Positions 1 to 47,832 of a stretch of 47,832 bases of DNA are shown in pieces. Each line of letters starts with the position of its first letter. Within the stretch, counting starts at the first letter, position 1. The DNA is from Phycisphaerales bacterium (GTDB lineage: Bacteria > Planctomycetota > Phycisphaerae > UBA1845 > Fen-1342): positions 1-47,832 of the forward strand of contig PMMM01000160.1 in the NCBI GenBank assembly GCA_003162245.1, in the 5' to 3' direction. The position numbers were made by a program, and so were the translations under genes. Under the pieces are notes generated by a model, which worked only from the letters and a program-made list of their open reading frames with translations, did not search any database and was not told the origin of the DNA.

Positions 1-1787
1 AGCACGCCGTTGGAGTTGCAGTCCGTCGCGGTACCGGCGGCCAACTCGCACTCATCGGGGACGCCATTGGAATTGCAGTCCGCGCTGAAGCCGCTGGCGA
101 TATCGCAGTCGTCCGGGTAGCCGTTGCCGTTGCAGTCCGGGGCACCGGCGGCGATGTCGCACTCGTCGAATACGCCGTTGCTGTTGCAGTCGTGATGGGT
201 GGTGCCACTGCCGGGCGGGAGCGCGGGGACGGTGTAGACGACGGTGGGAGCGGTGCTTGGCGACTGGCCGGGCGTGCCGGTGGTCGTCTGCGCGGTGAAG
301 TAATAGTAGAGTGTCTGGCCGCAGGGCGTCGCGGGCAACGTGGCTACGAAGACGCGGTTGTCCTGGGTCGTCAGCGTATAGGCGGTGAACGAGCCGGTAG
401 GCCCGAGGCGGGCATAGAGCCGTGGCGAGGATGTCGCCAGCGGGGCGAGCAGTGCCGTGATCCGCACGCGGACGTTCCAGGGGGTGTTGGGGTCGATGCG
501 AGTTGGCAAGCGGTCCGGAAAGCCGAACTGGATGGGGACTGAAGACCACTGGGCCAGGTAGACCGCCGCGGGGAAGTTCTCCTCACAGGTCGGAACGATC
601 TGGTCGGCCGGGAGCTCAAAGCCGTAGGTGCCGGTGTCGCGCAGCTCGGTCGTGAAGGCGAAGATGGGGTGATTGGGATCGTGTCCGTAGTACCAGTCCA
701 CGTCGCCACCCGCGGCCGGGTAGATCGTGCTATAAATCGGGCCGTAACGGTAAGCCACGCCGTGGACGGCGAACACGGCGTCGGACATGGCGCGGTCGAG
801 GTCGGCGAAGACGTCGGCATCCGACGGCCACGCGCTGGTGTAGGCCCACGGGGACATGATGAGCTGCGCGTAGCTGTGGTAGCTTTGGGTCGCGACGATG
901 TTGGTGTGGGCCAGCGTGAAGGTCCGCATGGCCGCGGTCTCGGGCTCCGAAAAGGCGGCACTGCCGCGGTAGGTTTCGTCGCACGGACTGCTACTCGAGC
1001 CCTCGCCGCCCCAACCGATGCTGTAGTTGCGGTTGTCGTCGACGCCGTAGCACGAGCCCACTTGGCGGCGGTTCTTCCGCCACAGCCGGTTGGTGGTCCA
1101 GGTGTAGGCGTAGCCGTCGACGTTGACGACGGGGATGATGAAGAACTCCACGGCGTTGACCAGCGAGTGGATGTTCGGGTCGCTGTCGTACGTGTAGACG
1201 AACTTGTCCGCGATCCACATGGGGACCATCACGGAGATCCACTCGCGGGCATGGTGGCAGCCGTTGAACTGGACGGCGGGCTTGTTGGATCCGGGGCCGG
1301 TGATGCGGACGCCGTAGATGTGCCGCCCTTGGAGGGACGTGCCGACGTCGATGACCGTCGCGAGGTCGGGACGGTCGGTATGAAACGCGTTGAGCTTGGC
1401 AATGACCTGGTTCGGGTCCTTGTAGTTCGTGAACCAGTTGGGATCCTGGGCGGCGACGACACCTTGCGCCTCCCACAGGGCGCGCTCCGCGTCGATGTCC
1501 TTCTGGACGTTGTCGTTCAGCACCTTGTAGGTCAGCCCCAGGGACTCGAGTCCGGGCAGCGCGTCGGGGGGCAGGAGATAATCGACCACGCCGGGGCCCT
1601 CACCTTCGCTCATGAGCCGGGCGCCCAGGTCGTGGAGTCGCGTGATCTGGTCCCCGGTGTCCACGTAGAGCCGGACGAGCTGGTACCCGTCGAACCGAAC
1701 GCGGGGGGCGTCCTCGGCTCCGCGGGCGACGGGGCAAGCTGAGCAAACGACGAGACTAACCCAAACCAGACGTACTAGCGGGGACAC
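1..1787 (-). CDS. M14 zinc carboxypeptidase, secreted, C-terminus beyond left edge
   Basis: The reverse strand encodes an uninterrupted frame from a GTG at 1787 to the window edge (about 595 residues seen). The GTG is preceded by GGAGGAG at ideal Shine-Dalgarno spacing and followed by a signal peptide (VRLVWVSLVVCSACPVARG). The catalytic domain covers roughly residues 115-410. The zinc ligands of carboxypeptidase A-type enzymes are visible: H179 and E182 in GCHHAREW and H304 in QSYHSY; the catalytic glutamate is E381 in FTTELRDTGTYGF. After a linker come at least four DCNxNGxxDxC repeats (from about residue 533), a tail typical of secreted planctomycete proteins. It is expected to trim C-terminal residues from peptides outside the cytoplasm; specificity cannot be read. 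The last repeats and the stop are outside the window. Confidence 0.93.
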   Translation of the reverse strand, partial: MSPLVRLVWVSLVVCSACPVARGAEDAPRVRFDGYQLVRLYVDTGDQITRLHDLGARLMSEGEGPGVVDYLLPPDALPGLESLGLTYKVLNDNVQKDIDAERALWEAQGVVAAQDPNWFTNYKDPNQVIAKLNAFHTDRPDLATVIDVGTSLQGRHIYGVRITGPGSNKPAVQFNGCHHAREWISVMVPMWIADKFVYTYDSDPNIHSLVNAVEFFIIPVVNVDGYAYTWTTNRLWRKNRRQVGSCYGVDDNRNYSIGWGGEGSSSSPCDETYRGSAAFSEPETAAMRTFTLAHTNIVATQSYHSYAQLIMSPWAYTSAWPSDADVFADLDRAMSDAVFAVHGVAYRYGPIYSTIYPAAGGDVDWYYGHDPNHPIFAFTTELRDTGTYGFELPADQIVPTCEENFPAAVYLAQWSSVPIQFGFPDRLPTRIDPNTPWNVRVRITALLAPLATSSPRLYARLGPTGSFTAYTLTTQDNRVFVATLPATPCGQTLYYYFTAQTTTGTPGQSPSTAPTVVYTVPALPPGSGTTHHDCNSNGVFDECDIAAGAPDCNGNGYPDDCDIASGFSADCNSNGVPDECELAAGTATDCNSNGV

Positions 1788-1909
1788 TCGTTTCTCCTCC
1801 GGCGCACACGGTTACGGGGCACAAACGACCATCGTCGCGCCGTCTGTATTATATCGCGGGCGCACCTCCATCGGCACCGGCGATTTGGCGCCCGAGCACC
1901 GTTTTTTCT

Positions 1910-1930
1910 GACGCCGAATCCCTCGGCGTC
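1910..1930. repeat. Perfect 8-bp stem-loop between two leftward genes
   Basis: GACGCCGA, a 5-nt loop and TCGGCGTC form a perfect hairpin 28 bp beyond the stop of the gene ending at 1958. On the transcribed minus strand it is followed by an A-run, not a U-run, so it does not look like a standard intrinsic terminator. A second small hairpin (CAGGC...GCCTG) lies at 1939-1954. Confidence 0.5.
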
Positions 1931-1957
1931 GTCGCTGTCAGGCATAAAAGCCTGATG

Positions 1958-2575
1958 TTACGGGCAGGTCGTACCGATCACGGCGACGAATGGGTCGATG
2001 TCGGCGAAGGTCGCCGCGCCGCTGTCGTTGCAGTCGGCGCTGGACCGGGTGCACGGGTACGTCCAGGCGGTGGGGTCGAGGAGGACCTCGACGAAGGGGT
2101 CAGTGTCCGCGAGCGTGACCTGTTTGTCGCAGTTGGTGTCGCCAGGACAGCGCTCGCCGGGCGATGCGACGACCAGCGCCGCCGCGGCGCTGACGCAGTC
2201 ACCGCAATCGTCCGTGCGCCAGACGTCGTAGCTGCCCTGGTTGGTTGGTGTGGCGGCGTCGATACTGAGCGTGGGTGTCGCGCTGCCGAGGAAAGGCCCG
2301 TCGTCCGTTAGCGGCCAGCCGTCCTTTCGCCAGCGATATTGCAGCGTGCCCTGTGACGAGCTCGCGAGGATGGTAAGTGTCGCGGGGTCGCCGGGAAAGC
2401 CAATCTGGTTGGCGGGTAGCTGCGTTACAACGGTGGCCCTGCTTCCATGAAAAACCGTGCCGTCGGCGCCGCAATGTGCATCGGTCCCGCCCGCCGCGGT
2501 GACATGAGCCGGCGACATCTGGAGGTCACAAGCGTAAAGGGCGACGCGTTTGCCGCTGCCGCTGCCGAAGTCCAA
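1958..2575 (-). CDS. Ig-like plus dockerin-like protein, probably 5'-truncated
   Basis: The product has an immunoglobulin-like segment (about residues 45-135, including LQYRWRKDGWPLTDDG, the usual YRWxKDG pattern) and ends in a two-repeat dockerin-like domain (NCDKQVTLADTDPFVEVL and DCNDSGAATFADIDPFVAVI). This is a common tail of secreted planctomycete proteins and is thought to bind calcium. The start used here is a TTG, there is no signal peptide, and the same frame stays open and protein-like up to 2692 (a CCPGGNVYGSATSP stretch), where a TGA stops it. I infer that the N-terminal part of a larger secreted protein has been lost. Whether it is still translated is unclear. Confidence 0.6.
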   Translation of the reverse strand: MDFGSGSGKRVALYACDLQMSPAHVTAAGGTDAHCGADGTVFHGSRATVVTQLPANQIGFPGDPATLTILASSSQGTLQYRWRKDGWPLTDDGPFLGSATPTLSIDAATPTNQGSYDVWRTDDCGDCVSAAAALVVASPGERCPGDTNCDKQVTLADTDPFVEVLLDPTAWTYPCTRSSADCNDSGAATFADIDPFVAVIGTTCP

Positions 2576-2804
2576 GGGCGAGGTAGCCGAGCCGTATACG
2601 TTGCCGCCGGGGCAGCACGCACTGGCTCCGCCGGCGCCACTTCCTGGCCAGAGGCGGACTTGGACGATCGATAGACGCCCCTCGCACTTGGCTCACTTCG
2701 CTGCAGCCTGTCTGCGCCATGCGTCGAGCCGTAACGCGCTTGACATCAAGAACTTAGAGTTGGATCGGCCGCAGGGCCGGCCGCGCGGCGCTCGCTGCGG
2801 CCCC

Positions 2805-2885
2805 CTGGTGGCCCGCCCGAAGGACATGTGTCTCATGGCTCACAGGGCTCAGCAACTCCAAAGGCTCATTGACGAGGGGCGTTGA
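2805..2885 (+). pseudogene. Possible N-terminal scrap of an HTH protein
   Basis: The last 26 codons before the TGA (segment LVARPKDMCLMAHRAQQLQRL) resemble the start of small helix-turn-helix proteins often found next to planctomycete recombinases, in which a leucine-rich helix precedes an LARxxxVxRxRxTQ motif. The helix-turn-helix itself is absent. The resemblance is from memory and short, so this is only a suggestion. Confidence 0.22.
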
Positions 2886-2976
2886 ATTCAGTAGAGTCTA
2901 AGGACCATCGGGGCGTATCCCCGCAGTTTCCTATCTGCGTCGACTGCTTGGTTCGGAAAAAGGACGCCGAAAACGG

Positions 2977-4344
2977 ATGTTGGGGAAGGGGTCAGTGCGT
3001 AGCGTAGGGCGTAAGCCGACGCGGCTCGCCTGGGCAGCGTTTCTGTCCACCGTGGAATCCCGCTTCGCCGGTGCCGTACGTGTTTGGGCTCGGCGCAAGC
3101 CAGCTCACGGGGTCTCCGGGCCTGGTTGTCGCGAGTGCCTTCCTGCGCTCACGGTACTTGGCCTGCTGGCTAGCGCGGCGGTTAACTGCCAGCCGGTCGC
3201 AATCCCGCAAACCGCAGACCGGGTGGCAACCAGCAGGCCGCGAGCTGAAATCCTGTGCCCTGTGCCCCCACGCCTTTGGCCGACGCAGGTTATCCTGGCC
3301 ATCCTGCGCGCCGACCGTGAGACGCAATCCGCCAGTGTGCCGATCGACCGCTCGGTTCGGGAATGTGCGGCGGTTCTGATGCCACCGCCCAAGAACCTCT
3401 CAGACGTGTCCATCGCGTGGCCTGAGGGAACGCGCGCCGAAACGGGATGGCAGTCGGTAAAAGTGGAATCCGGAGGCGCCGCCGCGGTTTGTCAGGCCCA
3501 GGCACCAGCCGGCAGCAACGTGGCAGTCTCGCTGCCACCAACCCTGACGGCTGGCGACGGGTCTGTGCCGATGCTCTACCTGTTGGCCGCGAGCTCGCTC
3601 AAGCTCGACTTGGCGTGCGAAGCGCGGGAGACCGCGTACCCGGGTTTCATGACGGTCCGTGCCGCGCTGACGGAGCGCGAGCCAGTCCTCGGAGCCGAGG
3701 TCAGCGCGGTGGTCTATCGCCCCGACGGCTCTAGGTTGCCACTGGCGATGAATGATCTGGGCGTTGCGGGCGACGAGAAAGCCCTCGACGGCGTCTACAC
3801 GGGCGTGTTCGCGTTGTACGCGGGTGACGGAACCTACACTTTCCAGGTAACGGCTACAGGAACCAAGGCCGGCGCACCACCAGCGCCCACGCAGCCTGTG
3901 GCACCCCCATTTGCGGATTATGGGGGGCAGCCGGCCAGTGAGCTGGCCCCGTTCCGGCGCGAAGCACTGTGCGATTCCCGCCTGGTGGGATGGTCGCCGC
4001 GCGATCGGGTACCCCCGGGGCCGATCACCGTGTTGCAGCAGGCGCCGTCCGCCGCCGGCCGAGTACGGCTGGAGTGGTTGGCCAGCGGCGACAACGCGTA
4101 CGCGGGGGCGGCCGCGGCGTATGAAATCCGCGTCGCCGGCAGTTCGATTCGTACGGCGGAGGACTGGTCGGCAGCACGCCTGGTCGCTCGGGTAAAGGGG
4201 GGTGTTGCGGCAGGACAGTGGGTGCATGCCGAGGTAGATACAGCCAAGCTTCAGCTCCCGGCGTTTATTTCGGTGGTGGCGTTTGACGAGGCCGGTAACG
4301 CGAGTGTGCCGGCGCGGGCTCACCTGTACATCAGGGAGCCGTGA
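2977..4344 (+). CDS. Stand-alone CLCA-like C-terminal module protein
   Basis: This 455-residue protein lacks the metalloprotease and VWA domains of its downstream neighbour but matches that neighbour's region after the VWA domain. Shared signatures are xPDGSRLPLAMNDLGVAGDEKALDGVYTG-type text (beta-sandwich, about residues 230-300) against DPNGVKTTIPLNDLGLNGD, and a final FN3-like sandwich (RLEWLASGDNAYAG against MLTWMAPGDDGFNG). A hydrophobic stretch near residues 53-65 (LPALTVLGLLASAAV) suggests export, but with an unusually long N-terminal lead; no ATG or GTG lies closer in frame, so the start is uncertain. It ends 36 bp before the next gene and probably forms an operon with it. Function is unknown; an accessory or decoy partner of the larger protein is possible. 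Confidence 0.75.
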   Translation: MLGKGSVRSVGRKPTRLAWAAFLSTVESRFAGAVRVWARRKPAHGVSGPGCRECLPALTVLGLLASAAVNCQPVAIPQTADRVATSRPRAEILCPVPPRLWPTQVILAILRADRETQSASVPIDRSVRECAAVLMPPPKNLSDVSIAWPEGTRAETGWQSVKVESGGAAAVCQAQAPAGSNVAVSLPPTLTAGDGSVPMLYLLAASSLKLDLACEARETAYPGFMTVRAALTEREPVLGAEVSAVVYRPDGSRLPLAMNDLGVAGDEKALDGVYTGVFALYAGDGTYTFQVTATGTKAGAPPAPTQPVAPPFADYGGQPASELAPFRREALCDSRLVGWSPRDRVPPGPITVLQQAPSAAGRVRLEWLASGDNAYAGAAAAYEIRVAGSSIRTAEDWSAARLVARVKGGVAAGQWVHAEVDTAKLQLPAFISVVAFDEAGNASVPARAHLYIREP

Positions 4345-4380
4345 CAGTGAGGGACTCTTGGGGGATGAGAGAGGTGTCTT

Positions 4381-7300
4381 GTGATCAATCGCACGCGAGT
4401 GGCCATGGTGTGTGGTGTCGTCTGCTTGGGGACTCTGGGGTCGTGGATTCCGGCGGCTTCGGGCGCGATCACGTTCAGCAGCGGCGTGGGCGACGTCCTG
4501 GTCGAGATCGATCCTAACACCCCGGAGGATGCGGCGCTGCTAAATGAGGTCCGCGATTCGTTCACGGCGGGCTCGGAGTATTTCTGGAATGCCACCGAGA
4601 AGCAGCAGCGTTTCGGAAATGTCCGCGTGATCGTGCCCGAGAAATGGACCCCGCAGAGCAGCTACCAGTCGTTGGCGGGGATCGATGCGAGTGCCTGGGA
4701 TTTCCGAATCATCGGGACGTCGGCGCTGAGCACCTCCTATACCAGCGGCACGAGGGTATACCTGTACCGTCCACAGCTTCCTGGCGGCCGTGTGATTGTC
4801 CACGAGCTCGGACACGCGTTGTACGACCTGGGCGATGAGTACTGCCGTCGCGAACTGGCCTCTTCGCCCAGCGCTACCGCGACGTGGGCCCCCTGGAGAT
4901 GGTACTTCAAGTGGGGTGGGGAGTGGGTACGGTGCACAGCGCGTGGCGGAGTGAGCTGGACGGAGGAATGGATGTGGGTCAGCCCCAATCCGTACGATCC
5001 GAACGATGTGCACAACCATTGGCCGGGCGAGACTCTCAACAACCCGGCAGATAACCATGCCAGCATCATGTGGTATCAGTGGGATGACCCCATTCGACGT
5101 TTTTGCGGCGCCGACCCCAATGACCCGTCCAACGCGCATACCGCGTTTGCCAATACCGAGCAAGACCGCAGGCATGGCCACTCCTGCTGGGACGAGATGA
5201 TCGGCAAGCAGGGGCTTGGGCGCCCCGGGGCGGCCGGCACCACGACGATTGCCTACGCCGCGCCGACGGTTACATTTCACCAAGGAGGTACCCGCGCGCC
5301 GGAGATCATGTTGCTCCTTGACCGCTCCGGCTCCATGGGCGACACGCTGAAGTTCCTGTCCGCGGATACGATTCCGCGGCGGTTGAGCTACGAGCAGTGC
5401 ATCGATCCCGTCCTGGAAATGCAGGCGAATGCCAAGGCCGGGGGCAGTGAGAAAGACCGCTCGTCAAAGATGGAAGCCGCCAAGTCGGCCGCATCGCAGT
5501 TTGTGGACTTGGCCGACGTAGGCCGGATCGGCGTGGCGGCGTACTCCACCACGGCGTCCCTGTTGTCCGGGCTGCTGGACATCAGCGTCGCGGCCAGCAA
5601 GACGCAACTGAAGTCGGCTATTTCCGGGCTCTACCCGACCGACTCCACGAGCATCGGCGCGGGCCTGCAGGTGGCCTACAACGAGTTGCACAGCCACGGC
5701 GACGCCACCAAACCCCGGGCGATTGTTCTGCTCACGGATGGCCTGCAGAACACCTCGCCGGATCCGAGCGCCGTCATGCCCAGCATCATGGCCGACAAGA
5801 TCACGCTGTACACGATCGGCCTTGGGCGCGATGTCGATTCCAGCTACTTGCAGGGGCTGGCTGCGGAGACCCCCGGCGGCGCCTACTACTTTAGTCCGTC
5901 ACAGCAGGACCTGGTGACCATCTACCAGGCCATCCGCGGGCAAAGCCAGCAGAGCGCGCAGACGATTGGCTCGAGCGCACAGAGCCTGCCAGCCGCCACC
6001 ACCCAGGTCACCAATTACGTCTTGGACAGCAGTCTGGCAAGCGTTTCGTTCACGCTGACGGCGAGCAGCACGGCAGCACTGGACCTCGTTGCTGTGGCGC
6101 CAGATGGCACGCGCATGGACCAGGCATACGCGCAGGCCAACCCCACGCTTGCGGAGTTTGTTCGGAGTGCCACGTACCTCCTGCTCAAGATCAAGGAGCC
6201 GATGGCGGGGCAGTGGCAGGTTGAGAACATCAACCGCGGCACGAGTTCCATCAACGCCGTGCTGATCGCCGGGGCCGAAGCCGGCATACGGCTCGCGGCG
6301 GCCACGGCGGTTACCGGCGTTAAGTACCCCGAGCCGGTTCGAATCATCGCCAAGATCACGCGACTTGAGCCCATTATCATGGCGACTGGGGAGGCGGACA
6401 TTGTGGATCCCAATGGCGTTAAGACCACGATCCCTTTGAACGACCTGGGGCTCAATGGCGATCGCGTCCCATACGACGGACAGTATGAGGGCTTGTTCTC
6501 TGCGTACACGGGCAACGGGGTGTACACGATTACCGTGCGGGTAAACAACAATGCCGGTACCGCCGCGGAGGGTCCCGTGGGAAGCGGGGCCGAGCCTGAG
6601 GCGGACAACGATGGGGTGCTGCCGCCGGACAAGGGCCGCGTCTCTGAGAACTTCCAGCGAGAAGCCATCGCGCCGTCGGTGACGGTGAGCGGGTACAAGG
6701 CCGGAGTTGATAAAATGCCTCCGGGCGACGTGGACACGCTAAGCGCCGCTCGGACCGGTCAGTCGGACGTGATGCTTACCTGGATGGCTCCCGGTGATGA
6801 TGGCTTCAACGGCCAAGCGACCGCCTACGATATTCGCTACTCGGTCGCTCCGTTGAATGCCAACAACTGGGACGGCGCGACACGCTTGCCCAGCCCGCCG
6901 ACCCCGGCCGCGGCGGGTACCGGGCAGCAGTATGTCGCCGCGAACGTGCCCGCTCAAACCCTGTTCTTCGCCCTGCGCGCGACCGATGACGCGAATAACG
7001 TGTCCGACCTCTCCAACGTCGCCAGCGCGGCGATGGCGGTGGTGGCCGTGGACTCAGATGGCGACGGCACACCGGATTCTCTGGATGGGTGTCCGAACGA
7101 TCCGAAAAAGACCGAACCCGGCATTTGCGGTTGTGGGGCTTCAGAGACCGACTCCGATGGCGATGGTACGCCGGACTGTATCGATGCGTGCCCGAGCGAT
7201 CCGACGAAGATCGCTCCGGGTGCGTGTGGCTGTGGCACCCCGGACACGGATACGGATGGCGATGGCGTCCCCGACTGCAAGGACGGCTGCCCCGATGATC

Positions 7301-7782
7301 CCGACAAGACAGAGCCGGGCACGTGCGGTTGCGGGATCCCGGACGTGGACTCCGACGGCGATGGGACGTTGGATTGCCAGGATGGATGCCCCGAAGATCC
7401 CCTGAAAACCGCGCCGGGTGCCTGTGGCTGCGGGATTCCGGACACGGATACGGACGGCGATGGCACCCCCGACTGTAACGACGGCTGTCCCACTGATCCT
7501 AACAAAACCGCACCGGGGGCCTGCGGGTGCGGCGTCGCGGATAACGATACCGATGGTGACGGCGTCTACGACTGCGAGGACAACTGCCCGACGGTCCCGA
7601 ATCCGGACCAGGCCGACAGCAATGGCGACGGCATCGGCGACGCATGCTCCGAGAATCAGGCCGAACAAATTCAGCCGGCCGGCTGCGGGGCCGGCGGTTG
7701 TCCCGGGATGGGCTTTACCATGGTGACTCTGACGGTGTTCGCATGCATTCGGGCGCGCCACCCGAGCCACCGCCGATCGTAG
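4381..7782 (+). CDS. CLCA-like secreted metalloprotease/VWA protein with TSP3 repeats
   Basis: The 1133-residue product begins with a signal peptide (about 1-29). An N-terminal CLCA-type domain carries the zinc motif HELGH at 141-145 followed by GDE at 151-153, matching the HExxH...DE layout of calcium-activated chloride-channel regulators, which are self-cleaving metalloproteases. A VWA domain follows (about 306-515) with MIDAS residues D314xSGS and D453 in LLTDG. Next come a beta-sandwich and an FN3-like domain (about 645-885), then six thrombospondin-3-like repeats (from about 891; DSDGDGTPD plus CGCG units), which bind calcium in this family. The tail has a cysteine/glycine motif, a short hydrophobic run and a basic end (IRARHPSHRRS), reminiscent of C-terminal sorting signals. 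Start is GTG. Likely cell-surface or secreted; the substrate is unknown. Confidence 0.88.
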   Translation: MINRTRVAMVCGVVCLGTLGSWIPAASGAITFSSGVGDVLVEIDPNTPEDAALLNEVRDSFTAGSEYFWNATEKQQRFGNVRVIVPEKWTPQSSYQSLAGIDASAWDFRIIGTSALSTSYTSGTRVYLYRPQLPGGRVIVHELGHALYDLGDEYCRRELASSPSATATWAPWRWYFKWGGEWVRCTARGGVSWTEEWMWVSPNPYDPNDVHNHWPGETLNNPADNHASIMWYQWDDPIRRFCGADPNDPSNAHTAFANTEQDRRHGHSCWDEMIGKQGLGRPGAAGTTTIAYAAPTVTFHQGGTRAPEIMLLLDRSGSMGDTLKFLSADTIPRRLSYEQCIDPVLEMQANAKAGGSEKDRSSKMEAAKSAASQFVDLADVGRIGVAAYSTTASLLSGLLDISVAASKTQLKSAISGLYPTDSTSIGAGLQVAYNELHSHGDATKPRAIVLLTDGLQNTSPDPSAVMPSIMADKITLYTIGLGRDVDSSYLQGLAAETPGGAYYFSPSQQDLVTIYQAIRGQSQQSAQTIGSSAQSLPAATTQVTNYVLDSSLASVSFTLTASSTAALDLVAVAPDGTRMDQAYAQANPTLAEFVRSATYLLLKIKEPMAGQWQVENINRGTSSINAVLIAGAEAGIRLAAATAVTGVKYPEPVRIIAKITRLEPIIMATGEADIVDPNGVKTTIPLNDLGLNGDRVPYDGQYEGLFSAYTGNGVYTITVRVNNNAGTAAEGPVGSGAEPEADNDGVLPPDKGRVSENFQREAIAPSVTVSGYKAGVDKMPPGDVDTLSAARTGQSDVMLTWMAPGDDGFNGQATAYDIRYSVAPLNANNWDGATRLPSPPTPAAAGTGQQYVAANVPAQTLFFALRATDDANNVSDLSNVASAAMAVVAVDSDGDGTPDSLDGCPNDPKKTEPGICGCGASETDSDGDGTPDCIDACPSDPTKIAPGACGCGTPDTDTDGDGVPDCKDGCPDDPDKTEPGTCGCGIPDVDSDGDGTLDCQDGCPEDPLKTAPGACGCGIPDTDTDGDGTPDCNDGCPTDPNKTAPGACGCGVADNDTDGDGVYDCEDNCPTVPNPDQADSNGDGIGDACSENQAEQIQPAGCGAGGCPGMGFTMVTLTVFACIRARHPSHRRS

Positions 7783-7863
7783 AGGCTATCCTCGTGAGCA
7801 GGCCGAAGAGAGTCGCGAATACGCCCAGAAGGTCGCCGCTGGCCGTGCCGCACGCCGGAGGAC

Positions 7864-8502
7864 GTGCGGCAGATACTCGCCCACGCGGCTCCTACGCGCG
7901 TGCCCACCGGCGTCCAGGCCTTCAGCGGCAGCGAAATCGGACGGCCGGTCTGTAGTGGCATCAACAAGAACGACTTTCGCGACTTCTACGCGGCGATCTG
8001 CCTGGCGGGCATGCGGCTGGGCGAGGCCCGTCATCTGACCCGGAACGATGTCGATTTCACCAACAAGGTCATCCTCATCCGTCCTGGGCGAAAGGGTCGG
8101 TCGTTCTGGCGGACGAAGACCAAGTTCTCCGTCCGCCGGATCGCAATCGGGCCGGAGCTGATGCTAATCTTGCAGCGTCTCCGCCAGAAGAGCCGCAGCG
8201 GGCTTTGGGTGTTCGATAGCAAACGCGGCACGCAGGTGGGCGTGAACACGCCGACCGCCCGGCTGCGCGACATCTACGAGGAACTTGGCTTCCAGAAGCG
8301 CTACGTGCTGCACTCGCTGCGGAGACACTGGGCGAGCACGGTCGCCGAGCAAGGGCTCGCCTGGAAGCTGATGATCAAGATGTTCGGACACAGCAACTTC
8401 GAGCTGATCCTGTCCATCTACTACGCCCAGAACGACGACGCCCGGCTGGTCGCTGAAGCGTGCAAGATCGACTTCGGCCTCAATCTGCCCAAGACGGCGT
8501 AG
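7864..8502 (+). CDS. Tyrosine recombinase catalytic domain, N-terminally truncated
   Basis: The 212 residues hold the catalytic core of a phage-type integrase: the first arginine in GMRLGEARHL, HSLRRHW (HxxR), FGHSN (third-box histidine) and a tyrosine in SIYYAQ. The N-terminal arm-binding and SAM-like core-binding domains are missing. The frame is open only back to 7798, with TPEDVRQILAHA just before the GTG, text normally found at the domain junction. It therefore looks like the surviving 3' part of an integrase gene. It runs toward the tRNA-Gly gene 237 bp downstream. Activity is doubtful without the DNA-binding N-terminus. Confidence 0.8.
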   Translation: MRQILAHAAPTRVPTGVQAFSGSEIGRPVCSGINKNDFRDFYAAICLAGMRLGEARHLTRNDVDFTNKVILIRPGRKGRSFWRTKTKFSVRRIAIGPELMLILQRLRQKSRSGLWVFDSKRGTQVGVNTPTARLRDIYEELGFQKRYVLHSLRRHWASTVAEQGLAWKLMIKMFGHSNFELILSIYYAQNDDARLVAEACKIDFGLNLPKTA

Positions 8503-8695
8503 CCCACCAACATGGGGACTGGTCCGCACGTGTGATCGCAAGCACGAGAGCGCGATCCGCTATCCGCTTCAGTGGTAGACGGCCGGTCTACCACGGGTCC
8601 GCGTGTTCAATTCCGCTCTCGGTCTTCTCTCGGTTCGCAGGTAAGTAACGGCATCCAAAGGGATTGAATGCGTATCCAACGGGATCGAGAAGGAC

Positions 8696-8723
8696 TTGAC
8701 GCCGGAGCGTAACTCTCGATAAT
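8696..8723 (+). promoter_or_regulatory. Promoter for tRNA-Gly
   Basis: TTGACG at 8696-8701 and GATAAT at 8718-8723 are separated by 16 bp and end 16 bp before the tRNA 5' end, a good sigma-70-type arrangement. Confidence 0.6.
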
Positions 8724-8739
8724 TGCAGGAAATAAGGCT

Positions 8740-8811
<72 letters not shown>

Positions 8812-8826
8812 GTTTTGATAAGTGAC

Positions 8827-9387
8827 TTAACCGCCGTCAGTTTCGCACTGACGGCGGTTCTCGTTATCGGGACGCACAGGCTCATTCTGGCCGTTTTTTG
8901 CCAGTTTTTCTGCCAAACCGGACGCCGATTGCGCCGCCGCCTTCTCGTACTCCGCTTCCGAGACCTTCAGGTAGTACCGGTCGGTCGTGTCCATGTCGCT
9001 GTGCCCGGCCCACTCCCGGACGACGTGCGCGGGCTGACAGCCGGCCCAGTCCGTGATACAGCTCTTCCGTAGCGCGTGCACTGGCTTGGCGTAGCGCGCC
9101 ACGCCGGCCCGCCGGCACAAGGCATCGAAATCCCGGGAGACGTTCTTGATCACGACGCTGTCGGGCGCGATCACACGCGTCTGGCGCTCGGCCGCCCCAT
9201 CTAACGCGCTCAGTAATAGGTCGTTCAGCTCGGGACAGATCGGCACGACCCGCACCTCCTTATCCTTGACGTCCCAGTCCTCGCGGCTGATTACGCGCAG
9301 ACGATGGTGCTCCCAGTCGATGTTGTGCCATTCCAGGTTCAGGGCTTCGCCACGCCGCAGCCCCGCCCAGCGGGCCAGCGCCAGCAT
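8827..9387 (-). CDS. Tyrosine recombinase, N-terminally truncated, next to tRNA-Gly
   Basis: This product carries the integrase catalytic residues: R in GLRRGEALNLEW, HALRKS (HxxR), WAGHSDMDTT and Y in DRYYLKV. The reading frame remains open upstream to 9486 (PARDWHYVDAPEFTKLLE, the usual hinge region), where a TGA blocks it. The arm-binding and core-binding domains are absent, so the gene is a 3' remnant of an integrase. Its stop lies 15 bp from the 3' end of tRNA-Gly, the usual position of an element's integrase at a tRNA attachment site. It is a different lineage from the integrase fragment at 7864-8502. Confidence 0.8.
   Translation of the reverse strand: MLALARWAGLRRGEALNLEWHNIDWEHHRLRVISREDWDVKDKEVRVVPICPELNDLLLSALDGAAERQTRVIAPDSVVIKNVSRDFDALCRRAGVARYAKPVHALRKSCITDWAGCQPAHVVREWAGHSDMDTTDRYYLKVSEAEYEKAAAQSASGLAEKLAKNGQNEPVRPDNENRRQCETDGG
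8831..8857 (+). terminator. Strong hairpin downstream of tRNA-Gly
   Basis: CCGCCGTCAGT, a 5-nt loop and ACTGACGGCGG form a perfect 11-bp stem followed by TTCTCGTT. It lies 19 bp after the tRNA and overlaps the last codons of the converging integrase fragment; it probably ends tRNA transcription. Confidence 0.55.
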
Positions 9388-9764
9388 CAGGGGCCAGTTG
9401 GGATTCGCCGTCGTCTCAAGGAGCTTGGTGAACTCCGGAGCGTCAACGTAGTGCCAATCCCGCGCGGGCGTCTGCGCACTGGCGAGTCAGGGGAGGTGAT
9501 TCGATAAACGAGATGCTTGTTCAGGTGGGCGTGACGGACTCGACTCGACGCACCTCAACCTTGGTGTTCGGTACCGTGCAATCGGACTGCGCACTTCCTT
9601 GAATCGACAGGAAGAGCGCAAACCGCCTGCGGTTAGTAAGTATTTGTATAATAATACGTTACAATCACGAACGCAATGATGTGAGTCCGAGAGTTCGACG
9701 GCGTTGAGTCAATTGGAGATCTCTCGACACGAGCAGTCTGCGTTCTACACCTCACCTTTCGCGA

Positions 9765-10146
9765 CGAAGCAAACACGCCGCCGACGATGAGGCCAAGAAG
9801 AAGCTCATCGACCTCCGCAACCAGGCCGACCAGCTCGTCGACTCCACCGGCAAGATGCTCGAAGAGCATGGCGGAAAGGTCGACGCCGCCGTCCGCACCG
9901 AGATCGAGCAGGCCGTCAACCGCCTCAAGGACGTGACCAAGAGCGACGCCGCCGCCGTCATCGAACGCGTCATCAAGGACCTGACGACGGCGTCCTACAA
10001 GGTCGGCGAAGCCGTCTACAAATCCGCCGCCGCCGCGTCTGGTGCCCCCGGCGGCCCCCAACCCGGCCCCACCCCCACCGGTGTGCCCGGCGCCGAAACC
10101 CAAAAAAGACGACGACGTCATCGACGCGGACTACGAAGTGAAGAAG
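9765..10146 (+). pseudogene. dnaK: dnaK 3'-end remnant with frameshift
   Basis: The translation matches the C-terminal lid of DnaK: HAADDEAKKKLIDLRNQAD, then a helix-rich stretch and SGAPGGPQPGPTPTGVPG. The frame then shifts near 10090-10100, after which the typical DnaK tail KPKKDDDVIDADYEVKK is read in another frame and runs past the expected stop. About 125 codons of a roughly 640-codon gene survive, and there is no start. It is a dead copy, presumably left by duplication of the chromosomal dnaK or carried in from another strain. The preceding 9487-9764 is locally AT-rich (TATTTGTATAATAATACG near 9640) and shows no gene. Confidence 0.82.
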
Positions 10147-10381
10147 CGAGGATGTCGCGACGGCGGGCACGGGGAACACCGGCGCGAAGCGAGAACTTTT
10201 CTTGCGCTGTCGCCCCGGCGCGCGCCGCATCCCACGCAACACTCTGTGAGCGTCGAATGTGGGGCCAACTTCTCCCGGCGCCGCCTGCGGTACGGCGCTG
10301 GCCGGACACTGGGGCACAGATTCGCGGATGGAAAGCGACCTGGCCAGATAAAATGGTGTCCGGGCATTTGCGAAGGAAATC

Positions 10382-10711
10382 GTGATGCCGAGACGCGAAC
10401 CTGGAGTCCACGAACCACGCTCCGTGCCCTGGTACTATGCGCCGTACGTCGAGCCGCAGAAGTTAAGCCTAGACGAGCTTCGCACCGCGGTCGACCACGT
10501 GACGATCGACGCATGCACGGTGGACCAATCACACGACAACCGGCCGGCGATAATGCAGCGGGCGGGACGGCTGCTGCACGAGTTGGCGCGCCGGGGACCG
10601 GAGTACGCGCTCGAGCACGGGTTCGCCGCGCTCGCCAGCGTGGCGGCGCTTCTGGCCCTGCGGCGGCGCATCCGCATCGCCGAGAAACCGCGTCAGGACT
10701 TGGAGCGGGCC
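10382..10711 (+). pseudogene. Unrecognised coding-like segment running into antisense
   Basis: From GTG at 10382 (GAAGGAAA just upstream could serve as ribosome site) the frame reads as plausible protein for about 110 codons (WYYAPYVEPQKLSLDELRTA, later LLHELARRGPEYALEHGFAA). It then continues to 11194 only as the antisense of the beta-barrel gene. I do not recognise the family. It may be the surviving 5' part of a gene cut off by the rearrangement that joined it to the operon end. Confidence 0.3.
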
Positions 10712-11659
10712 TCAGAAGCGAAACGCGGCCTCGAGCATCAGGGACTTGCGGTCCCCAAGGCCGGCCTCGATCGTCAAAACAGCGTGCTTGCCGATCTCCA
10801 AACGGCCGCCAATGAGTGTGTTCCACGGGTTGACGGCTTCCACATTCGCACGAAAGTTGAGGCCGACATTCTGGACGCTACCGGCCATGATCTCCTGGAC
10901 CCCCTGATACATGCACCCGCCCCAGAGGGAAACGTGCAGGTCGCCCAATGCTGGATTCGTCAGGATGCGCTCCCTCACGCCCAGCCGCGTGCTGAACACC
11001 ATCACATCGACCCCCGGCAAGGAAGTGACCACATGTTTGAAGTCGAGGAAGGTCCTGGTGAAGTTCAGGTCCGCCAGGCCGAAGACGATTGTGGGCCGCT
11101 CCTTGACTGGCCTAAAGCCAGCGGCCAGGGTTCCCCCGAGCCCCACCGTCGGCCCTTGGTACTCCAGTTTGAGGTCGTATTTGGGGCCGTGTGAGCGCAA
11201 GATCGGGAACATCCCGGGCCGCAAGTCAACGTCGCCCCGCCCGTTCACGTAGCCGCCTATCGCGTACAGGTCCAAAAACGGGAGGACCCAGGAGTCGAGG
11301 CGAGAGGTCCATGCCGTCTCTTCTACTTTGACGTGGGTGACTCGCACGAGGTTGTCGATATCCAATAGCCCGCCACCGTGCCCCCCAATGGTCAGCTTCG
11401 GTACGCGGAAGTTCGCACTCTCCGAGAAGATGTTGGCGGAGACGCCCAGCGGCGGCGGCAACTCGAAACCGTGCTCGCGGGCCTCCTTGGCGCCCCAGAT
11501 GGGCATCCCGGACCAGTGTGCCACCTCTTCTCCGCCAACCAACGCGGGCCGGGAGGTCGGTTTGTCACTGGCCGATTGAGCGCTGGCCGCGCCGGACCCT
11601 GGCCCACCAAGCGCGAAATACAAGGACGCGATAACCAATATGGATCGACTGATGCCCAC
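10712..11659 (-). CDS. Putative outer-membrane beta-barrel protein
   Basis: From GTG at 11659 (CAGGAGAC immediately upstream) the product starts with a signal peptide (GISRSILVIASLYFALGG... ASA) and continues as amphipathic strands rich in aromatic residues and glycine. It ends in phenylalanine (EAAFRF), the usual C-terminal signature of outer-membrane barrels. An alternative ATG at 11713 would add 18 residues. It is the last gene of a leftward series: 64 bp after the glutaminyl cyclase and in line with DUF2156 and MMPL genes. The family was not recognised; partnership with the MMPL exporter in moving a lipid or small molecule across the envelope is inference. Confidence 0.65.
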   Translation of the reverse strand: MGISRSILVIASLYFALGGPGSGAASAQSASDKPTSRPALVGGEEVAHWSGMPIWGAKEAREHGFELPPPLGVSANIFSESANFRVPKLTIGGHGGGLLDIDNLVRVTHVKVEETAWTSRLDSWVLPFLDLYAIGGYVNGRGDVDLRPGMFPILRSHGPKYDLKLEYQGPTVGLGGTLAAGFRPVKERPTIVFGLADLNFTRTFLDFKHVVTSLPGVDVMVFSTRLGVRERILTNPALGDLHVSLWGGCMYQGVQEIMAGSVQNVGLNFRANVEAVNPWNTLIGGRLEIGKHAVLTIEAGLGDRKSLMLEAAFRF

Positions 11660-11723
11660 GTCTCCTGTGGTGTGCTTCGGTTGGGGAATGCCCTTGCGAT
11701 GGCTCCAGTTCATACCCTGCTGC

Positions 11724-12491
11724 TCATGGCAGCACTCGTATTTCGAACACCTTGGGCCAGCGCTTGCCGGTGACGAAGATGCGGTCGCTGGTGGCGTCGT
11801 ACGCAATGCCGTTGGGCGAGCCCGCCAGCACTCGGTCGAGCGGGGACAACAGGCCGGAAATGTCGATCCAGGAGAGGACCTGGCCGGAGGCGGGCGAGAT
11901 GCGCGCGATGCGGTACTGGCGCCAGACATTGGCCCAGATCTCCCCGCGGATGAACTCCAGCTCGTTCAAGTTGGTTACGGGCGCGCCGCCATCCGTGACC
12001 AGAATACGTCCGGTTTCCGCAAATGCGTCCGACTCGCGGAAGTAGAGTGTGGCCGAGCCGTCGCTCATGATGAGGCGGGTGTCATCATGCGTCACACCCC
12101 ACCCTTCCGTGGGATAGGAGAAACGCGACCGCAGTCGGAATGAGCGCCGGTCGTAAATGAAGCCGGTCCTGGATGTCCAGGTGAGCTGAATGAGCTCATC
12201 CCCCCAGAGCGTGATGCCCTCGCCGAAGTAGCTCCGGGGCAGGTCGTGTTGTTGCAGTACCTTTCCGGTTGCCAATTCGACCCGGCGGATGGAAGAGTGT
12301 CCGTTGAGCCCCGTGCCTTCGTACAGCTCTCCGTCACAACACGCGAAACCTTGCGTGAAGGCGTTCGTGTCGTGCGGAAACGTGTTGACGACCTCACAGC
12401 GGCAGACGTTCGCCGGGCGCGGCTGCGCGGCGCAGCAGCCTGCCAGTACGCACAGCACACCGAGCCCGGCGAATCCCGGATTCCGAAGCAC
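11724..12491 (-). CDS. Glutaminyl-peptide cyclotransferase, lipoprotein
   Basis: The product matches the bacterial glutaminyl cyclase family (five-bladed beta-propeller) that turns N-terminal glutamine into pyroglutamate. Visible family text includes HDTNAFTQGF, YFGEGITLW, IQLTW, NELEFIRGEIWANVW and NGIAYD...FVTGKRWPKVFEI. A lipobox (LAGC, in GVLCVLAGCCAAQ) predicts a lipid-anchored periplasmic protein. The GTG at 12491 is chosen because it places this signal at the N-terminus; the frame stays open to 12641, overlapping the upstream gene. It lies third in the leftward envelope operon. Confidence 0.85.
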   Translation of the reverse strand: MLRNPGFAGLGVLCVLAGCCAAQPRPANVCRCEVVNTFPHDTNAFTQGFACCDGELYEGTGLNGHSSIRRVELATGKVLQQHDLPRSYFGEGITLWGDELIQLTWTSRTGFIYDRRSFRLRSRFSYPTEGWGVTHDDTRLIMSDGSATLYFRESDAFAETGRILVTDGGAPVTNLNELEFIRGEIWANVWRQYRIARISPASGQVLSWIDISGLLSPLDRVLAGSPNGIAYDATSDRIFVTGKRWPKVFEIRVLP

Positions 12492-12618
12492 CGGGAACGA
12501 CGCAAAGAACCGGCCGGGGCTTATGGTCCGGGTCAAAAAGCGAGTCCGGTTGCCGCAACAGGCCGGATCGGCACCCTGACTGTGCCGCCAACGCGCGGGT
12601 CCTGGCTGCAAAGCGATT

Positions 12619-13749
12619 CTAAGGCCGCCAAAGAACCGCACAGAGGTCTCGCACGAGGCCGGGCGTCAAGACGCCGGGCCAAAGCAGGGCGTAAATGTCG
12701 ACCACGCGGCTTGGAACGAACTTGGCGCGGAACTGCTGCAATCCGGAGAAGCGGAAAAAGTGATCGAACCGGCCTATCACATGCCCCAGAATGCCTCCAT
12801 CCTGGGGGCGTTGCGCGCATCTGGGCTTGTTGGGGTCGTAGAACGGGACGATTCCACCCGTGACGAACTCGAGGCCCTCCCTCTGAAAGACGGCCATGGC
12901 AGTCACTATGTTCAGCTCATGGCTGCCCCGCAGAGCATCGGGCCGGCGGACGAGATCCTGCAAGTACTGCCCCCGCACGCTGACGGGCGAGCAGACCAGG
13001 AGGCTCTCGATGCGCGCATCTCCCTCGACGACGAAGTATCGCCGATCTTGCGCGTTCTCCAGTGGCGCTGTTCGCAGGAAGGACCGGCTCCGGCGCTCGG
13101 GGCGTGCCCTCATCCAGGCCTCGGTCACGTCTTCAATGCCCTTGCGAATGTCGGCATCCTGGAGCGGATGGACTTCCCTCGCGATCCCGCCGTGCTTGCG
13201 CGCGTGATTGCAGGCCTGCCGGATCTCCTCGCCGGTTCTTCCGCGGGTGTGCCAGGTCCGAAGATCATAGAAGGGTTCGGTGCCCAGCCAGATGGACTGG
13301 AAGCTGTCCTTGGGCAGCGCCTCGACGGTCGCGCGGCCCATGCCCAGCAGCACCGCGTGCTTGCCGCGTGCGGCCGCGTAGGCTTGAAAATCGCGGATGA
13401 CGTCGATGGCGTCTTCCGGCGGCCCGACCGGGTCGCGCCAGGCGATCACCGTTGACGATCGCTCTTGCAGGGGCAGGAAGGCCCGTCGATCGGCCCCCCA
13501 GAGGAGTTGCCACGGATCGTCGGACAGGGCATGCACCTGGCCGGAGAGCGTTGAGAACCGATCCAGCAATCCCGCAACGGCGGATCTGCTGTCGCGGGAC
13601 GCAGTGATGTCGAACCCCGTCGCACGGCCGCGCAAGAGCAGGTGCGACAACCGGCGGAGCGATAACCGGCCCAGCTCCGCCAAGCTGCTGCTCAGCAGAC
13701 GCCGATAGCTCAAACGAGCCAAACCCAGGCCTTCTATGCTCGCTGACAT
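12619..13749 (-). CDS. DUF2156 / phosphatidylglycerol lysyltransferase C-terminal-like protein
   Basis: The 376 residues resemble the double-GNAT domain found at the C-terminus of MprF-type aminoacyl-phosphatidylglycerol synthases (DUF2156): DFQAYAAARGKHAVLLGMG, IWLGTEPFYDL, EIRQACNHARKHG, then DLVRRPDALRGSHELNI. Family members move an amino acid or acyl group from a charged donor to a lipid or other acceptor. There is no membrane domain, so it is probably cytosolic. It follows the MMPL gene by 94 bp; lipid modification coupled to MMPL export is a reasonable but untested reading. Confidence 0.72.
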   Translation of the reverse strand: MSASIEGLGLARLSYRRLLSSSLAELGRLSLRRLSHLLLRGRATGFDITASRDSRSAVAGLLDRFSTLSGQVHALSDDPWQLLWGADRRAFLPLQERSSTVIAWRDPVGPPEDAIDVIRDFQAYAAARGKHAVLLGMGRATVEALPKDSFQSIWLGTEPFYDLRTWHTRGRTGEEIRQACNHARKHGGIAREVHPLQDADIRKGIEDVTEAWMRARPERRSRSFLRTAPLENAQDRRYFVVEGDARIESLLVCSPVSVRGQYLQDLVRRPDALRGSHELNIVTAMAVFQREGLEFVTGGIVPFYDPNKPRCAQRPQDGGILGHVIGRFDHFFRFSGLQQFRAKFVPSRVVDIYALLWPGVLTPGLVRDLCAVLWRP

Positions 13750-13843
13750 GCGGTCCTCGTCGGCCGCGGACGGACACCATGACCGTCCAGGCGGATTATC
13801 CTCGACGCTTCACCTCGGGCAAGGGCGCACGGTTGAAGGACGG

Positions 13844-16090
13844 TCACTCGACCGGCGGATGGAGGAACCGGGCCGCCTTCGAGATGGTCCGCCGGGCGAC
13901 AACGATGAAGGTTGGAAGCAGCAGCGGACGAACGACGAACGTATCGATCAGCATCCCCAGCCCCAGCGCGAAACCCAGTTGCTGGAGCATTTTGATCTCC
14001 CCCACGACCATGCTTCCCAAGGTCGCAGCCATGATCACGCCGCAGGAGGAGATCACGCGGCCGGTGTGAACAAGAGCACGGTTCGTCGCCGCGGCGACGT
14101 CCAGGCTGCGGGATTCCTGCGCTAGCCGGACGGCAAAGAAGAGGTTGTAATCCTGCCCCACGGCCACCAGCACGATGAACAGAAAGACCTCCACCTCCCA
14201 ATCCAGTCCCGAGCTGCCGAGCAGGCCAAAGACCCAGGACGTCACGCCCAGCGTGGCCAGATACCCGACGACGGTCGCGGCGACCATGAACACGGAGAGC
14301 GGGACGTCGCGCAGCAACGCCGCGACGATCACCAGGATGACGGCCAAGGACAGGATGCTCACCCGGCGGAAGTCACTTTGCGTCACGTCGCGAAGGTCCA
14401 TCGTCTCTGCTGTTGCGCCGGAGAAATGGAGTTGCGCCGGGAACGCGGCCTTGGCCAGCGCCTGTTCCGTTACCGAGCGAATCTGATCGAGGCAGGCCAT
14501 GGCCTCCGGGCTCTGCGGGGCGTTCTCCAAGGTCGCCGAGAACCACATGGCCCTGCGGTCGGGCGAGATGAACTCCGCCTGGACTTGGTCTGCGCCCAGC
14601 AGAAGCGCGGCGACGCTGGCCAGGCCGCTTTCATGAAGGCCAAGCGGGGTCGTCAGCCCGCGGAGATCGGACAACCCGGCCGTCCCGCGTAAACTGGCGA
14701 CGATCTGGCCTGCGGTTGAAATCCACTCCTCCACCGGTTGCGAGCAGGGGCTCACGACGAGAACCCTGGCCTGCGAGATCTCGCCGACGCTCCAATGTCG
14801 CCGAACGATATCCATTCCGCGGCTGGCGCTGTAGCGGGCGGGCAGGCTGGAATGGGCATCGTAACTCCACGAAAGCGTTGCCCCCTGCCACGCCGGCCAC
14901 GCCAGGATCGCCGCGGTCAGCAACAGCACCAACGCCGGCCGACGGGTGACATAGGCGGCCAACGATTTCCAGAGCTTGTCCTCGCGCGACCCGTTAGAGG
15001 CCTGCTGGTCGCGGCCTTCGCGTCTGGGCCAGAACAGCTTGGGGCCGACGATCGCCGCCAGCGCCGGCACAAGGCTGACCGAGGCGAACCCTGCCGCCAG
15101 TAGCGCCAGCACGATGGCTGGGCCCACGTCGCGGAAGACCCCAAACCGTGCCAGGCAGAGGGTCGCCAGGCCGGCGGCCGTTGTCGCAGCGGACGCTGCG
15201 ATAGCCCCCACGCTGGTATCCAGCGCGAGGATGAAGGCCTTCTTCGTCGGCCAGCCTGCCCCGAGATACTCCTTGTACCGGCTGATGAACAGGAGCGAGT
15301 AGTCCACGCCCGCCCCGAACAACAGCAACAGCATGAAGAGCCGCTCAGCGGTCCCCGTGCTGAGGCCCAGCCCCTGGCCCAGGACGGTGAGTTTGGTCGT
15401 GATCGCCGTCAGGATGCCGATCGCCACCAGCGGAATCGCGGCCGCCAGCGGCGCGCGGTAGACCAGAAGCAGCACGACGATAATGGCCACCACCGTGACC
15501 GTAAGGGTCTTGTCGTGGCTGCGCTCGTGTGCCAGGAGGTAGTCGCGGCAGAATCCGGCCGAGCCGGTGATGGCGGTTCGCAATCCGGCGGCGAACGGGT
15601 AGGCGTCGACCACGGCGTGGACACGATCGACCATGTGGACGGCGTCACTCGAGGTATCCTTGTACGGAAGGAAAAGGCAGACCATGGCGGCCTTGCGGTC
15701 AGTGCTGATGAGCGGGTTCCTGCTCCCCATCGCTTCCAGGGACTTCGGCGTGCGGATGGTGGTGTCACGCACCAGGCTCGCATCTTCTTCGGCGGTCGGC
15801 TCGATCAGCCGCCGGCCAATTTCCTCCGCGTCCGACAAGTCACGAGGCGCCAAAAGGGCATCTGACCTTTCCAAGACGACCACGATCTCGCTCTTGCCGC
15901 TCTTGTCGCCGAACCGTTCAGCGTATTCATCCAGCGCCCGGTAAAAGGGCGAATCGGCCGGCAGCAGATCGCGCGTCAAGCTGGCGGTGGGGTCCGCCTG
16001 GGGAACGAACAGGAGCAAAGCGGCCATGGCGCCCAGCCACAGGGCGACAATCCGCCAGCGAAAGCGAAAGATGGTGGCGCTGATTCTCAT
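13844..16090 (-). CDS. MMPL/RND-superfamily transporter
   Basis: The 748-residue protein has the RND repeat layout: one N-terminal membrane helix (about 10-28), a large ectodomain (30-195), five helices (about 198-375), a second helix and ectodomain (about 405-560), and five more helices (565-740). Characteristic text includes GAGVDYSLLFISRYKEYL and VAVGQDYNLFFAVRLAQE, the acidic pair that carries protons in MMPL exporters, and the conserved GLGMLIDTFVVRPLLLPT near the end. Such proteins export lipids or lipid-linked compounds. The ATG at 16090 overlaps the stop of a broken response regulator by ATGA. It is the first intact gene of the leftward envelope operon. Confidence 0.9.
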   Translation of the reverse strand: MRISATIFRFRWRIVALWLGAMAALLLFVPQADPTASLTRDLLPADSPFYRALDEYAERFGDKSGKSEIVVVLERSDALLAPRDLSDAEEIGRRLIEPTAEEDASLVRDTTIRTPKSLEAMGSRNPLISTDRKAAMVCLFLPYKDTSSDAVHMVDRVHAVVDAYPFAAGLRTAITGSAGFCRDYLLAHERSHDKTLTVTVVAIIVVLLLVYRAPLAAAIPLVAIGILTAITTKLTVLGQGLGLSTGTAERLFMLLLLFGAGVDYSLLFISRYKEYLGAGWPTKKAFILALDTSVGAIAASAATTAAGLATLCLARFGVFRDVGPAIVLALLAAGFASVSLVPALAAIVGPKLFWPRREGRDQQASNGSREDKLWKSLAAYVTRRPALVLLLTAAILAWPAWQGATLSWSYDAHSSLPARYSASRGMDIVRRHWSVGEISQARVLVVSPCSQPVEEWISTAGQIVASLRGTAGLSDLRGLTTPLGLHESGLASVAALLLGADQVQAEFISPDRRAMWFSATLENAPQSPEAMACLDQIRSVTEQALAKAAFPAQLHFSGATAETMDLRDVTQSDFRRVSILSLAVILVIVAALLRDVPLSVFMVAATVVGYLATLGVTSWVFGLLGSSGLDWEVEVFLFIVLVAVGQDYNLFFAVRLAQESRSLDVAAATNRALVHTGRVISSCGVIMAATLGSMVVGEIKMLQQLGFALGLGMLIDTFVVRPLLLPTFIVVARRTISKAARFLHPPVE

Positions 16091-16302
16091 TCCGGACAGG
16101 TTGCAGTCGTCATCCGTGGCAACATGCGGTCGAGCACGATCAGGTCGGGTCGCTGCCCCTGGGCTTCCGCCATCGCCGCCTGCCCATCGCCCACGACCCG
16201 GCAATCGTATCCGCCGCGCTTCCGATGAAACGCCAGCGTACTCGCCAGATCGGCCTCGTTCTCTCCGACGAGTATCGCCTCGCCTGGTGCCAGCGTTTTG
16301 CT
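16087..16302 (-). pseudogene. Truncated response-regulator receiver domain
   Basis: The segment EAILVGENEADLASTLAFHR...LIVLDRMLPRMT is the first half of an OmpR/PhoB-type receiver domain, including the phosphoacceptor aspartate in IVLDRMLP. The domain then stops (TTATCPE, TGA) before the conserved threonine and lysine, and no output domain remains. Its TGA overlaps the MMPL ATG in an ATGA arrangement. The usual VVEDE pocket reads VGENE, another sign of decay. Upstream (16303-16651) I see no further gene. Confidence 0.65.
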
Positions 16303-16651
16303 CGCTGCCGCAACTCCTAACGCAGTGCGTACCGGCCCAACCACTTGGGCATGGACCGCGCCACGAGATGATCGTGGCGCGCAATCCGTTGCCATGCATA
16401 GGGCCGCGCGCATGTTAAGCGACCGTGCAAGCCACATTAAGGGAGTGTCAACGAACGTTCTGCGCCTGCCGGGATGCTTGTGCATGCCACTTGTCCGCGC
16501 GGTCGGTCACCTGTACGTCAGCGCGAGGCCAAAAGGGCATGTCCGGCGCCGCAGAGCCCGCCGTGGGAAGCGACGGCGTTGCGTGTGACGTTTTCACCCC
16601 CGCGCGGCCATTGGCCTCGGCGCCCGGCGGCCGCCCGGCCGGCCCAGCCCC
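16303..16651. other. Gap without recognisable gene
   Basis: I see no protein family, RNA gene or repeat here. The frame of the receiver remnant stays open leftward from 16485 but the text before residue 65 is not protein-like. Confidence 0.5.
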
Positions 16652-17197
16652 TCACCTCGCCCGGTATACCCCGCGTCCGACCTTCTGCACGCCCGGCATC
16701 GCCGCCAGGCACTTGCCGACGCTGTGCGACAAGTTCTTGTCCCGGGATTTGAAGCCGGCCCTGCGGACGGCCGCGGCGATGTCCTTGATTGCCATCGGCC
16801 CGCGGTGGGCGTGTAGCACCTGCCGGATGCACGCTGGGAGTGTTCCCGCCCGAAAGGCCAGGCGCCCACGGCCGCCGCGGTGGACCTTGACGCTGGCCAC
16901 GGAGCCGCCCAGGGCCGTGATTGCCTGATCGAGGGCGGGCACTTGCGAATCGAGGGCCGCACGCTGGACGGCCAGCTCGTTGCGATAACGCTGAATATCG
17001 CCCACTGCGGCTGCAAGCCCCGCTGCTCCGCCAAGTCTCGGCGTCTTGAAGGGACGCTTCACGCGCTTGGCTTTGGCCGCCGGGGCCGCTCGCTTACCCT
17101 TCGGGGCATGTACGGTGGACATGTGGCGACCCAGGTGAGCCGCCATCGCGAACGTGCGGTCGCACGCCGAGCACTTGAACTTGGCGGTCCTAGCCAT
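16652..17197 (-). CDS. C2H2 zinc finger fused to HARE-HTH domain
   Basis: The ATG at 17197 follows GGGAG at good spacing. Residues 7-32 form a C2H2-type finger (C9, C12, H25, H30; FKCSACDRTF...HLGRHMSTVH). A basic alanine/lysine linker and a helical segment (about 70-105) follow. Residues 118-181 look like a HARE-HTH winged helix (IRQVLHAHRGPMAIKDIAAA, KNLSHSVGKCLAAMPGVQKV, GRGVYRAR), a domain known from HB1, ASXL and some restriction systems and thought to bind DNA or modified DNA. A small DNA-binding regulator or nucleoid protein is likely. No operon partner is evident. Confidence 0.75.
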   Translation of the reverse strand: MARTAKFKCSACDRTFAMAAHLGRHMSTVHAPKGKRAAPAAKAKRVKRPFKTPRLGGAAGLAAAVGDIQRYRNELAVQRAALDSQVPALDQAITALGGSVASVKVHRGGRGRLAFRAGTLPACIRQVLHAHRGPMAIKDIAAAVRRAGFKSRDKNLSHSVGKCLAAMPGVQKVGRGVYRAR

Positions 17198-17807
17198 GTT
17201 TGATCTCCCAGAAGGTGACCGCGACCGCACAAGGCTACGGCGTCAACAGCGCCTGTGCAACCAAGCCCGCAGGAACGCCGCGGCATGTCTTTCGAGCCGC
17301 CGCCACGGGGCAAGGTGATTGCGATCCCCCAAATCGGCGGGCTGCACCGCCGGTACACGCGGGCGGCCTGACGCGGTGACATTGTCAATCCGCGGATCAG
17401 CGGCACGCGGAAACTCCGCGCCGGCGCTGCAGAAATTGCTGCTCCGGAGTCCTGCACGACGGGCATCGATGCGGTGCGCTCGGGCCGCGCCGAAGCACCC
17501 CGCCCAGCATCGGCCGCTCCACAAGGGGCGGATGACCTTTTCGGTATGGACAGCCTCCGCTGGTGCAGCGGAACTGACGTGGCGACCAGGCGAGAGGCTG
17601 GCGATTCGTCCCGCCAGAGCCTGATGCTACGCGGAAACGCTGCAAAACCGTGGGTGAGCTGGGGGAAGCCGCCGAGTGGGCGGTTGGACGTTCCGAGAGA
17701 GCAGCTCGGTGGACAGGAGCACGGTCAAGCTGGGCGGTTTTTTGCTTCCATGAGCTGATGCGCCGGAGTAAAATACCGACTTGAGGTCTGGTAAACGCGA
17801 AATCCCG
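17198..17807. other. Gap without recognisable gene
   Basis: No family or RNA gene was recognised. A -10-like TAAAAT at 17769-17774 could drive the amidase gene downstream. Confidence 0.4.
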
Positions 17808-17957
17808 GTGAAGATCAACCAGGGGCTCGTTAAAGTCCAAAAGGAAGGGGACGCCCGCGCGTTCAACCCGGGTGGGGGCCACGCCGAATCCGACATCGAC
17901 TTGTCCAGGGTTGCCGCGGGTTTCATTTGCGCTGCAGATGATAGGAAAGAAGCATGA
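17808..17957 (+). CDS. Possible 49-codon upstream ORF overlapping the amidase start
   Basis: A GTG-started frame (VKINQGLVKVQKEGDARAF...) ends with TGA inside ATGA, the start of the amidase gene. The overlap would allow translational coupling, but no homology was recognised and chance is possible. Confidence 0.2.
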   Translation: MKINQGLVKVQKEGDARAFNPGGGHAESDIDLSRVAAGFICAADDRKEA

Positions 17958-20920
17958 ACCACACACGCCGAAGTCGCTGGAACGTCCTCGTAGGTGTCAT
18001 CGTCGGTTTGTTGACCAGTCACGGCCTAGCCGCGCCGACGGCCGCGTCCGATGCCACGACTATCGTGCGGGAAAGTGTGGCGACCGCGGCTCAGACGCTG
18101 ACTGAATCGGGCGATCCGCTGCTCCCGGCGGGAACGACGGTCGACGGCACGCGCTGGGACGGCAATGTGCTCGTCGTGGAACTGACGATTCCCGCGCGCC
18201 AGAGCCCGTGGGCGATCACGCCGACGCAAATGGAGTCGATCGGAGAGGCGTTGGGCACGCCGTGGCGGGACGTACCGGAAGCCGGAGGCGTGCGCGTGCT
18301 GGTGCGCGTGGCGCCGGAGACCTCTTATCGGCCCTTGGATGAGTTCGTGCCGCATGAGGCCGTGATGCCGGAGCCGCCTGCGCCGCAGGCGCCCGCTGGG
18401 ACGCAGGGTCTGCGGGACGGTCGGACGGCTGCGGCTGGGCCGCGTACGCCGGCGGTGGGTCAGCAGCCCATCGGAGCCTTGACCGGGGTGACCGTGTTTG
18501 CGACGGGCGGTCACGGCTGGACGGCCGGCTCGTCGGCGTGGGCACTGCAGCGGCCGCTACTGAACGCGATGATCGAGGACTACGGCAACCTGGATCAGCT
18601 CAATTACTTCGTGGAGTATCTGTATAACGCGGGAGCGACCGTGGTGCCGTTCCGCCCGGTGGGCTACCAGAACACCGAGATCGTGCTCGACCAGGACGAC
18701 CCCGAGGTGACCTACACGGGGGCGTGGACCAACAGCGCGGGGACGCCGTACTACGAGAACAACCGCACGGTAAGCGGCGTCGGCTACCGCGTTGCCACGG
18801 CGGCGGCCACCGAAAGCGCGACGGCGCGGTACACGCCGAACATCCCGAGCGCCGACTTCTATCCGGTCTACACGTGGGTGCTGAGCGGCACGAACCGGAC
18901 GACGCAAAAGTACCGCATCGTGCACAGCGGCGGCACCACCGAAGTGATCGTCGACCATCGCTTGGTCGGCAAGGGTTGGGTGTGGCTGGGGAACTATCAC
19001 TTCGCGGCCGGGACGGGCGGGTACGTGCAGATCAGCAACGAGTCGAGCGCCGGCGGCGTCGTCATCGCCGATGCCATTCGCTTTGGCAACGGGATCGGCG
19101 ACGTGGTCGGGGCCGGCCCGGGGACGGTGAGCGGCTACCCGCGCGATGAAGAGTGCCAGCGTTACTGGGCCGAGAGCGAGACGCACAATCACGCCGTCGG
19201 GATGTCCACGTCGATCTACGACTGCTGCACACTGGATTCGGACGACAACGTGGGAACGGGCGCACGCTGGGGCCGGGAGATGAACGAGACCGGCTTCAAC
19301 AACGATCGCTGGCGCCGGGTGTATCTTGAATTTCACACGAATGCCTCGAGCGGATCGTCCCGCGGCACACTGGGGTTGATCACGGGCAGCCCGACAACGA
19401 ACCAAGCGGCGCTGGCGCAAACGGTCGCCGAGGAAATCGAAAACGACATGGTGGCGCTCTCCAGCGGATTCGACTATCCATGGGCGGTGCTGGCCTCGAA
19501 CACGCTGACCGGCTCGTACGGCGCCATCAGCACGACGAACAACGGCAACGAATTCGACGCCACGATCATCGAGGTGGCGTTCCACGACAACACGCAGGAT
19601 GCCGCCCTGATGCTGGATCCGAAGGTCCGCGATGCGGTGGCGCGTTCGTCGATGCAGGGACCAATCAAGTTTCTGCACGGGCTCTCGGGCAGCACGTTGC
19701 CGCTCGCGTTCCCGCCGACGGCGCCGCAGCAGGTGCAGGCGGTCCAGGACGGCTTGGGCGGGGTGACGGTGTCATGGATCGCGCCGCTGAGCGGCGAGGC
19801 CTACGGCGATCCGGCCGCCGGCTACCGCGTGTACCGTTCGCTGGACGGTTACGGGTTCGATGGCGGTTTGGGTGTGGGCAACGTACTCACCACGACGTTG
19901 AGCGACGTGCCGGTGGATACCACGACGTACCTGCGGGTAGCCGCCTACAATGCGGGCGGCGAGTCACGGCCGTCGGAAGTGCTGGCGGTGCGGAGGCGTG
20001 CGGGTGAGCGGGCCACGTTCCTGGTCGTGAACGGGTTCGACCGGGTGGGCCGGACCCAGGACCCGTACCAGACGCTCGCCGGGGTGGGCACGCAGCGCCG
20101 GCCCCTGATTCGGCACGTGAACAGCTCCGATTACGTTATTCAGCAGGCGGAGGCCCTCGCCGCGGCCGGCGCCACCTTCGATTCGTGCGCGAACGAGGCG
20201 GTGATCGCGACGACCGTGCCGCTGGCCAACTACCGGGCCGTGACGTGGATCCTGGGCGAGGAGTCCACGCAGAATGAAACCTTCAGCAACACCGAGCAGG
20301 CGCTGGCCACGAGTTACCTGAACGGCGGCGGCAAGCTGTTCGTCAGCGGCGCCGAGATCGGCTGGGACTTGGACGCCCAAGGGAGCACTTCGGACCGCAG
20401 TTTCTACAACAACGTGCTGAAGGCCGACTATGTGGCCGACGATGCCGGCACGTATACCGTGTCGGCCGTCGGCGGGTCGATCTTCGCGGGCCTGGCGTCG
20501 TTCGCCTTCGACAACGGAACGCTGTTCTATGACACGGACTACCCCGACGTGATCAGTCCGCTCGGCGGGGCGACGTCGGCTCTGTCCTACGTCGGCGGCA
20601 CCGGGGGAACGGCGGGGGTCGTGTTCGACGGGGCCTATCGGTTGGTCAACTTCGGATTCCCGTTCGAAACCATCACGACTGCCGCCGGACGTGCTGCGGT
20701 CATGGACCGGATCGTGGGGTTCTTCTTCCACGGTCCCTTTGATGCGGACCGCGACGGTGATGTGGACCTGAACGACCTGCCGAGCTTCGGCGACTGTCTG
20801 CACGGACCGGGCGTGGTCTACTCCCCAGGCGATCCGTGCCTGGTGCATGACGCCGATGCGGATCTGGATGTAGATCTGGCCGACGTCGCCGGCTTCCAGG
20901 CGGCGTTCACCGGCAATTAA
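17954..20920 (+). CDS. Secreted N-acetylmuramoyl-L-alanine amidase with golvesin, FN3 and dockerin parts
   Basis: The 988-residue protein starts at an ATG after AGGAAAG and has a signal peptide ending near residue 33. An amidase_3-like fold is split around an insert: ligands H187 (ATGGHGW), H461 (LEFHTNA) and E540 (TIIEVAFHDN) are present. A golvesin/xanthan-lyase-type beta-sandwich (about 240-380; YRIVHSGGTTEVIVDHR, VIADAIRFG) sits between them. An FN3 domain (590-680), a Rossmann-like glutamine-amidotransferase-fold segment (690-905; YLNGGGKLFVSGAEIGWDL) and a C-terminal dockerin pair (DADRDGDVDLNDLPSFGDCL, DADADLDVDLADVAGFQAAF) follow. It probably cleaves peptidoglycan-like amide bonds outside the cell; the real substrate is unknown. 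Confidence 0.85.
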   Translation: MNHTRRSRWNVLVGVIVGLLTSHGLAAPTAASDATTIVRESVATAAQTLTESGDPLLPAGTTVDGTRWDGNVLVVELTIPARQSPWAITPTQMESIGEALGTPWRDVPEAGGVRVLVRVAPETSYRPLDEFVPHEAVMPEPPAPQAPAGTQGLRDGRTAAAGPRTPAVGQQPIGALTGVTVFATGGHGWTAGSSAWALQRPLLNAMIEDYGNLDQLNYFVEYLYNAGATVVPFRPVGYQNTEIVLDQDDPEVTYTGAWTNSAGTPYYENNRTVSGVGYRVATAAATESATARYTPNIPSADFYPVYTWVLSGTNRTTQKYRIVHSGGTTEVIVDHRLVGKGWVWLGNYHFAAGTGGYVQISNESSAGGVVIADAIRFGNGIGDVVGAGPGTVSGYPRDEECQRYWAESETHNHAVGMSTSIYDCCTLDSDDNVGTGARWGREMNETGFNNDRWRRVYLEFHTNASSGSSRGTLGLITGSPTTNQAALAQTVAEEIENDMVALSSGFDYPWAVLASNTLTGSYGAISTTNNGNEFDATIIEVAFHDNTQDAALMLDPKVRDAVARSSMQGPIKFLHGLSGSTLPLAFPPTAPQQVQAVQDGLGGVTVSWIAPLSGEAYGDPAAGYRVYRSLDGYGFDGGLGVGNVLTTTLSDVPVDTTTYLRVAAYNAGGESRPSEVLAVRRRAGERATFLVVNGFDRVGRTQDPYQTLAGVGTQRRPLIRHVNSSDYVIQQAEALAAAGATFDSCANEAVIATTVPLANYRAVTWILGEESTQNETFSNTEQALATSYLNGGGKLFVSGAEIGWDLDAQGSTSDRSFYNNVLKADYVADDAGTYTVSAVGGSIFAGLASFAFDNGTLFYDTDYPDVISPLGGATSALSYVGGTGGTAGVVFDGAYRLVNFGFPFETITTAAGRAAVMDRIVGFFFHGPFDADRDGDVDLNDLPSFGDCLHGPGVVYSPGDPCLVHDADADLDVDLADVAGFQAAFTGN

Positions 20921-21239
20921 GCTCGCACCTCACACGCGTAAGCGCCGGGTGGAGCGCACGCAGCGCTGAGCGTGCCATTGATGGATGCACGGCCCCGTTA
21001 CCGACCGCGCACCGACTCGGCCGGTCCCAGCAGTGCTGTCTCAATATGTCGGAACGCTGGCCAGTTGCTTCGGGGAAGGTAGAAGAAGGGGTCTGTGGCA
21101 GGGACGTGGCTGCGCTGACCGACACGAGAACCGTCGCTGCCGCGGAAAATGCAGCATGTCAGCGCGACTCGGCGGGGCCACGCGCGTCATCCGATCGCAA
21201 AACGCTGGGGGCGGATACCCGCGCCAACGCTGGCCCACG
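20921..21239. other. Gap, degenerate sequence before an IS remnant
   Basis: No gene is recognised. This may be the decayed 5' part of the IS256-type transposase whose fragment follows. Confidence 0.4.
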
Positions 21240-21419
21240 GCCCTGGGACTGCTAGCGAACGTGCAAGTGCCGCGCTGCCGAGACCAGGCCTTCACTCGAC
21301 AGCTGCTGGCTCGTCTGGATCATCATCGCGACGACCTGGGCCAGTCGGCGGCAAACATGTTGCTGGTCGGGGTGAGCGCCCACCGCGTGGGCGAACTGCT
21401 CGGGCGGATCATCCGGTAG
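21240..21419 (+). pseudogene. IS256-family transposase remnant
   Basis: The 59 codons LLANVQVPRCRDQAF...LLVGVSAHRVGELLGRI match the N-terminal part of Mutator/IS256-type transposases, where a VPRxRDxxF motif is followed by a helix ending in GVSTRRVGE. The DDE catalytic part is missing, and a TAG ends the frame. Confidence 0.5.
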
Positions 21420-21670
21420 ATGCAGAATGGGGCGACGAGAGCGCGGCGCGGGGGGTACCCAGAATCAGCGGACAACGGACCACAGCAGCGACGGCCGGCC
21501 ATCTCCGACCCGTATTCCGCATGAAACCCCGCCGTCAACCCCGCGAGCCGTTTTCCGCCCACACTGGTGGGGCGCCATGCCAAGCGGTATTAGCCAGCGA
21601 TGAGATTGCCCAGGCACTTGTGCCCGGCGATGTAGTTCTCCCAGGGGTCTCATCTTCGTAGAATCAGCTT

Positions 21671-22543
21671 ATGCGCTACGTCGAACCTGTCTTTCGCCCG
21701 CCGAGCGAAGCCGGCTCGTTTCTGCTTCAGGCCACCGTCGGCTGCTCGTGGAATCACTGCACGTACTGCGCCATGTACCGCGACAAGCAGTACCGGGTGC
21801 GCCCGCTGTCCGAGACGCTGGAGGATATCGCGATGGCCGGCAGCGCTTTCGGCGATCAGGTTCGCAAGGTCTTTGTCCTGGATGGCGACGCGCTGGCGAT
21901 GGATCTCGACCTGTGGGAGCCGATCCTTCAGACGCTCAGCACCACGTTTCCGAAACTGCGCCGCGTGAGTTGCTACGCGACGGCCCTGAATCTCCTGGCG
22001 ACGTCCCAGCAGGATCTGGAGCGCTTGCGTGTCCTGGGGCTGAAGCTGCTGTACATCGGCCCGGAGTCTGGGGACGACGTCACGCTGAAACGCATCGCCA
22101 AAGGCGCCACGTCGGCCGATCACGTCGAGGCCGCGGCCAAGGCCCGGGCCGCCGGGCTGAGACAATCAGTGATCGTCCTGCTCGGCGCGGGTGGCGCCGC
22201 GCGCAGCGTTGAGCACGCGACCGCCTCCGCCCGCCTGGCGACCGCCATGGACCCCGAGTACCTGTCCGCCTTGACGTTGATGCTCATCCCCGCCACGCCC
22301 ATTTACGGGCTCGCGGAGCGTGGCGACTTCAGGCTGCCGAGTGTCGACGCTCTTCTGCGCGAGCTGCGCATCATCGTTGCGGAAGCAAGCCCGAGCGATG
22401 CCATCTTCCGATCCAATCATGCCTCCAACTACCTCCCGATCGGAGGTCGACTTCCGCGCGATCGCGAGGCCATCCTCCAGGAGATCGATGCGGCACTCTC
22501 CGGCGAGGCGCCCTGCCGAGCAGAATGGTCCCGCGGGATCTAG
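21671..22543 (+). CDS. Radical SAM protein
   Basis: The 290-residue protein has the cluster motif CSWNHCTYC (CxxxCxxC-type, near residues 25-33) that holds the 4Fe-4S cluster used to cleave S-adenosylmethionine. The partial TIM barrel is complete (VFVLDGDALAM, LLYIGPESGDD, VIVLLGAGG, SALTLMLIPATPIYG), and it ends in FRSNHASNYLPIGG...WSRGI, the characteristic tail of this uncharacterised full-length family. No additional binding domain is present. The start codon is 6 nt after a TAGAAT hexamer, so the mRNA may be leaderless. The reaction is unknown. Confidence 0.88.
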   Translation: MRYVEPVFRPPSEAGSFLLQATVGCSWNHCTYCAMYRDKQYRVRPLSETLEDIAMAGSAFGDQVRKVFVLDGDALAMDLDLWEPILQTLSTTFPKLRRVSCYATALNLLATSQQDLERLRVLGLKLLYIGPESGDDVTLKRIAKGATSADHVEAAAKARAAGLRQSVIVLLGAGGAARSVEHATASARLATAMDPEYLSALTLMLIPATPIYGLAERGDFRLPSVDALLRELRIIVAEASPSDAIFRSNHASNYLPIGGRLPRDREAILQEIDAALSGEAPCRAEWSRGI

Positions 22544-22610
22544 CCCGCATATTTCACCACGGCTGGCGGATTCGCGGGACCGTTGACAGATTGGGCCGCG
22601 GCCCGAGAGG

Positions 22611-22823
22611 TCAGGCTTGCGGTCGGCCACCGGCCAGCGCGTCGATCAGACCGCAGCGCCGATCCACCTCGCGCAGCAGCAGGCCGCCGGCATCGGAGGT
22701 GAGTGTGCCCCCGGCGAAATCAGCCTGAACTTGCTGGCGTCCGAGGCTGGAAAACAGGAGCCCCTGACGGTTACACTCTGTCACGAATGGCCTCCTTGCC
22801 TTGCACCAGGCCACCTTCGACAA
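22611..22823 (-). pseudogene. IS1380-family transposase N-terminal remnant
   Basis: The text FSSLGRQQVQADFAGGTLTS followed by DAGGLLLREVDRRCGL is a hallmark of the start of IS1380 transposases. The frame stops after about 70 codons (GGRPQA, TGA) and no catalytic domain follows. No terminal repeats were found. Confidence 0.7.
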
Positions 22824-22904
22824 GTGCCCAGTTTACAAGGCCCGGAGGCCATCGCTACGCGCGGTCAGGCTCAAACTGGTGAAATATCCGGGTTAGAGAG
22901 TAGC

Positions 22905-23459
22905 TCAGACTCGTTCTGATGTGCGGCGGCGCGCCGTGCTCTTGTGCGTCTTGTCGGCGGAGCGCCGCGGGGAATACGCTGCCTCGAGCGCGTCCAGCTC
23001 GGCGGCGAGCCGCCGACGCTGCGGGCCGCGCAGGGAGCTGCGGTGGAAGCGCGACCATACGGCCCGATACGTGGCGATCTCCGCCTTTGTCGGCAACCAG
23101 TCGGGCCGCGGCCGGTAGCGGTCGATCAATCGCACGATGGTCTTGAAGCAGGGTTCGCAGACAATCTCCTCGCGCTCGAACGGCGCGACGTAGTACGTCC
23201 ACACCACGTCCGGCACGCCGAACCAGGGTGGATCGATCGCGCCGCAGCGAGCGCAGACGCTCGGGAAGTGCAGGAACGGGACGCGCAGGAGTCCGGCCGC
23301 GCGCCGGCAGCGGTGGCCGACCGCCTGGGCGCCGCAGCCAGGACAGACCTCAACGGGGCAGCCAGCGCGGTGCTCCTGGCCCTCGGGCACGCCACAGTTG
23401 TGGCAGCGCACGAGCCGCATCCTTCTCGTTCTGCGTTTTGGTTTCGATCTCATCGTCAA
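22905..23459 (-). CDS. Zinc-ribbon protein of unknown function
   Basis: The 184-residue product has paired cysteine motifs (CHNCG, CPGCG, CARCG, CEPCF) typical of zinc ribbons, with the recurring bacterial text FPSVCARCG, W..YYVAPFEREEIVCEPCF. The C-terminal third is basic and helical. The TTG at 23459 overlaps the stop of the RsmH-like gene as TTGA, suggesting coupled translation; an ATG two codons on is an alternative start. It may be a nucleic-acid-associated or regulatory protein; nothing more can be read. Confidence 0.65.
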   Translation of the reverse strand: MTMRSKPKRRTRRMRLVRCHNCGVPEGQEHRAGCPVEVCPGCGAQAVGHRCRRAAGLLRVPFLHFPSVCARCGAIDPPWFGVPDVVWTYYVAPFEREEIVCEPCFKTIVRLIDRYRPRPDWLPTKAEIATYRAVWSRFHRSSLRGPQRRRLAAELDALEAAYSPRRSADKTHKSTARRRTSERV

Positions 23460-24391
23460 TCTCTCAGCCCCCTCTCGGCACCCGGCTCTTGGAACCGGGC
23501 GCGTCTTCGGTCTTGGACCGCGCGCACCGTCGGGCTTTGGCCTTCAACGCCCAGCGGAGCTTGGCCGGTCGGACGCGCGCGAAACGCGCGACGAGACGGC
23601 CCTTTCGCCGCCAGGACCAGGTCCACAAGTCGCCGCGTCCGCGTGATGGGTTTGATCGCACGCTCTCGAACGATGCAGCGCGCGATGCCCTCGTGATCCG
23701 GTTTGTCCGCGAGCTCCCACAAAGCGGCGGAAAGCTCCTCGACTGAAAGCAAAGCGAGCAGTTTCGCGGCGCCGCGGGCCCGGCGCGCACCCATGCGCAT
23801 ATCGAGCGGCCCATCGTACTTGTGGCTGAAGCCGCGATTCGGATCGTCGACCTGCATGCTCGACACCCCTAGATCGGAGAAGATGATGTCGCAGCCGTCG
23901 AATCCTCTACCGCCAAGGACCTGCCCAAGTCCGGCAAAATGGCTGCGCTGGAGGTTGACCTGCCGGTGGTCGGAGCCTGGCGGTGTATCGCTCGGGCCGT
24001 TGTCCGGTGTTGCTGGCACGCCCAGACGTTGGGCGGTCTGCTCAAGCTGGACGGGATCTACGTCCAGTCCGATCGGCCGGCCAGACGGGCCGATCCGTTT
24101 GATGAACTCCACGGCGTGCCCGCCGAAGCCGATCGTACAGTCCGCCACGACATCCCCGGGTTGCGGGCGCAGGGCGGCCAGGACTTCCGCAACCAGCACG
24201 GGAACGTGCGTCCCCACGGGGGTGCGTCCTTGGCCGCGCACGTGATCGTGAATCTTAGGATAAGCGGCCGCGTCGAGCTCTTTGTAGCGCTGGCCAGGCA
24301 GCTTGGGGTGCGTGCCCGAATATCTCGGCCGGCGCCAGTGTGGTCCCGGATGTCCGGCGGGCGGCGTCTCGTCTGGCGTGTCGCGTGTCAT
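23456..24391 (-). CDS. rsmH: RsmH-like 16S rRNA (cytosine1402-N4)-methyltransferase with degenerate C-terminus
   Basis: Residues 65-265 match RsmH (MraW): THVPVLVAEVL, ADCTIGFGGHAVEFIKR (SAM-binding), LGVSSMQVDDPNRGFS, GPLDMRM and TRTRRLVDLVLAAKG. The 65-residue N-terminal extension (PGQRYKELDAAAYPK) is seen in planctomycete RsmH. After KGPSRRAFRA the sequence departs from the family: the expected HPATRTFQALRIxVNxEL block and the GGR...SFHSxEDRxVK block are absent, replaced by low-complexity basic text. No ftsL, ftsI or mraZ is adjacent. It is probably an inactive or repurposed copy, and a full rsmH should exist elsewhere. Confidence 0.75.
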   Translation of the reverse strand: MTRDTPDETPPAGHPGPHWRRPRYSGTHPKLPGQRYKELDAAAYPKIHDHVRGQGRTPVGTHVPVLVAEVLAALRPQPGDVVADCTIGFGGHAVEFIKRIGPSGRPIGLDVDPVQLEQTAQRLGVPATPDNGPSDTPPGSDHRQVNLQRSHFAGLGQVLGGRGFDGCDIIFSDLGVSSMQVDDPNRGFSHKYDGPLDMRMGARRARGAAKLLALLSVEELSAALWELADKPDHEGIARCIVRERAIKPITRTRRLVDLVLAAKGPSRRAFRARPTGQAPLGVEGQSPTVRAVQDRRRARFQEPGAERGLRD

Positions 24392-24517
24392 CGTCCGCTC
24401 ATTCTATCTTACGCCGAGCGACGTGAGCCACGCTTGAGGCGGGACGGCTAGTCCCCCGATGGCCTGCCCGGATGCAGAGCGCGTGCCGTTGCGGCCGGAG
24501 GTCGATATGATCCCGGC

Positions 24518-25765
24518 GTGCCGGGAAATGCCATTCCAGAGCAGATCGACCTCGCGATCGTCGGAGGCGGGGCCGCTGGCTTGGCGACCGCCGTTTTCGC
24601 CGCCCGGAGCCAGCGCGACCGGACGATCGTCATCCTCGACGGTGCGACGAGACTGGGGGCCAAGCTGCTCATGGCGGGCGGGGGACGCTGCAACGTAACG
24701 AATCGCGTTGTTACGGCGGCCGATTACTGCGGCGGAAGTCCGCGCGTCATCAAGCAGGTCCTGGCCGCTTTTCCGGTCGAGCGGACGGTTTCTTTCTTCC
24801 ATGAACTCGGCGTTGGGCTGCATGAGGAGGAAAACGGAAAGCTGTATCCGGACACGAACCAGGCCCGGACGGTGTTGGACGCACTCGTGAACGAGGCCCG
24901 CCGCTTGGACGTCCGCATCCTCACAGGACACCGCGTGACCGCCGTTGAGGCGTGCGAGCTGGGCTTTCGCATCCGAACGGGCGAGAAGGCGCTCTGCGCT
25001 CGCCGGGTCGTGCTCGCCACTGGAGGTCTATCGCTGCCCAAGACTGGCAGTGACGGCGGCGGATACGGTCTGGCCCAGAGTCTCGGCCATAGCCTCGTGC
25101 CGACGACGCCGGCGTTGGTGCCGCTCGTTCTGGCGGGTGATTTCCACGTGCCCCTGTCAGGCGTATCGCAAGATGTGGAACTCACTCTGCGGGCGGCCGG
25201 CGCCAAGGCGATCCGCATTCGCGGTGCGTTGTTGTGGACGCACTTCGGCGTCAGCGGGCCAGCCGTGCTCGACGCCTCGCGTCACTGGCACCGCTCGCAG
25301 CTCGCAGGGGACGACGTAAGCGTTACCGTGAACTTCCTTCCGGGGGAGGACTTCGCCGCGGCCGAGCAGAGACTGCTGGCTCTGGCCTCGTCGCAGCCGA
25401 AAGCCCTCTTGCGTAACGCGCTTTCCCGTCTGCTCCCCGCGCGTGTGGCGGCGGCCGTTCTGCGCAAGCTGGAGATCGAGGCGGAGCTCCCGATGGTCCA
25501 CCTCACAAGAGACCTGCGCCGCAAGCTGGGGCACGCACTCCTGGCGTGGCCGCTGCCTGTCGTGGGCGGCAGGGGATATGCCCAGGCCGAGGTGACCGCC
25601 GGCGGCGTGCCGCTGAGCGAGATTGACCCGCGCAGCATGGCCTCGCGCAAGTGCCCTGGCCTGTACCTCGTCGGCGAGATCCTCGACGTCGACGGGCGGA
25701 TCGGAGGGTTCAACTTCCAATGGGCGTGGTCGAGCGCGTGGGTGGCCGCCGCAGGTTGCCGGTGA
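24518..25765 (+). CDS. HI0933/YhiN-family FAD-dependent oxidoreductase
   Basis: The 415-residue flavoprotein has the dinucleotide-binding start VGGGAAGLATAVFAA, the family signature GAKLLMAGGGRCNVTN, the inner motif VVLATGGLSLPKTGSDGGGY and the closing FAD site GLYLVGEILDVDGRIGGFNF. Length and layout fit the complete family (BaiN/YhiN type), whose members reduce or oxidise small organic substrates; the physiological substrate is usually unknown. The GTG start lies 6 nt after TATGAT, so the transcript may be leaderless. It is divergent from the rsmH-like gene. Confidence 0.9.
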   Translation: MPGNAIPEQIDLAIVGGGAAGLATAVFAARSQRDRTIVILDGATRLGAKLLMAGGGRCNVTNRVVTAADYCGGSPRVIKQVLAAFPVERTVSFFHELGVGLHEEENGKLYPDTNQARTVLDALVNEARRLDVRILTGHRVTAVEACELGFRIRTGEKALCARRVVLATGGLSLPKTGSDGGGYGLAQSLGHSLVPTTPALVPLVLAGDFHVPLSGVSQDVELTLRAAGAKAIRIRGALLWTHFGVSGPAVLDASRHWHRSQLAGDDVSVTVNFLPGEDFAAAEQRLLALASSQPKALLRNALSRLLPARVAAAVLRKLEIEAELPMVHLTRDLRRKLGHALLAWPLPVVGGRGYAQAEVTAGGVPLSEIDPRSMASRKCPGLYLVGEILDVDGRIGGFNFQWAWSSAWVAAAGCR

Positions 25766-25852
25766 AGGGACTTTCCGATCATATCCCTATCGAGAGTTCC
25801 GACGTCCTTTCTGCTGCAATACTGACGTTGTCCCTGCCGAAAACGTCATCCG

Positions 25853-26137
25853 GCCCGCGCGGAGCGGCTGTTCATCCAGGAAGTCTTGCACAAGGCGTTC
25901 GTGGCGGTGGACGAGGAGGGAACGGAGGCGGCGGCCACGACGGCGGTCATCATCGGCACGACCGCCGCCCCGGTGGCGTCGCTGGCAGTGACGATCGATC
26001 GCCCATTTGTCTTCGTGATCCGCGATTCGGCGACGGGGACGATCTCGTTCGCGGGGCGCGTGCTGAATCCCGGCTCGTGCGTCCGTAAATCGTGCAATCA
26101 GACCGCGCGACCTGTTTTTTGCAGGATCGGGGTGTGA
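25853..26137 (+). pseudogene. Serpin C-terminal remnant including reactive-centre loop
   Basis: The frame reads ERLFIQEVLHKAFVAVDEEG, then TEAAATTAVIIGTTAAPVAS and PFVFVIRDSATGTISFAGRV, which is the last 70 residues of a serpin: strand s5A, the hinge EGTEAAA, the reactive-centre loop and the closing strands ending in LNP. The first 300 or so residues are missing and the normal stop is lost, so it runs on to 26137. Serpins trap serine proteases; this copy cannot fold. Confidence 0.8.
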
Positions 26138-26200
26138 CGAATTCCACCGGGCAACTTTGGGGCGCCAGTCGGCGTCCCACTCGCGAGACTCGTGTAGGAC

Positions 26201-26401
26201 CTACGGCTCGACGACTGGCTTGATGCGGATCACGGCGCCCAGCTTGGCCAAGTCTTCGAGCTTGCGCACGTCAAGTGTGCCGATCGACAGCTTGACCGCC
26301 TTGCTCTCGCCGGTCTGGACAAAGCCCAGCTCCTTCAGGGCCGCGAGTGTCTTCTCCGACGCGTCGGCCAGGAAGATCATCACGTCCAGTCGATAGCCCG
26401 C
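26201..26401 (-). pseudogene. C-terminal tail of a VWA/calcium-activated-type protein
   Basis: About 65 codons (YRLDVMIFLADASEKTLAAL, KELGFVQTGESKAVKLSIG, LEDLAKLGAVIRIKP) resemble the C-terminal module of planctomycete VIT/VWA-type secreted proteins. No upstream part of the gene is present; upstream sequence on this strand belongs to the tRNA-repeat region. The family call rests on memory of the pattern and is tentative. Confidence 0.4.
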
Positions 26402-26545
26402 TGTTTTTTTGCCAGATTCTTGCCAAAACCAGTCTGGAAACACACCGGAACTCAGTCCTGCGTCCAGTCCGGAGTCAGTGCATAAGCTGCGGAATAAAAT
26501 ACACTTAACTCTTGCTGCACAAGTAGTTAAGAACGCCCCGTTCTG

Positions 26546-26589
26546 GCTTCGCAAGCTGGACGTCGTGGGTTCGAATCCCATCGCCCGCT
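26546..26589 (+). repeat. Right copy of tRNA-Gly 3' half, candidate attR
   Basis: This is a 44-bp direct repeat of 8768-8811 with one mismatch, containing the anticodon loop (here TTCGCAA), variable region, T-arm and acceptor 3' strand but no 5' half. It cannot be a working tRNA. It marks the right border of a possible integrated element or of one that has since decayed. Confidence 0.7.
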
Positions 26590-26688
26590 ACAATCTCGTC
26601 TAAATCAACCGCTTATGGCAGATCCATCGTTTCTGAGTTGGGCTCGGTTCTGAGGAAAACGGAGCCCGTTGCGTCTCGTTAAGTCCCG

Positions 26689-27090
26689 TTGACCGCGACC
26701 AGACAGCAGCGCACCCGATCGCTGCCGTCCGAACGGGGACGCGACCTGCTCAAACAGGTCCGGACGGAACCGATCGGAACTGTGCGGCACGTCCTGGAGA
26801 AGATGGCCCACGAGATCACGGGCTGCAAACCGATGAGCCTGCATCACGACATCAGCACCGCCGTTGGAGAAGACGTCGTCATCTTCGCGTCCGCCGAGTC
26901 GCCGGTGTTGCGCAGGATCAGGAAACGCCAGGCCGCGCGGCGCGAATCCGACTTCTTGGCCGGAACGGGTTTTCCGCCCCGGATTCCCGCCGGCGGCGCC
27001 GGTGGAAGTGTGACCACAGGCCGCAGGCGCGGGATTTGCGCGGGCCGCGCCGCCGCGAGCAGACTATTCCTGCGATTCTGCGCAGAATAG
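26689..27090 (+). pseudogene. DUF2294/MpsC-like protein, N-terminally truncated
   Basis: The text GRDLLKQVRTEPIGTVRHVL and then EITGCKPMSLHHDISTAVGE, DVVIFA matches the C-terminal half of the DUF2294 (MpsC) family. The N-terminal half (the VRxxIxDDMVxVRLxG region) is missing: the frame is blocked by a stop upstream and begins less than 100 bp after the tRNA fragment. The C-terminus also trails into low-complexity text. It is probably the host gene broken by the event that left the repeat, or an imported fragment. Confidence 0.55.
27075..27088. promoter_or_regulatory. 14-bp perfect palindrome upstream of RRM gene
   Basis: ATTCTGCGCAGAAT reads the same on both strands and is nested in a longer imperfect inverted repeat (ACTATTC...GAATAGT, 27063-27091). 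It lies about 40 bp upstream of the -10 box of the first RRM gene and could be an operator or the end of the preceding transcript. Confidence 0.4.
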
Positions 27091-27125
27091 TCGCCAGCGG
27101 GGTATCTTCAGGCCGCGCGCTATGC

Positions 27126-27298
27126 TATACTTCTTCCGGTCGGTTTGCTGAACCGGGTCGTTCGCGACGCTTGTTTCTGTCCCGCACTTCCTTGATCACC
27201 CACCAACCTTCTCGGCCGGAACTTCGGCCGCTTTCAGACACGCGACCCTGAAAGTCAAACAACGGGTCGCAGCCATGCTTTGGAAAAGCGAGAGCAGA
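27126..27298 (+). promoter_or_regulatory. Promoter -10 and structured 5' leader of first RRM gene
   Basis: TATACT at 27126-27131 is followed after 4 nt by a run of hairpins: CCGGT/ACCGG (27136-27140 with 27152-27156), GTCG-TTCG-CGAC (27157-27168, a UNCG tetraloop), CGGCCG-GAACTT-CGGCCG (27213-27230) and GCGACCC/GGGTCGC around a 15-nt loop (27242-27270). The same elements, with compensating changes, precede the second RRM gene at 29691-29859. This points to a functional leader RNA controlling expression, possibly with temperature or by the protein itself. Confidence 0.7.
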
Positions 27299-27574
27299 AT
27301 GGGTAAGAGACTGTATGTTGGGAATCTGGGTTACACCGTCACGAGCGCCGACCTCGAGCAGCTATTCGCGCCGCACGGAGCCGTGCAGAACGCAATGGTG
27401 TGCGAGGACCGCGACGCGGGCCGCAGCAAGGGCTTTGGGTTCGTGGAGATGGGTACCGACGAAGAGGCCACCAAAGCCATCGCCGCGCTGAACGGCCAGG
27501 ACCACGACGGCCGTGCGCTGACTGTGAATGAAGCCAAGCCGCGCGAAAGCCGCGGCACGTACGGGCGGCGCTAA
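27299..27574 (+). CDS. Small RRM-type RNA-binding protein
   Basis: The 91-residue protein is one RNA-recognition motif: RNP2 is LYVGNLGY (residues 4-11) and RNP1 is KGFGFVEM (about 44-51), with the usual AIAALNGQ helix and a short glycine/arginine tail. Such single-RRM proteins in cyanobacteria and planctomycetes bind mRNA, and many are cold-induced. It is 78% or so alike by eye to the second copy at 29860. A strong hairpin terminator follows, so it is transcribed alone under its long leader. Confidence 0.93.
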   Translation: MGKRLYVGNLGYTVTSADLEQLFAPHGAVQNAMVCEDRDAGRSKGFGFVEMGTDEEATKAIAALNGQDHDGRALTVNEAKPRESRGTYGRR

Positions 27575-27611
27575 CAAAACGCCAGCGCTCGACACCCGAG
27601 CGCATCAGGGA

Positions 27612-27665
27612 CCGGGAGGGCGGTGAACGCCGCGTAGGCGGCGTTCGCCCTCCCCGGCCTTGTTC
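27612..27665 (+). terminator. Intrinsic-type terminator after first RRM gene
   Basis: A long G/C hairpin (GGGAGGGCG...GAACGCCG, loop, CGGCGTTCGCCCTCCC) is followed by CGGCCTTGTTCC, a weak T-tract. Confidence 0.7.
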
Positions 27666-27692
27666 CGTGACCCGATGATGCGGAGTATACGC

Positions 27693-27905
27693 ATGCCGAC
27701 GAGATCGTACCCCAAGTGGAACCTTCCGAAGCATTGGCGTTTGCGCGGCACGGCGACCGATGGCCTTACCGTGACGCTCGGGCGCTACGAGACCGAGGAG
27801 GAAGCGCACGCCGACTCCACCCGGCTCGCTCTTGGGGGTACGTATCGGGACCTGGTTGTGCAACCGATCCCAGCGAAGCCGTCGCCGGAAGCTAATCCCG
27901 CATAG
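27693..27905 (+). CDS. Small conserved-looking hypothetical protein
   Basis: The 70-residue product (PKWNLPKHWRLRGTATDGLT, LGRYETEEEAHADSTRLALG, YRDLVVQPI) reads as a compact alpha/beta domain with a regular pattern of glycine and aromatic residues and clear coding character. An ATG at 27675 would add six residues. No family name is known to me. It sits between the first RRM gene and the helicase. Confidence 0.6.
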   Translation: MPTRSYPKWNLPKHWRLRGTATDGLTVTLGRYETEEEAHADSTRLALGGTYRDLVVQPIPAKPSPEANPA

Positions 27906-28206
27906 CGGGAACGCGCGGCCGGGCGGCGGCCCAACGGGCCGGCGGAACAGCCGGCGATCCAATCCCTCGCGATCATCGCGACATGTCTCTTCTGGACGGC
28001 CGCCCGACTGGCCGTCCGCCTCGTGTTCCGTTTGACCAGTGCCGTCTTGCGGGTCGTCCCCCTGCATCAGGCGGCGTGTCCACCCCTGACTTCACCGACA
28101 CCGCATTCCGCCCCGGCCGCCCGCGCCGACGCCGACGACTGCCACGTCAGCGTGGCAGCCGCCCGCATCGACTGAATAACGAAATACTGAAGCTGGGCCG
28201 GCGTGT
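27906..28206. other. Gap with hairpins between converging genes
   Basis: Two hairpins are visible, GGACGGCC/GGCCGTCC (27994-28017) and CTGCCACG/CGTGGCAG (28139-28158). They lie between the small hypothetical gene and the oppositely oriented helicase and may end transcription from both sides. No gene is seen. Confidence 0.45.
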
Positions 28207-29370
28207 TTACGCTGACATGCCTCGTCGCTGCTGCGAATCCCCACGCGGAACGGCCACGGTCTGCAGCGCCGCGCGCAGCAGCCGCTCGATGCCCCGCAGG
28301 TTCGCGCGCTCCTGCGCGGAACAGAACGACACGGCGGTGCCGCTGGCCCCCGCCCGTCCCGTGCGGCCGATCCGGTGCACGTACGTCTCCGGATCCGGCG
28401 TCAGGTCATAGTTGAACACCTGCGCAATGTCGTCGACGTCGAGGCCGCGGGCCGCGATGTCGGTCGCGACGAGCACGGGGGTCTGCGCGGACCGAAACTC
28501 CGCCAGCGCCCGGGTGCGGGCGCCCTGGCTCTTGTTGCCGTGCAGCGCCGCGGCGCGCACCCCGGCGCGCAGGAGGTGCCGCGTGAGCTTGTCCGCGCCG
28601 TGCTTGGTGCGCGTAAAGACCAGCGCTCGGGCGCGCGGCGTACGCGCCAACAAGCGCGTGAGCAGCGTGGGCTTTTCCGGCTGCTCCACGTGGTAGACCC
28701 AGTGCGCCACCGTCTCAGCGGGTGCCGAGACGCGGGCGACCTGCACCGAAACTGGCTGGTGCAGGATGTCGTTCGCAAGTTTGCGGATCGCGTCGGGCAT
28801 CGTCGCCGCAAACAGCAGGGTCTGACGTTGCGCCGGCACCTGCGCGAGAATCCGGCGGATGTCGGGCAGGAAGCCCATGTCGAGCATCCGGTCGGCTTCG
28901 TCGAGTACGAGGATTTCAACGCCCGCCAGGCTTACCAGACGTTGCCCCATGAGATCCAGCAGGCGTCCTGGCGTGGCGACCAGCACATCGACGCCGGCCC
29001 GCAGCGCACGCGCCTGCGAGTTCTGGTTGACGCCGCCGTACACGACGGTCTGCCGCACGCCGGTGTATTGGCCGTACGTGCGAAAGCTGTCGTGGATCTG
29101 CTGGGCGAGCTCGCGGGTGGGACACAGGATCAAGGCGCGGATTCGGCCGGCGGGAGCGGTTCCACGCGGGGCGCCGTCACTCAGACGCTGGAGGATTGGG
29201 ACGGCAAACGCGGCCGTCTTGCCGGTGCCCGTTTGGGCACAGCCGAGCACGTCGCGGCCGGCGAGGACGTGCGGAATGGCTTGGAACTGGATGGGGGTGG
29301 GGGTACGGTAGCCTGCGGTGCGTACAGCACGCAGGAGCGGCTCGGTGAGCCGCAAATCTTCAAAACGCAT
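28207..29370 (-). CDS. RhlE-type DEAD-box RNA helicase
   Basis: All core motifs are present in 387 residues: Q motif (PTPIQ, 24-28), motif I AQTGTGKT (45-52), PTRELA, TPGR, DEAD (157-160), motif III as AAT rather than the usual [20 protein letters not shown] and [10 protein letters not shown]. The C-terminal extension is short, as in minimal RhlE proteins. It uses ATP to unwind short RNA duplexes and is often cold-induced. Its place between two RRM genes suggests a shared role in RNA remodelling. The AAGAGAGAGA stretch before the ATG can act as ribosome site. Confidence 0.93.
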
Positions 29371-29690
29371 TCTCTCTCTTCTGTTCAGAACCCCAGGCTG
29401 CGGATGTGCCGGACGCGCGTCGCGCCGGCGAAAGCCATCAGAACCTGGCTATGCTCCAATGGCTATCGATCCACGGGATGCACGGGCATCATAGAGGCCC
29501 GCAACCACGCTGTCAAACGGGCCGCCGAAGAATCCATCATTCGCCTCGGAATATGGGACTGGCAGTGCCACGGGGGCCTGTCGGCGTCCCGAGGTTCCGG
29601 ACGACGCCCTTGAAACAGACCTCAGCCGTCACGCTGCCTGGTATTTTCGGATATTTCGCGCGCGGGCTATCGCTCGCCCGTGTATCGGAC
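29371..29690. other. Divergent intergenic region between helicase and second RRM gene
   Basis: No gene is seen. The side proximal to the helicase does not carry the leader motif shared by the two RRM genes. Confidence 0.4.
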
Positions 29691-29859
29691 TACAATGCCC
29701 CCGGTCGGCCTGCTAACCGGGTCGTACGCGACGTTTTTCCCGTCCCGCACTTCCTAGATCGCCTGCCCACCTTCTCGGTCGGAACTTCGGCCGCTTTCAC
29801 ACGCGACCCTGAAAGCAAAACCGTGGGTCGCAGCCAATGTTGTCAGAGAGAGAGCAGCA
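29691..29859 (+). promoter_or_regulatory. Promoter -10 and structured 5' leader of second RRM gene
   Basis: TACAAT (29691-29696) is followed after 4 nt by the same hairpin series as at the first RRM gene: CCGGT/ACCGG (29701-29720), GTCG-TACG-CGAC (29721-29732), CGGTCG-GAACTT-CGGCCG (29776-29793, with a G-U pair in place of G-C) and GCGACCC/GGGTCGC with a 15-nt loop (29803-29831). Spacing between elements is nearly identical in the two leaders. Confidence 0.7.
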
Positions 29860-30147
29860 ATGGGCAAGAAACTGTATGTCGGAAACCTGGGCTACAACGT
29901 CACGAGCGCGGACCTCCAGCAGCTCTTCGCGGCGCACGGCACCGTGCAGAGTGCGCAGGTCATCGAAGACCGCGACGCCGGCCGCAGCAAGGGCTTCGGC
30001 TTCGTCGAGATGAGCTCGGACGAAGAGGCCCAGAAGGCCATCGCCGCGCTGAACGGACAGATGCACGGCGAACGCGCTCTGACCGTCAACGAAGCCAAGC
30101 CGCGCGAGAATCGCGGCGGCGGCGGCGGCGGCTACGGCCGACGCTAA
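29860..30147 (+). CDS. Small RRM-type RNA-binding protein, second copy
   Basis: The 95-residue protein repeats the architecture of the first copy: RNP2 LYVGNLGY, RNP1 KGFGFVEM, AIAALNGQ and a glycine-rich tail (GGGGGGYGRR). The start follows AGAGAGAGCAGCA. It is probably a paralogue from local duplication, since the leader is duplicated too. It likely binds single-stranded RNA in the cytoplasm, possibly as an RNA chaperone with the neighbouring helicase. Confidence 0.93.
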   Translation: MGKKLYVGNLGYNVTSADLQQLFAAHGTVQSAQVIEDRDAGRSKGFGFVEMSSDEEAQKAIAALNGQMHGERALTVNEAKPRENRGGGGGGYGRR

Positions 30148-30156
30148 GCCCGTGCT

Positions 30157-30205
30157 CCACGCCGCGGGGGGCTTGCCGGTCACGCCGGCACGCCCCCCCC
30201 GGCTC
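30157..30205 (+). terminator. Hairpin terminator after second RRM gene
   Basis: GCCGCGGGGGGC, an inner hairpin (TGCCGGTCACGCCGGCA) and GCCCCCCCCGGC form a strong stem shortly after the stop; it lacks a clear T-tract. Confidence 0.55.
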
Positions 30206-30358
30206 ATAACGCCCGTTCGCAGAAGAAGGCGGACAACGTGTGGCGCGCTAATCCGGCGGGTGCCGAGACCGCGTGCACGATGTGTGCCGCCTGCATGGGC
30301 GCTGTAGACCGACCGGGTTCCGATCGGCCCACGCACCAGCTCCTCGAGGACGACGAGC

Positions 30359-30766
30359 ATGAGTCCGGAAGAAAAAGACCAACTCGTGGCGCTTCTGCTT
30401 AACGCGCAGTGCTGGTGCCAGGGTGCCGAGGCCCACGATGCGGGCGGGCAGGCGGTGGCGTATTCCGATGCAGACGCCACGGCGTGGGACCTCACGGGGG
30501 CCGCGTGCCATTTGTTTGGATGGCGCCGCGCCCGCGAGCTCTTCGTGCAGATCGACCGCCATCTCCACGGCCACGATACCGCCGGTGCGGACCAGAGCGA
30601 CTCCGAGATCGCGGCGATGGTCGCCTTACAGACCTGGAACGATAATGCTCAGACCACGCACGTCGAGCTGATCACGCGGCTCCAGTCCCTGCCCGTACGC
30701 CCCGTGGCGGGCAGCGGGCCCTGCCTGCCGGCCGGCGACAAAGTGCCGCAAGGGACCGAACGATGA
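30359..30766 (+). CDS. Hypothetical protein resembling DUF6197
   Basis: The 135-residue product contains CWCQGAEAHDAGGQAV, AWDLTGAACHLFGWRRA and LFVQIDRHL, a pattern like DUF6197 proteins (xGWxQGxxARDxxG...AxxWxLxGAL). No catalytic motif is evident. The C-terminal 25 residues are low-complexity. It stands alone between the second RRM gene and a large intergenic gap. Confidence 0.6.
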   Translation: MSPEEKDQLVALLLNAQCWCQGAEAHDAGGQAVAYSDADATAWDLTGAACHLFGWRRARELFVQIDRHLHGHDTAGADQSDSEIAAMVALQTWNDNAQTTHVELITRLQSLPVRPVAGSGPCLPAGDKVPQGTER

Positions 30767-31146
30767 CGGCCTGGCCACCGGCGCCGTAACTGCGGCGCAT
30801 TCGAGGAAGGCTGATCTGAGCTTGCGGTGACGCTGGGACGCTTCGAGCCGGGGGTGTCCACTGAGCCAACCGTATCTATGCGCCGCGGCGCTCGGGCGGC
30901 CTGATTGGGGGCCATTGGCGGCGGGTACCGGGACGCGTTCAGACGATGATCCGGACGGCGACGCCGACTTGCGTGGCGTGACCGCCTTCCAGACGCTTGC
31001 TCGCCAGTCGGTGGTCATTCGTGCGCTCCGCGGAGCGGCCAGACAACCGGCGGCTCCGCTGGCCGTGGGCGCGCGTCGTCGCGCTCCGGGGCCCTCGTCG
31101 TTGCGCAGTTGGCGGATCACGGTCCCGTGCTTAAAATGCGAGTTCA
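30767..31146. other. Gap holding a dockerin-like scrap
   Basis: No gene is seen. At about 30943-30999 the plus strand reads DDDPDGDADLRGVTAFQ, a single dockerin-like calcium loop, the likely relic of a secreted-protein tail. TAAAAT at 31132-31137 is the -10-like element of the next gene. Confidence 0.4.
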
Positions 31147-33720
31147 ATGAGATTCCGCGTTTTCGCCCTGTACGTGTGCTTCTTTCTGTCGGGCGCTTCC
31201 GCGCTGGTCTACCAGGTGGTTTGGGAGCGGATGCTGACGCTCGTCTTCGGACTGAGCACGCTCAGCGTCGCAGCGGTACTTTCCGCCTTTCTCGGCGGAA
31301 TGGCCCTCGGAGCGCGCATCTTCGGACCGATTGCCGACCGCTCGCCGCGCCCCTTGCGGGTATACGCATTCGTGGAGTTGGGGATTGCCATCGCCGGTCT
31401 GGCGACGTTCGGCTTCATCCCTGTGCTGATGGGCGGGTTTTCCGCGCTGTATACGGTGATTGAGCCCGGATGGTTCGGCTCTAACCTGATTCGTTTCGCG
31501 TTGGCGTTCGTGGCCATCGGCGTTCCGAGCGTTCTGATCGGCGCGACGGTCCCGGTCATGGCGCGATTACTCGCCGCACGGGTCGGCTCGACCGTCATCG
31601 GCTTCGGGCGCGGCTATGCGGTCAATACCGCCGGCTCGGTTCTTGGGGCATTGGCGGCGGGTTTCTTTCTGATTCGGCTGGTCGGTACGCAGAATGCACT
31701 GTTCTGCGCCGTGGCGGGCAACGTGGCCGCGTTTGCCATCGTGCTTTGGGTGAACGCGCGCGGCCGCGGGAACAGGCTCCTCGTCGCCCCGCAGGTTTCG
31801 GCGACAACTGTCGTCCGTGCCCCAGGTGCTGGCGCTGACGGAGCGCGTCACGTTCATCCGCGCTTCGCGTTGATCGTCGCGGCGCTCACGGGGGCACTCG
31901 CGCTCGCTTATGAAGTCGTGTGGATCCGCCTGCTCGCGATCTTCACGCTCAACAGCGTCTATGTCTTCGCAATGGTCGTTAGTGTCTACTTGACGGCGCT
32001 GTCCCTCGGCGCCGGCGCTATGACGTGGCTCCTCCGTCGCCGCCGCGTCGACGAGCTGTCGATTCTGTCGTTGTGTCAGCTCCTGCTGGCGTTGCTCGTC
32101 CCCGTACTGCTTGCGCTTGCGCCCCTGGCCTCGCAGCTCGACATCCGGAGCGGAGCGCGGTCGGAGGCCGCGATCTTCGGGATGGAGTACGCGCTCGTCG
32201 CCGCAGTTGTCTTCGTTCCCACATTGCTGATTGGCGTCGGCCTGCCGTTGTTGGTCGGTATGTTCTCGACGTCCGCCGCTGATTCCGGTCGCACGGTGGG
32301 GAGAATCTACGCCTGGAATTCGGTCGGGACCATCGCCGGGGCCGCGTTGACCGGAGTCGTGGTCATCCCCTGGATCGGGTTGCGGGGGTGCCTGCTGTTG
32401 CTCGCGGGCGGCAATGTGGCGATCGTGGCGGTCGCAACGTACGCGAACCGGCCGGGCACGGCCTGGTTTCGCGCGCTCATGCCGGCTGGGGCGGCGTGTT
32501 TTGCCTTTCTGTTGGCCCTGCTGCCCGGCGCCACGCGCTTCTACGTTCCCGCGGACGTCCCCGGGGAGAGTCTGCTTTACTACGCAGAAGGCCCTTCAGC
32601 TACCGTCCACGTCGCGGAGTACGTCGATCGGGAGCGCCGCCATCGTACGCTCTTTGTCGATAGCAAATCGGTCGCGGGAACGTACGATGAGATCGTCACC
32701 GACCAGAAAATGCTGGCGCATCTGCCGCTGTTACTGCATCCGGCCCCCCAGCGGGCGCTGACCGTGGGCTTCGGCACGGGTGGCACGTCGTATTCCATGC
32801 TGCTGCACAAGGTCCGGGTCGATTGCGTCGAGATCGAGCCGCGCGTCGCCGACGCCTATCGCCTGTTCGACTCGCAGAATCACGGCTGGGTCGGGCCGGG
32901 ACTCGATCGCCTCGACTTTAGGCTCATCATTGACGACGCACGCGCATGGTTCAACGTCGTCCCATACCGTTACGACGTCATCGTGACCGATCTGACGAGC
33001 ATTCAATACCGCGGCAACGGCAATCTGTATACAGCCGAGTGCTTCCAGCTCATGCAGTCGCGACTCAACCCCGGCGGCGTCGGCGCCGCATGGGTCCCGA
33101 TCACCGGCATAACGCCGGAGGCGCTGAAAGTGCTGATCCGGACGTTCCACAGCGTGTTTCCGCACACGAGCGTCTGGTACATGATTAATCTACCGACGGA
33201 TTTCGTGATCCTCGTCGGGACTGCGAACCGCCTGGAGCTTCGGCTCGACGACATCGAAAAACGTATCTCCGCCCCGCTCATTCAGCGCGACCTCGCAGCG
33301 ATCGGGATGGACAACCCTTATAAGCTCGCGGCGTGTCTCTTGCTGGCGGAGGGGGACGTCGATCGCTTCGTGGACGGGGGCCCCATTCACCGCGACGATC
33401 GCCCGGTGCTGGATTACATGACGCATGCAACTCCGTACCACAACACGCTTCCGGTCAATCTGAAGCAATTGGCGGCGAAGCGAAGCAACGTGACGGAGTA
33501 CGTCGCGACCTGGCCCGGCGGGCAAGCTGTCGTCCCCGACGAGCGCTGGGCGACCTGGCACGAGGCCAGCAACGATCTGATTGCGGGGCATGCCGCCCTG
33601 CGAGCTTCAGGGCCCGATCACTTTGCAGAAGCGCGGGCCGCGTATGAAGCCGCCGCGAACCTGATTCCAGACGATGAGCGTACCCGGGCGCTCGCGCGCG
33701 AACTGGCTTCTCCGCGGTGA
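31147..33720 (+). CDS. Membrane-fused spermidine synthase-like protein
   Basis: The 857-residue protein starts with a multi-helix membrane domain (about 1-470, roughly 13 helices; first signature FFLSGASALVYQVVWERML). A spermidine-synthase-type Rossmann domain follows (about 480-760): TVGFGTGGTSYSMLLH, VDCVEIEPRVADAY, RLIIDDARAWF and VIVTDLTSIQYRGNGNLYT. A short helical, TPR-like tail ends it (AEARAAYEAAANLIPDDERT). Such fused MFS/spermidine-synthase proteins are common in Planctomycetota; whether they make polyamines is not established. TAAAAT lies 9 nt upstream of the ATG. Confidence 0.87.
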   Translation: MRFRVFALYVCFFLSGASALVYQVVWERMLTLVFGLSTLSVAAVLSAFLGGMALGARIFGPIADRSPRPLRVYAFVELGIAIAGLATFGFIPVLMGGFSALYTVIEPGWFGSNLIRFALAFVAIGVPSVLIGATVPVMARLLAARVGSTVIGFGRGYAVNTAGSVLGALAAGFFLIRLVGTQNALFCAVAGNVAAFAIVLWVNARGRGNRLLVAPQVSATTVVRAPGAGADGARHVHPRFALIVAALTGALALAYEVVWIRLLAIFTLNSVYVFAMVVSVYLTALSLGAGAMTWLLRRRRVDELSILSLCQLLLALLVPVLLALAPLASQLDIRSGARSEAAIFGMEYALVAAVVFVPTLLIGVGLPLLVGMFSTSAADSGRTVGRIYAWNSVGTIAGAALTGVVVIPWIGLRGCLLLLAGGNVAIVAVATYANRPGTAWFRALMPAGAACFAFLLALLPGATRFYVPADVPGESLLYYAEGPSATVHVAEYVDRERRHRTLFVDSKSVAGTYDEIVTDQKMLAHLPLLLHPAPQRALTVGFGTGGTSYSMLLHKVRVDCVEIEPRVADAYRLFDSQNHGWVGPGLDRLDFRLIIDDARAWFNVVPYRYDVIVTDLTSIQYRGNGNLYTAECFQLMQSRLNPGGVGAAWVPITGITPEALKVLIRTFHSVFPHTSVWYMINLPTDFVILVGTANRLELRLDDIEKRISAPLIQRDLAAIGMDNPYKLAACLLLAEGDVDRFVDGGPIHRDDRPVLDYMTHATPYHNTLPVNLKQLAAKRSNVTEYVATWPGGQAVVPDERWATWHEASNDLIAGHAALRASGPDHFAEARAAYEAAANLIPDDERTRALARELASPR

Positions 33721-33982
33721 TGCTGCGGTGATCTTCAACCGAGGCAGTTCACCTGCCCGCTCCGCAAGGAGAACGGCGCACGGTAAAGGACAGGGGAAAC
33801 CGAGGGGGTCAGCCCGCGACCGGACCGCATACGACTAAAGTCCGATAGTCGTGTGACCAATGACGAATTGCACGCCGGCACGTCTTGTGACATCCTCTCG
33901 GTATGTAGATATCTGGGTGTTTTGGACCGTGAGGGTGGCCCGTGGGTTGAGCCGGCACGGTCCTGATCCGCGAGGGACGACG

Positions 33983-34483
33983 ATGTTGCAGGTTGAACTG
34001 CGAAAGAAGCTGGGGGCCGGCAAGCCGACCCTGGAAACCTGTGCCGAGATGGACGCCTGTGGCGCCCTGCGGACCGTCGCCGACACCGCCGAGAACGTCT
34101 TGATCGTGGACAATGAAGAAACGAGCCGCGAGTTGGCGGCCGCGATCCTCGCCTATCAGGGCTATCGTGTGCATACTGCGGCAAACAGCCTTGAGGCGCT
34201 CACGACTCTGCGGCGGCAGCGCGTGGACCTGCTGATCGCCGGCCTGGAGATGCCGCTGCTCGGCGGACGCTGGCTGGCCGGACGCGCCCGGCGGATACGT
34301 CCACACCTGCCGGTGCTCTTTATGGCCGGTCGCGCCGCGACAACCGATGCCGAACGACATGTGCGCGGGGGGCAATGCGCCGTGTTGCACAGACCATTTT
34401 CATTCGTGGGTTTGGTAGAGCTGGTGGAGGACCTGCTCACGCACAGCACTGTATGCGCGCGTTTCCCGCGCGCCGTGGGTTGA
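33983..34483 (+). CDS. Pseudo-receiver: degenerate response-regulator protein
   Basis: The 166-residue protein is a paralogue of the next gene (same start MLQ.ELR..LG.G.PT.ET and fold) and forms a single receiver domain (about 37-155) without output domain. Three functional positions are altered: the phosphoacceptor is G87 (LLIAGLEMP) instead of D, the switch residue is A115 instead of S/T, and the lysine is R137 (HRPFS). The acidic pocket reads VDNEE. It therefore cannot be phosphorylated in the normal way and may act as a constitutive or competing partner. It keeps a full coding frame, which argues for function. Confidence 0.8.
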   Translation: MLQVELRKKLGAGKPTLETCAEMDACGALRTVADTAENVLIVDNEETSRELAAAILAYQGYRVHTAANSLEALTTLRRQRVDLLIAGLEMPLLGGRWLAGRARRIRPHLPVLFMAGRAATTDAERHVRGGQCAVLHRPFSFVGLVELVEDLLTHSTVCARFPRAVG

Positions 34484-34689
34484 CACTGCGTGGCTGATCC
34501 GTGTGGCGGCACCAGTTCCCGCCGGCCAACCGGTACGCCGGTCACGTACGACCAAAGTCGTATCTGTGTGCGACCAATAACCGATTGTGCGCTGCCCGAG
34601 GTTGTGGCATTCTTGATGTGTGGGTAGTGCGGAACGCTCGTCGCCACAGGTACACGGGACGCGGTTCTGCCGGCTTGTGAGACGCCGAG

Positions 34690-35190
34690 ATGCTGCAAAC
34701 GGAATTGCGAGAGCTGCTGGGAGTCGGGGAGCCGACTTCGGAAACGCGCGCCGAAATGGGAGCCTTCGGCGCTCCGTGGGCGGCCACCAGCGCAATCCGG
34801 ACCGTCCTCGTGGTCGACGATGACGAGACGATCCGCGAGCTGGTGGCCGCCGTTCTTGAATACCGGGGCTACAGGCTGCGTACGGCTGGAAGCGGTCTGG
34901 AAGGCCTGTCGATTCTGCGACAGCGGCGAGTGGACCTGCTGATTACCGACGTGGAAATGCCGCTGCTCGACGGGCGCCGGCTGGCTCGTCGGGCCCGGCG
35001 AATGCGGCCGCACCTGCCGATCCTCTTCGTGTCGGGCGGTACCGTGGCGGCCGGCGCCGAGCGTAGCATGCACGGTGGGCCCTGCGCCCTGCTGCGCAAG
35101 CCGTTCTCATTCGCGCGGCTGGTGAGTCTGGTCGAGGAGCTGCTCAGACGCAGCAGCGCTGCGGTCCAATCTCCAAGGGTCGCGGGCTGA
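34690..35190 (+). CDS. Single-domain response regulator receiver protein
   Basis: The 166 residues include a canonical receiver domain: acidic pocket VVDDDE (42-46), phosphoacceptor D87 in LLITDVEMP, S115 in FVSGG and K137 in RKPFS. A 35-residue N-terminal lead is shared with the degenerate paralogue upstream. There is no output domain, so it would act by protein-protein contact or as a phosphate relay. No histidine kinase is nearby. The 200-bp region upstream resembles that of the upstream paralogue (CGACCAAT motif), so gene and promoter were duplicated together. Confidence 0.87.
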   Translation: MLQTELRELLGVGEPTSETRAEMGAFGAPWAATSAIRTVLVVDDDETIRELVAAVLEYRGYRLRTAGSGLEGLSILRQRRVDLLITDVEMPLLDGRRLARRARRMRPHLPILFVSGGTVAAGAERSMHGGPCALLRKPFSFARLVSLVEELLRRSSAAVQSPRVAG

Positions 35191-35549
35191 GGCTGCGTTG
35201 GCGATAGACGGTCATGACGACTGGGGAGTTCGGCTTGTCGCCCGGTCGGCGCTATGGGCATTGGGTCGCGCCGGCCGGGCCGGATCGAAACCGCGGCTGT
35301 TGGAGGAAACTCGCCGGTCTGGCGAGACCGGACGAATGTGACGAAGAGCACGAGGCTGGTTGAGCCCTCCTGAGGAGCTTTCCAAGGCTCGTAACAACAC
35401 TCCCGCGTACGCGGCCCTTGTTGGTGCGTCCCGCCCTAAACAACGCACCGATAGGGGCCCATTTTTTCGGCGCAGGCCATCGGGCACGTCCCCCGCGGGC
35501 ACGCCGCGCCGGAGGTTCCCGAGCCGTACGCCGCGCTTATACTCGCGCC
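35191..35549. other. Gap; holds the promoter of the methyltransferase gene
   Basis: No gene is recognised. TATACT at 35538-35543 lies 6 nt before the downstream start codon. Confidence 0.45.
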
Positions 35550-36497
35550 ATGACCTTCCATGACGCGGTCTCGCGGGCTCACGTCGTCCTCGCCGAGGGG
35601 GCGGTGATCGAGCGCCTCCGCCGGGACCCGGCCGTGACGCTCGATCCGCACGTGCTCAACCTCGCGCTGCTCAACGACGAAGACGGGCGCCGCCGGCTCG
35701 CGCGCATCTACCGGCAGTACCTCGACATCGGGCAGGCGTACGACCTCCCCATGCTTGTGCTCACGCCGACTTGGCGTACCAATCCAGAACGGGTACGAGC
35801 CGCCGGCTTGGCCGACCGCGACGTCAACGCCGACGCCGCGCGCTTCATGATGGCGGTGCGGTCGTCCTATGGCCCTTACGCCAGCCGCGTTTACGTCGGC
35901 GGCCTGCTCGGGCCGCGCGGCGACGCATACCGACCGGCGGAGGCGCTCGCCACCGACGACGTCTACGCCTTTCACCGTCCGCAGGCCGCGGCGCTGGCCG
36001 CCGCCGGCGTGGACTTCCTCCTGGCGGCGACCCTGCCGGCCGTAACCGAAGCGCTCGGCCTCGCCCGCGCCCTCGCGGCCTGCAACTACCCTTACGTGCT
36101 GAGCTTCATCATCCGCCCCGACGGCACTTGCCTCGACGGCACGCCCCTGCACGAGGCGATCCGCCGGATTGACGGCGAAGCCAAACCGCCGCCGACGGCG
36201 TACTTCGTCAACTGCGTGCACCCGGCCGTCTTCGCCGCCGCGCTCGAAGCCGCCCGCGCGCGGGATCCGCAAGCATGCAAACGAGTGGGGGGGCTTCAGG
36301 CCAACACTTCGCTCCTGAGCCCCGAGGAGCTGGACGGCCGCCCCGACCTCGACAGCGCTTCGCCCGATGACTTTGCGGCCGCGATGCTCGACCTTCACCA
36401 CCGCTTCGGCGTGCGCATCCTCGGCGGCTGCTGCGGCACCGACGACCGCCACATCGCCGCCCTCGCCCGCCAAGTTGCCCCGCTGAGCGACCGGTGA
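35550..36497 (+). CDS. Homocysteine S-methyltransferase family protein
   Basis: The 315-residue protein has the (beta/alpha)8 barrel pattern of homocysteine methyltransferases. Its zinc site is visible: a cysteine in FVNCVHP and the paired cysteines in ILGGCCGTDDRHI. The N-terminal LAEGAVIERL replaces the common DGAMGT motif. It transfers a methyl group from a donor such as S-methylmethionine to homocysteine or a similar thiol; the donor is not evident. The ATG at 35550 is preferred because a TATACT hexamer ends 6 nt before it, which would give a leaderless mRNA. Confidence 0.85.
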   Translation: MTFHDAVSRAHVVLAEGAVIERLRRDPAVTLDPHVLNLALLNDEDGRRRLARIYRQYLDIGQAYDLPMLVLTPTWRTNPERVRAAGLADRDVNADAARFMMAVRSSYGPYASRVYVGGLLGPRGDAYRPAEALATDDVYAFHRPQAAALAAAGVDFLLAATLPAVTEALGLARALAACNYPYVLSFIIRPDGTCLDGTPLHEAIRRIDGEAKPPPTAYFVNCVHPAVFAAALEAARARDPQACKRVGGLQANTSLLSPEELDGRPDLDSASPDDFAAAMLDLHHRFGVRILGGCCGTDDRHIAALARQVAPLSDR

Positions 36498-36578
36498 TGC
36501 TCGCTTCCCACGGCGGTTTCAGAGGAAGCTCGACCCCGGCCGGGAGGGCGAGGCTCGTGCCGAGCCGCGCGGGGGCCG

Positions 36579-39056
36579 CTACTTCGGCGTCGCTGCGTGC
36601 AGCACCAGCCCGCCGACCGCCGGCACGCGTAGATAGAGCTTGTGCTCCTTCGGCTCCACGAGCCCGGTCGCGTTGAACACGCCCTTCCACTTGTTCGGCG
36701 CCGTCAGCGGCAGCGGCACCACGACCTCGCGTTCCGCGTCCGACGCATTCAGCACGACCACAAGCTGCTCGTCGTGATCCGCCCGCAGGAACGCCCACAC
36801 GTCGTTCTCGTCGTCCGTCAGCAGCGTCCGGTACACGCCGGTCTGCAACGCCGGATGCGCGTTCCGCAGCGCGATGATCTGCTGGTAATACGCCAGTTGA
36901 TCCTTCATCACGAAGTTCTCTTCCGGCTTCTCGTACGGCTGGAGGTCCTCCCACAGCATCGGCTTGCGGCCAGTCGGATCGGCCGCGCCCCACATCCCGA
37001 CCTCGTCGCCGTAGTACACCATCGGCGCCCCCAGGTACGTCATCTGCAAGAGCGCCGTCAGCCGCGCCCGCGTGTACTGCGCCGCCGCCGGCTTCGCGTT
37101 GTTGTAGTTCGGCGCATCCCCCTGCACGCGGTTCAGCTCGTTGTACTTGCGGTCCGGGTTCAGCGCCATGGACGCCATGCGGTCCGTGTCGTGGCTGTCC
37201 ATCAGGTTCTGCATGACCAGCGTCGCTTCGAGCGGATACGCCAGCCGCAATTCGCGCAGCCGTCGGTCGATCTCGCTGGGCGTGATCTTCATCTTCTTGT
37301 TGAAGACCCAATCCACCGTGGGCCGGGCAAACTCGTAGTTCATCACCGCGTCGAAGTGCGTCCCGTCCAGCCAGCTATCCGCCCGGTCCCAGATTTCGCC
37401 CGTGATGTACGCGTCCGGCTTCGCCGTTTTGACGACCTGCCGCCACTCGACCCAGAACGGCGCCGCGATCTCGTTCGGCACGTCCAGCCGCCAGCCGTCG
37501 ATGCCGTTCTCCGGCTTCCCGTCCGGCGCCAGCCACCGCCGCGTCACGTTGAAAATGTGCTGCTTCGCCGCCTCACTCGCTAGCCCGGTCTTGCTCTTCT
37601 TGAACACCGGCAATGCGTCGAACCCGAACCACCCCTCGTACTTGAACGGCTCCCACGATGTGATGTTGAACCAGTCGGCGTACTTCGACTTCTTGCCGTT
37701 CCTCTGGACGTCCTGGAACGCCGCGTGCGCCGTCCCGACGTGGTTGAACACGCCGTCGATGATGACCTTGAACCCCTGCGCGTGCGCCGTCTTCACGAAT
37801 TGCAGGAACCGCTTGTCCGTCGCCGTCCACTTCCACGTCGACGGATCGTTGAGGTCCTCGCTTGCGACGACCGCGTCGTAATCCCCGAGCGTCCCGAAGT
37901 GGTCGTCGATGTGCACGTACGTCTCGGCGTTGTACTTGTGGTTGCTCTCCGCCTTGAACATCGGCATCAGGTAGATCGCGTTGACGCCGAGCTGTTTCAG
38001 GTACGGCAGCTTTTCCTCCAACCCGTCCAGGTCTCCGCCGTACTGCCGGTCGAACACGATCCACTTGTAGAACGTCGCGCCCTGCCGCTCCTTCTCGACC
38101 TCAAACGGCGACATCGTGAACCACTCGCTCGTCCACGGCCGCACCGGCTGCCGGTCGTTCGCCGGGTCCCCGTTGCGGAAGCGGTCCACCATGATCTGGT
38201 ACCAGATCGCGTGCTTTGCCCAGTCCGGCGTATGAAAGATGTTCTCGGCTGCCACGGGGACTCCAAAGCTGTCGGGGCCGCTGACACGCGCGGCCCCATC
38301 GGTGAACACGAACGTATAGTGGTATCGACCATCCCCGCCGGCCCCTGGCGGAAGCTCCACCAGCCCCTCCCAAAGCGTGAACAGCGGCCCGCCGTCGATC
38401 GACGCCAACTCGATCGTCGCGCCGCCCTCCACCGCCACCTCGACGCGCTCCACGTCGTGCGCCATCGTCCGCACGCGGCACAGCGCCTGGGTCGGGGCGA
38501 TCCGCTGGAAATACAGCGGCAGCTCGGACTTGTGCTCGACGCCGAGCGCGTCGATCTGCCCGTCGCCGGCCCGCGCCGGACTGTCCTTCAGGTGCGCGAT
38601 CCGCCCCAACCGCAGAATCGAGTTCTTCCCGCCGCGGTTATCGTCCACGCCGTCCGGGTTGTCGGGGTCCGATCGCCACTGGTCGCCGTCGCAGACGAAC
38701 TTGTACAGGTAGGTGCCCGCGGCCAGCTCGACCGTCGCCGTCCAAAACCCCTCGCCATCCGGACCGGTCAGCGGGGCCGCGTGCGGGCTCCACCCGTTGA
38801 ACGTCCCGGCCAGCGTCACGCTCTTCGCCGCGGCCGGCTTGTACCGAAATGTGCACCGCCACACGCCGTCGCGGACCGGCTCGGCCCGCACGGACGGCGG
38901 CAACACGCCGGCCTCGTCCGTAGCCGCCTTCAGCAGTGGTGCCGGCGGCCAATCGGCACCGGCCGCCCACGGTGTGGCGAATAACGCCGCGGCCACCAGG
39001 TACACGATGCGCGCGCGATCGCTCAGGTACGCTTTCGGTCTCTTGCGGATCAACAT
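36579..39056 (-). CDS. Secreted GH13 alpha-amylase/neopullulanase-type enzyme
   Basis: The 825-residue enzyme has a signal peptide (RIVYLVAAALFATPWAAGA), an N-terminal CBM48-like sandwich (AGTFNGWSPHAAPLTGPDGE, GTYLYKFVCDGDQWRSDP), a linker domain and a GH13 barrel. Catalytic residues are D525 (GWRLDVP, nucleophile), E554 (TGEIWDR, acid/base) and D623 (DSHDTDR). The motif order and NHVGT fit cyclomaltodextrinase/neopullulanase-like enzymes that hydrolyse maltodextrins. It is divergent from a sugar ABC transporter, so it probably supplies the transporter's substrate in the periplasm. A TAGAAT lies 8 nt before the ATG, suggesting a very short leader. Frame stays open further upstream, but the text is not protein-like. 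Confidence 0.9.
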   Translation of the reverse strand: MLIRKRPKAYLSDRARIVYLVAAALFATPWAAGADWPPAPLLKAATDEAGVLPPSVRAEPVRDGVWRCTFRYKPAAAKSVTLAGTFNGWSPHAAPLTGPDGEGFWTATVELAAGTYLYKFVCDGDQWRSDPDNPDGVDDNRGGKNSILRLGRIAHLKDSPARAGDGQIDALGVEHKSELPLYFQRIAPTQALCRVRTMAHDVERVEVAVEGGATIELASIDGGPLFTLWEGLVELPPGAGGDGRYHYTFVFTDGAARVSGPDSFGVPVAAENIFHTPDWAKHAIWYQIMVDRFRNGDPANDRQPVRPWTSEWFTMSPFEVEKERQGATFYKWIVFDRQYGGDLDGLEEKLPYLKQLGVNAIYLMPMFKAESNHKYNAETYVHIDDHFGTLGDYDAVVASEDLNDPSTWKWTATDKRFLQFVKTAHAQGFKVIIDGVFNHVGTAHAAFQDVQRNGKKSKYADWFNITSWEPFKYEGWFGFDALPVFKKSKTGLASEAAKQHIFNVTRRWLAPDGKPENGIDGWRLDVPNEIAAPFWVEWRQVVKTAKPDAYITGEIWDRADSWLDGTHFDAVMNYEFARPTVDWVFNKKMKITPSEIDRRLRELRLAYPLEATLVMQNLMDSHDTDRMASMALNPDRKYNELNRVQGDAPNYNNAKPAAAQYTRARLTALLQMTYLGAPMVYYGDEVGMWGAADPTGRKPMLWEDLQPYEKPEENFVMKDQLAYYQQIIALRNAHPALQTGVYRTLLTDDENDVWAFLRADHDEQLVVVLNASDAEREVVVPLPLTAPNKWKGVFNATGLVEPKEHKLYLRVPAVGGLVLHAATPK

Positions 39057-39144
39057 GCTGGCGTATTCTAATGTGCCGGCCGCCATGCGAAAGGCTCCCG
39101 GCCCCTCTGCGTGACCGGCCCGGTCTTGAAGGTGTGACTGCCCT

Positions 39145-41523
39145 ATGTTGCGTGCCGTGGGACGAACGATCGCCCGCCTGCTCCGGCTGGCGCTGGCCGT
39201 CATCGCCACGCTGATTGTGCTCTGGGCGGCGCACCGCGTGGTGACGCGGCCGGGGCGCGAGGCCCGCCAGCGCGGCGACCAAACCGAGCTGCGCATCATG
39301 CACTGGGCTGGTGGGGGGGGACAAAAAGAGGACCAGATCGTCGCCGACCTCATCGCGACCTTCGAAGCCCAGCACCCGCACATCAAGGTCCAGCGGATCA
39401 ACCCCGGCGACGCCGCGTCCTTCTTCACCAAGCTCCAGACGATGATGGCCGCCGGCACGCCGCCCGACGTCTTCTACATGGGCTGGGAGCGCCTCGCCGG
39501 CTTCGCCAGCCAGGACCTGCTCATGCCCATCGAGCCCCTCATCGCCGCCGATGAGCAGGCCGGCCGCACGACGCTGCACCCCGAGGACTTCTACCCCGCG
39601 ACGATCGACTGCTTCCGCTTCGATGGCCGGCAGAGCGGCCGCGGCACGCTCTACGGCATCCCCAAGGACTTTACGACCATCGGCTTTTACTACAACAAGA
39701 ACCTCTTCGACCAGGCCGGCATCCCGTACCCGCCCGACGACTGGACCTGGGACGATTTCATCGCCGCCGCCCGCAAGCTCGCCAAGCTCCCCGGCGTCAC
39801 CGGCGCCGAGTTCATGAACTGGGCCCCGATGGTCCGCGCCTACCTCGCCACCGAGGGCCTGGACGCCTTCTCGTCCGACTTCCGCACGTCCTACCTCCGC
39901 CGCCCCGAGGTCCACGCCGCCCTCGACCGCCTCCGCTCCTGGCGTTTCGACGAGCAGGGCACGCTGACCAGCGGCAAAAGCCAGGTCGCCCAGGGTGAGA
40001 GCGTTTTTCTCACCGGCCAGGTCGGCATGGCGGGTCCGTTCGGCCGCTGGGTCGTGCCAACCTACCGCCTCATCAACGACTTCGATTGGGATTTTGCCCC
40101 GCTGCCGCACGGCAAGGTCAAAGCCAACACGGTCTTCACCGTCTCCTGGTCGATCGCCAAGCACACGCCGCACCCGCAGGAGGCCTGGGAGCTGGTGAAG
40201 TTCCTCTGCGGCCCGGAAGGCCAGGCCCAGGCCGCGCAGCTCGGCCTCGCGATCCCCACGCTGAAGGCCGTCGCGCGCAGCCCCGCATTCCTTGATCCCA
40301 GTCAGAAGCCGACCCGCAACTACGTCTACCTCGATCAGGCGGAGTACGCGCGGGCGCTCGAGTGGCCGCCCGACCCGAAATTCCAGATCCGGATGCAGGA
40401 CCGCCTCGAAGCCGCCCTCCGCACCGGCGCCGTGACGCTCGACACCGCCATCACCCAACTCGAGGCCGACTGGAAGGCCGAATTCAACTCCCCGCTCGCC
40501 CGCACGAACTTCCCGCCGATGCCCTGGTCGCGCGTCACCTGGCTCATCCTGACGCCCGCGGCCGCGCTCGGTCTCATCGCCGGCCTCGCCTGGTGGCGCC
40601 GCCGCCCACGCCGCATGGCCCTTCGCGAAGAGCTGGCCGGCTACGCCTTCGTCAGCCCCTGGCTCATCGGCTTCCTCGCCTTCATGGCCTTCCCCGTCGT
40701 CCTCTCGTTCCTCCTCTCGTGCACAAGATGGTCCGGCGTGTCGCGTCTGGACTTCGCCCAATGGGTCGGCCTCGCCAACTTCCGCCAACTGCTCTTCGAC
40801 CCTCGTTTCGAGAGCACCCTGCGTGTGACCGCCTATTACGCCCTCTTCGCCGTCCCGCTCGGCCAGCTCCTGGCCCTCCTCGGCGCCATGCTGCTCAACC
40901 ACGACATCAAGCTCTCCGGCTTCTTCCGCAGCGCCTGGTATCTGCCGAGCGTCCTCGCCGGCGTCGGCGTCGCGATCCTCTGGCGCTGGGTCTTCGACGG
41001 CGACCACGGCCTCATGAACACCTACCTGCTCGGCCCGCTGCTCCAGCCCTTCCACCTCAAGCCCCCGCACTGGTTCGACAAGGACGCCAAGTGGTTTGGC
41101 CCACCCGCCTACGCCATCATGAGCCTCTGGGCCATCGGCGGAACGATGGTGATTTACCTCGCCGGCCTCAAGGGCATCCCCAAGGAGCTCTACGAAGCCG
41201 CGGCGATCGACGGCGCCCGCCGCTGGCAGCGTTTCCGCCGCGTCACGCTCCCCATGCTCAGCCCCGTCATCTTCTTCAACGTCATCATGGCGATCATCGG
41301 CTCCTTCCAGGTCTTCACGCAGGCGTTCGTAATGACCGCCGGCGGCCCCGGCGACGACACGCGCTTCTACGTGCTCTATCTCTACAACCAGGCGTTCGAA
41401 TATCACGAGATGGGCTACGCGTCGGCCCTGGCCTGGCTCCTGCTCGTCATCATCCTCACGCTGACCCTGCTCGTGATGCGCGTCAGCCGCCGCTTCGTCT
41501 ACTACGAAGCCTTGCGCACGTGA
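39145..41523 (+). CDS. Fused sugar-binding protein and ABC permease (MalF-like)
   Basis: The 792-residue chain joins two transporter parts. After an N-terminal membrane anchor (about 12-30) comes a family-1 solute-binding domain (50-440; TELRIMHWAGGGG, DVFYMGWERLAGF, YGIPKDFTTIGFYYNKNLF, KFLCGPEGQAQAAQLGLAIP). A helix near 465-482 links to a permease domain of six helices (about 515-785) with the EAA loop EAAAIDGARRWQRFRRVTLP near 683, which docks to the ATPase. The tethered binding protein would stay next to its channel. The ATPase is not in view. It precedes the second permease and probably shares an operon with it, now interrupted by a GxxExxY cassette. Confidence 0.9.
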   Translation: MLRAVGRTIARLLRLALAVIATLIVLWAAHRVVTRPGREARQRGDQTELRIMHWAGGGGQKEDQIVADLIATFEAQHPHIKVQRINPGDAASFFTKLQTMMAAGTPPDVFYMGWERLAGFASQDLLMPIEPLIAADEQAGRTTLHPEDFYPATIDCFRFDGRQSGRGTLYGIPKDFTTIGFYYNKNLFDQAGIPYPPDDWTWDDFIAAARKLAKLPGVTGAEFMNWAPMVRAYLATEGLDAFSSDFRTSYLRRPEVHAALDRLRSWRFDEQGTLTSGKSQVAQGESVFLTGQVGMAGPFGRWVVPTYRLINDFDWDFAPLPHGKVKANTVFTVSWSIAKHTPHPQEAWELVKFLCGPEGQAQAAQLGLAIPTLKAVARSPAFLDPSQKPTRNYVYLDQAEYARALEWPPDPKFQIRMQDRLEAALRTGAVTLDTAITQLEADWKAEFNSPLARTNFPPMPWSRVTWLILTPAAALGLIAGLAWWRRRPRRMALREELAGYAFVSPWLIGFLAFMAFPVVLSFLLSCTRWSGVSRLDFAQWVGLANFRQLLFDPRFESTLRVTAYYALFAVPLGQLLALLGAMLLNHDIKLSGFFRSAWYLPSVLAGVGVAILWRWVFDGDHGLMNTYLLGPLLQPFHLKPPHWFDKDAKWFGPPAYAIMSLWAIGGTMVIYLAGLKGIPKELYEAAAIDGARRWQRFRRVTLPMLSPVIFFNVIMAIIGSFQVFTQAFVMTAGGPGDDTRFYVLYLYNQAFEYHEMGYASALAWLLLVIILTLTLLVMRVSRRFVYYEALRT

Positions 41524-41529
41524 AACGCA

Positions 41530-41564
41530 ATATCATCGCGAAGGACGCAGAGGACGCGAAGGAA
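41530..41564 (+). repeat. Left 35-bp terminal inverted repeat
   Basis: It begins ATATCATCGCGAAGGACGCA and ends GAGGACGCGAAGGAA. The reverse complement of 42080-42114 is identical except for T/C at the seventh base. Inside is a degenerate 9-10-bp period of the core AAGGACGC. Confidence 0.9.
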
Positions 41565-41629
41565 GAACAGGCGCTCGAGAAGGTCGATGATGGTCCTGAA
41601 CACGGCGAACACCTGGCGAGCGACGGAAT

Positions 41630-42052
41630 ATGACGCGGAACCTTGAGGGCGAGTTCGACGAACTCTCGCAGCAGGTGATTGGGTGCGCCTTGGAAGTGCA
41701 CACACAATTGGGGCCGGGCCTCCTGGAGTCCGCCTACGAGCAGTGCCTGGCTCATGAGCTGCGGTCGGCAGGGTTGGCCTTCGAGCTCCAGCGCCCGTTG
41801 CCGGTGCCGTACAAGGGAATTCTCCTCGATTGCGGCTACCGGCTCGACCTCGTGGTCGAGAGTCGGTTGATCGTTGAGCTGAAGAGCATCGACGAGTTCC
41901 TGCCGATCCACGAGGCACAATTACTGACGTATTTGAAGCTGGCCCGGATTCCGGTGGGCCTACTGATCAACTTCAATATGGTGCACCTGCGGGACGGCAT
42001 TCGCCGAAAGGTGTTGAACTACCGTCCTGCTGCTGTGTCGCCATCGAGATAA
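41630..42052 (+). CDS. GxxExxY protein, PD-(D/E)XK nuclease-like
   Basis: The 140-residue protein carries the family signature G30-LL-E33-SA-Y36 (GPGLLESAYEQCL) and the core of a PD-(D/E)XK fold: D73 in YRLDLVV and E83-x-K85 in LIVELKS, followed by IHEAQLLTYLK. This is the PDDEXK_3 (PF13366) layout; members are widespread, sporadic and without proven function, and nuclease activity is inferred from the fold. It is the only gene in an inverted-repeat cassette between two transporter genes. The start is ATG at 41630 with no strong ribosome site. Confidence 0.9.
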   Translation: MTRNLEGEFDELSQQVIGCALEVHTQLGPGLLESAYEQCLAHELRSAGLAFELQRPLPVPYKGILLDCGYRLDLVVESRLIVELKSIDEFLPIHEAQLLTYLKLARIPVGLLINFNMVHLRDGIRRKVLNYRPAAVSPSR

Positions 42053-42079
42053 GATCGTGAACGCCGCACAACTTGAGGT

Positions 42080-42114
42080 TTCCTTCGCGTCCTCTGCGTC
42101 CTTCGCGGTGATAT
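42080..42114 (-). repeat. Right 35-bp terminal inverted repeat
   Basis: It mirrors 41530-41564 with one mismatch. Its outer end (CGGTGATAT) lies 3 bp from the ATG of the second permease and supplies whatever ribosome-binding sequence that gene has. Confidence 0.9.
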
Positions 42115-42117
42115 CGC

Positions 42118-42978
42118 ATGCGTGCTAGCCAGAAGATCATCGTCTACGGTCTCCTCACCCTCGGCGCGCTGCTGTTGTTGTTCCCGTTGTGGTGGATGTT
42201 CGTCGTCAGCCTCGCCGAGCCCGGCGCTGCCGCCAAGGCCGCCGTCACCGCCCGCGGCTTTTCGCTCTGGCCCGCCGACCCGCAGTGGCAGAACTACCCC
42301 GCAGCCCTGCAGCAGATCGGCACGCAGCCCTGGGACGGCTTCCTCGACGCCTTCGCCAACACCGTCGTCATCACCGCCCTCTCTGTCATCGGCCAGGTCC
42401 TCTCGTGCAGCTTTGTCGGCTACGCCTTCGCCCGCATCCGTTTCCGCGGCCGCGGCCCGCTGTTCGTCCTGATGCTCGCAACCATGATGCTCCCGTTCCA
42501 GGTCATCATGATCCCCATGTTCATCCTGTTCCGTTCGCTCGGCTGGATCGACACGATCCTCCCGCTGGTCGTCCCGATGTTCCTCGGCAACGCCTTCTAC
42601 ATCTTCATGTTCCGCCAGTTCTTCGCCCAAATCCCCGAAGCTCTGGTCGAGGCCGCGCGCATCGACGGCTGCGGCTACCTGCGCACCTGGTGGAGCATCA
42701 TGCTGCCCCTCTGCCAGCCCGTCATCGCCCTCACCGCGGTGTTCACGTTTATGTTCGTCTGGAACGACTTCCTCGGCCCCCTCATCTACCTCCAGGGCGA
42801 GCAGCAATACACCCTCGCCATCGCCCTCAACTCCTTCCGCAACCAGTACGGCGGCGTGAACCAGGTCCACCTGCTCATGGCGGCCAGCCTCGTCGCCATG
42901 CTCCCGTGCGTGCTGCTGTTCTTCGTCGCCCAGCGCCAGTTCGTCGGCGGCCTGTCGATCGGAGCGGTGAAAGGGTGA
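42118..42978 (+). CDS. Sugar ABC transporter permease (MalG-like)
   Basis: The 286-residue protein has six predicted helices, starting with IIVYGLLTLGALLLLFPLWW, and the EAA loop VEAARIDGCGYLRTWWSIMLPL that contacts the transporter ATPase. Length and layout match the second permease of carbohydrate transporters of the CUT1 type. It pairs with the binding-protein/permease fusion upstream, from which it is separated by the 585-bp cassette. Ribosome-binding sequence is weak (GGTGAT, contributed by the cassette's repeat), so the insertion may have altered its expression. Confidence 0.93.
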   Translation: MRASQKIIVYGLLTLGALLLLFPLWWMFVVSLAEPGAAAKAAVTARGFSLWPADPQWQNYPAALQQIGTQPWDGFLDAFANTVVITALSVIGQVLSCSFVGYAFARIRFRGRGPLFVLMLATMMLPFQVIMIPMFILFRSLGWIDTILPLVVPMFLGNAFYIFMFRQFFAQIPEALVEAARIDGCGYLRTWWSIMLPLCQPVIALTAVFTFMFVWNDFLGPLIYLQGEQQYTLAIALNSFRNQYGGVNQVHLLMAASLVAMLPCVLLFFVAQRQFVGGLSIGAVKG

Positions 42979-43077
42979 CCCCGTGCTTGCGCTTGGCACT
43001 CTGAAAACCGCGGTCTCGCCCCGTGTCGCCGGCTCGTGTACCAACCACCCCGGCAGCGCGCGTTTTCGTCCCCGCCC

Positions 43078-43632
43078 CTACGGCGCCGGAACGAGCGCCT
43101 GATCCGGGACCATCAGCCGGTCGCCCTCCTGGACGCCCAGCCGCGCGAACGTCCCCTGCTTGACCTCCAGCGCGAACAGCGCCGGCTCCACCGAGCTGAA
43201 CGTCTGCCACGTCAACGCCGGCATCTGCCAGATCTTCACGATCGTCCCGTCGAGACGGGCGAACGCGATGTCCAGCGGCGTGATCGTGTTCCGCATCCAG
43301 AAGCCGCGCACCTGCTCGTCGCTGAACACGAACAACATGCCCTGATCGTCGGCGATCTCGGCCGGCTGGACGTACATCAGGCCTTCTTCCTGGACGCCCG
43401 GACGGTTGGGGTCGAATTCCTGCGCGAGCCAGACACGAAACGTGTTGCCGTCGATTGTCACCGTGCTCGTCGGCAGCGTGCCGAGCGAGTACCGCCGCAA
43501 CGCGTCGCTCGAGCGGCCCGCCTGCGCGTTGGTGCCGCCCGGCGAGCCGAAGCACCCGGGCAGCAGCGCGAGCGCGGCCGCCAGGGCCGCCCCCGCAACG
43601 ATCGCGGCACGGTACGCAGTCACTGCCCGCAT
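43078..43632 (-). CDS. DUF192 lipoprotein
   Basis: The 184-residue product has a lipoprotein signal (ALALLPGC, lipobox LPGC) and then a DUF192 domain (about 55-180): EEGLMYVQPAEIADDQGMLF, FWMRNTITPLDIAFARLDG and FALEVKQGTFARLGVQEGD. DUF192 proteins are small periplasmic beta-barrels of unknown function. The ATG at 43632 is placed by the signal peptide. It is divergent from truB with a 75-bp shared promoter region. Confidence 0.87.
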   Translation of the reverse strand: MRAVTAYRAAIVAGAALAAALALLPGCFGSPGGTNAQAGRSSDALRRYSLGTLPTSTVTIDGNTFRVWLAQEFDPNRPGVQEEGLMYVQPAEIADDQGMLFVFSDEQVRGFWMRNTITPLDIAFARLDGTIVKIWQMPALTWQTFSSVEPALFALEVKQGTFARLGVQEGDRLMVPDQALVPAP

Positions 43633-43707
43633 GAAAGCACCTTTGGCGAGACTCGCCTGGCCCGCCGCGGTTAAGATAGGCGAGCGCGGAGGGCGCCGGC
43701 AAGGACC

Positions 43708-44478
43708 ATGGACGGCATCATCAACGTTTACAAGCCGCTCGGTTTGACGAGTGCGCGGACCCTGGACCACGTGCGCCGTATCACCGGGCAGCGGAAGAGC
43801 GGCTACGCCGGCACGCTCGACCCGGCCGCGGAGGGGGTGCTGGTCGTATGCCTCGGGCGGGCGACAAAGCTCGTGGAGTGGCTGTTGGACCAGCCAAAGG
43901 TCTATCGCGCCACCGCCCGGCTTGATCTCGTCAGCCCCGGCTTCGACAGCGAAAAGCCCCCCCAACTCATCGAGGTCGGTATCAGGCCGGGTCGCGCCGA
44001 CGTGGCGGCGGTGCTGACGAGCTTTGAAGGGCGAATCGACCAGGTCCCGCCGGCGCTGAGCGCGGTGAAGGTCGCGGGGCGCGCCGCGTACAGGCTCAGC
44101 CGCGCCGGCCGGCCGCCCATGCTGGCGGCTCGCCCGGTGCACATTTATTGGACCAACCTCTGGCAATACGAGTGGCCGTGCCTTGGCTTCGATGTCGCCT
44201 GCGGGCGGGGGACGTATATCCGGGCGCTCATTCGGGACATCGGCACCCGACTCGGCACCGGCGGCTGCCTTACCGCACTGGTCCGCCAAGCGGTCGGTCC
44301 GTTCCAAGTCCAGCAGAGCTGGTCGCTTGCGCGGCTTGAGGCGGCGGGCGAGCCCAGCGCGTACCTCACGACCCTGGAAACCGCGCGGGCGTTGGTGGCC
44401 GGGCCCGTCGCGGCGATTCCCCCGCGCCCGGCCGGTGGGTCTGATACGCTCGGCCCGGACGGTGCGGCCAGGGGTTGA
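43708..44478 (+). CDS. truB: tRNA pseudouridine(55) synthase TruB
   Basis: The 256-residue protein matches TruB, which makes pseudouridine at position 55 of the tRNA T-loop. The catalytic aspartate lies in GYAGTLDPAAEGVLVV (D38), and further family motifs are the N-terminal GIINVYKPLGLTSA, VPPALSAVKVAGRAAY and CGRGTYIRALIRDIGTRLG. The C-terminal PUA-like domain is short or absent, as in many bacterial copies. The ATG follows AAGGACC. The usual neighbours (rbfA, infB, rpsO) are not next to it. Confidence 0.93.
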   Translation: MDGIINVYKPLGLTSARTLDHVRRITGQRKSGYAGTLDPAAEGVLVVCLGRATKLVEWLLDQPKVYRATARLDLVSPGFDSEKPPQLIEVGIRPGRADVAAVLTSFEGRIDQVPPALSAVKVAGRAAYRLSRAGRPPMLAARPVHIYWTNLWQYEWPCLGFDVACGRGTYIRALIRDIGTRLGTGGCLTALVRQAVGPFQVQQSWSLARLEAAGEPSAYLTTLETARALVAGPVAAIPPRPAGGSDTLGPDGAARG

Positions 44479-44526
44479 CGACGACAGGCGGGGGTCCGGT
44501 AAGCGCCCTTTCCCGCTGAGTTTTCC

Positions 44527-44555
44527 TTTACAAAACCACAATTCCGCAGTACTAT
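44527..44555 (+). promoter_or_regulatory. Strong sigma-70-type promoter for the cysteine-repeat protein
   Basis: TTTACA (44527-44532) and TACTAT (44550-44555) are separated by exactly 17 bp. Transcription would start near 44562, leaving a leader of about 155 nt. Confidence 0.7.
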
Positions 44556-44642
44556 AGCCGATGAGGGATGATAAGGAAGCTCACGCGGACACGACGGTCC
44601 TAGTATCTACCGAGGATACCGATGGCGGGGGGTGACTGGTGA

Positions 44643-44662
44643 GTCCGCCTCGAAAGGCGGAC
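44643..44662 (+). promoter_or_regulatory. Leader hairpin upstream of the cysteine-repeat protein
   Basis: GTCCGCC, loop TCGAAA and GGCGGAC form a perfect 7-bp stem in the middle of the untranslated leader. No known riboswitch consensus was recognised. Confidence 0.45.
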
Positions 44663-44716
44663 CAAGCGTGGAAGCATTTGGAACTTCTAATACCTCTTAA
44701 GCAAGGAGAGCAAGGA

Positions 44717-47700
44717 ATGAAGGGTTATGCAATCGGAGCGATCGTGCTGGCGCTGATACTCGCGTCCAGCGCGGGTGCCACAAACTTGGCTTTATGGACG
44801 TTTGAGACGAGCCTGCCCTTGACGGCCGGCCCGTTCACGCCTGAATCGGGCGTGTACAATCAGTTCCCGGGCCCTTCGGCTGCGCTCGGTTACCATGTTG
44901 GTGCGAGCACGTACAGCCACCCCGCGGGCAACGGGTCGGCGTCGTCTTTCAGCTCGAACACGTGGGCTGTCGGCGACTACTACCAGTTCAAGAGCCGAAC
45001 GTTCGGCTACGCGGGCGTGACGCTTGACTGGGATCAGACCAGCAGCAATACGGGGCCCGGGCAATTCGTGCTTCAGTACAGCACCGACGGCACCACGTTT
45101 ACCACGTCCGGCGCGCCGTACACCGTCTTGCCGAACGTGAATCCCCCGGGGGCGTGGAATGCCACGACGTACTACTCGAATTACCACTTCACGGTCCCTC
45201 TCACCACCGTAACCGCGTTGGACAACAAGGCGGCGGTCTACTTCCGCCTGACTGACAATTCGACCGTTAGCGCCAACGGCACCACCGTGGTGGCTGGCGG
45301 CACGGACCGCGTGGACAACTTCCAGATTGCCGCGACCGCGGATCCCAACGCGACCGGGGCATGTTGCACCGCCGGTGTGTGTACTGCCCCCGTGAGCCCG
45401 GCCAGTTGCGGCACGGGCGGCGGCCAGTACATGGGCAACAACACGATCTGCACAACGGGCCTGTGCAGCACCGACCCAACCGGCGCCTGCTGCGTCGGCA
45501 CGGTCTGCGCGCTCCAGACCCAATCGGTCTGCCTCGGCGCCAGTGGTGTATGGCAGGGCGCGGGCGTGCCGTGCTCGCCGAACCCCTGCCTGTTCGACAT
45601 GACCATCGCCCAGGCGAAGGCCTATCCCTCGGGCACGCCGGTCCGCATCGCGCATGTGATCGTGTCCAGCACTTTTGACCTGGTAAACAGCGCGACCTAC
45701 ATGAGCTTCCAGGTGCAGGACGCGACGGGCGGCATGACGGTGTGGGGCGTCAACGCGGACATCACCGCCCTGTTGGGCTACATCGGCGCAGGCGACGAGA
45801 CCACGCTGGAAGGCACGTACAGCCCCTACAACTGCCTGGGGGAGCTTGACGCGCCTTTCAACGTGCCTCCTCCAAATTACGGGCACCCGGGCATACCGAC
45901 CCCGATCGTGGTTCACGCCTCCGACTTCGCGGACGCGAGCTCGACCGCGGAGGGCTACGAGAGCAAGTTGGTCAGGGTAAACTGCCTGACCACGGCATCG
46001 ACTGGCACCTGGGCGTACGGCGTCAATTACACCGCCACAGATGCCACCGGCTCGCTGATCATCTACATCGCGAACGCCACCGACACCCTGGTCGGGCAGC
46101 CCATCCCGACGACCCCCTTCGACATGGTCGGCATCTTCAGCCAGTTCGACAGCGGCGGCACCTGCACCTTGGGCTATGAGCTTTTGCCGCGCCAACTGTC
46201 GGACGAGACTCTTGATCCCAACTGCATACCTGCGGGCGCTTGCTGCATCGGCGATCAATGCTCGATCACGACGCAGGTCGGCTGCAGCGGTACTTGGCAC
46301 GGCCTGGGCACGGACTGCACGCCGAATCCCTGCGTCGGTGCGTGCTGCCTGAATGGCGTGTGCTCGCTGGTTTTGCAAGCGGCGTGCACCACGCCCAGCA
46401 TCTTCCTGGGCAACGGGTCTGAGTGCCTCGTGGCCGTTTGCCCGACGCCCACGTTGGGCGGCGATCTGGCGCTCGGCCTGAATGACGGCCGGGCCTGGGT
46501 CACCGCGCAGCAGATTCGCAACGACGGCACGGGACAGGGCGTCCAGGTCGGCTCGTACAGCGCGGAGGAGTTCCTGCAGTCGATGGAATTCGATAACCTC
46601 ACCGGCGTTCAGCACTACGCGCACGGCAATCTGCTCGCCGTAGACTTCGGCGCCGGCGGCGGCGGGGTTGGTGCCCCACCGGCGTGCACCGACGCGAACC
46701 GTCCGGAAGAAGGCGCCAAGATCTTCAGCCTTGCTACGAACGGCTCGAATGGCGGCCAGTTGCTGTGGGACTTCAACTCGCGGGTCGGCAACCCGAACCC
46801 GCACAGCACGCAGTGCACGCGTGGCGGCGGGCTGAGCGTCAGCCCGAATAACCAGTACATCGCGTTCTGGGGCACCGACACGCGGAACCTGTACGTGCTC
46901 CGCTACCACGCCGGCAGCGGCGGGGGCAGCGGCGGGTCAATCAGCAATGAGTACATCTACGCGGGCCTGTCCGCGACGGCCGGCACCGGCACGATCGGCA
47001 CGACGTGGTACGACGACGACACGATTCTGGTCCTGTGCACGAGCACCGTCATGCGCGCGTCCCTGCTGTACTCGGTGGATTTCGACGGGACCAACTTCTC
47101 CAACCTGGTGCTGCGGCAAACCTTGTACCATGGCGTCGCCGGCACCGGCGGGACTCCCAGCCTCTTTACGGACATCGATTACAACCCCACCGTGTCGCCC
47201 TACGTGTTCTGCATGTACTCCAACCTGTATCTTAGCATCAGCTACACCAACATCGACGTGGTTGACCCCACCACCGGGTGGGGCATCGTTAAGCAGATCG
47301 CCCTCGGCGCGAACTACCTCGACCCCAACAATCCCACGTTTGCCAGTTGCAACACCGGCCGCGAGATCGCGCTCGGCCCCGACCACTACCTGTACATGGG
47401 GCAGTACGCGGGCTCCGGCGTGCCGCGCCCCTACGTTGACCGCCTCGACGCGGACAACGTTGCGGGCTGGGTCGACTACTCGAGTGTGAACTACTACGTG
47501 ATGTCGGCGAACCCGGTTTATGCCGCGTACAACGGATTGGACGTGGCGTTCGGCGCGCCCGGTGCGTGCTGCGCCGGCACGAACTGCGTCGGCGAGTTCT
47601 ACGAGCAGTACTGCATCGCCCACTACGCGGGGACCTTCAAGGGTGAGGGCGTGCTGTGCAGCTCGAACCCGTGCGCTCCGACCGGGGCCTGCTGCACCCC

Positions 47701-47832
47701 GGCTGGCGCTTGCTCGATCACGACGCAGGCAAACTGCCTGTCGCCGAACGTGTGGCACGGCGAATGGACGAGTTGCACGCCTAACAATTGCCCGCCCCCG
47801 GCGCAAACGGGTGCCTGCTGCTCCACCACCGG
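44717..47832 (+). CDS. Giant secreted protein with cysteine-rich GACC repeats, 3' end beyond window
   Basis: An unbroken frame of at least 1038 residues starts at an ATG after CAAGGA and has a signal peptide (YAIGAIVLALILASSAGA). Residues about 20-210 look like a beta-sandwich. Two cysteine modules follow (GACCTAGVC near 214, GACCVGTVC near 256), then an OB-fold-like region (about 295-495; VRIAHVIVSSTFDL, FQVQDATGGMTVWG), more modules near 505 and 542, a repeat-rich region of propeller-like text (560-940) and further modules from 949 to the edge. The module consensus is GACC-x4-6-C...GxWxGxGxxCxxNPC, six or more cysteines each, typical of Phycisphaerae surface proteins. Role: probably a cell-surface or secreted adhesive/structural protein. 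Confidence 0.88.
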   Translation, partial: MKGYAIGAIVLALILASSAGATNLALWTFETSLPLTAGPFTPESGVYNQFPGPSAALGYHVGASTYSHPAGNGSASSFSSNTWAVGDYYQFKSRTFGYAGVTLDWDQTSSNTGPGQFVLQYSTDGTTFTTSGAPYTVLPNVNPPGAWNATTYYSNYHFTVPLTTVTALDNKAAVYFRLTDNSTVSANGTTVVAGGTDRVDNFQIAATADPNATGACCTAGVCTAPVSPASCGTGGGQYMGNNTICTTGLCSTDPTGACCVGTVCALQTQSVCLGASGVWQGAGVPCSPNPCLFDMTIAQAKAYPSGTPVRIAHVIVSSTFDLVNSATYMSFQVQDATGGMTVWGVNADITALLGYIGAGDETTLEGTYSPYNCLGELDAPFNVPPPNYGHPGIPTPIVVHASDFADASSTAEGYESKLVRVNCLTTASTGTWAYGVNYTATDATGSLIIYIANATDTLVGQPIPTTPFDMVGIFSQFDSGGTCTLGYELLPRQLSDETLDPNCIPAGACCIGDQCSITTQVGCSGTWHGLGTDCTPNPCVGACCLNGVCSLVLQAACTTPSIFLGNGSECLVAVCPTPTLGGDLALGLNDGRAWVTAQQIRNDGTGQGVQVGSYSAEEFLQSMEFDNLTGVQHYAHGNLLAVDFGAGGGGVGAPPACTDANRPEEGAKIFSLATNGSNGGQLLWDFNSRVGNPNPHSTQCTRGGGLSVSPNNQYIAFWGTDTRNLYVLRYHAGSGGGSGGSISNEYIYAGLSATAGTGTIGTTWYDDDTILVLCTSTVMRASLLYSVDFDGTNFSNLVLRQTLYHGVAGTGGTPSLFTDIDYNPTVSPYVFCMYSNLYLSISYTNIDVVDPTTGWGIVKQIALGANYLDPNNPTFASCNTGREIALGPDHYLYMGQYAGSGVPRPYVDRLDADNVAGWVDYSSVNYYVMSANPVYAAYNGLDVAFGAPGACCAGTNCVGEFYEQYCIAHYAGTFKGEGVLCSSNPCAPTGACCTPAGACSITTQANCLSPNVWHGEWTSCTPNNCPPPAQTGACCSTT

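Follow-up and report, generated by a model that had tools for sequence, protein, structure and literature searches.

The tandem pair and its upstream DNA

On the forward strand of a Phycisphaerales contig (PMMM01000160.1, assembly GCA_003162245.1), whose positions 1 to 47,832 were analysed and are called the window here, two genes coding for proteins of 166 residues follow each other, the upstream gene at 33983-34483 and the downstream gene at 34690-35190. Both proteins are stand-alone receivers with a 37-residue N-terminal extension (33983-34093 and 34690-34800, respectively) and a receiver domain (34097-34426 and 34804-35133), which in a PF00072 search of the genome scores 59.7 bits in the upstream and 80.8 bits in the downstream copy. 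As Pfam Response_reg matches the two proteins score 59 and 79.9 bits, both exceeding the curated cut-off of 30.2 bits. The extension has no Pfam match. The proteins align from end to end without a gap, with 92 of 166 residues identical (19 of 37 in the extension), and the genes are identical at 339 of 501 nucleotides, stop codon included. The coordinates, lengths and frames in the original prediction, and its end-to-end alignment, were confirmed.

The downstream copy has the complete set of active-site residues (the acidic pair D43 and D44, the phosphorylatable D87, S115 at the T/S position and K137) and no output domain, the receiver family being its only Pfam match over the cut-off; it is a canonical single-domain receiver. 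The upstream copy has D43, N44, G87, A115 and R137. The alignment bears out the three substitutions originally predicted, at 87, 115 and 137, but the statement that every phosphorylation residue had been lost holds for four of the five positions: the second acidic residue, absent from the earlier list, is lost too, and D43 is retained.

The pair is a tandem duplication of a gene together with its upstream region, the duplicated unit covering about 33807-34483 and 34524-35190. The predicted similarity of the upstream DNA is real: the local alignment of 33807-33911 with 34524-34626 scores 52, which is reached by none of 1000 dinucleotide shuffles (best shuffle 50). The most similar part is a 41-base block at 33830-33870 (+), containing ACGACTAAAGTCCGAT, and at 34547-34587 (+), containing ACGACCAAAGTCGTAT. 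Identity in this block, which was picked after the alignment was seen, is 30 of 41 bases and exceeds that at the fourfold-degenerate sites (32 of 60; binomial p 0.0075). The likeness may in part be plain common descent. The core ACGACYAAAGTCSNAT occurs at only two sites in the whole genome, one before each copy, and was for that reason rejected as a recognisable regulon element. A search for a -35/-10 sigma-70 promoter found none.

A comparison with a genome of the same genus, G001, shows that a block at 33722-35530 containing the pair is absent from the matching flanks of that genome. DNA similarity to G001 extends up to position 33721 and starts again at 35531, each side on a separate G001 contig; the gene before the pair is 94% and the gene after it 82% identical. 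Beside the first of these flanking genes G001 carries an oxidoreductase gene, the counterpart of which (95% identical) lies on another contig in the present genome. There is thus a rearrangement, insertion or loss at the locus relative to G001. Apart from a chance-like match of 36 bases no remnants of the pair were found in G001, and tblastn of both proteins against the two flanking G001 contigs gave nothing convincing.

Some other features of the window were noted in passing. A phage-integrase-family gene (7864-8811, +) lies directly before a complete tRNA-Gly (CCC) gene. The stretch 26540-26600 (+) resembles the 3' half of a tRNA, with the T-arm GGTTCGAATCC at 26568-26578; ARAGORN and Rfam both report no tRNA here, and the stretch may be what is left of an attachment site. 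A DEAD-box RNA helicase gene (28207-29370, -) is flanked by two genes for single-domain RRM proteins that are alike in sequence (27275-27574, +, and 29860-30147, +). The 32 bases at 36536-36567 are 97% identical to 927-958 of locus L137 in G001, outside any synteny, perhaps as a dispersed repeat; and the end of the window, 47664-47832, matches several tandem places (4791-5196 of the same locus) upstream of a spermine-synthase-like gene, which suggests a multi-copy intergenic repeat.

Class, predicted fold and relatives

A pseudo-receiver is defined in PMC12632262 as a protein recognised as a receiver which is without any one of the five conserved residues. By this definition, as given there, the upstream copy is a pseudo-receiver, its PF00072 match being 59 bits against a cut-off of 30.2 and its residues N44, G87, A115 and R137 departing from DD, D, T/S and K. 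It also belongs to the subset of aspartate-less receivers (ALRs), since the phosphorylatable aspartate is replaced (G87) and the receiver fold is kept in the predicted structure. An AlphaFold2 model of the upstream copy, made with 50 sequences, has a mean pLDDT of 84.0 and a pTM of 0.79, with averages above 90 over residues 41-110 and 131-150 and lower values at residues 121-130 (73) and 1-30 (51-67), where the extension is modelled as two short helices of low confidence. The model has the (beta-alpha)5 order of strands and helices of a receiver, with a short fourth helix (a4). The best PDB matches are receivers both by fold and by sequence, and the first sequence match carries the description of a C-terminal domain from a hybrid sensor kinase. 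The original reading of this copy as a pseudo-receiver therefore stands, with the definition, an intact predicted fold and losses concentrated at the active site all in its favour.

According to the surveys cited in PMC12632262, pseudo-receivers and aspartate-less receivers account for about 6% of the receivers in bacteria and about 4% when all receivers are counted. In the present genome the PF00072 search gave 65 receiver matches, all of which were read. D, T/S and K are present in 58; two have D and T in a match that stops before K; and one has A at the T position. Three weak matches (C188, C167 and C253, 28.2-30.0 bits) also depart from the canonical state. The upstream copy, without D, T/S and K, is the sole full-length Asp-less match well above the cut-off among the 65, and its residue state is not a chance state for this genome.

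In a tree from which the weak matches C188 and C167 had been dropped, the two copies group together with a support of 0.999. Support drops to 0.35 at the next node and is 0.92 for the wider group, to which receivers from other proteins of the same genome and of its relatives belong. The nearest receivers to the downstream copy are L142 (45% identity) and L143 (46%). The frames of six near relatives were read by eye: five of the receivers (L142, L143, L145, L146 and L147) end a histidine-kinase-like protein, and that of L149 starts a different one. The closest receivers in sequence are C-terminal receivers of hybrid histidine kinases of the PAS-HisKA-HATPase type, a domain make-up also read by eye, and the stand-alone receiver is likely to derive from a hybrid kinase, judging from these similarities. 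Unlike those C-terminal receivers, the receiver here stands alone and is duplicated.

Neither copy gave a match at orthologue level across the N-terminal extension; the best matches are receivers in other proteins. The search of the own genome gave none. Among 101 relatives only the own genome passes at 1e-15 (at most the 36 best candidates per genome), and among 114 genomes of the order one passes at 1e-20 (32 best candidates per genome). In the phylum 13 of 392 genomes pass 1e-20, and in the class, using a two-copy profile, 14 of 397, the own genome included both times; no orthologue was found among the nine best candidates per genome, the other matches being receivers inside open frames of 252-1888 residues that do not fully cover the extension. 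A family search with the downstream copy passed 1e-14 in 21 of 27 genomes with generic receivers and no orthologue, and a scan of contigs from 84,980 species gave no orthologue among the best 80 of 230 matches. The large scans gave full scores to the top candidates of each genome only, and a miss in them is therefore no proof of absence.

Selection, drift and decay of the upstream copy

The changes in the upstream copy were compared with a set of relatives, 115 of 117 of which could be aligned to the downstream copy; these are not independent, several genera among them being closely related. The loci L016-L095 were found with peptide patterns of the canonical copy that include active-site residues, and the near-100% conservation of the active site in the 115 relatives is therefore partly built in; the census of the own genome is free of this bias. 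Twenty-one non-catalytic sites are conserved in at least 60% of the relatives and have the same residue in the downstream copy. Of these, 18 are retained in the upstream copy, which has lost 69, 86 and 88; two of the lost sites flank position 87. The losses thus amount to 4 of 5 catalytic sites against 3 of 21 other conserved sites (one-sided Fisher p 0.010), a pattern which argues against a decaying gene.

How much of this could arise by drift was estimated by simulating neutral change in a copy of the downstream gene. At 81 substitutions at least 18 of the 21 sites are kept in 12% of the runs (18 are kept in 11% of those in which four active-site residues are lost), which leaves room for decay; the figure falls to 2% at 120, 0.15% at 162 and 0.02% at 224 substitutions. 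The silent distance between the copies is 0.79 per fourfold site (bootstrap 0.46-1.34), and therefore about 200 substitutions, corresponding to half the distance, are expected if the upstream copy has been neutral since the duplication. Even with every difference assigned to the upstream copy, the observed identity has a probability of 0.001-0.002 after about 200 neutral substitutions. Given the estimated silent distance, this copy is too conserved for neutral drift since the duplication; at the lower bootstrap limit of 0.46 such drift is possible. The dN/dS of the pair is 0.34 for the whole gene and 0.30 for the receiver.

The strongest rival to a functional protein is a decaying duplicate, which was selected for a while after the duplication, recently lost its function and has the active-site changes as the first signs of this. 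With lengths of 0.354 and 0.178, the upstream branch is about double the downstream one, which would agree with relaxed constraint. Of the 45 receiver sites that differ, 30 have the downstream and 12 the upstream residue as the one preferred among relatives, with 3 ties; G69 and D94, common in relatives, are gone from the upstream copy; and the lack of an orthologue in the genomes searched points the same way. The upstream frame has no frameshift, stop or indel, which speaks against decay, but the open frame was rejected as weak evidence because stops are rare in a GC-rich gene: the probability of no stop after 81 neutral substitutions is about 0.25. Against decay there are also the retained upstream block and the rejection, at the estimated silent distance, of neutrality for the whole time. 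We read the data as those of a copy that has probably been selected during most of its existence, the constraint on it being weaker or altered. A recent loss of function is possible, and we regard the decaying duplicate as a serious contender with about one chance in three.

Possible function of the aspartate-less copy

We favour a model that starts from the tandem duplication of a stand-alone receiver gene, its nearest relatives being C-terminal receivers of hybrid histidine kinases, along with the promoter region. Phosphorylatability was retained in the downstream copy. The upstream copy turned into an aspartate-less pseudo-receiver: the phospho-Asp went, as did one of the metal-binding Asp residues, Thr/Ser and Lys, but the scaffold of a receiver is preserved, and so is most of the surface that faces the kinase. 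The upstream protein is presumed to be expressed, to fold and to work without phosphorylation. Most likely it would occupy the docking site of the (hybrid) kinase serving its downstream partner and in this way damp the phosphorylation of the partner, as FixT does with FixL and Osp with CckA. We give a duplication-derived, phosphorylation-independent pseudo-receiver, most likely acting as a kinase-docking antagonist of its partner, a probability of roughly 40%.

Helices a1 and a5 and the b5-a5 loop of receivers contact kinases, and the a4 region is part of the usual a4-b5-a5 dimer face. Between the two copies 10 of 16 residues are identical in a1, 10 of 15 in a5, 14 of 18 in the a3 stretch and 6 of 16 in the a4 region, and the b5-a5 loop, PFSF, is the same in both. 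At the four kinase-specificity positions two residues are identical, one change is conservative (I/V), and position 48 has changed, from I48 in the downstream copy to S in the upstream copy. This pattern fits an upstream protein whose output face has changed but which may still dock on the kinase, as is the case for FixT and Osp. The original prediction that both proteins bind the same partner has indirect support from the kinase-contact elements, which are no less alike than the whole proteins; the change at position 48 goes against it. No Pfam kinase domain was found among 20 frames of the window that were scanned.

Another possibility is that the upstream protein forms a heterodimer with the downstream receiver in its phosphorylated state, or else attaches to that receiver's output target, and serves in this way as a constitutive or coincidence-detecting subunit. 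The two proteins are paralogues with a common N-terminal extension, and BldM/WhiI and CmrR/CmrT are precedents according to PMC12632262 and PMC12548384. However, the a4 region is conserved less than any other part of the receiver, neither copy has an output domain, and at position 134 (V in the upstream and L in the downstream copy) both are without the aromatic residue of the Y-T coupling rule as formulated in PMC12632262. We find a heterodimer or output partner improbable. Less probable still is a new input, with the upstream copy sensing a ligand or redox state through its altered pocket or its four cysteines (C20, C26, C132 and C158, against C132 alone downstream): PMC7078487 describes Caulobacter FixT as a single-domain receiver that binds an Fe-S cluster through four cysteines, but the spacing here is unlike its C53/C56/C59/C64 motif, two of the cysteines sit in the low-confidence N-terminus, and at least three are gained in 9-37% of the neutral runs, so that the gain is within chance and was rejected as redox evidence.

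The putative kinase-docking antagonist has its closest parallels in FixT (Caulobacter, Sinorhizobium) and Osp (Rhodobacter sphaeroides), unphosphorylated single-domain receiver-like proteins described as direct kinase inhibitors (PMC7078487; PMC9430884); the parallel is drawn from the descriptions of these proteins. Unlike these, the upstream copy has a phosphorylatable tandem paralogue and the pair has the 37-residue extension; also, Osp keeps its Asp, according to PMC9430884, and the upstream copy does not. The Clostridioides difficile regulators CmrR and CmrT are likewise encoded together, one being canonical and the other aspartate-less, but as described in PMC12548384 they are DNA-binding regulators of the OmpR family with a kinase in the operon and are unlikely to be duplicates of each other, whereas both copies here are stand-alone receivers and clear duplicates.

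With the ALRs in general the upstream copy shares a receiver fold without the phospho-Asp, the first acidic residue being kept and the second lost. This is the commonest state among ALRs as surveyed in PMC4395418, where the change from D to Gly accounts for 11% of the substitutions; for the Gly type no characterised member of known structure existed in 2015. What sets the upstream copy apart is that it lies in tandem with a canonical stand-alone receiver of which it is a duplicate, the two forming a matched pair with shared upstream DNA; it has also lost T/S and K, and it keeps P at D+4 and G at D+8. The class is thus already known and the pair is no new kind of system. A published duplicated pair of stand-alone receivers of this sort was not found in a limited search of the open-licence literature.

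More speculatively, the pair could be very young and restricted to the species, the duplication having made a receiver's own dedicated antagonist. The antagonist and its sister would then compete for one and the same kinase, dosage would set the pathway gain, and each gene would have its own copy of the same promoter element. We consider this doubtful, at little better than one chance in five.

According to a 2025 review (PMC12632262), the way in which pseudo-receivers of bacteria are activated and shut off is still a mystery. A useful feature of the present case is the canonical sister next door, of equal length and with the N-terminal extension and upstream DNA common to both; residue swaps between the two would therefore reveal which changes outside the active site are relevant. 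Within the biology of the organism this is an ordinary gene pair. Should it prove to be a young antagonist pair, it would show, as a natural experiment, the states before and after the change of a receiver into a pseudo-receiver.
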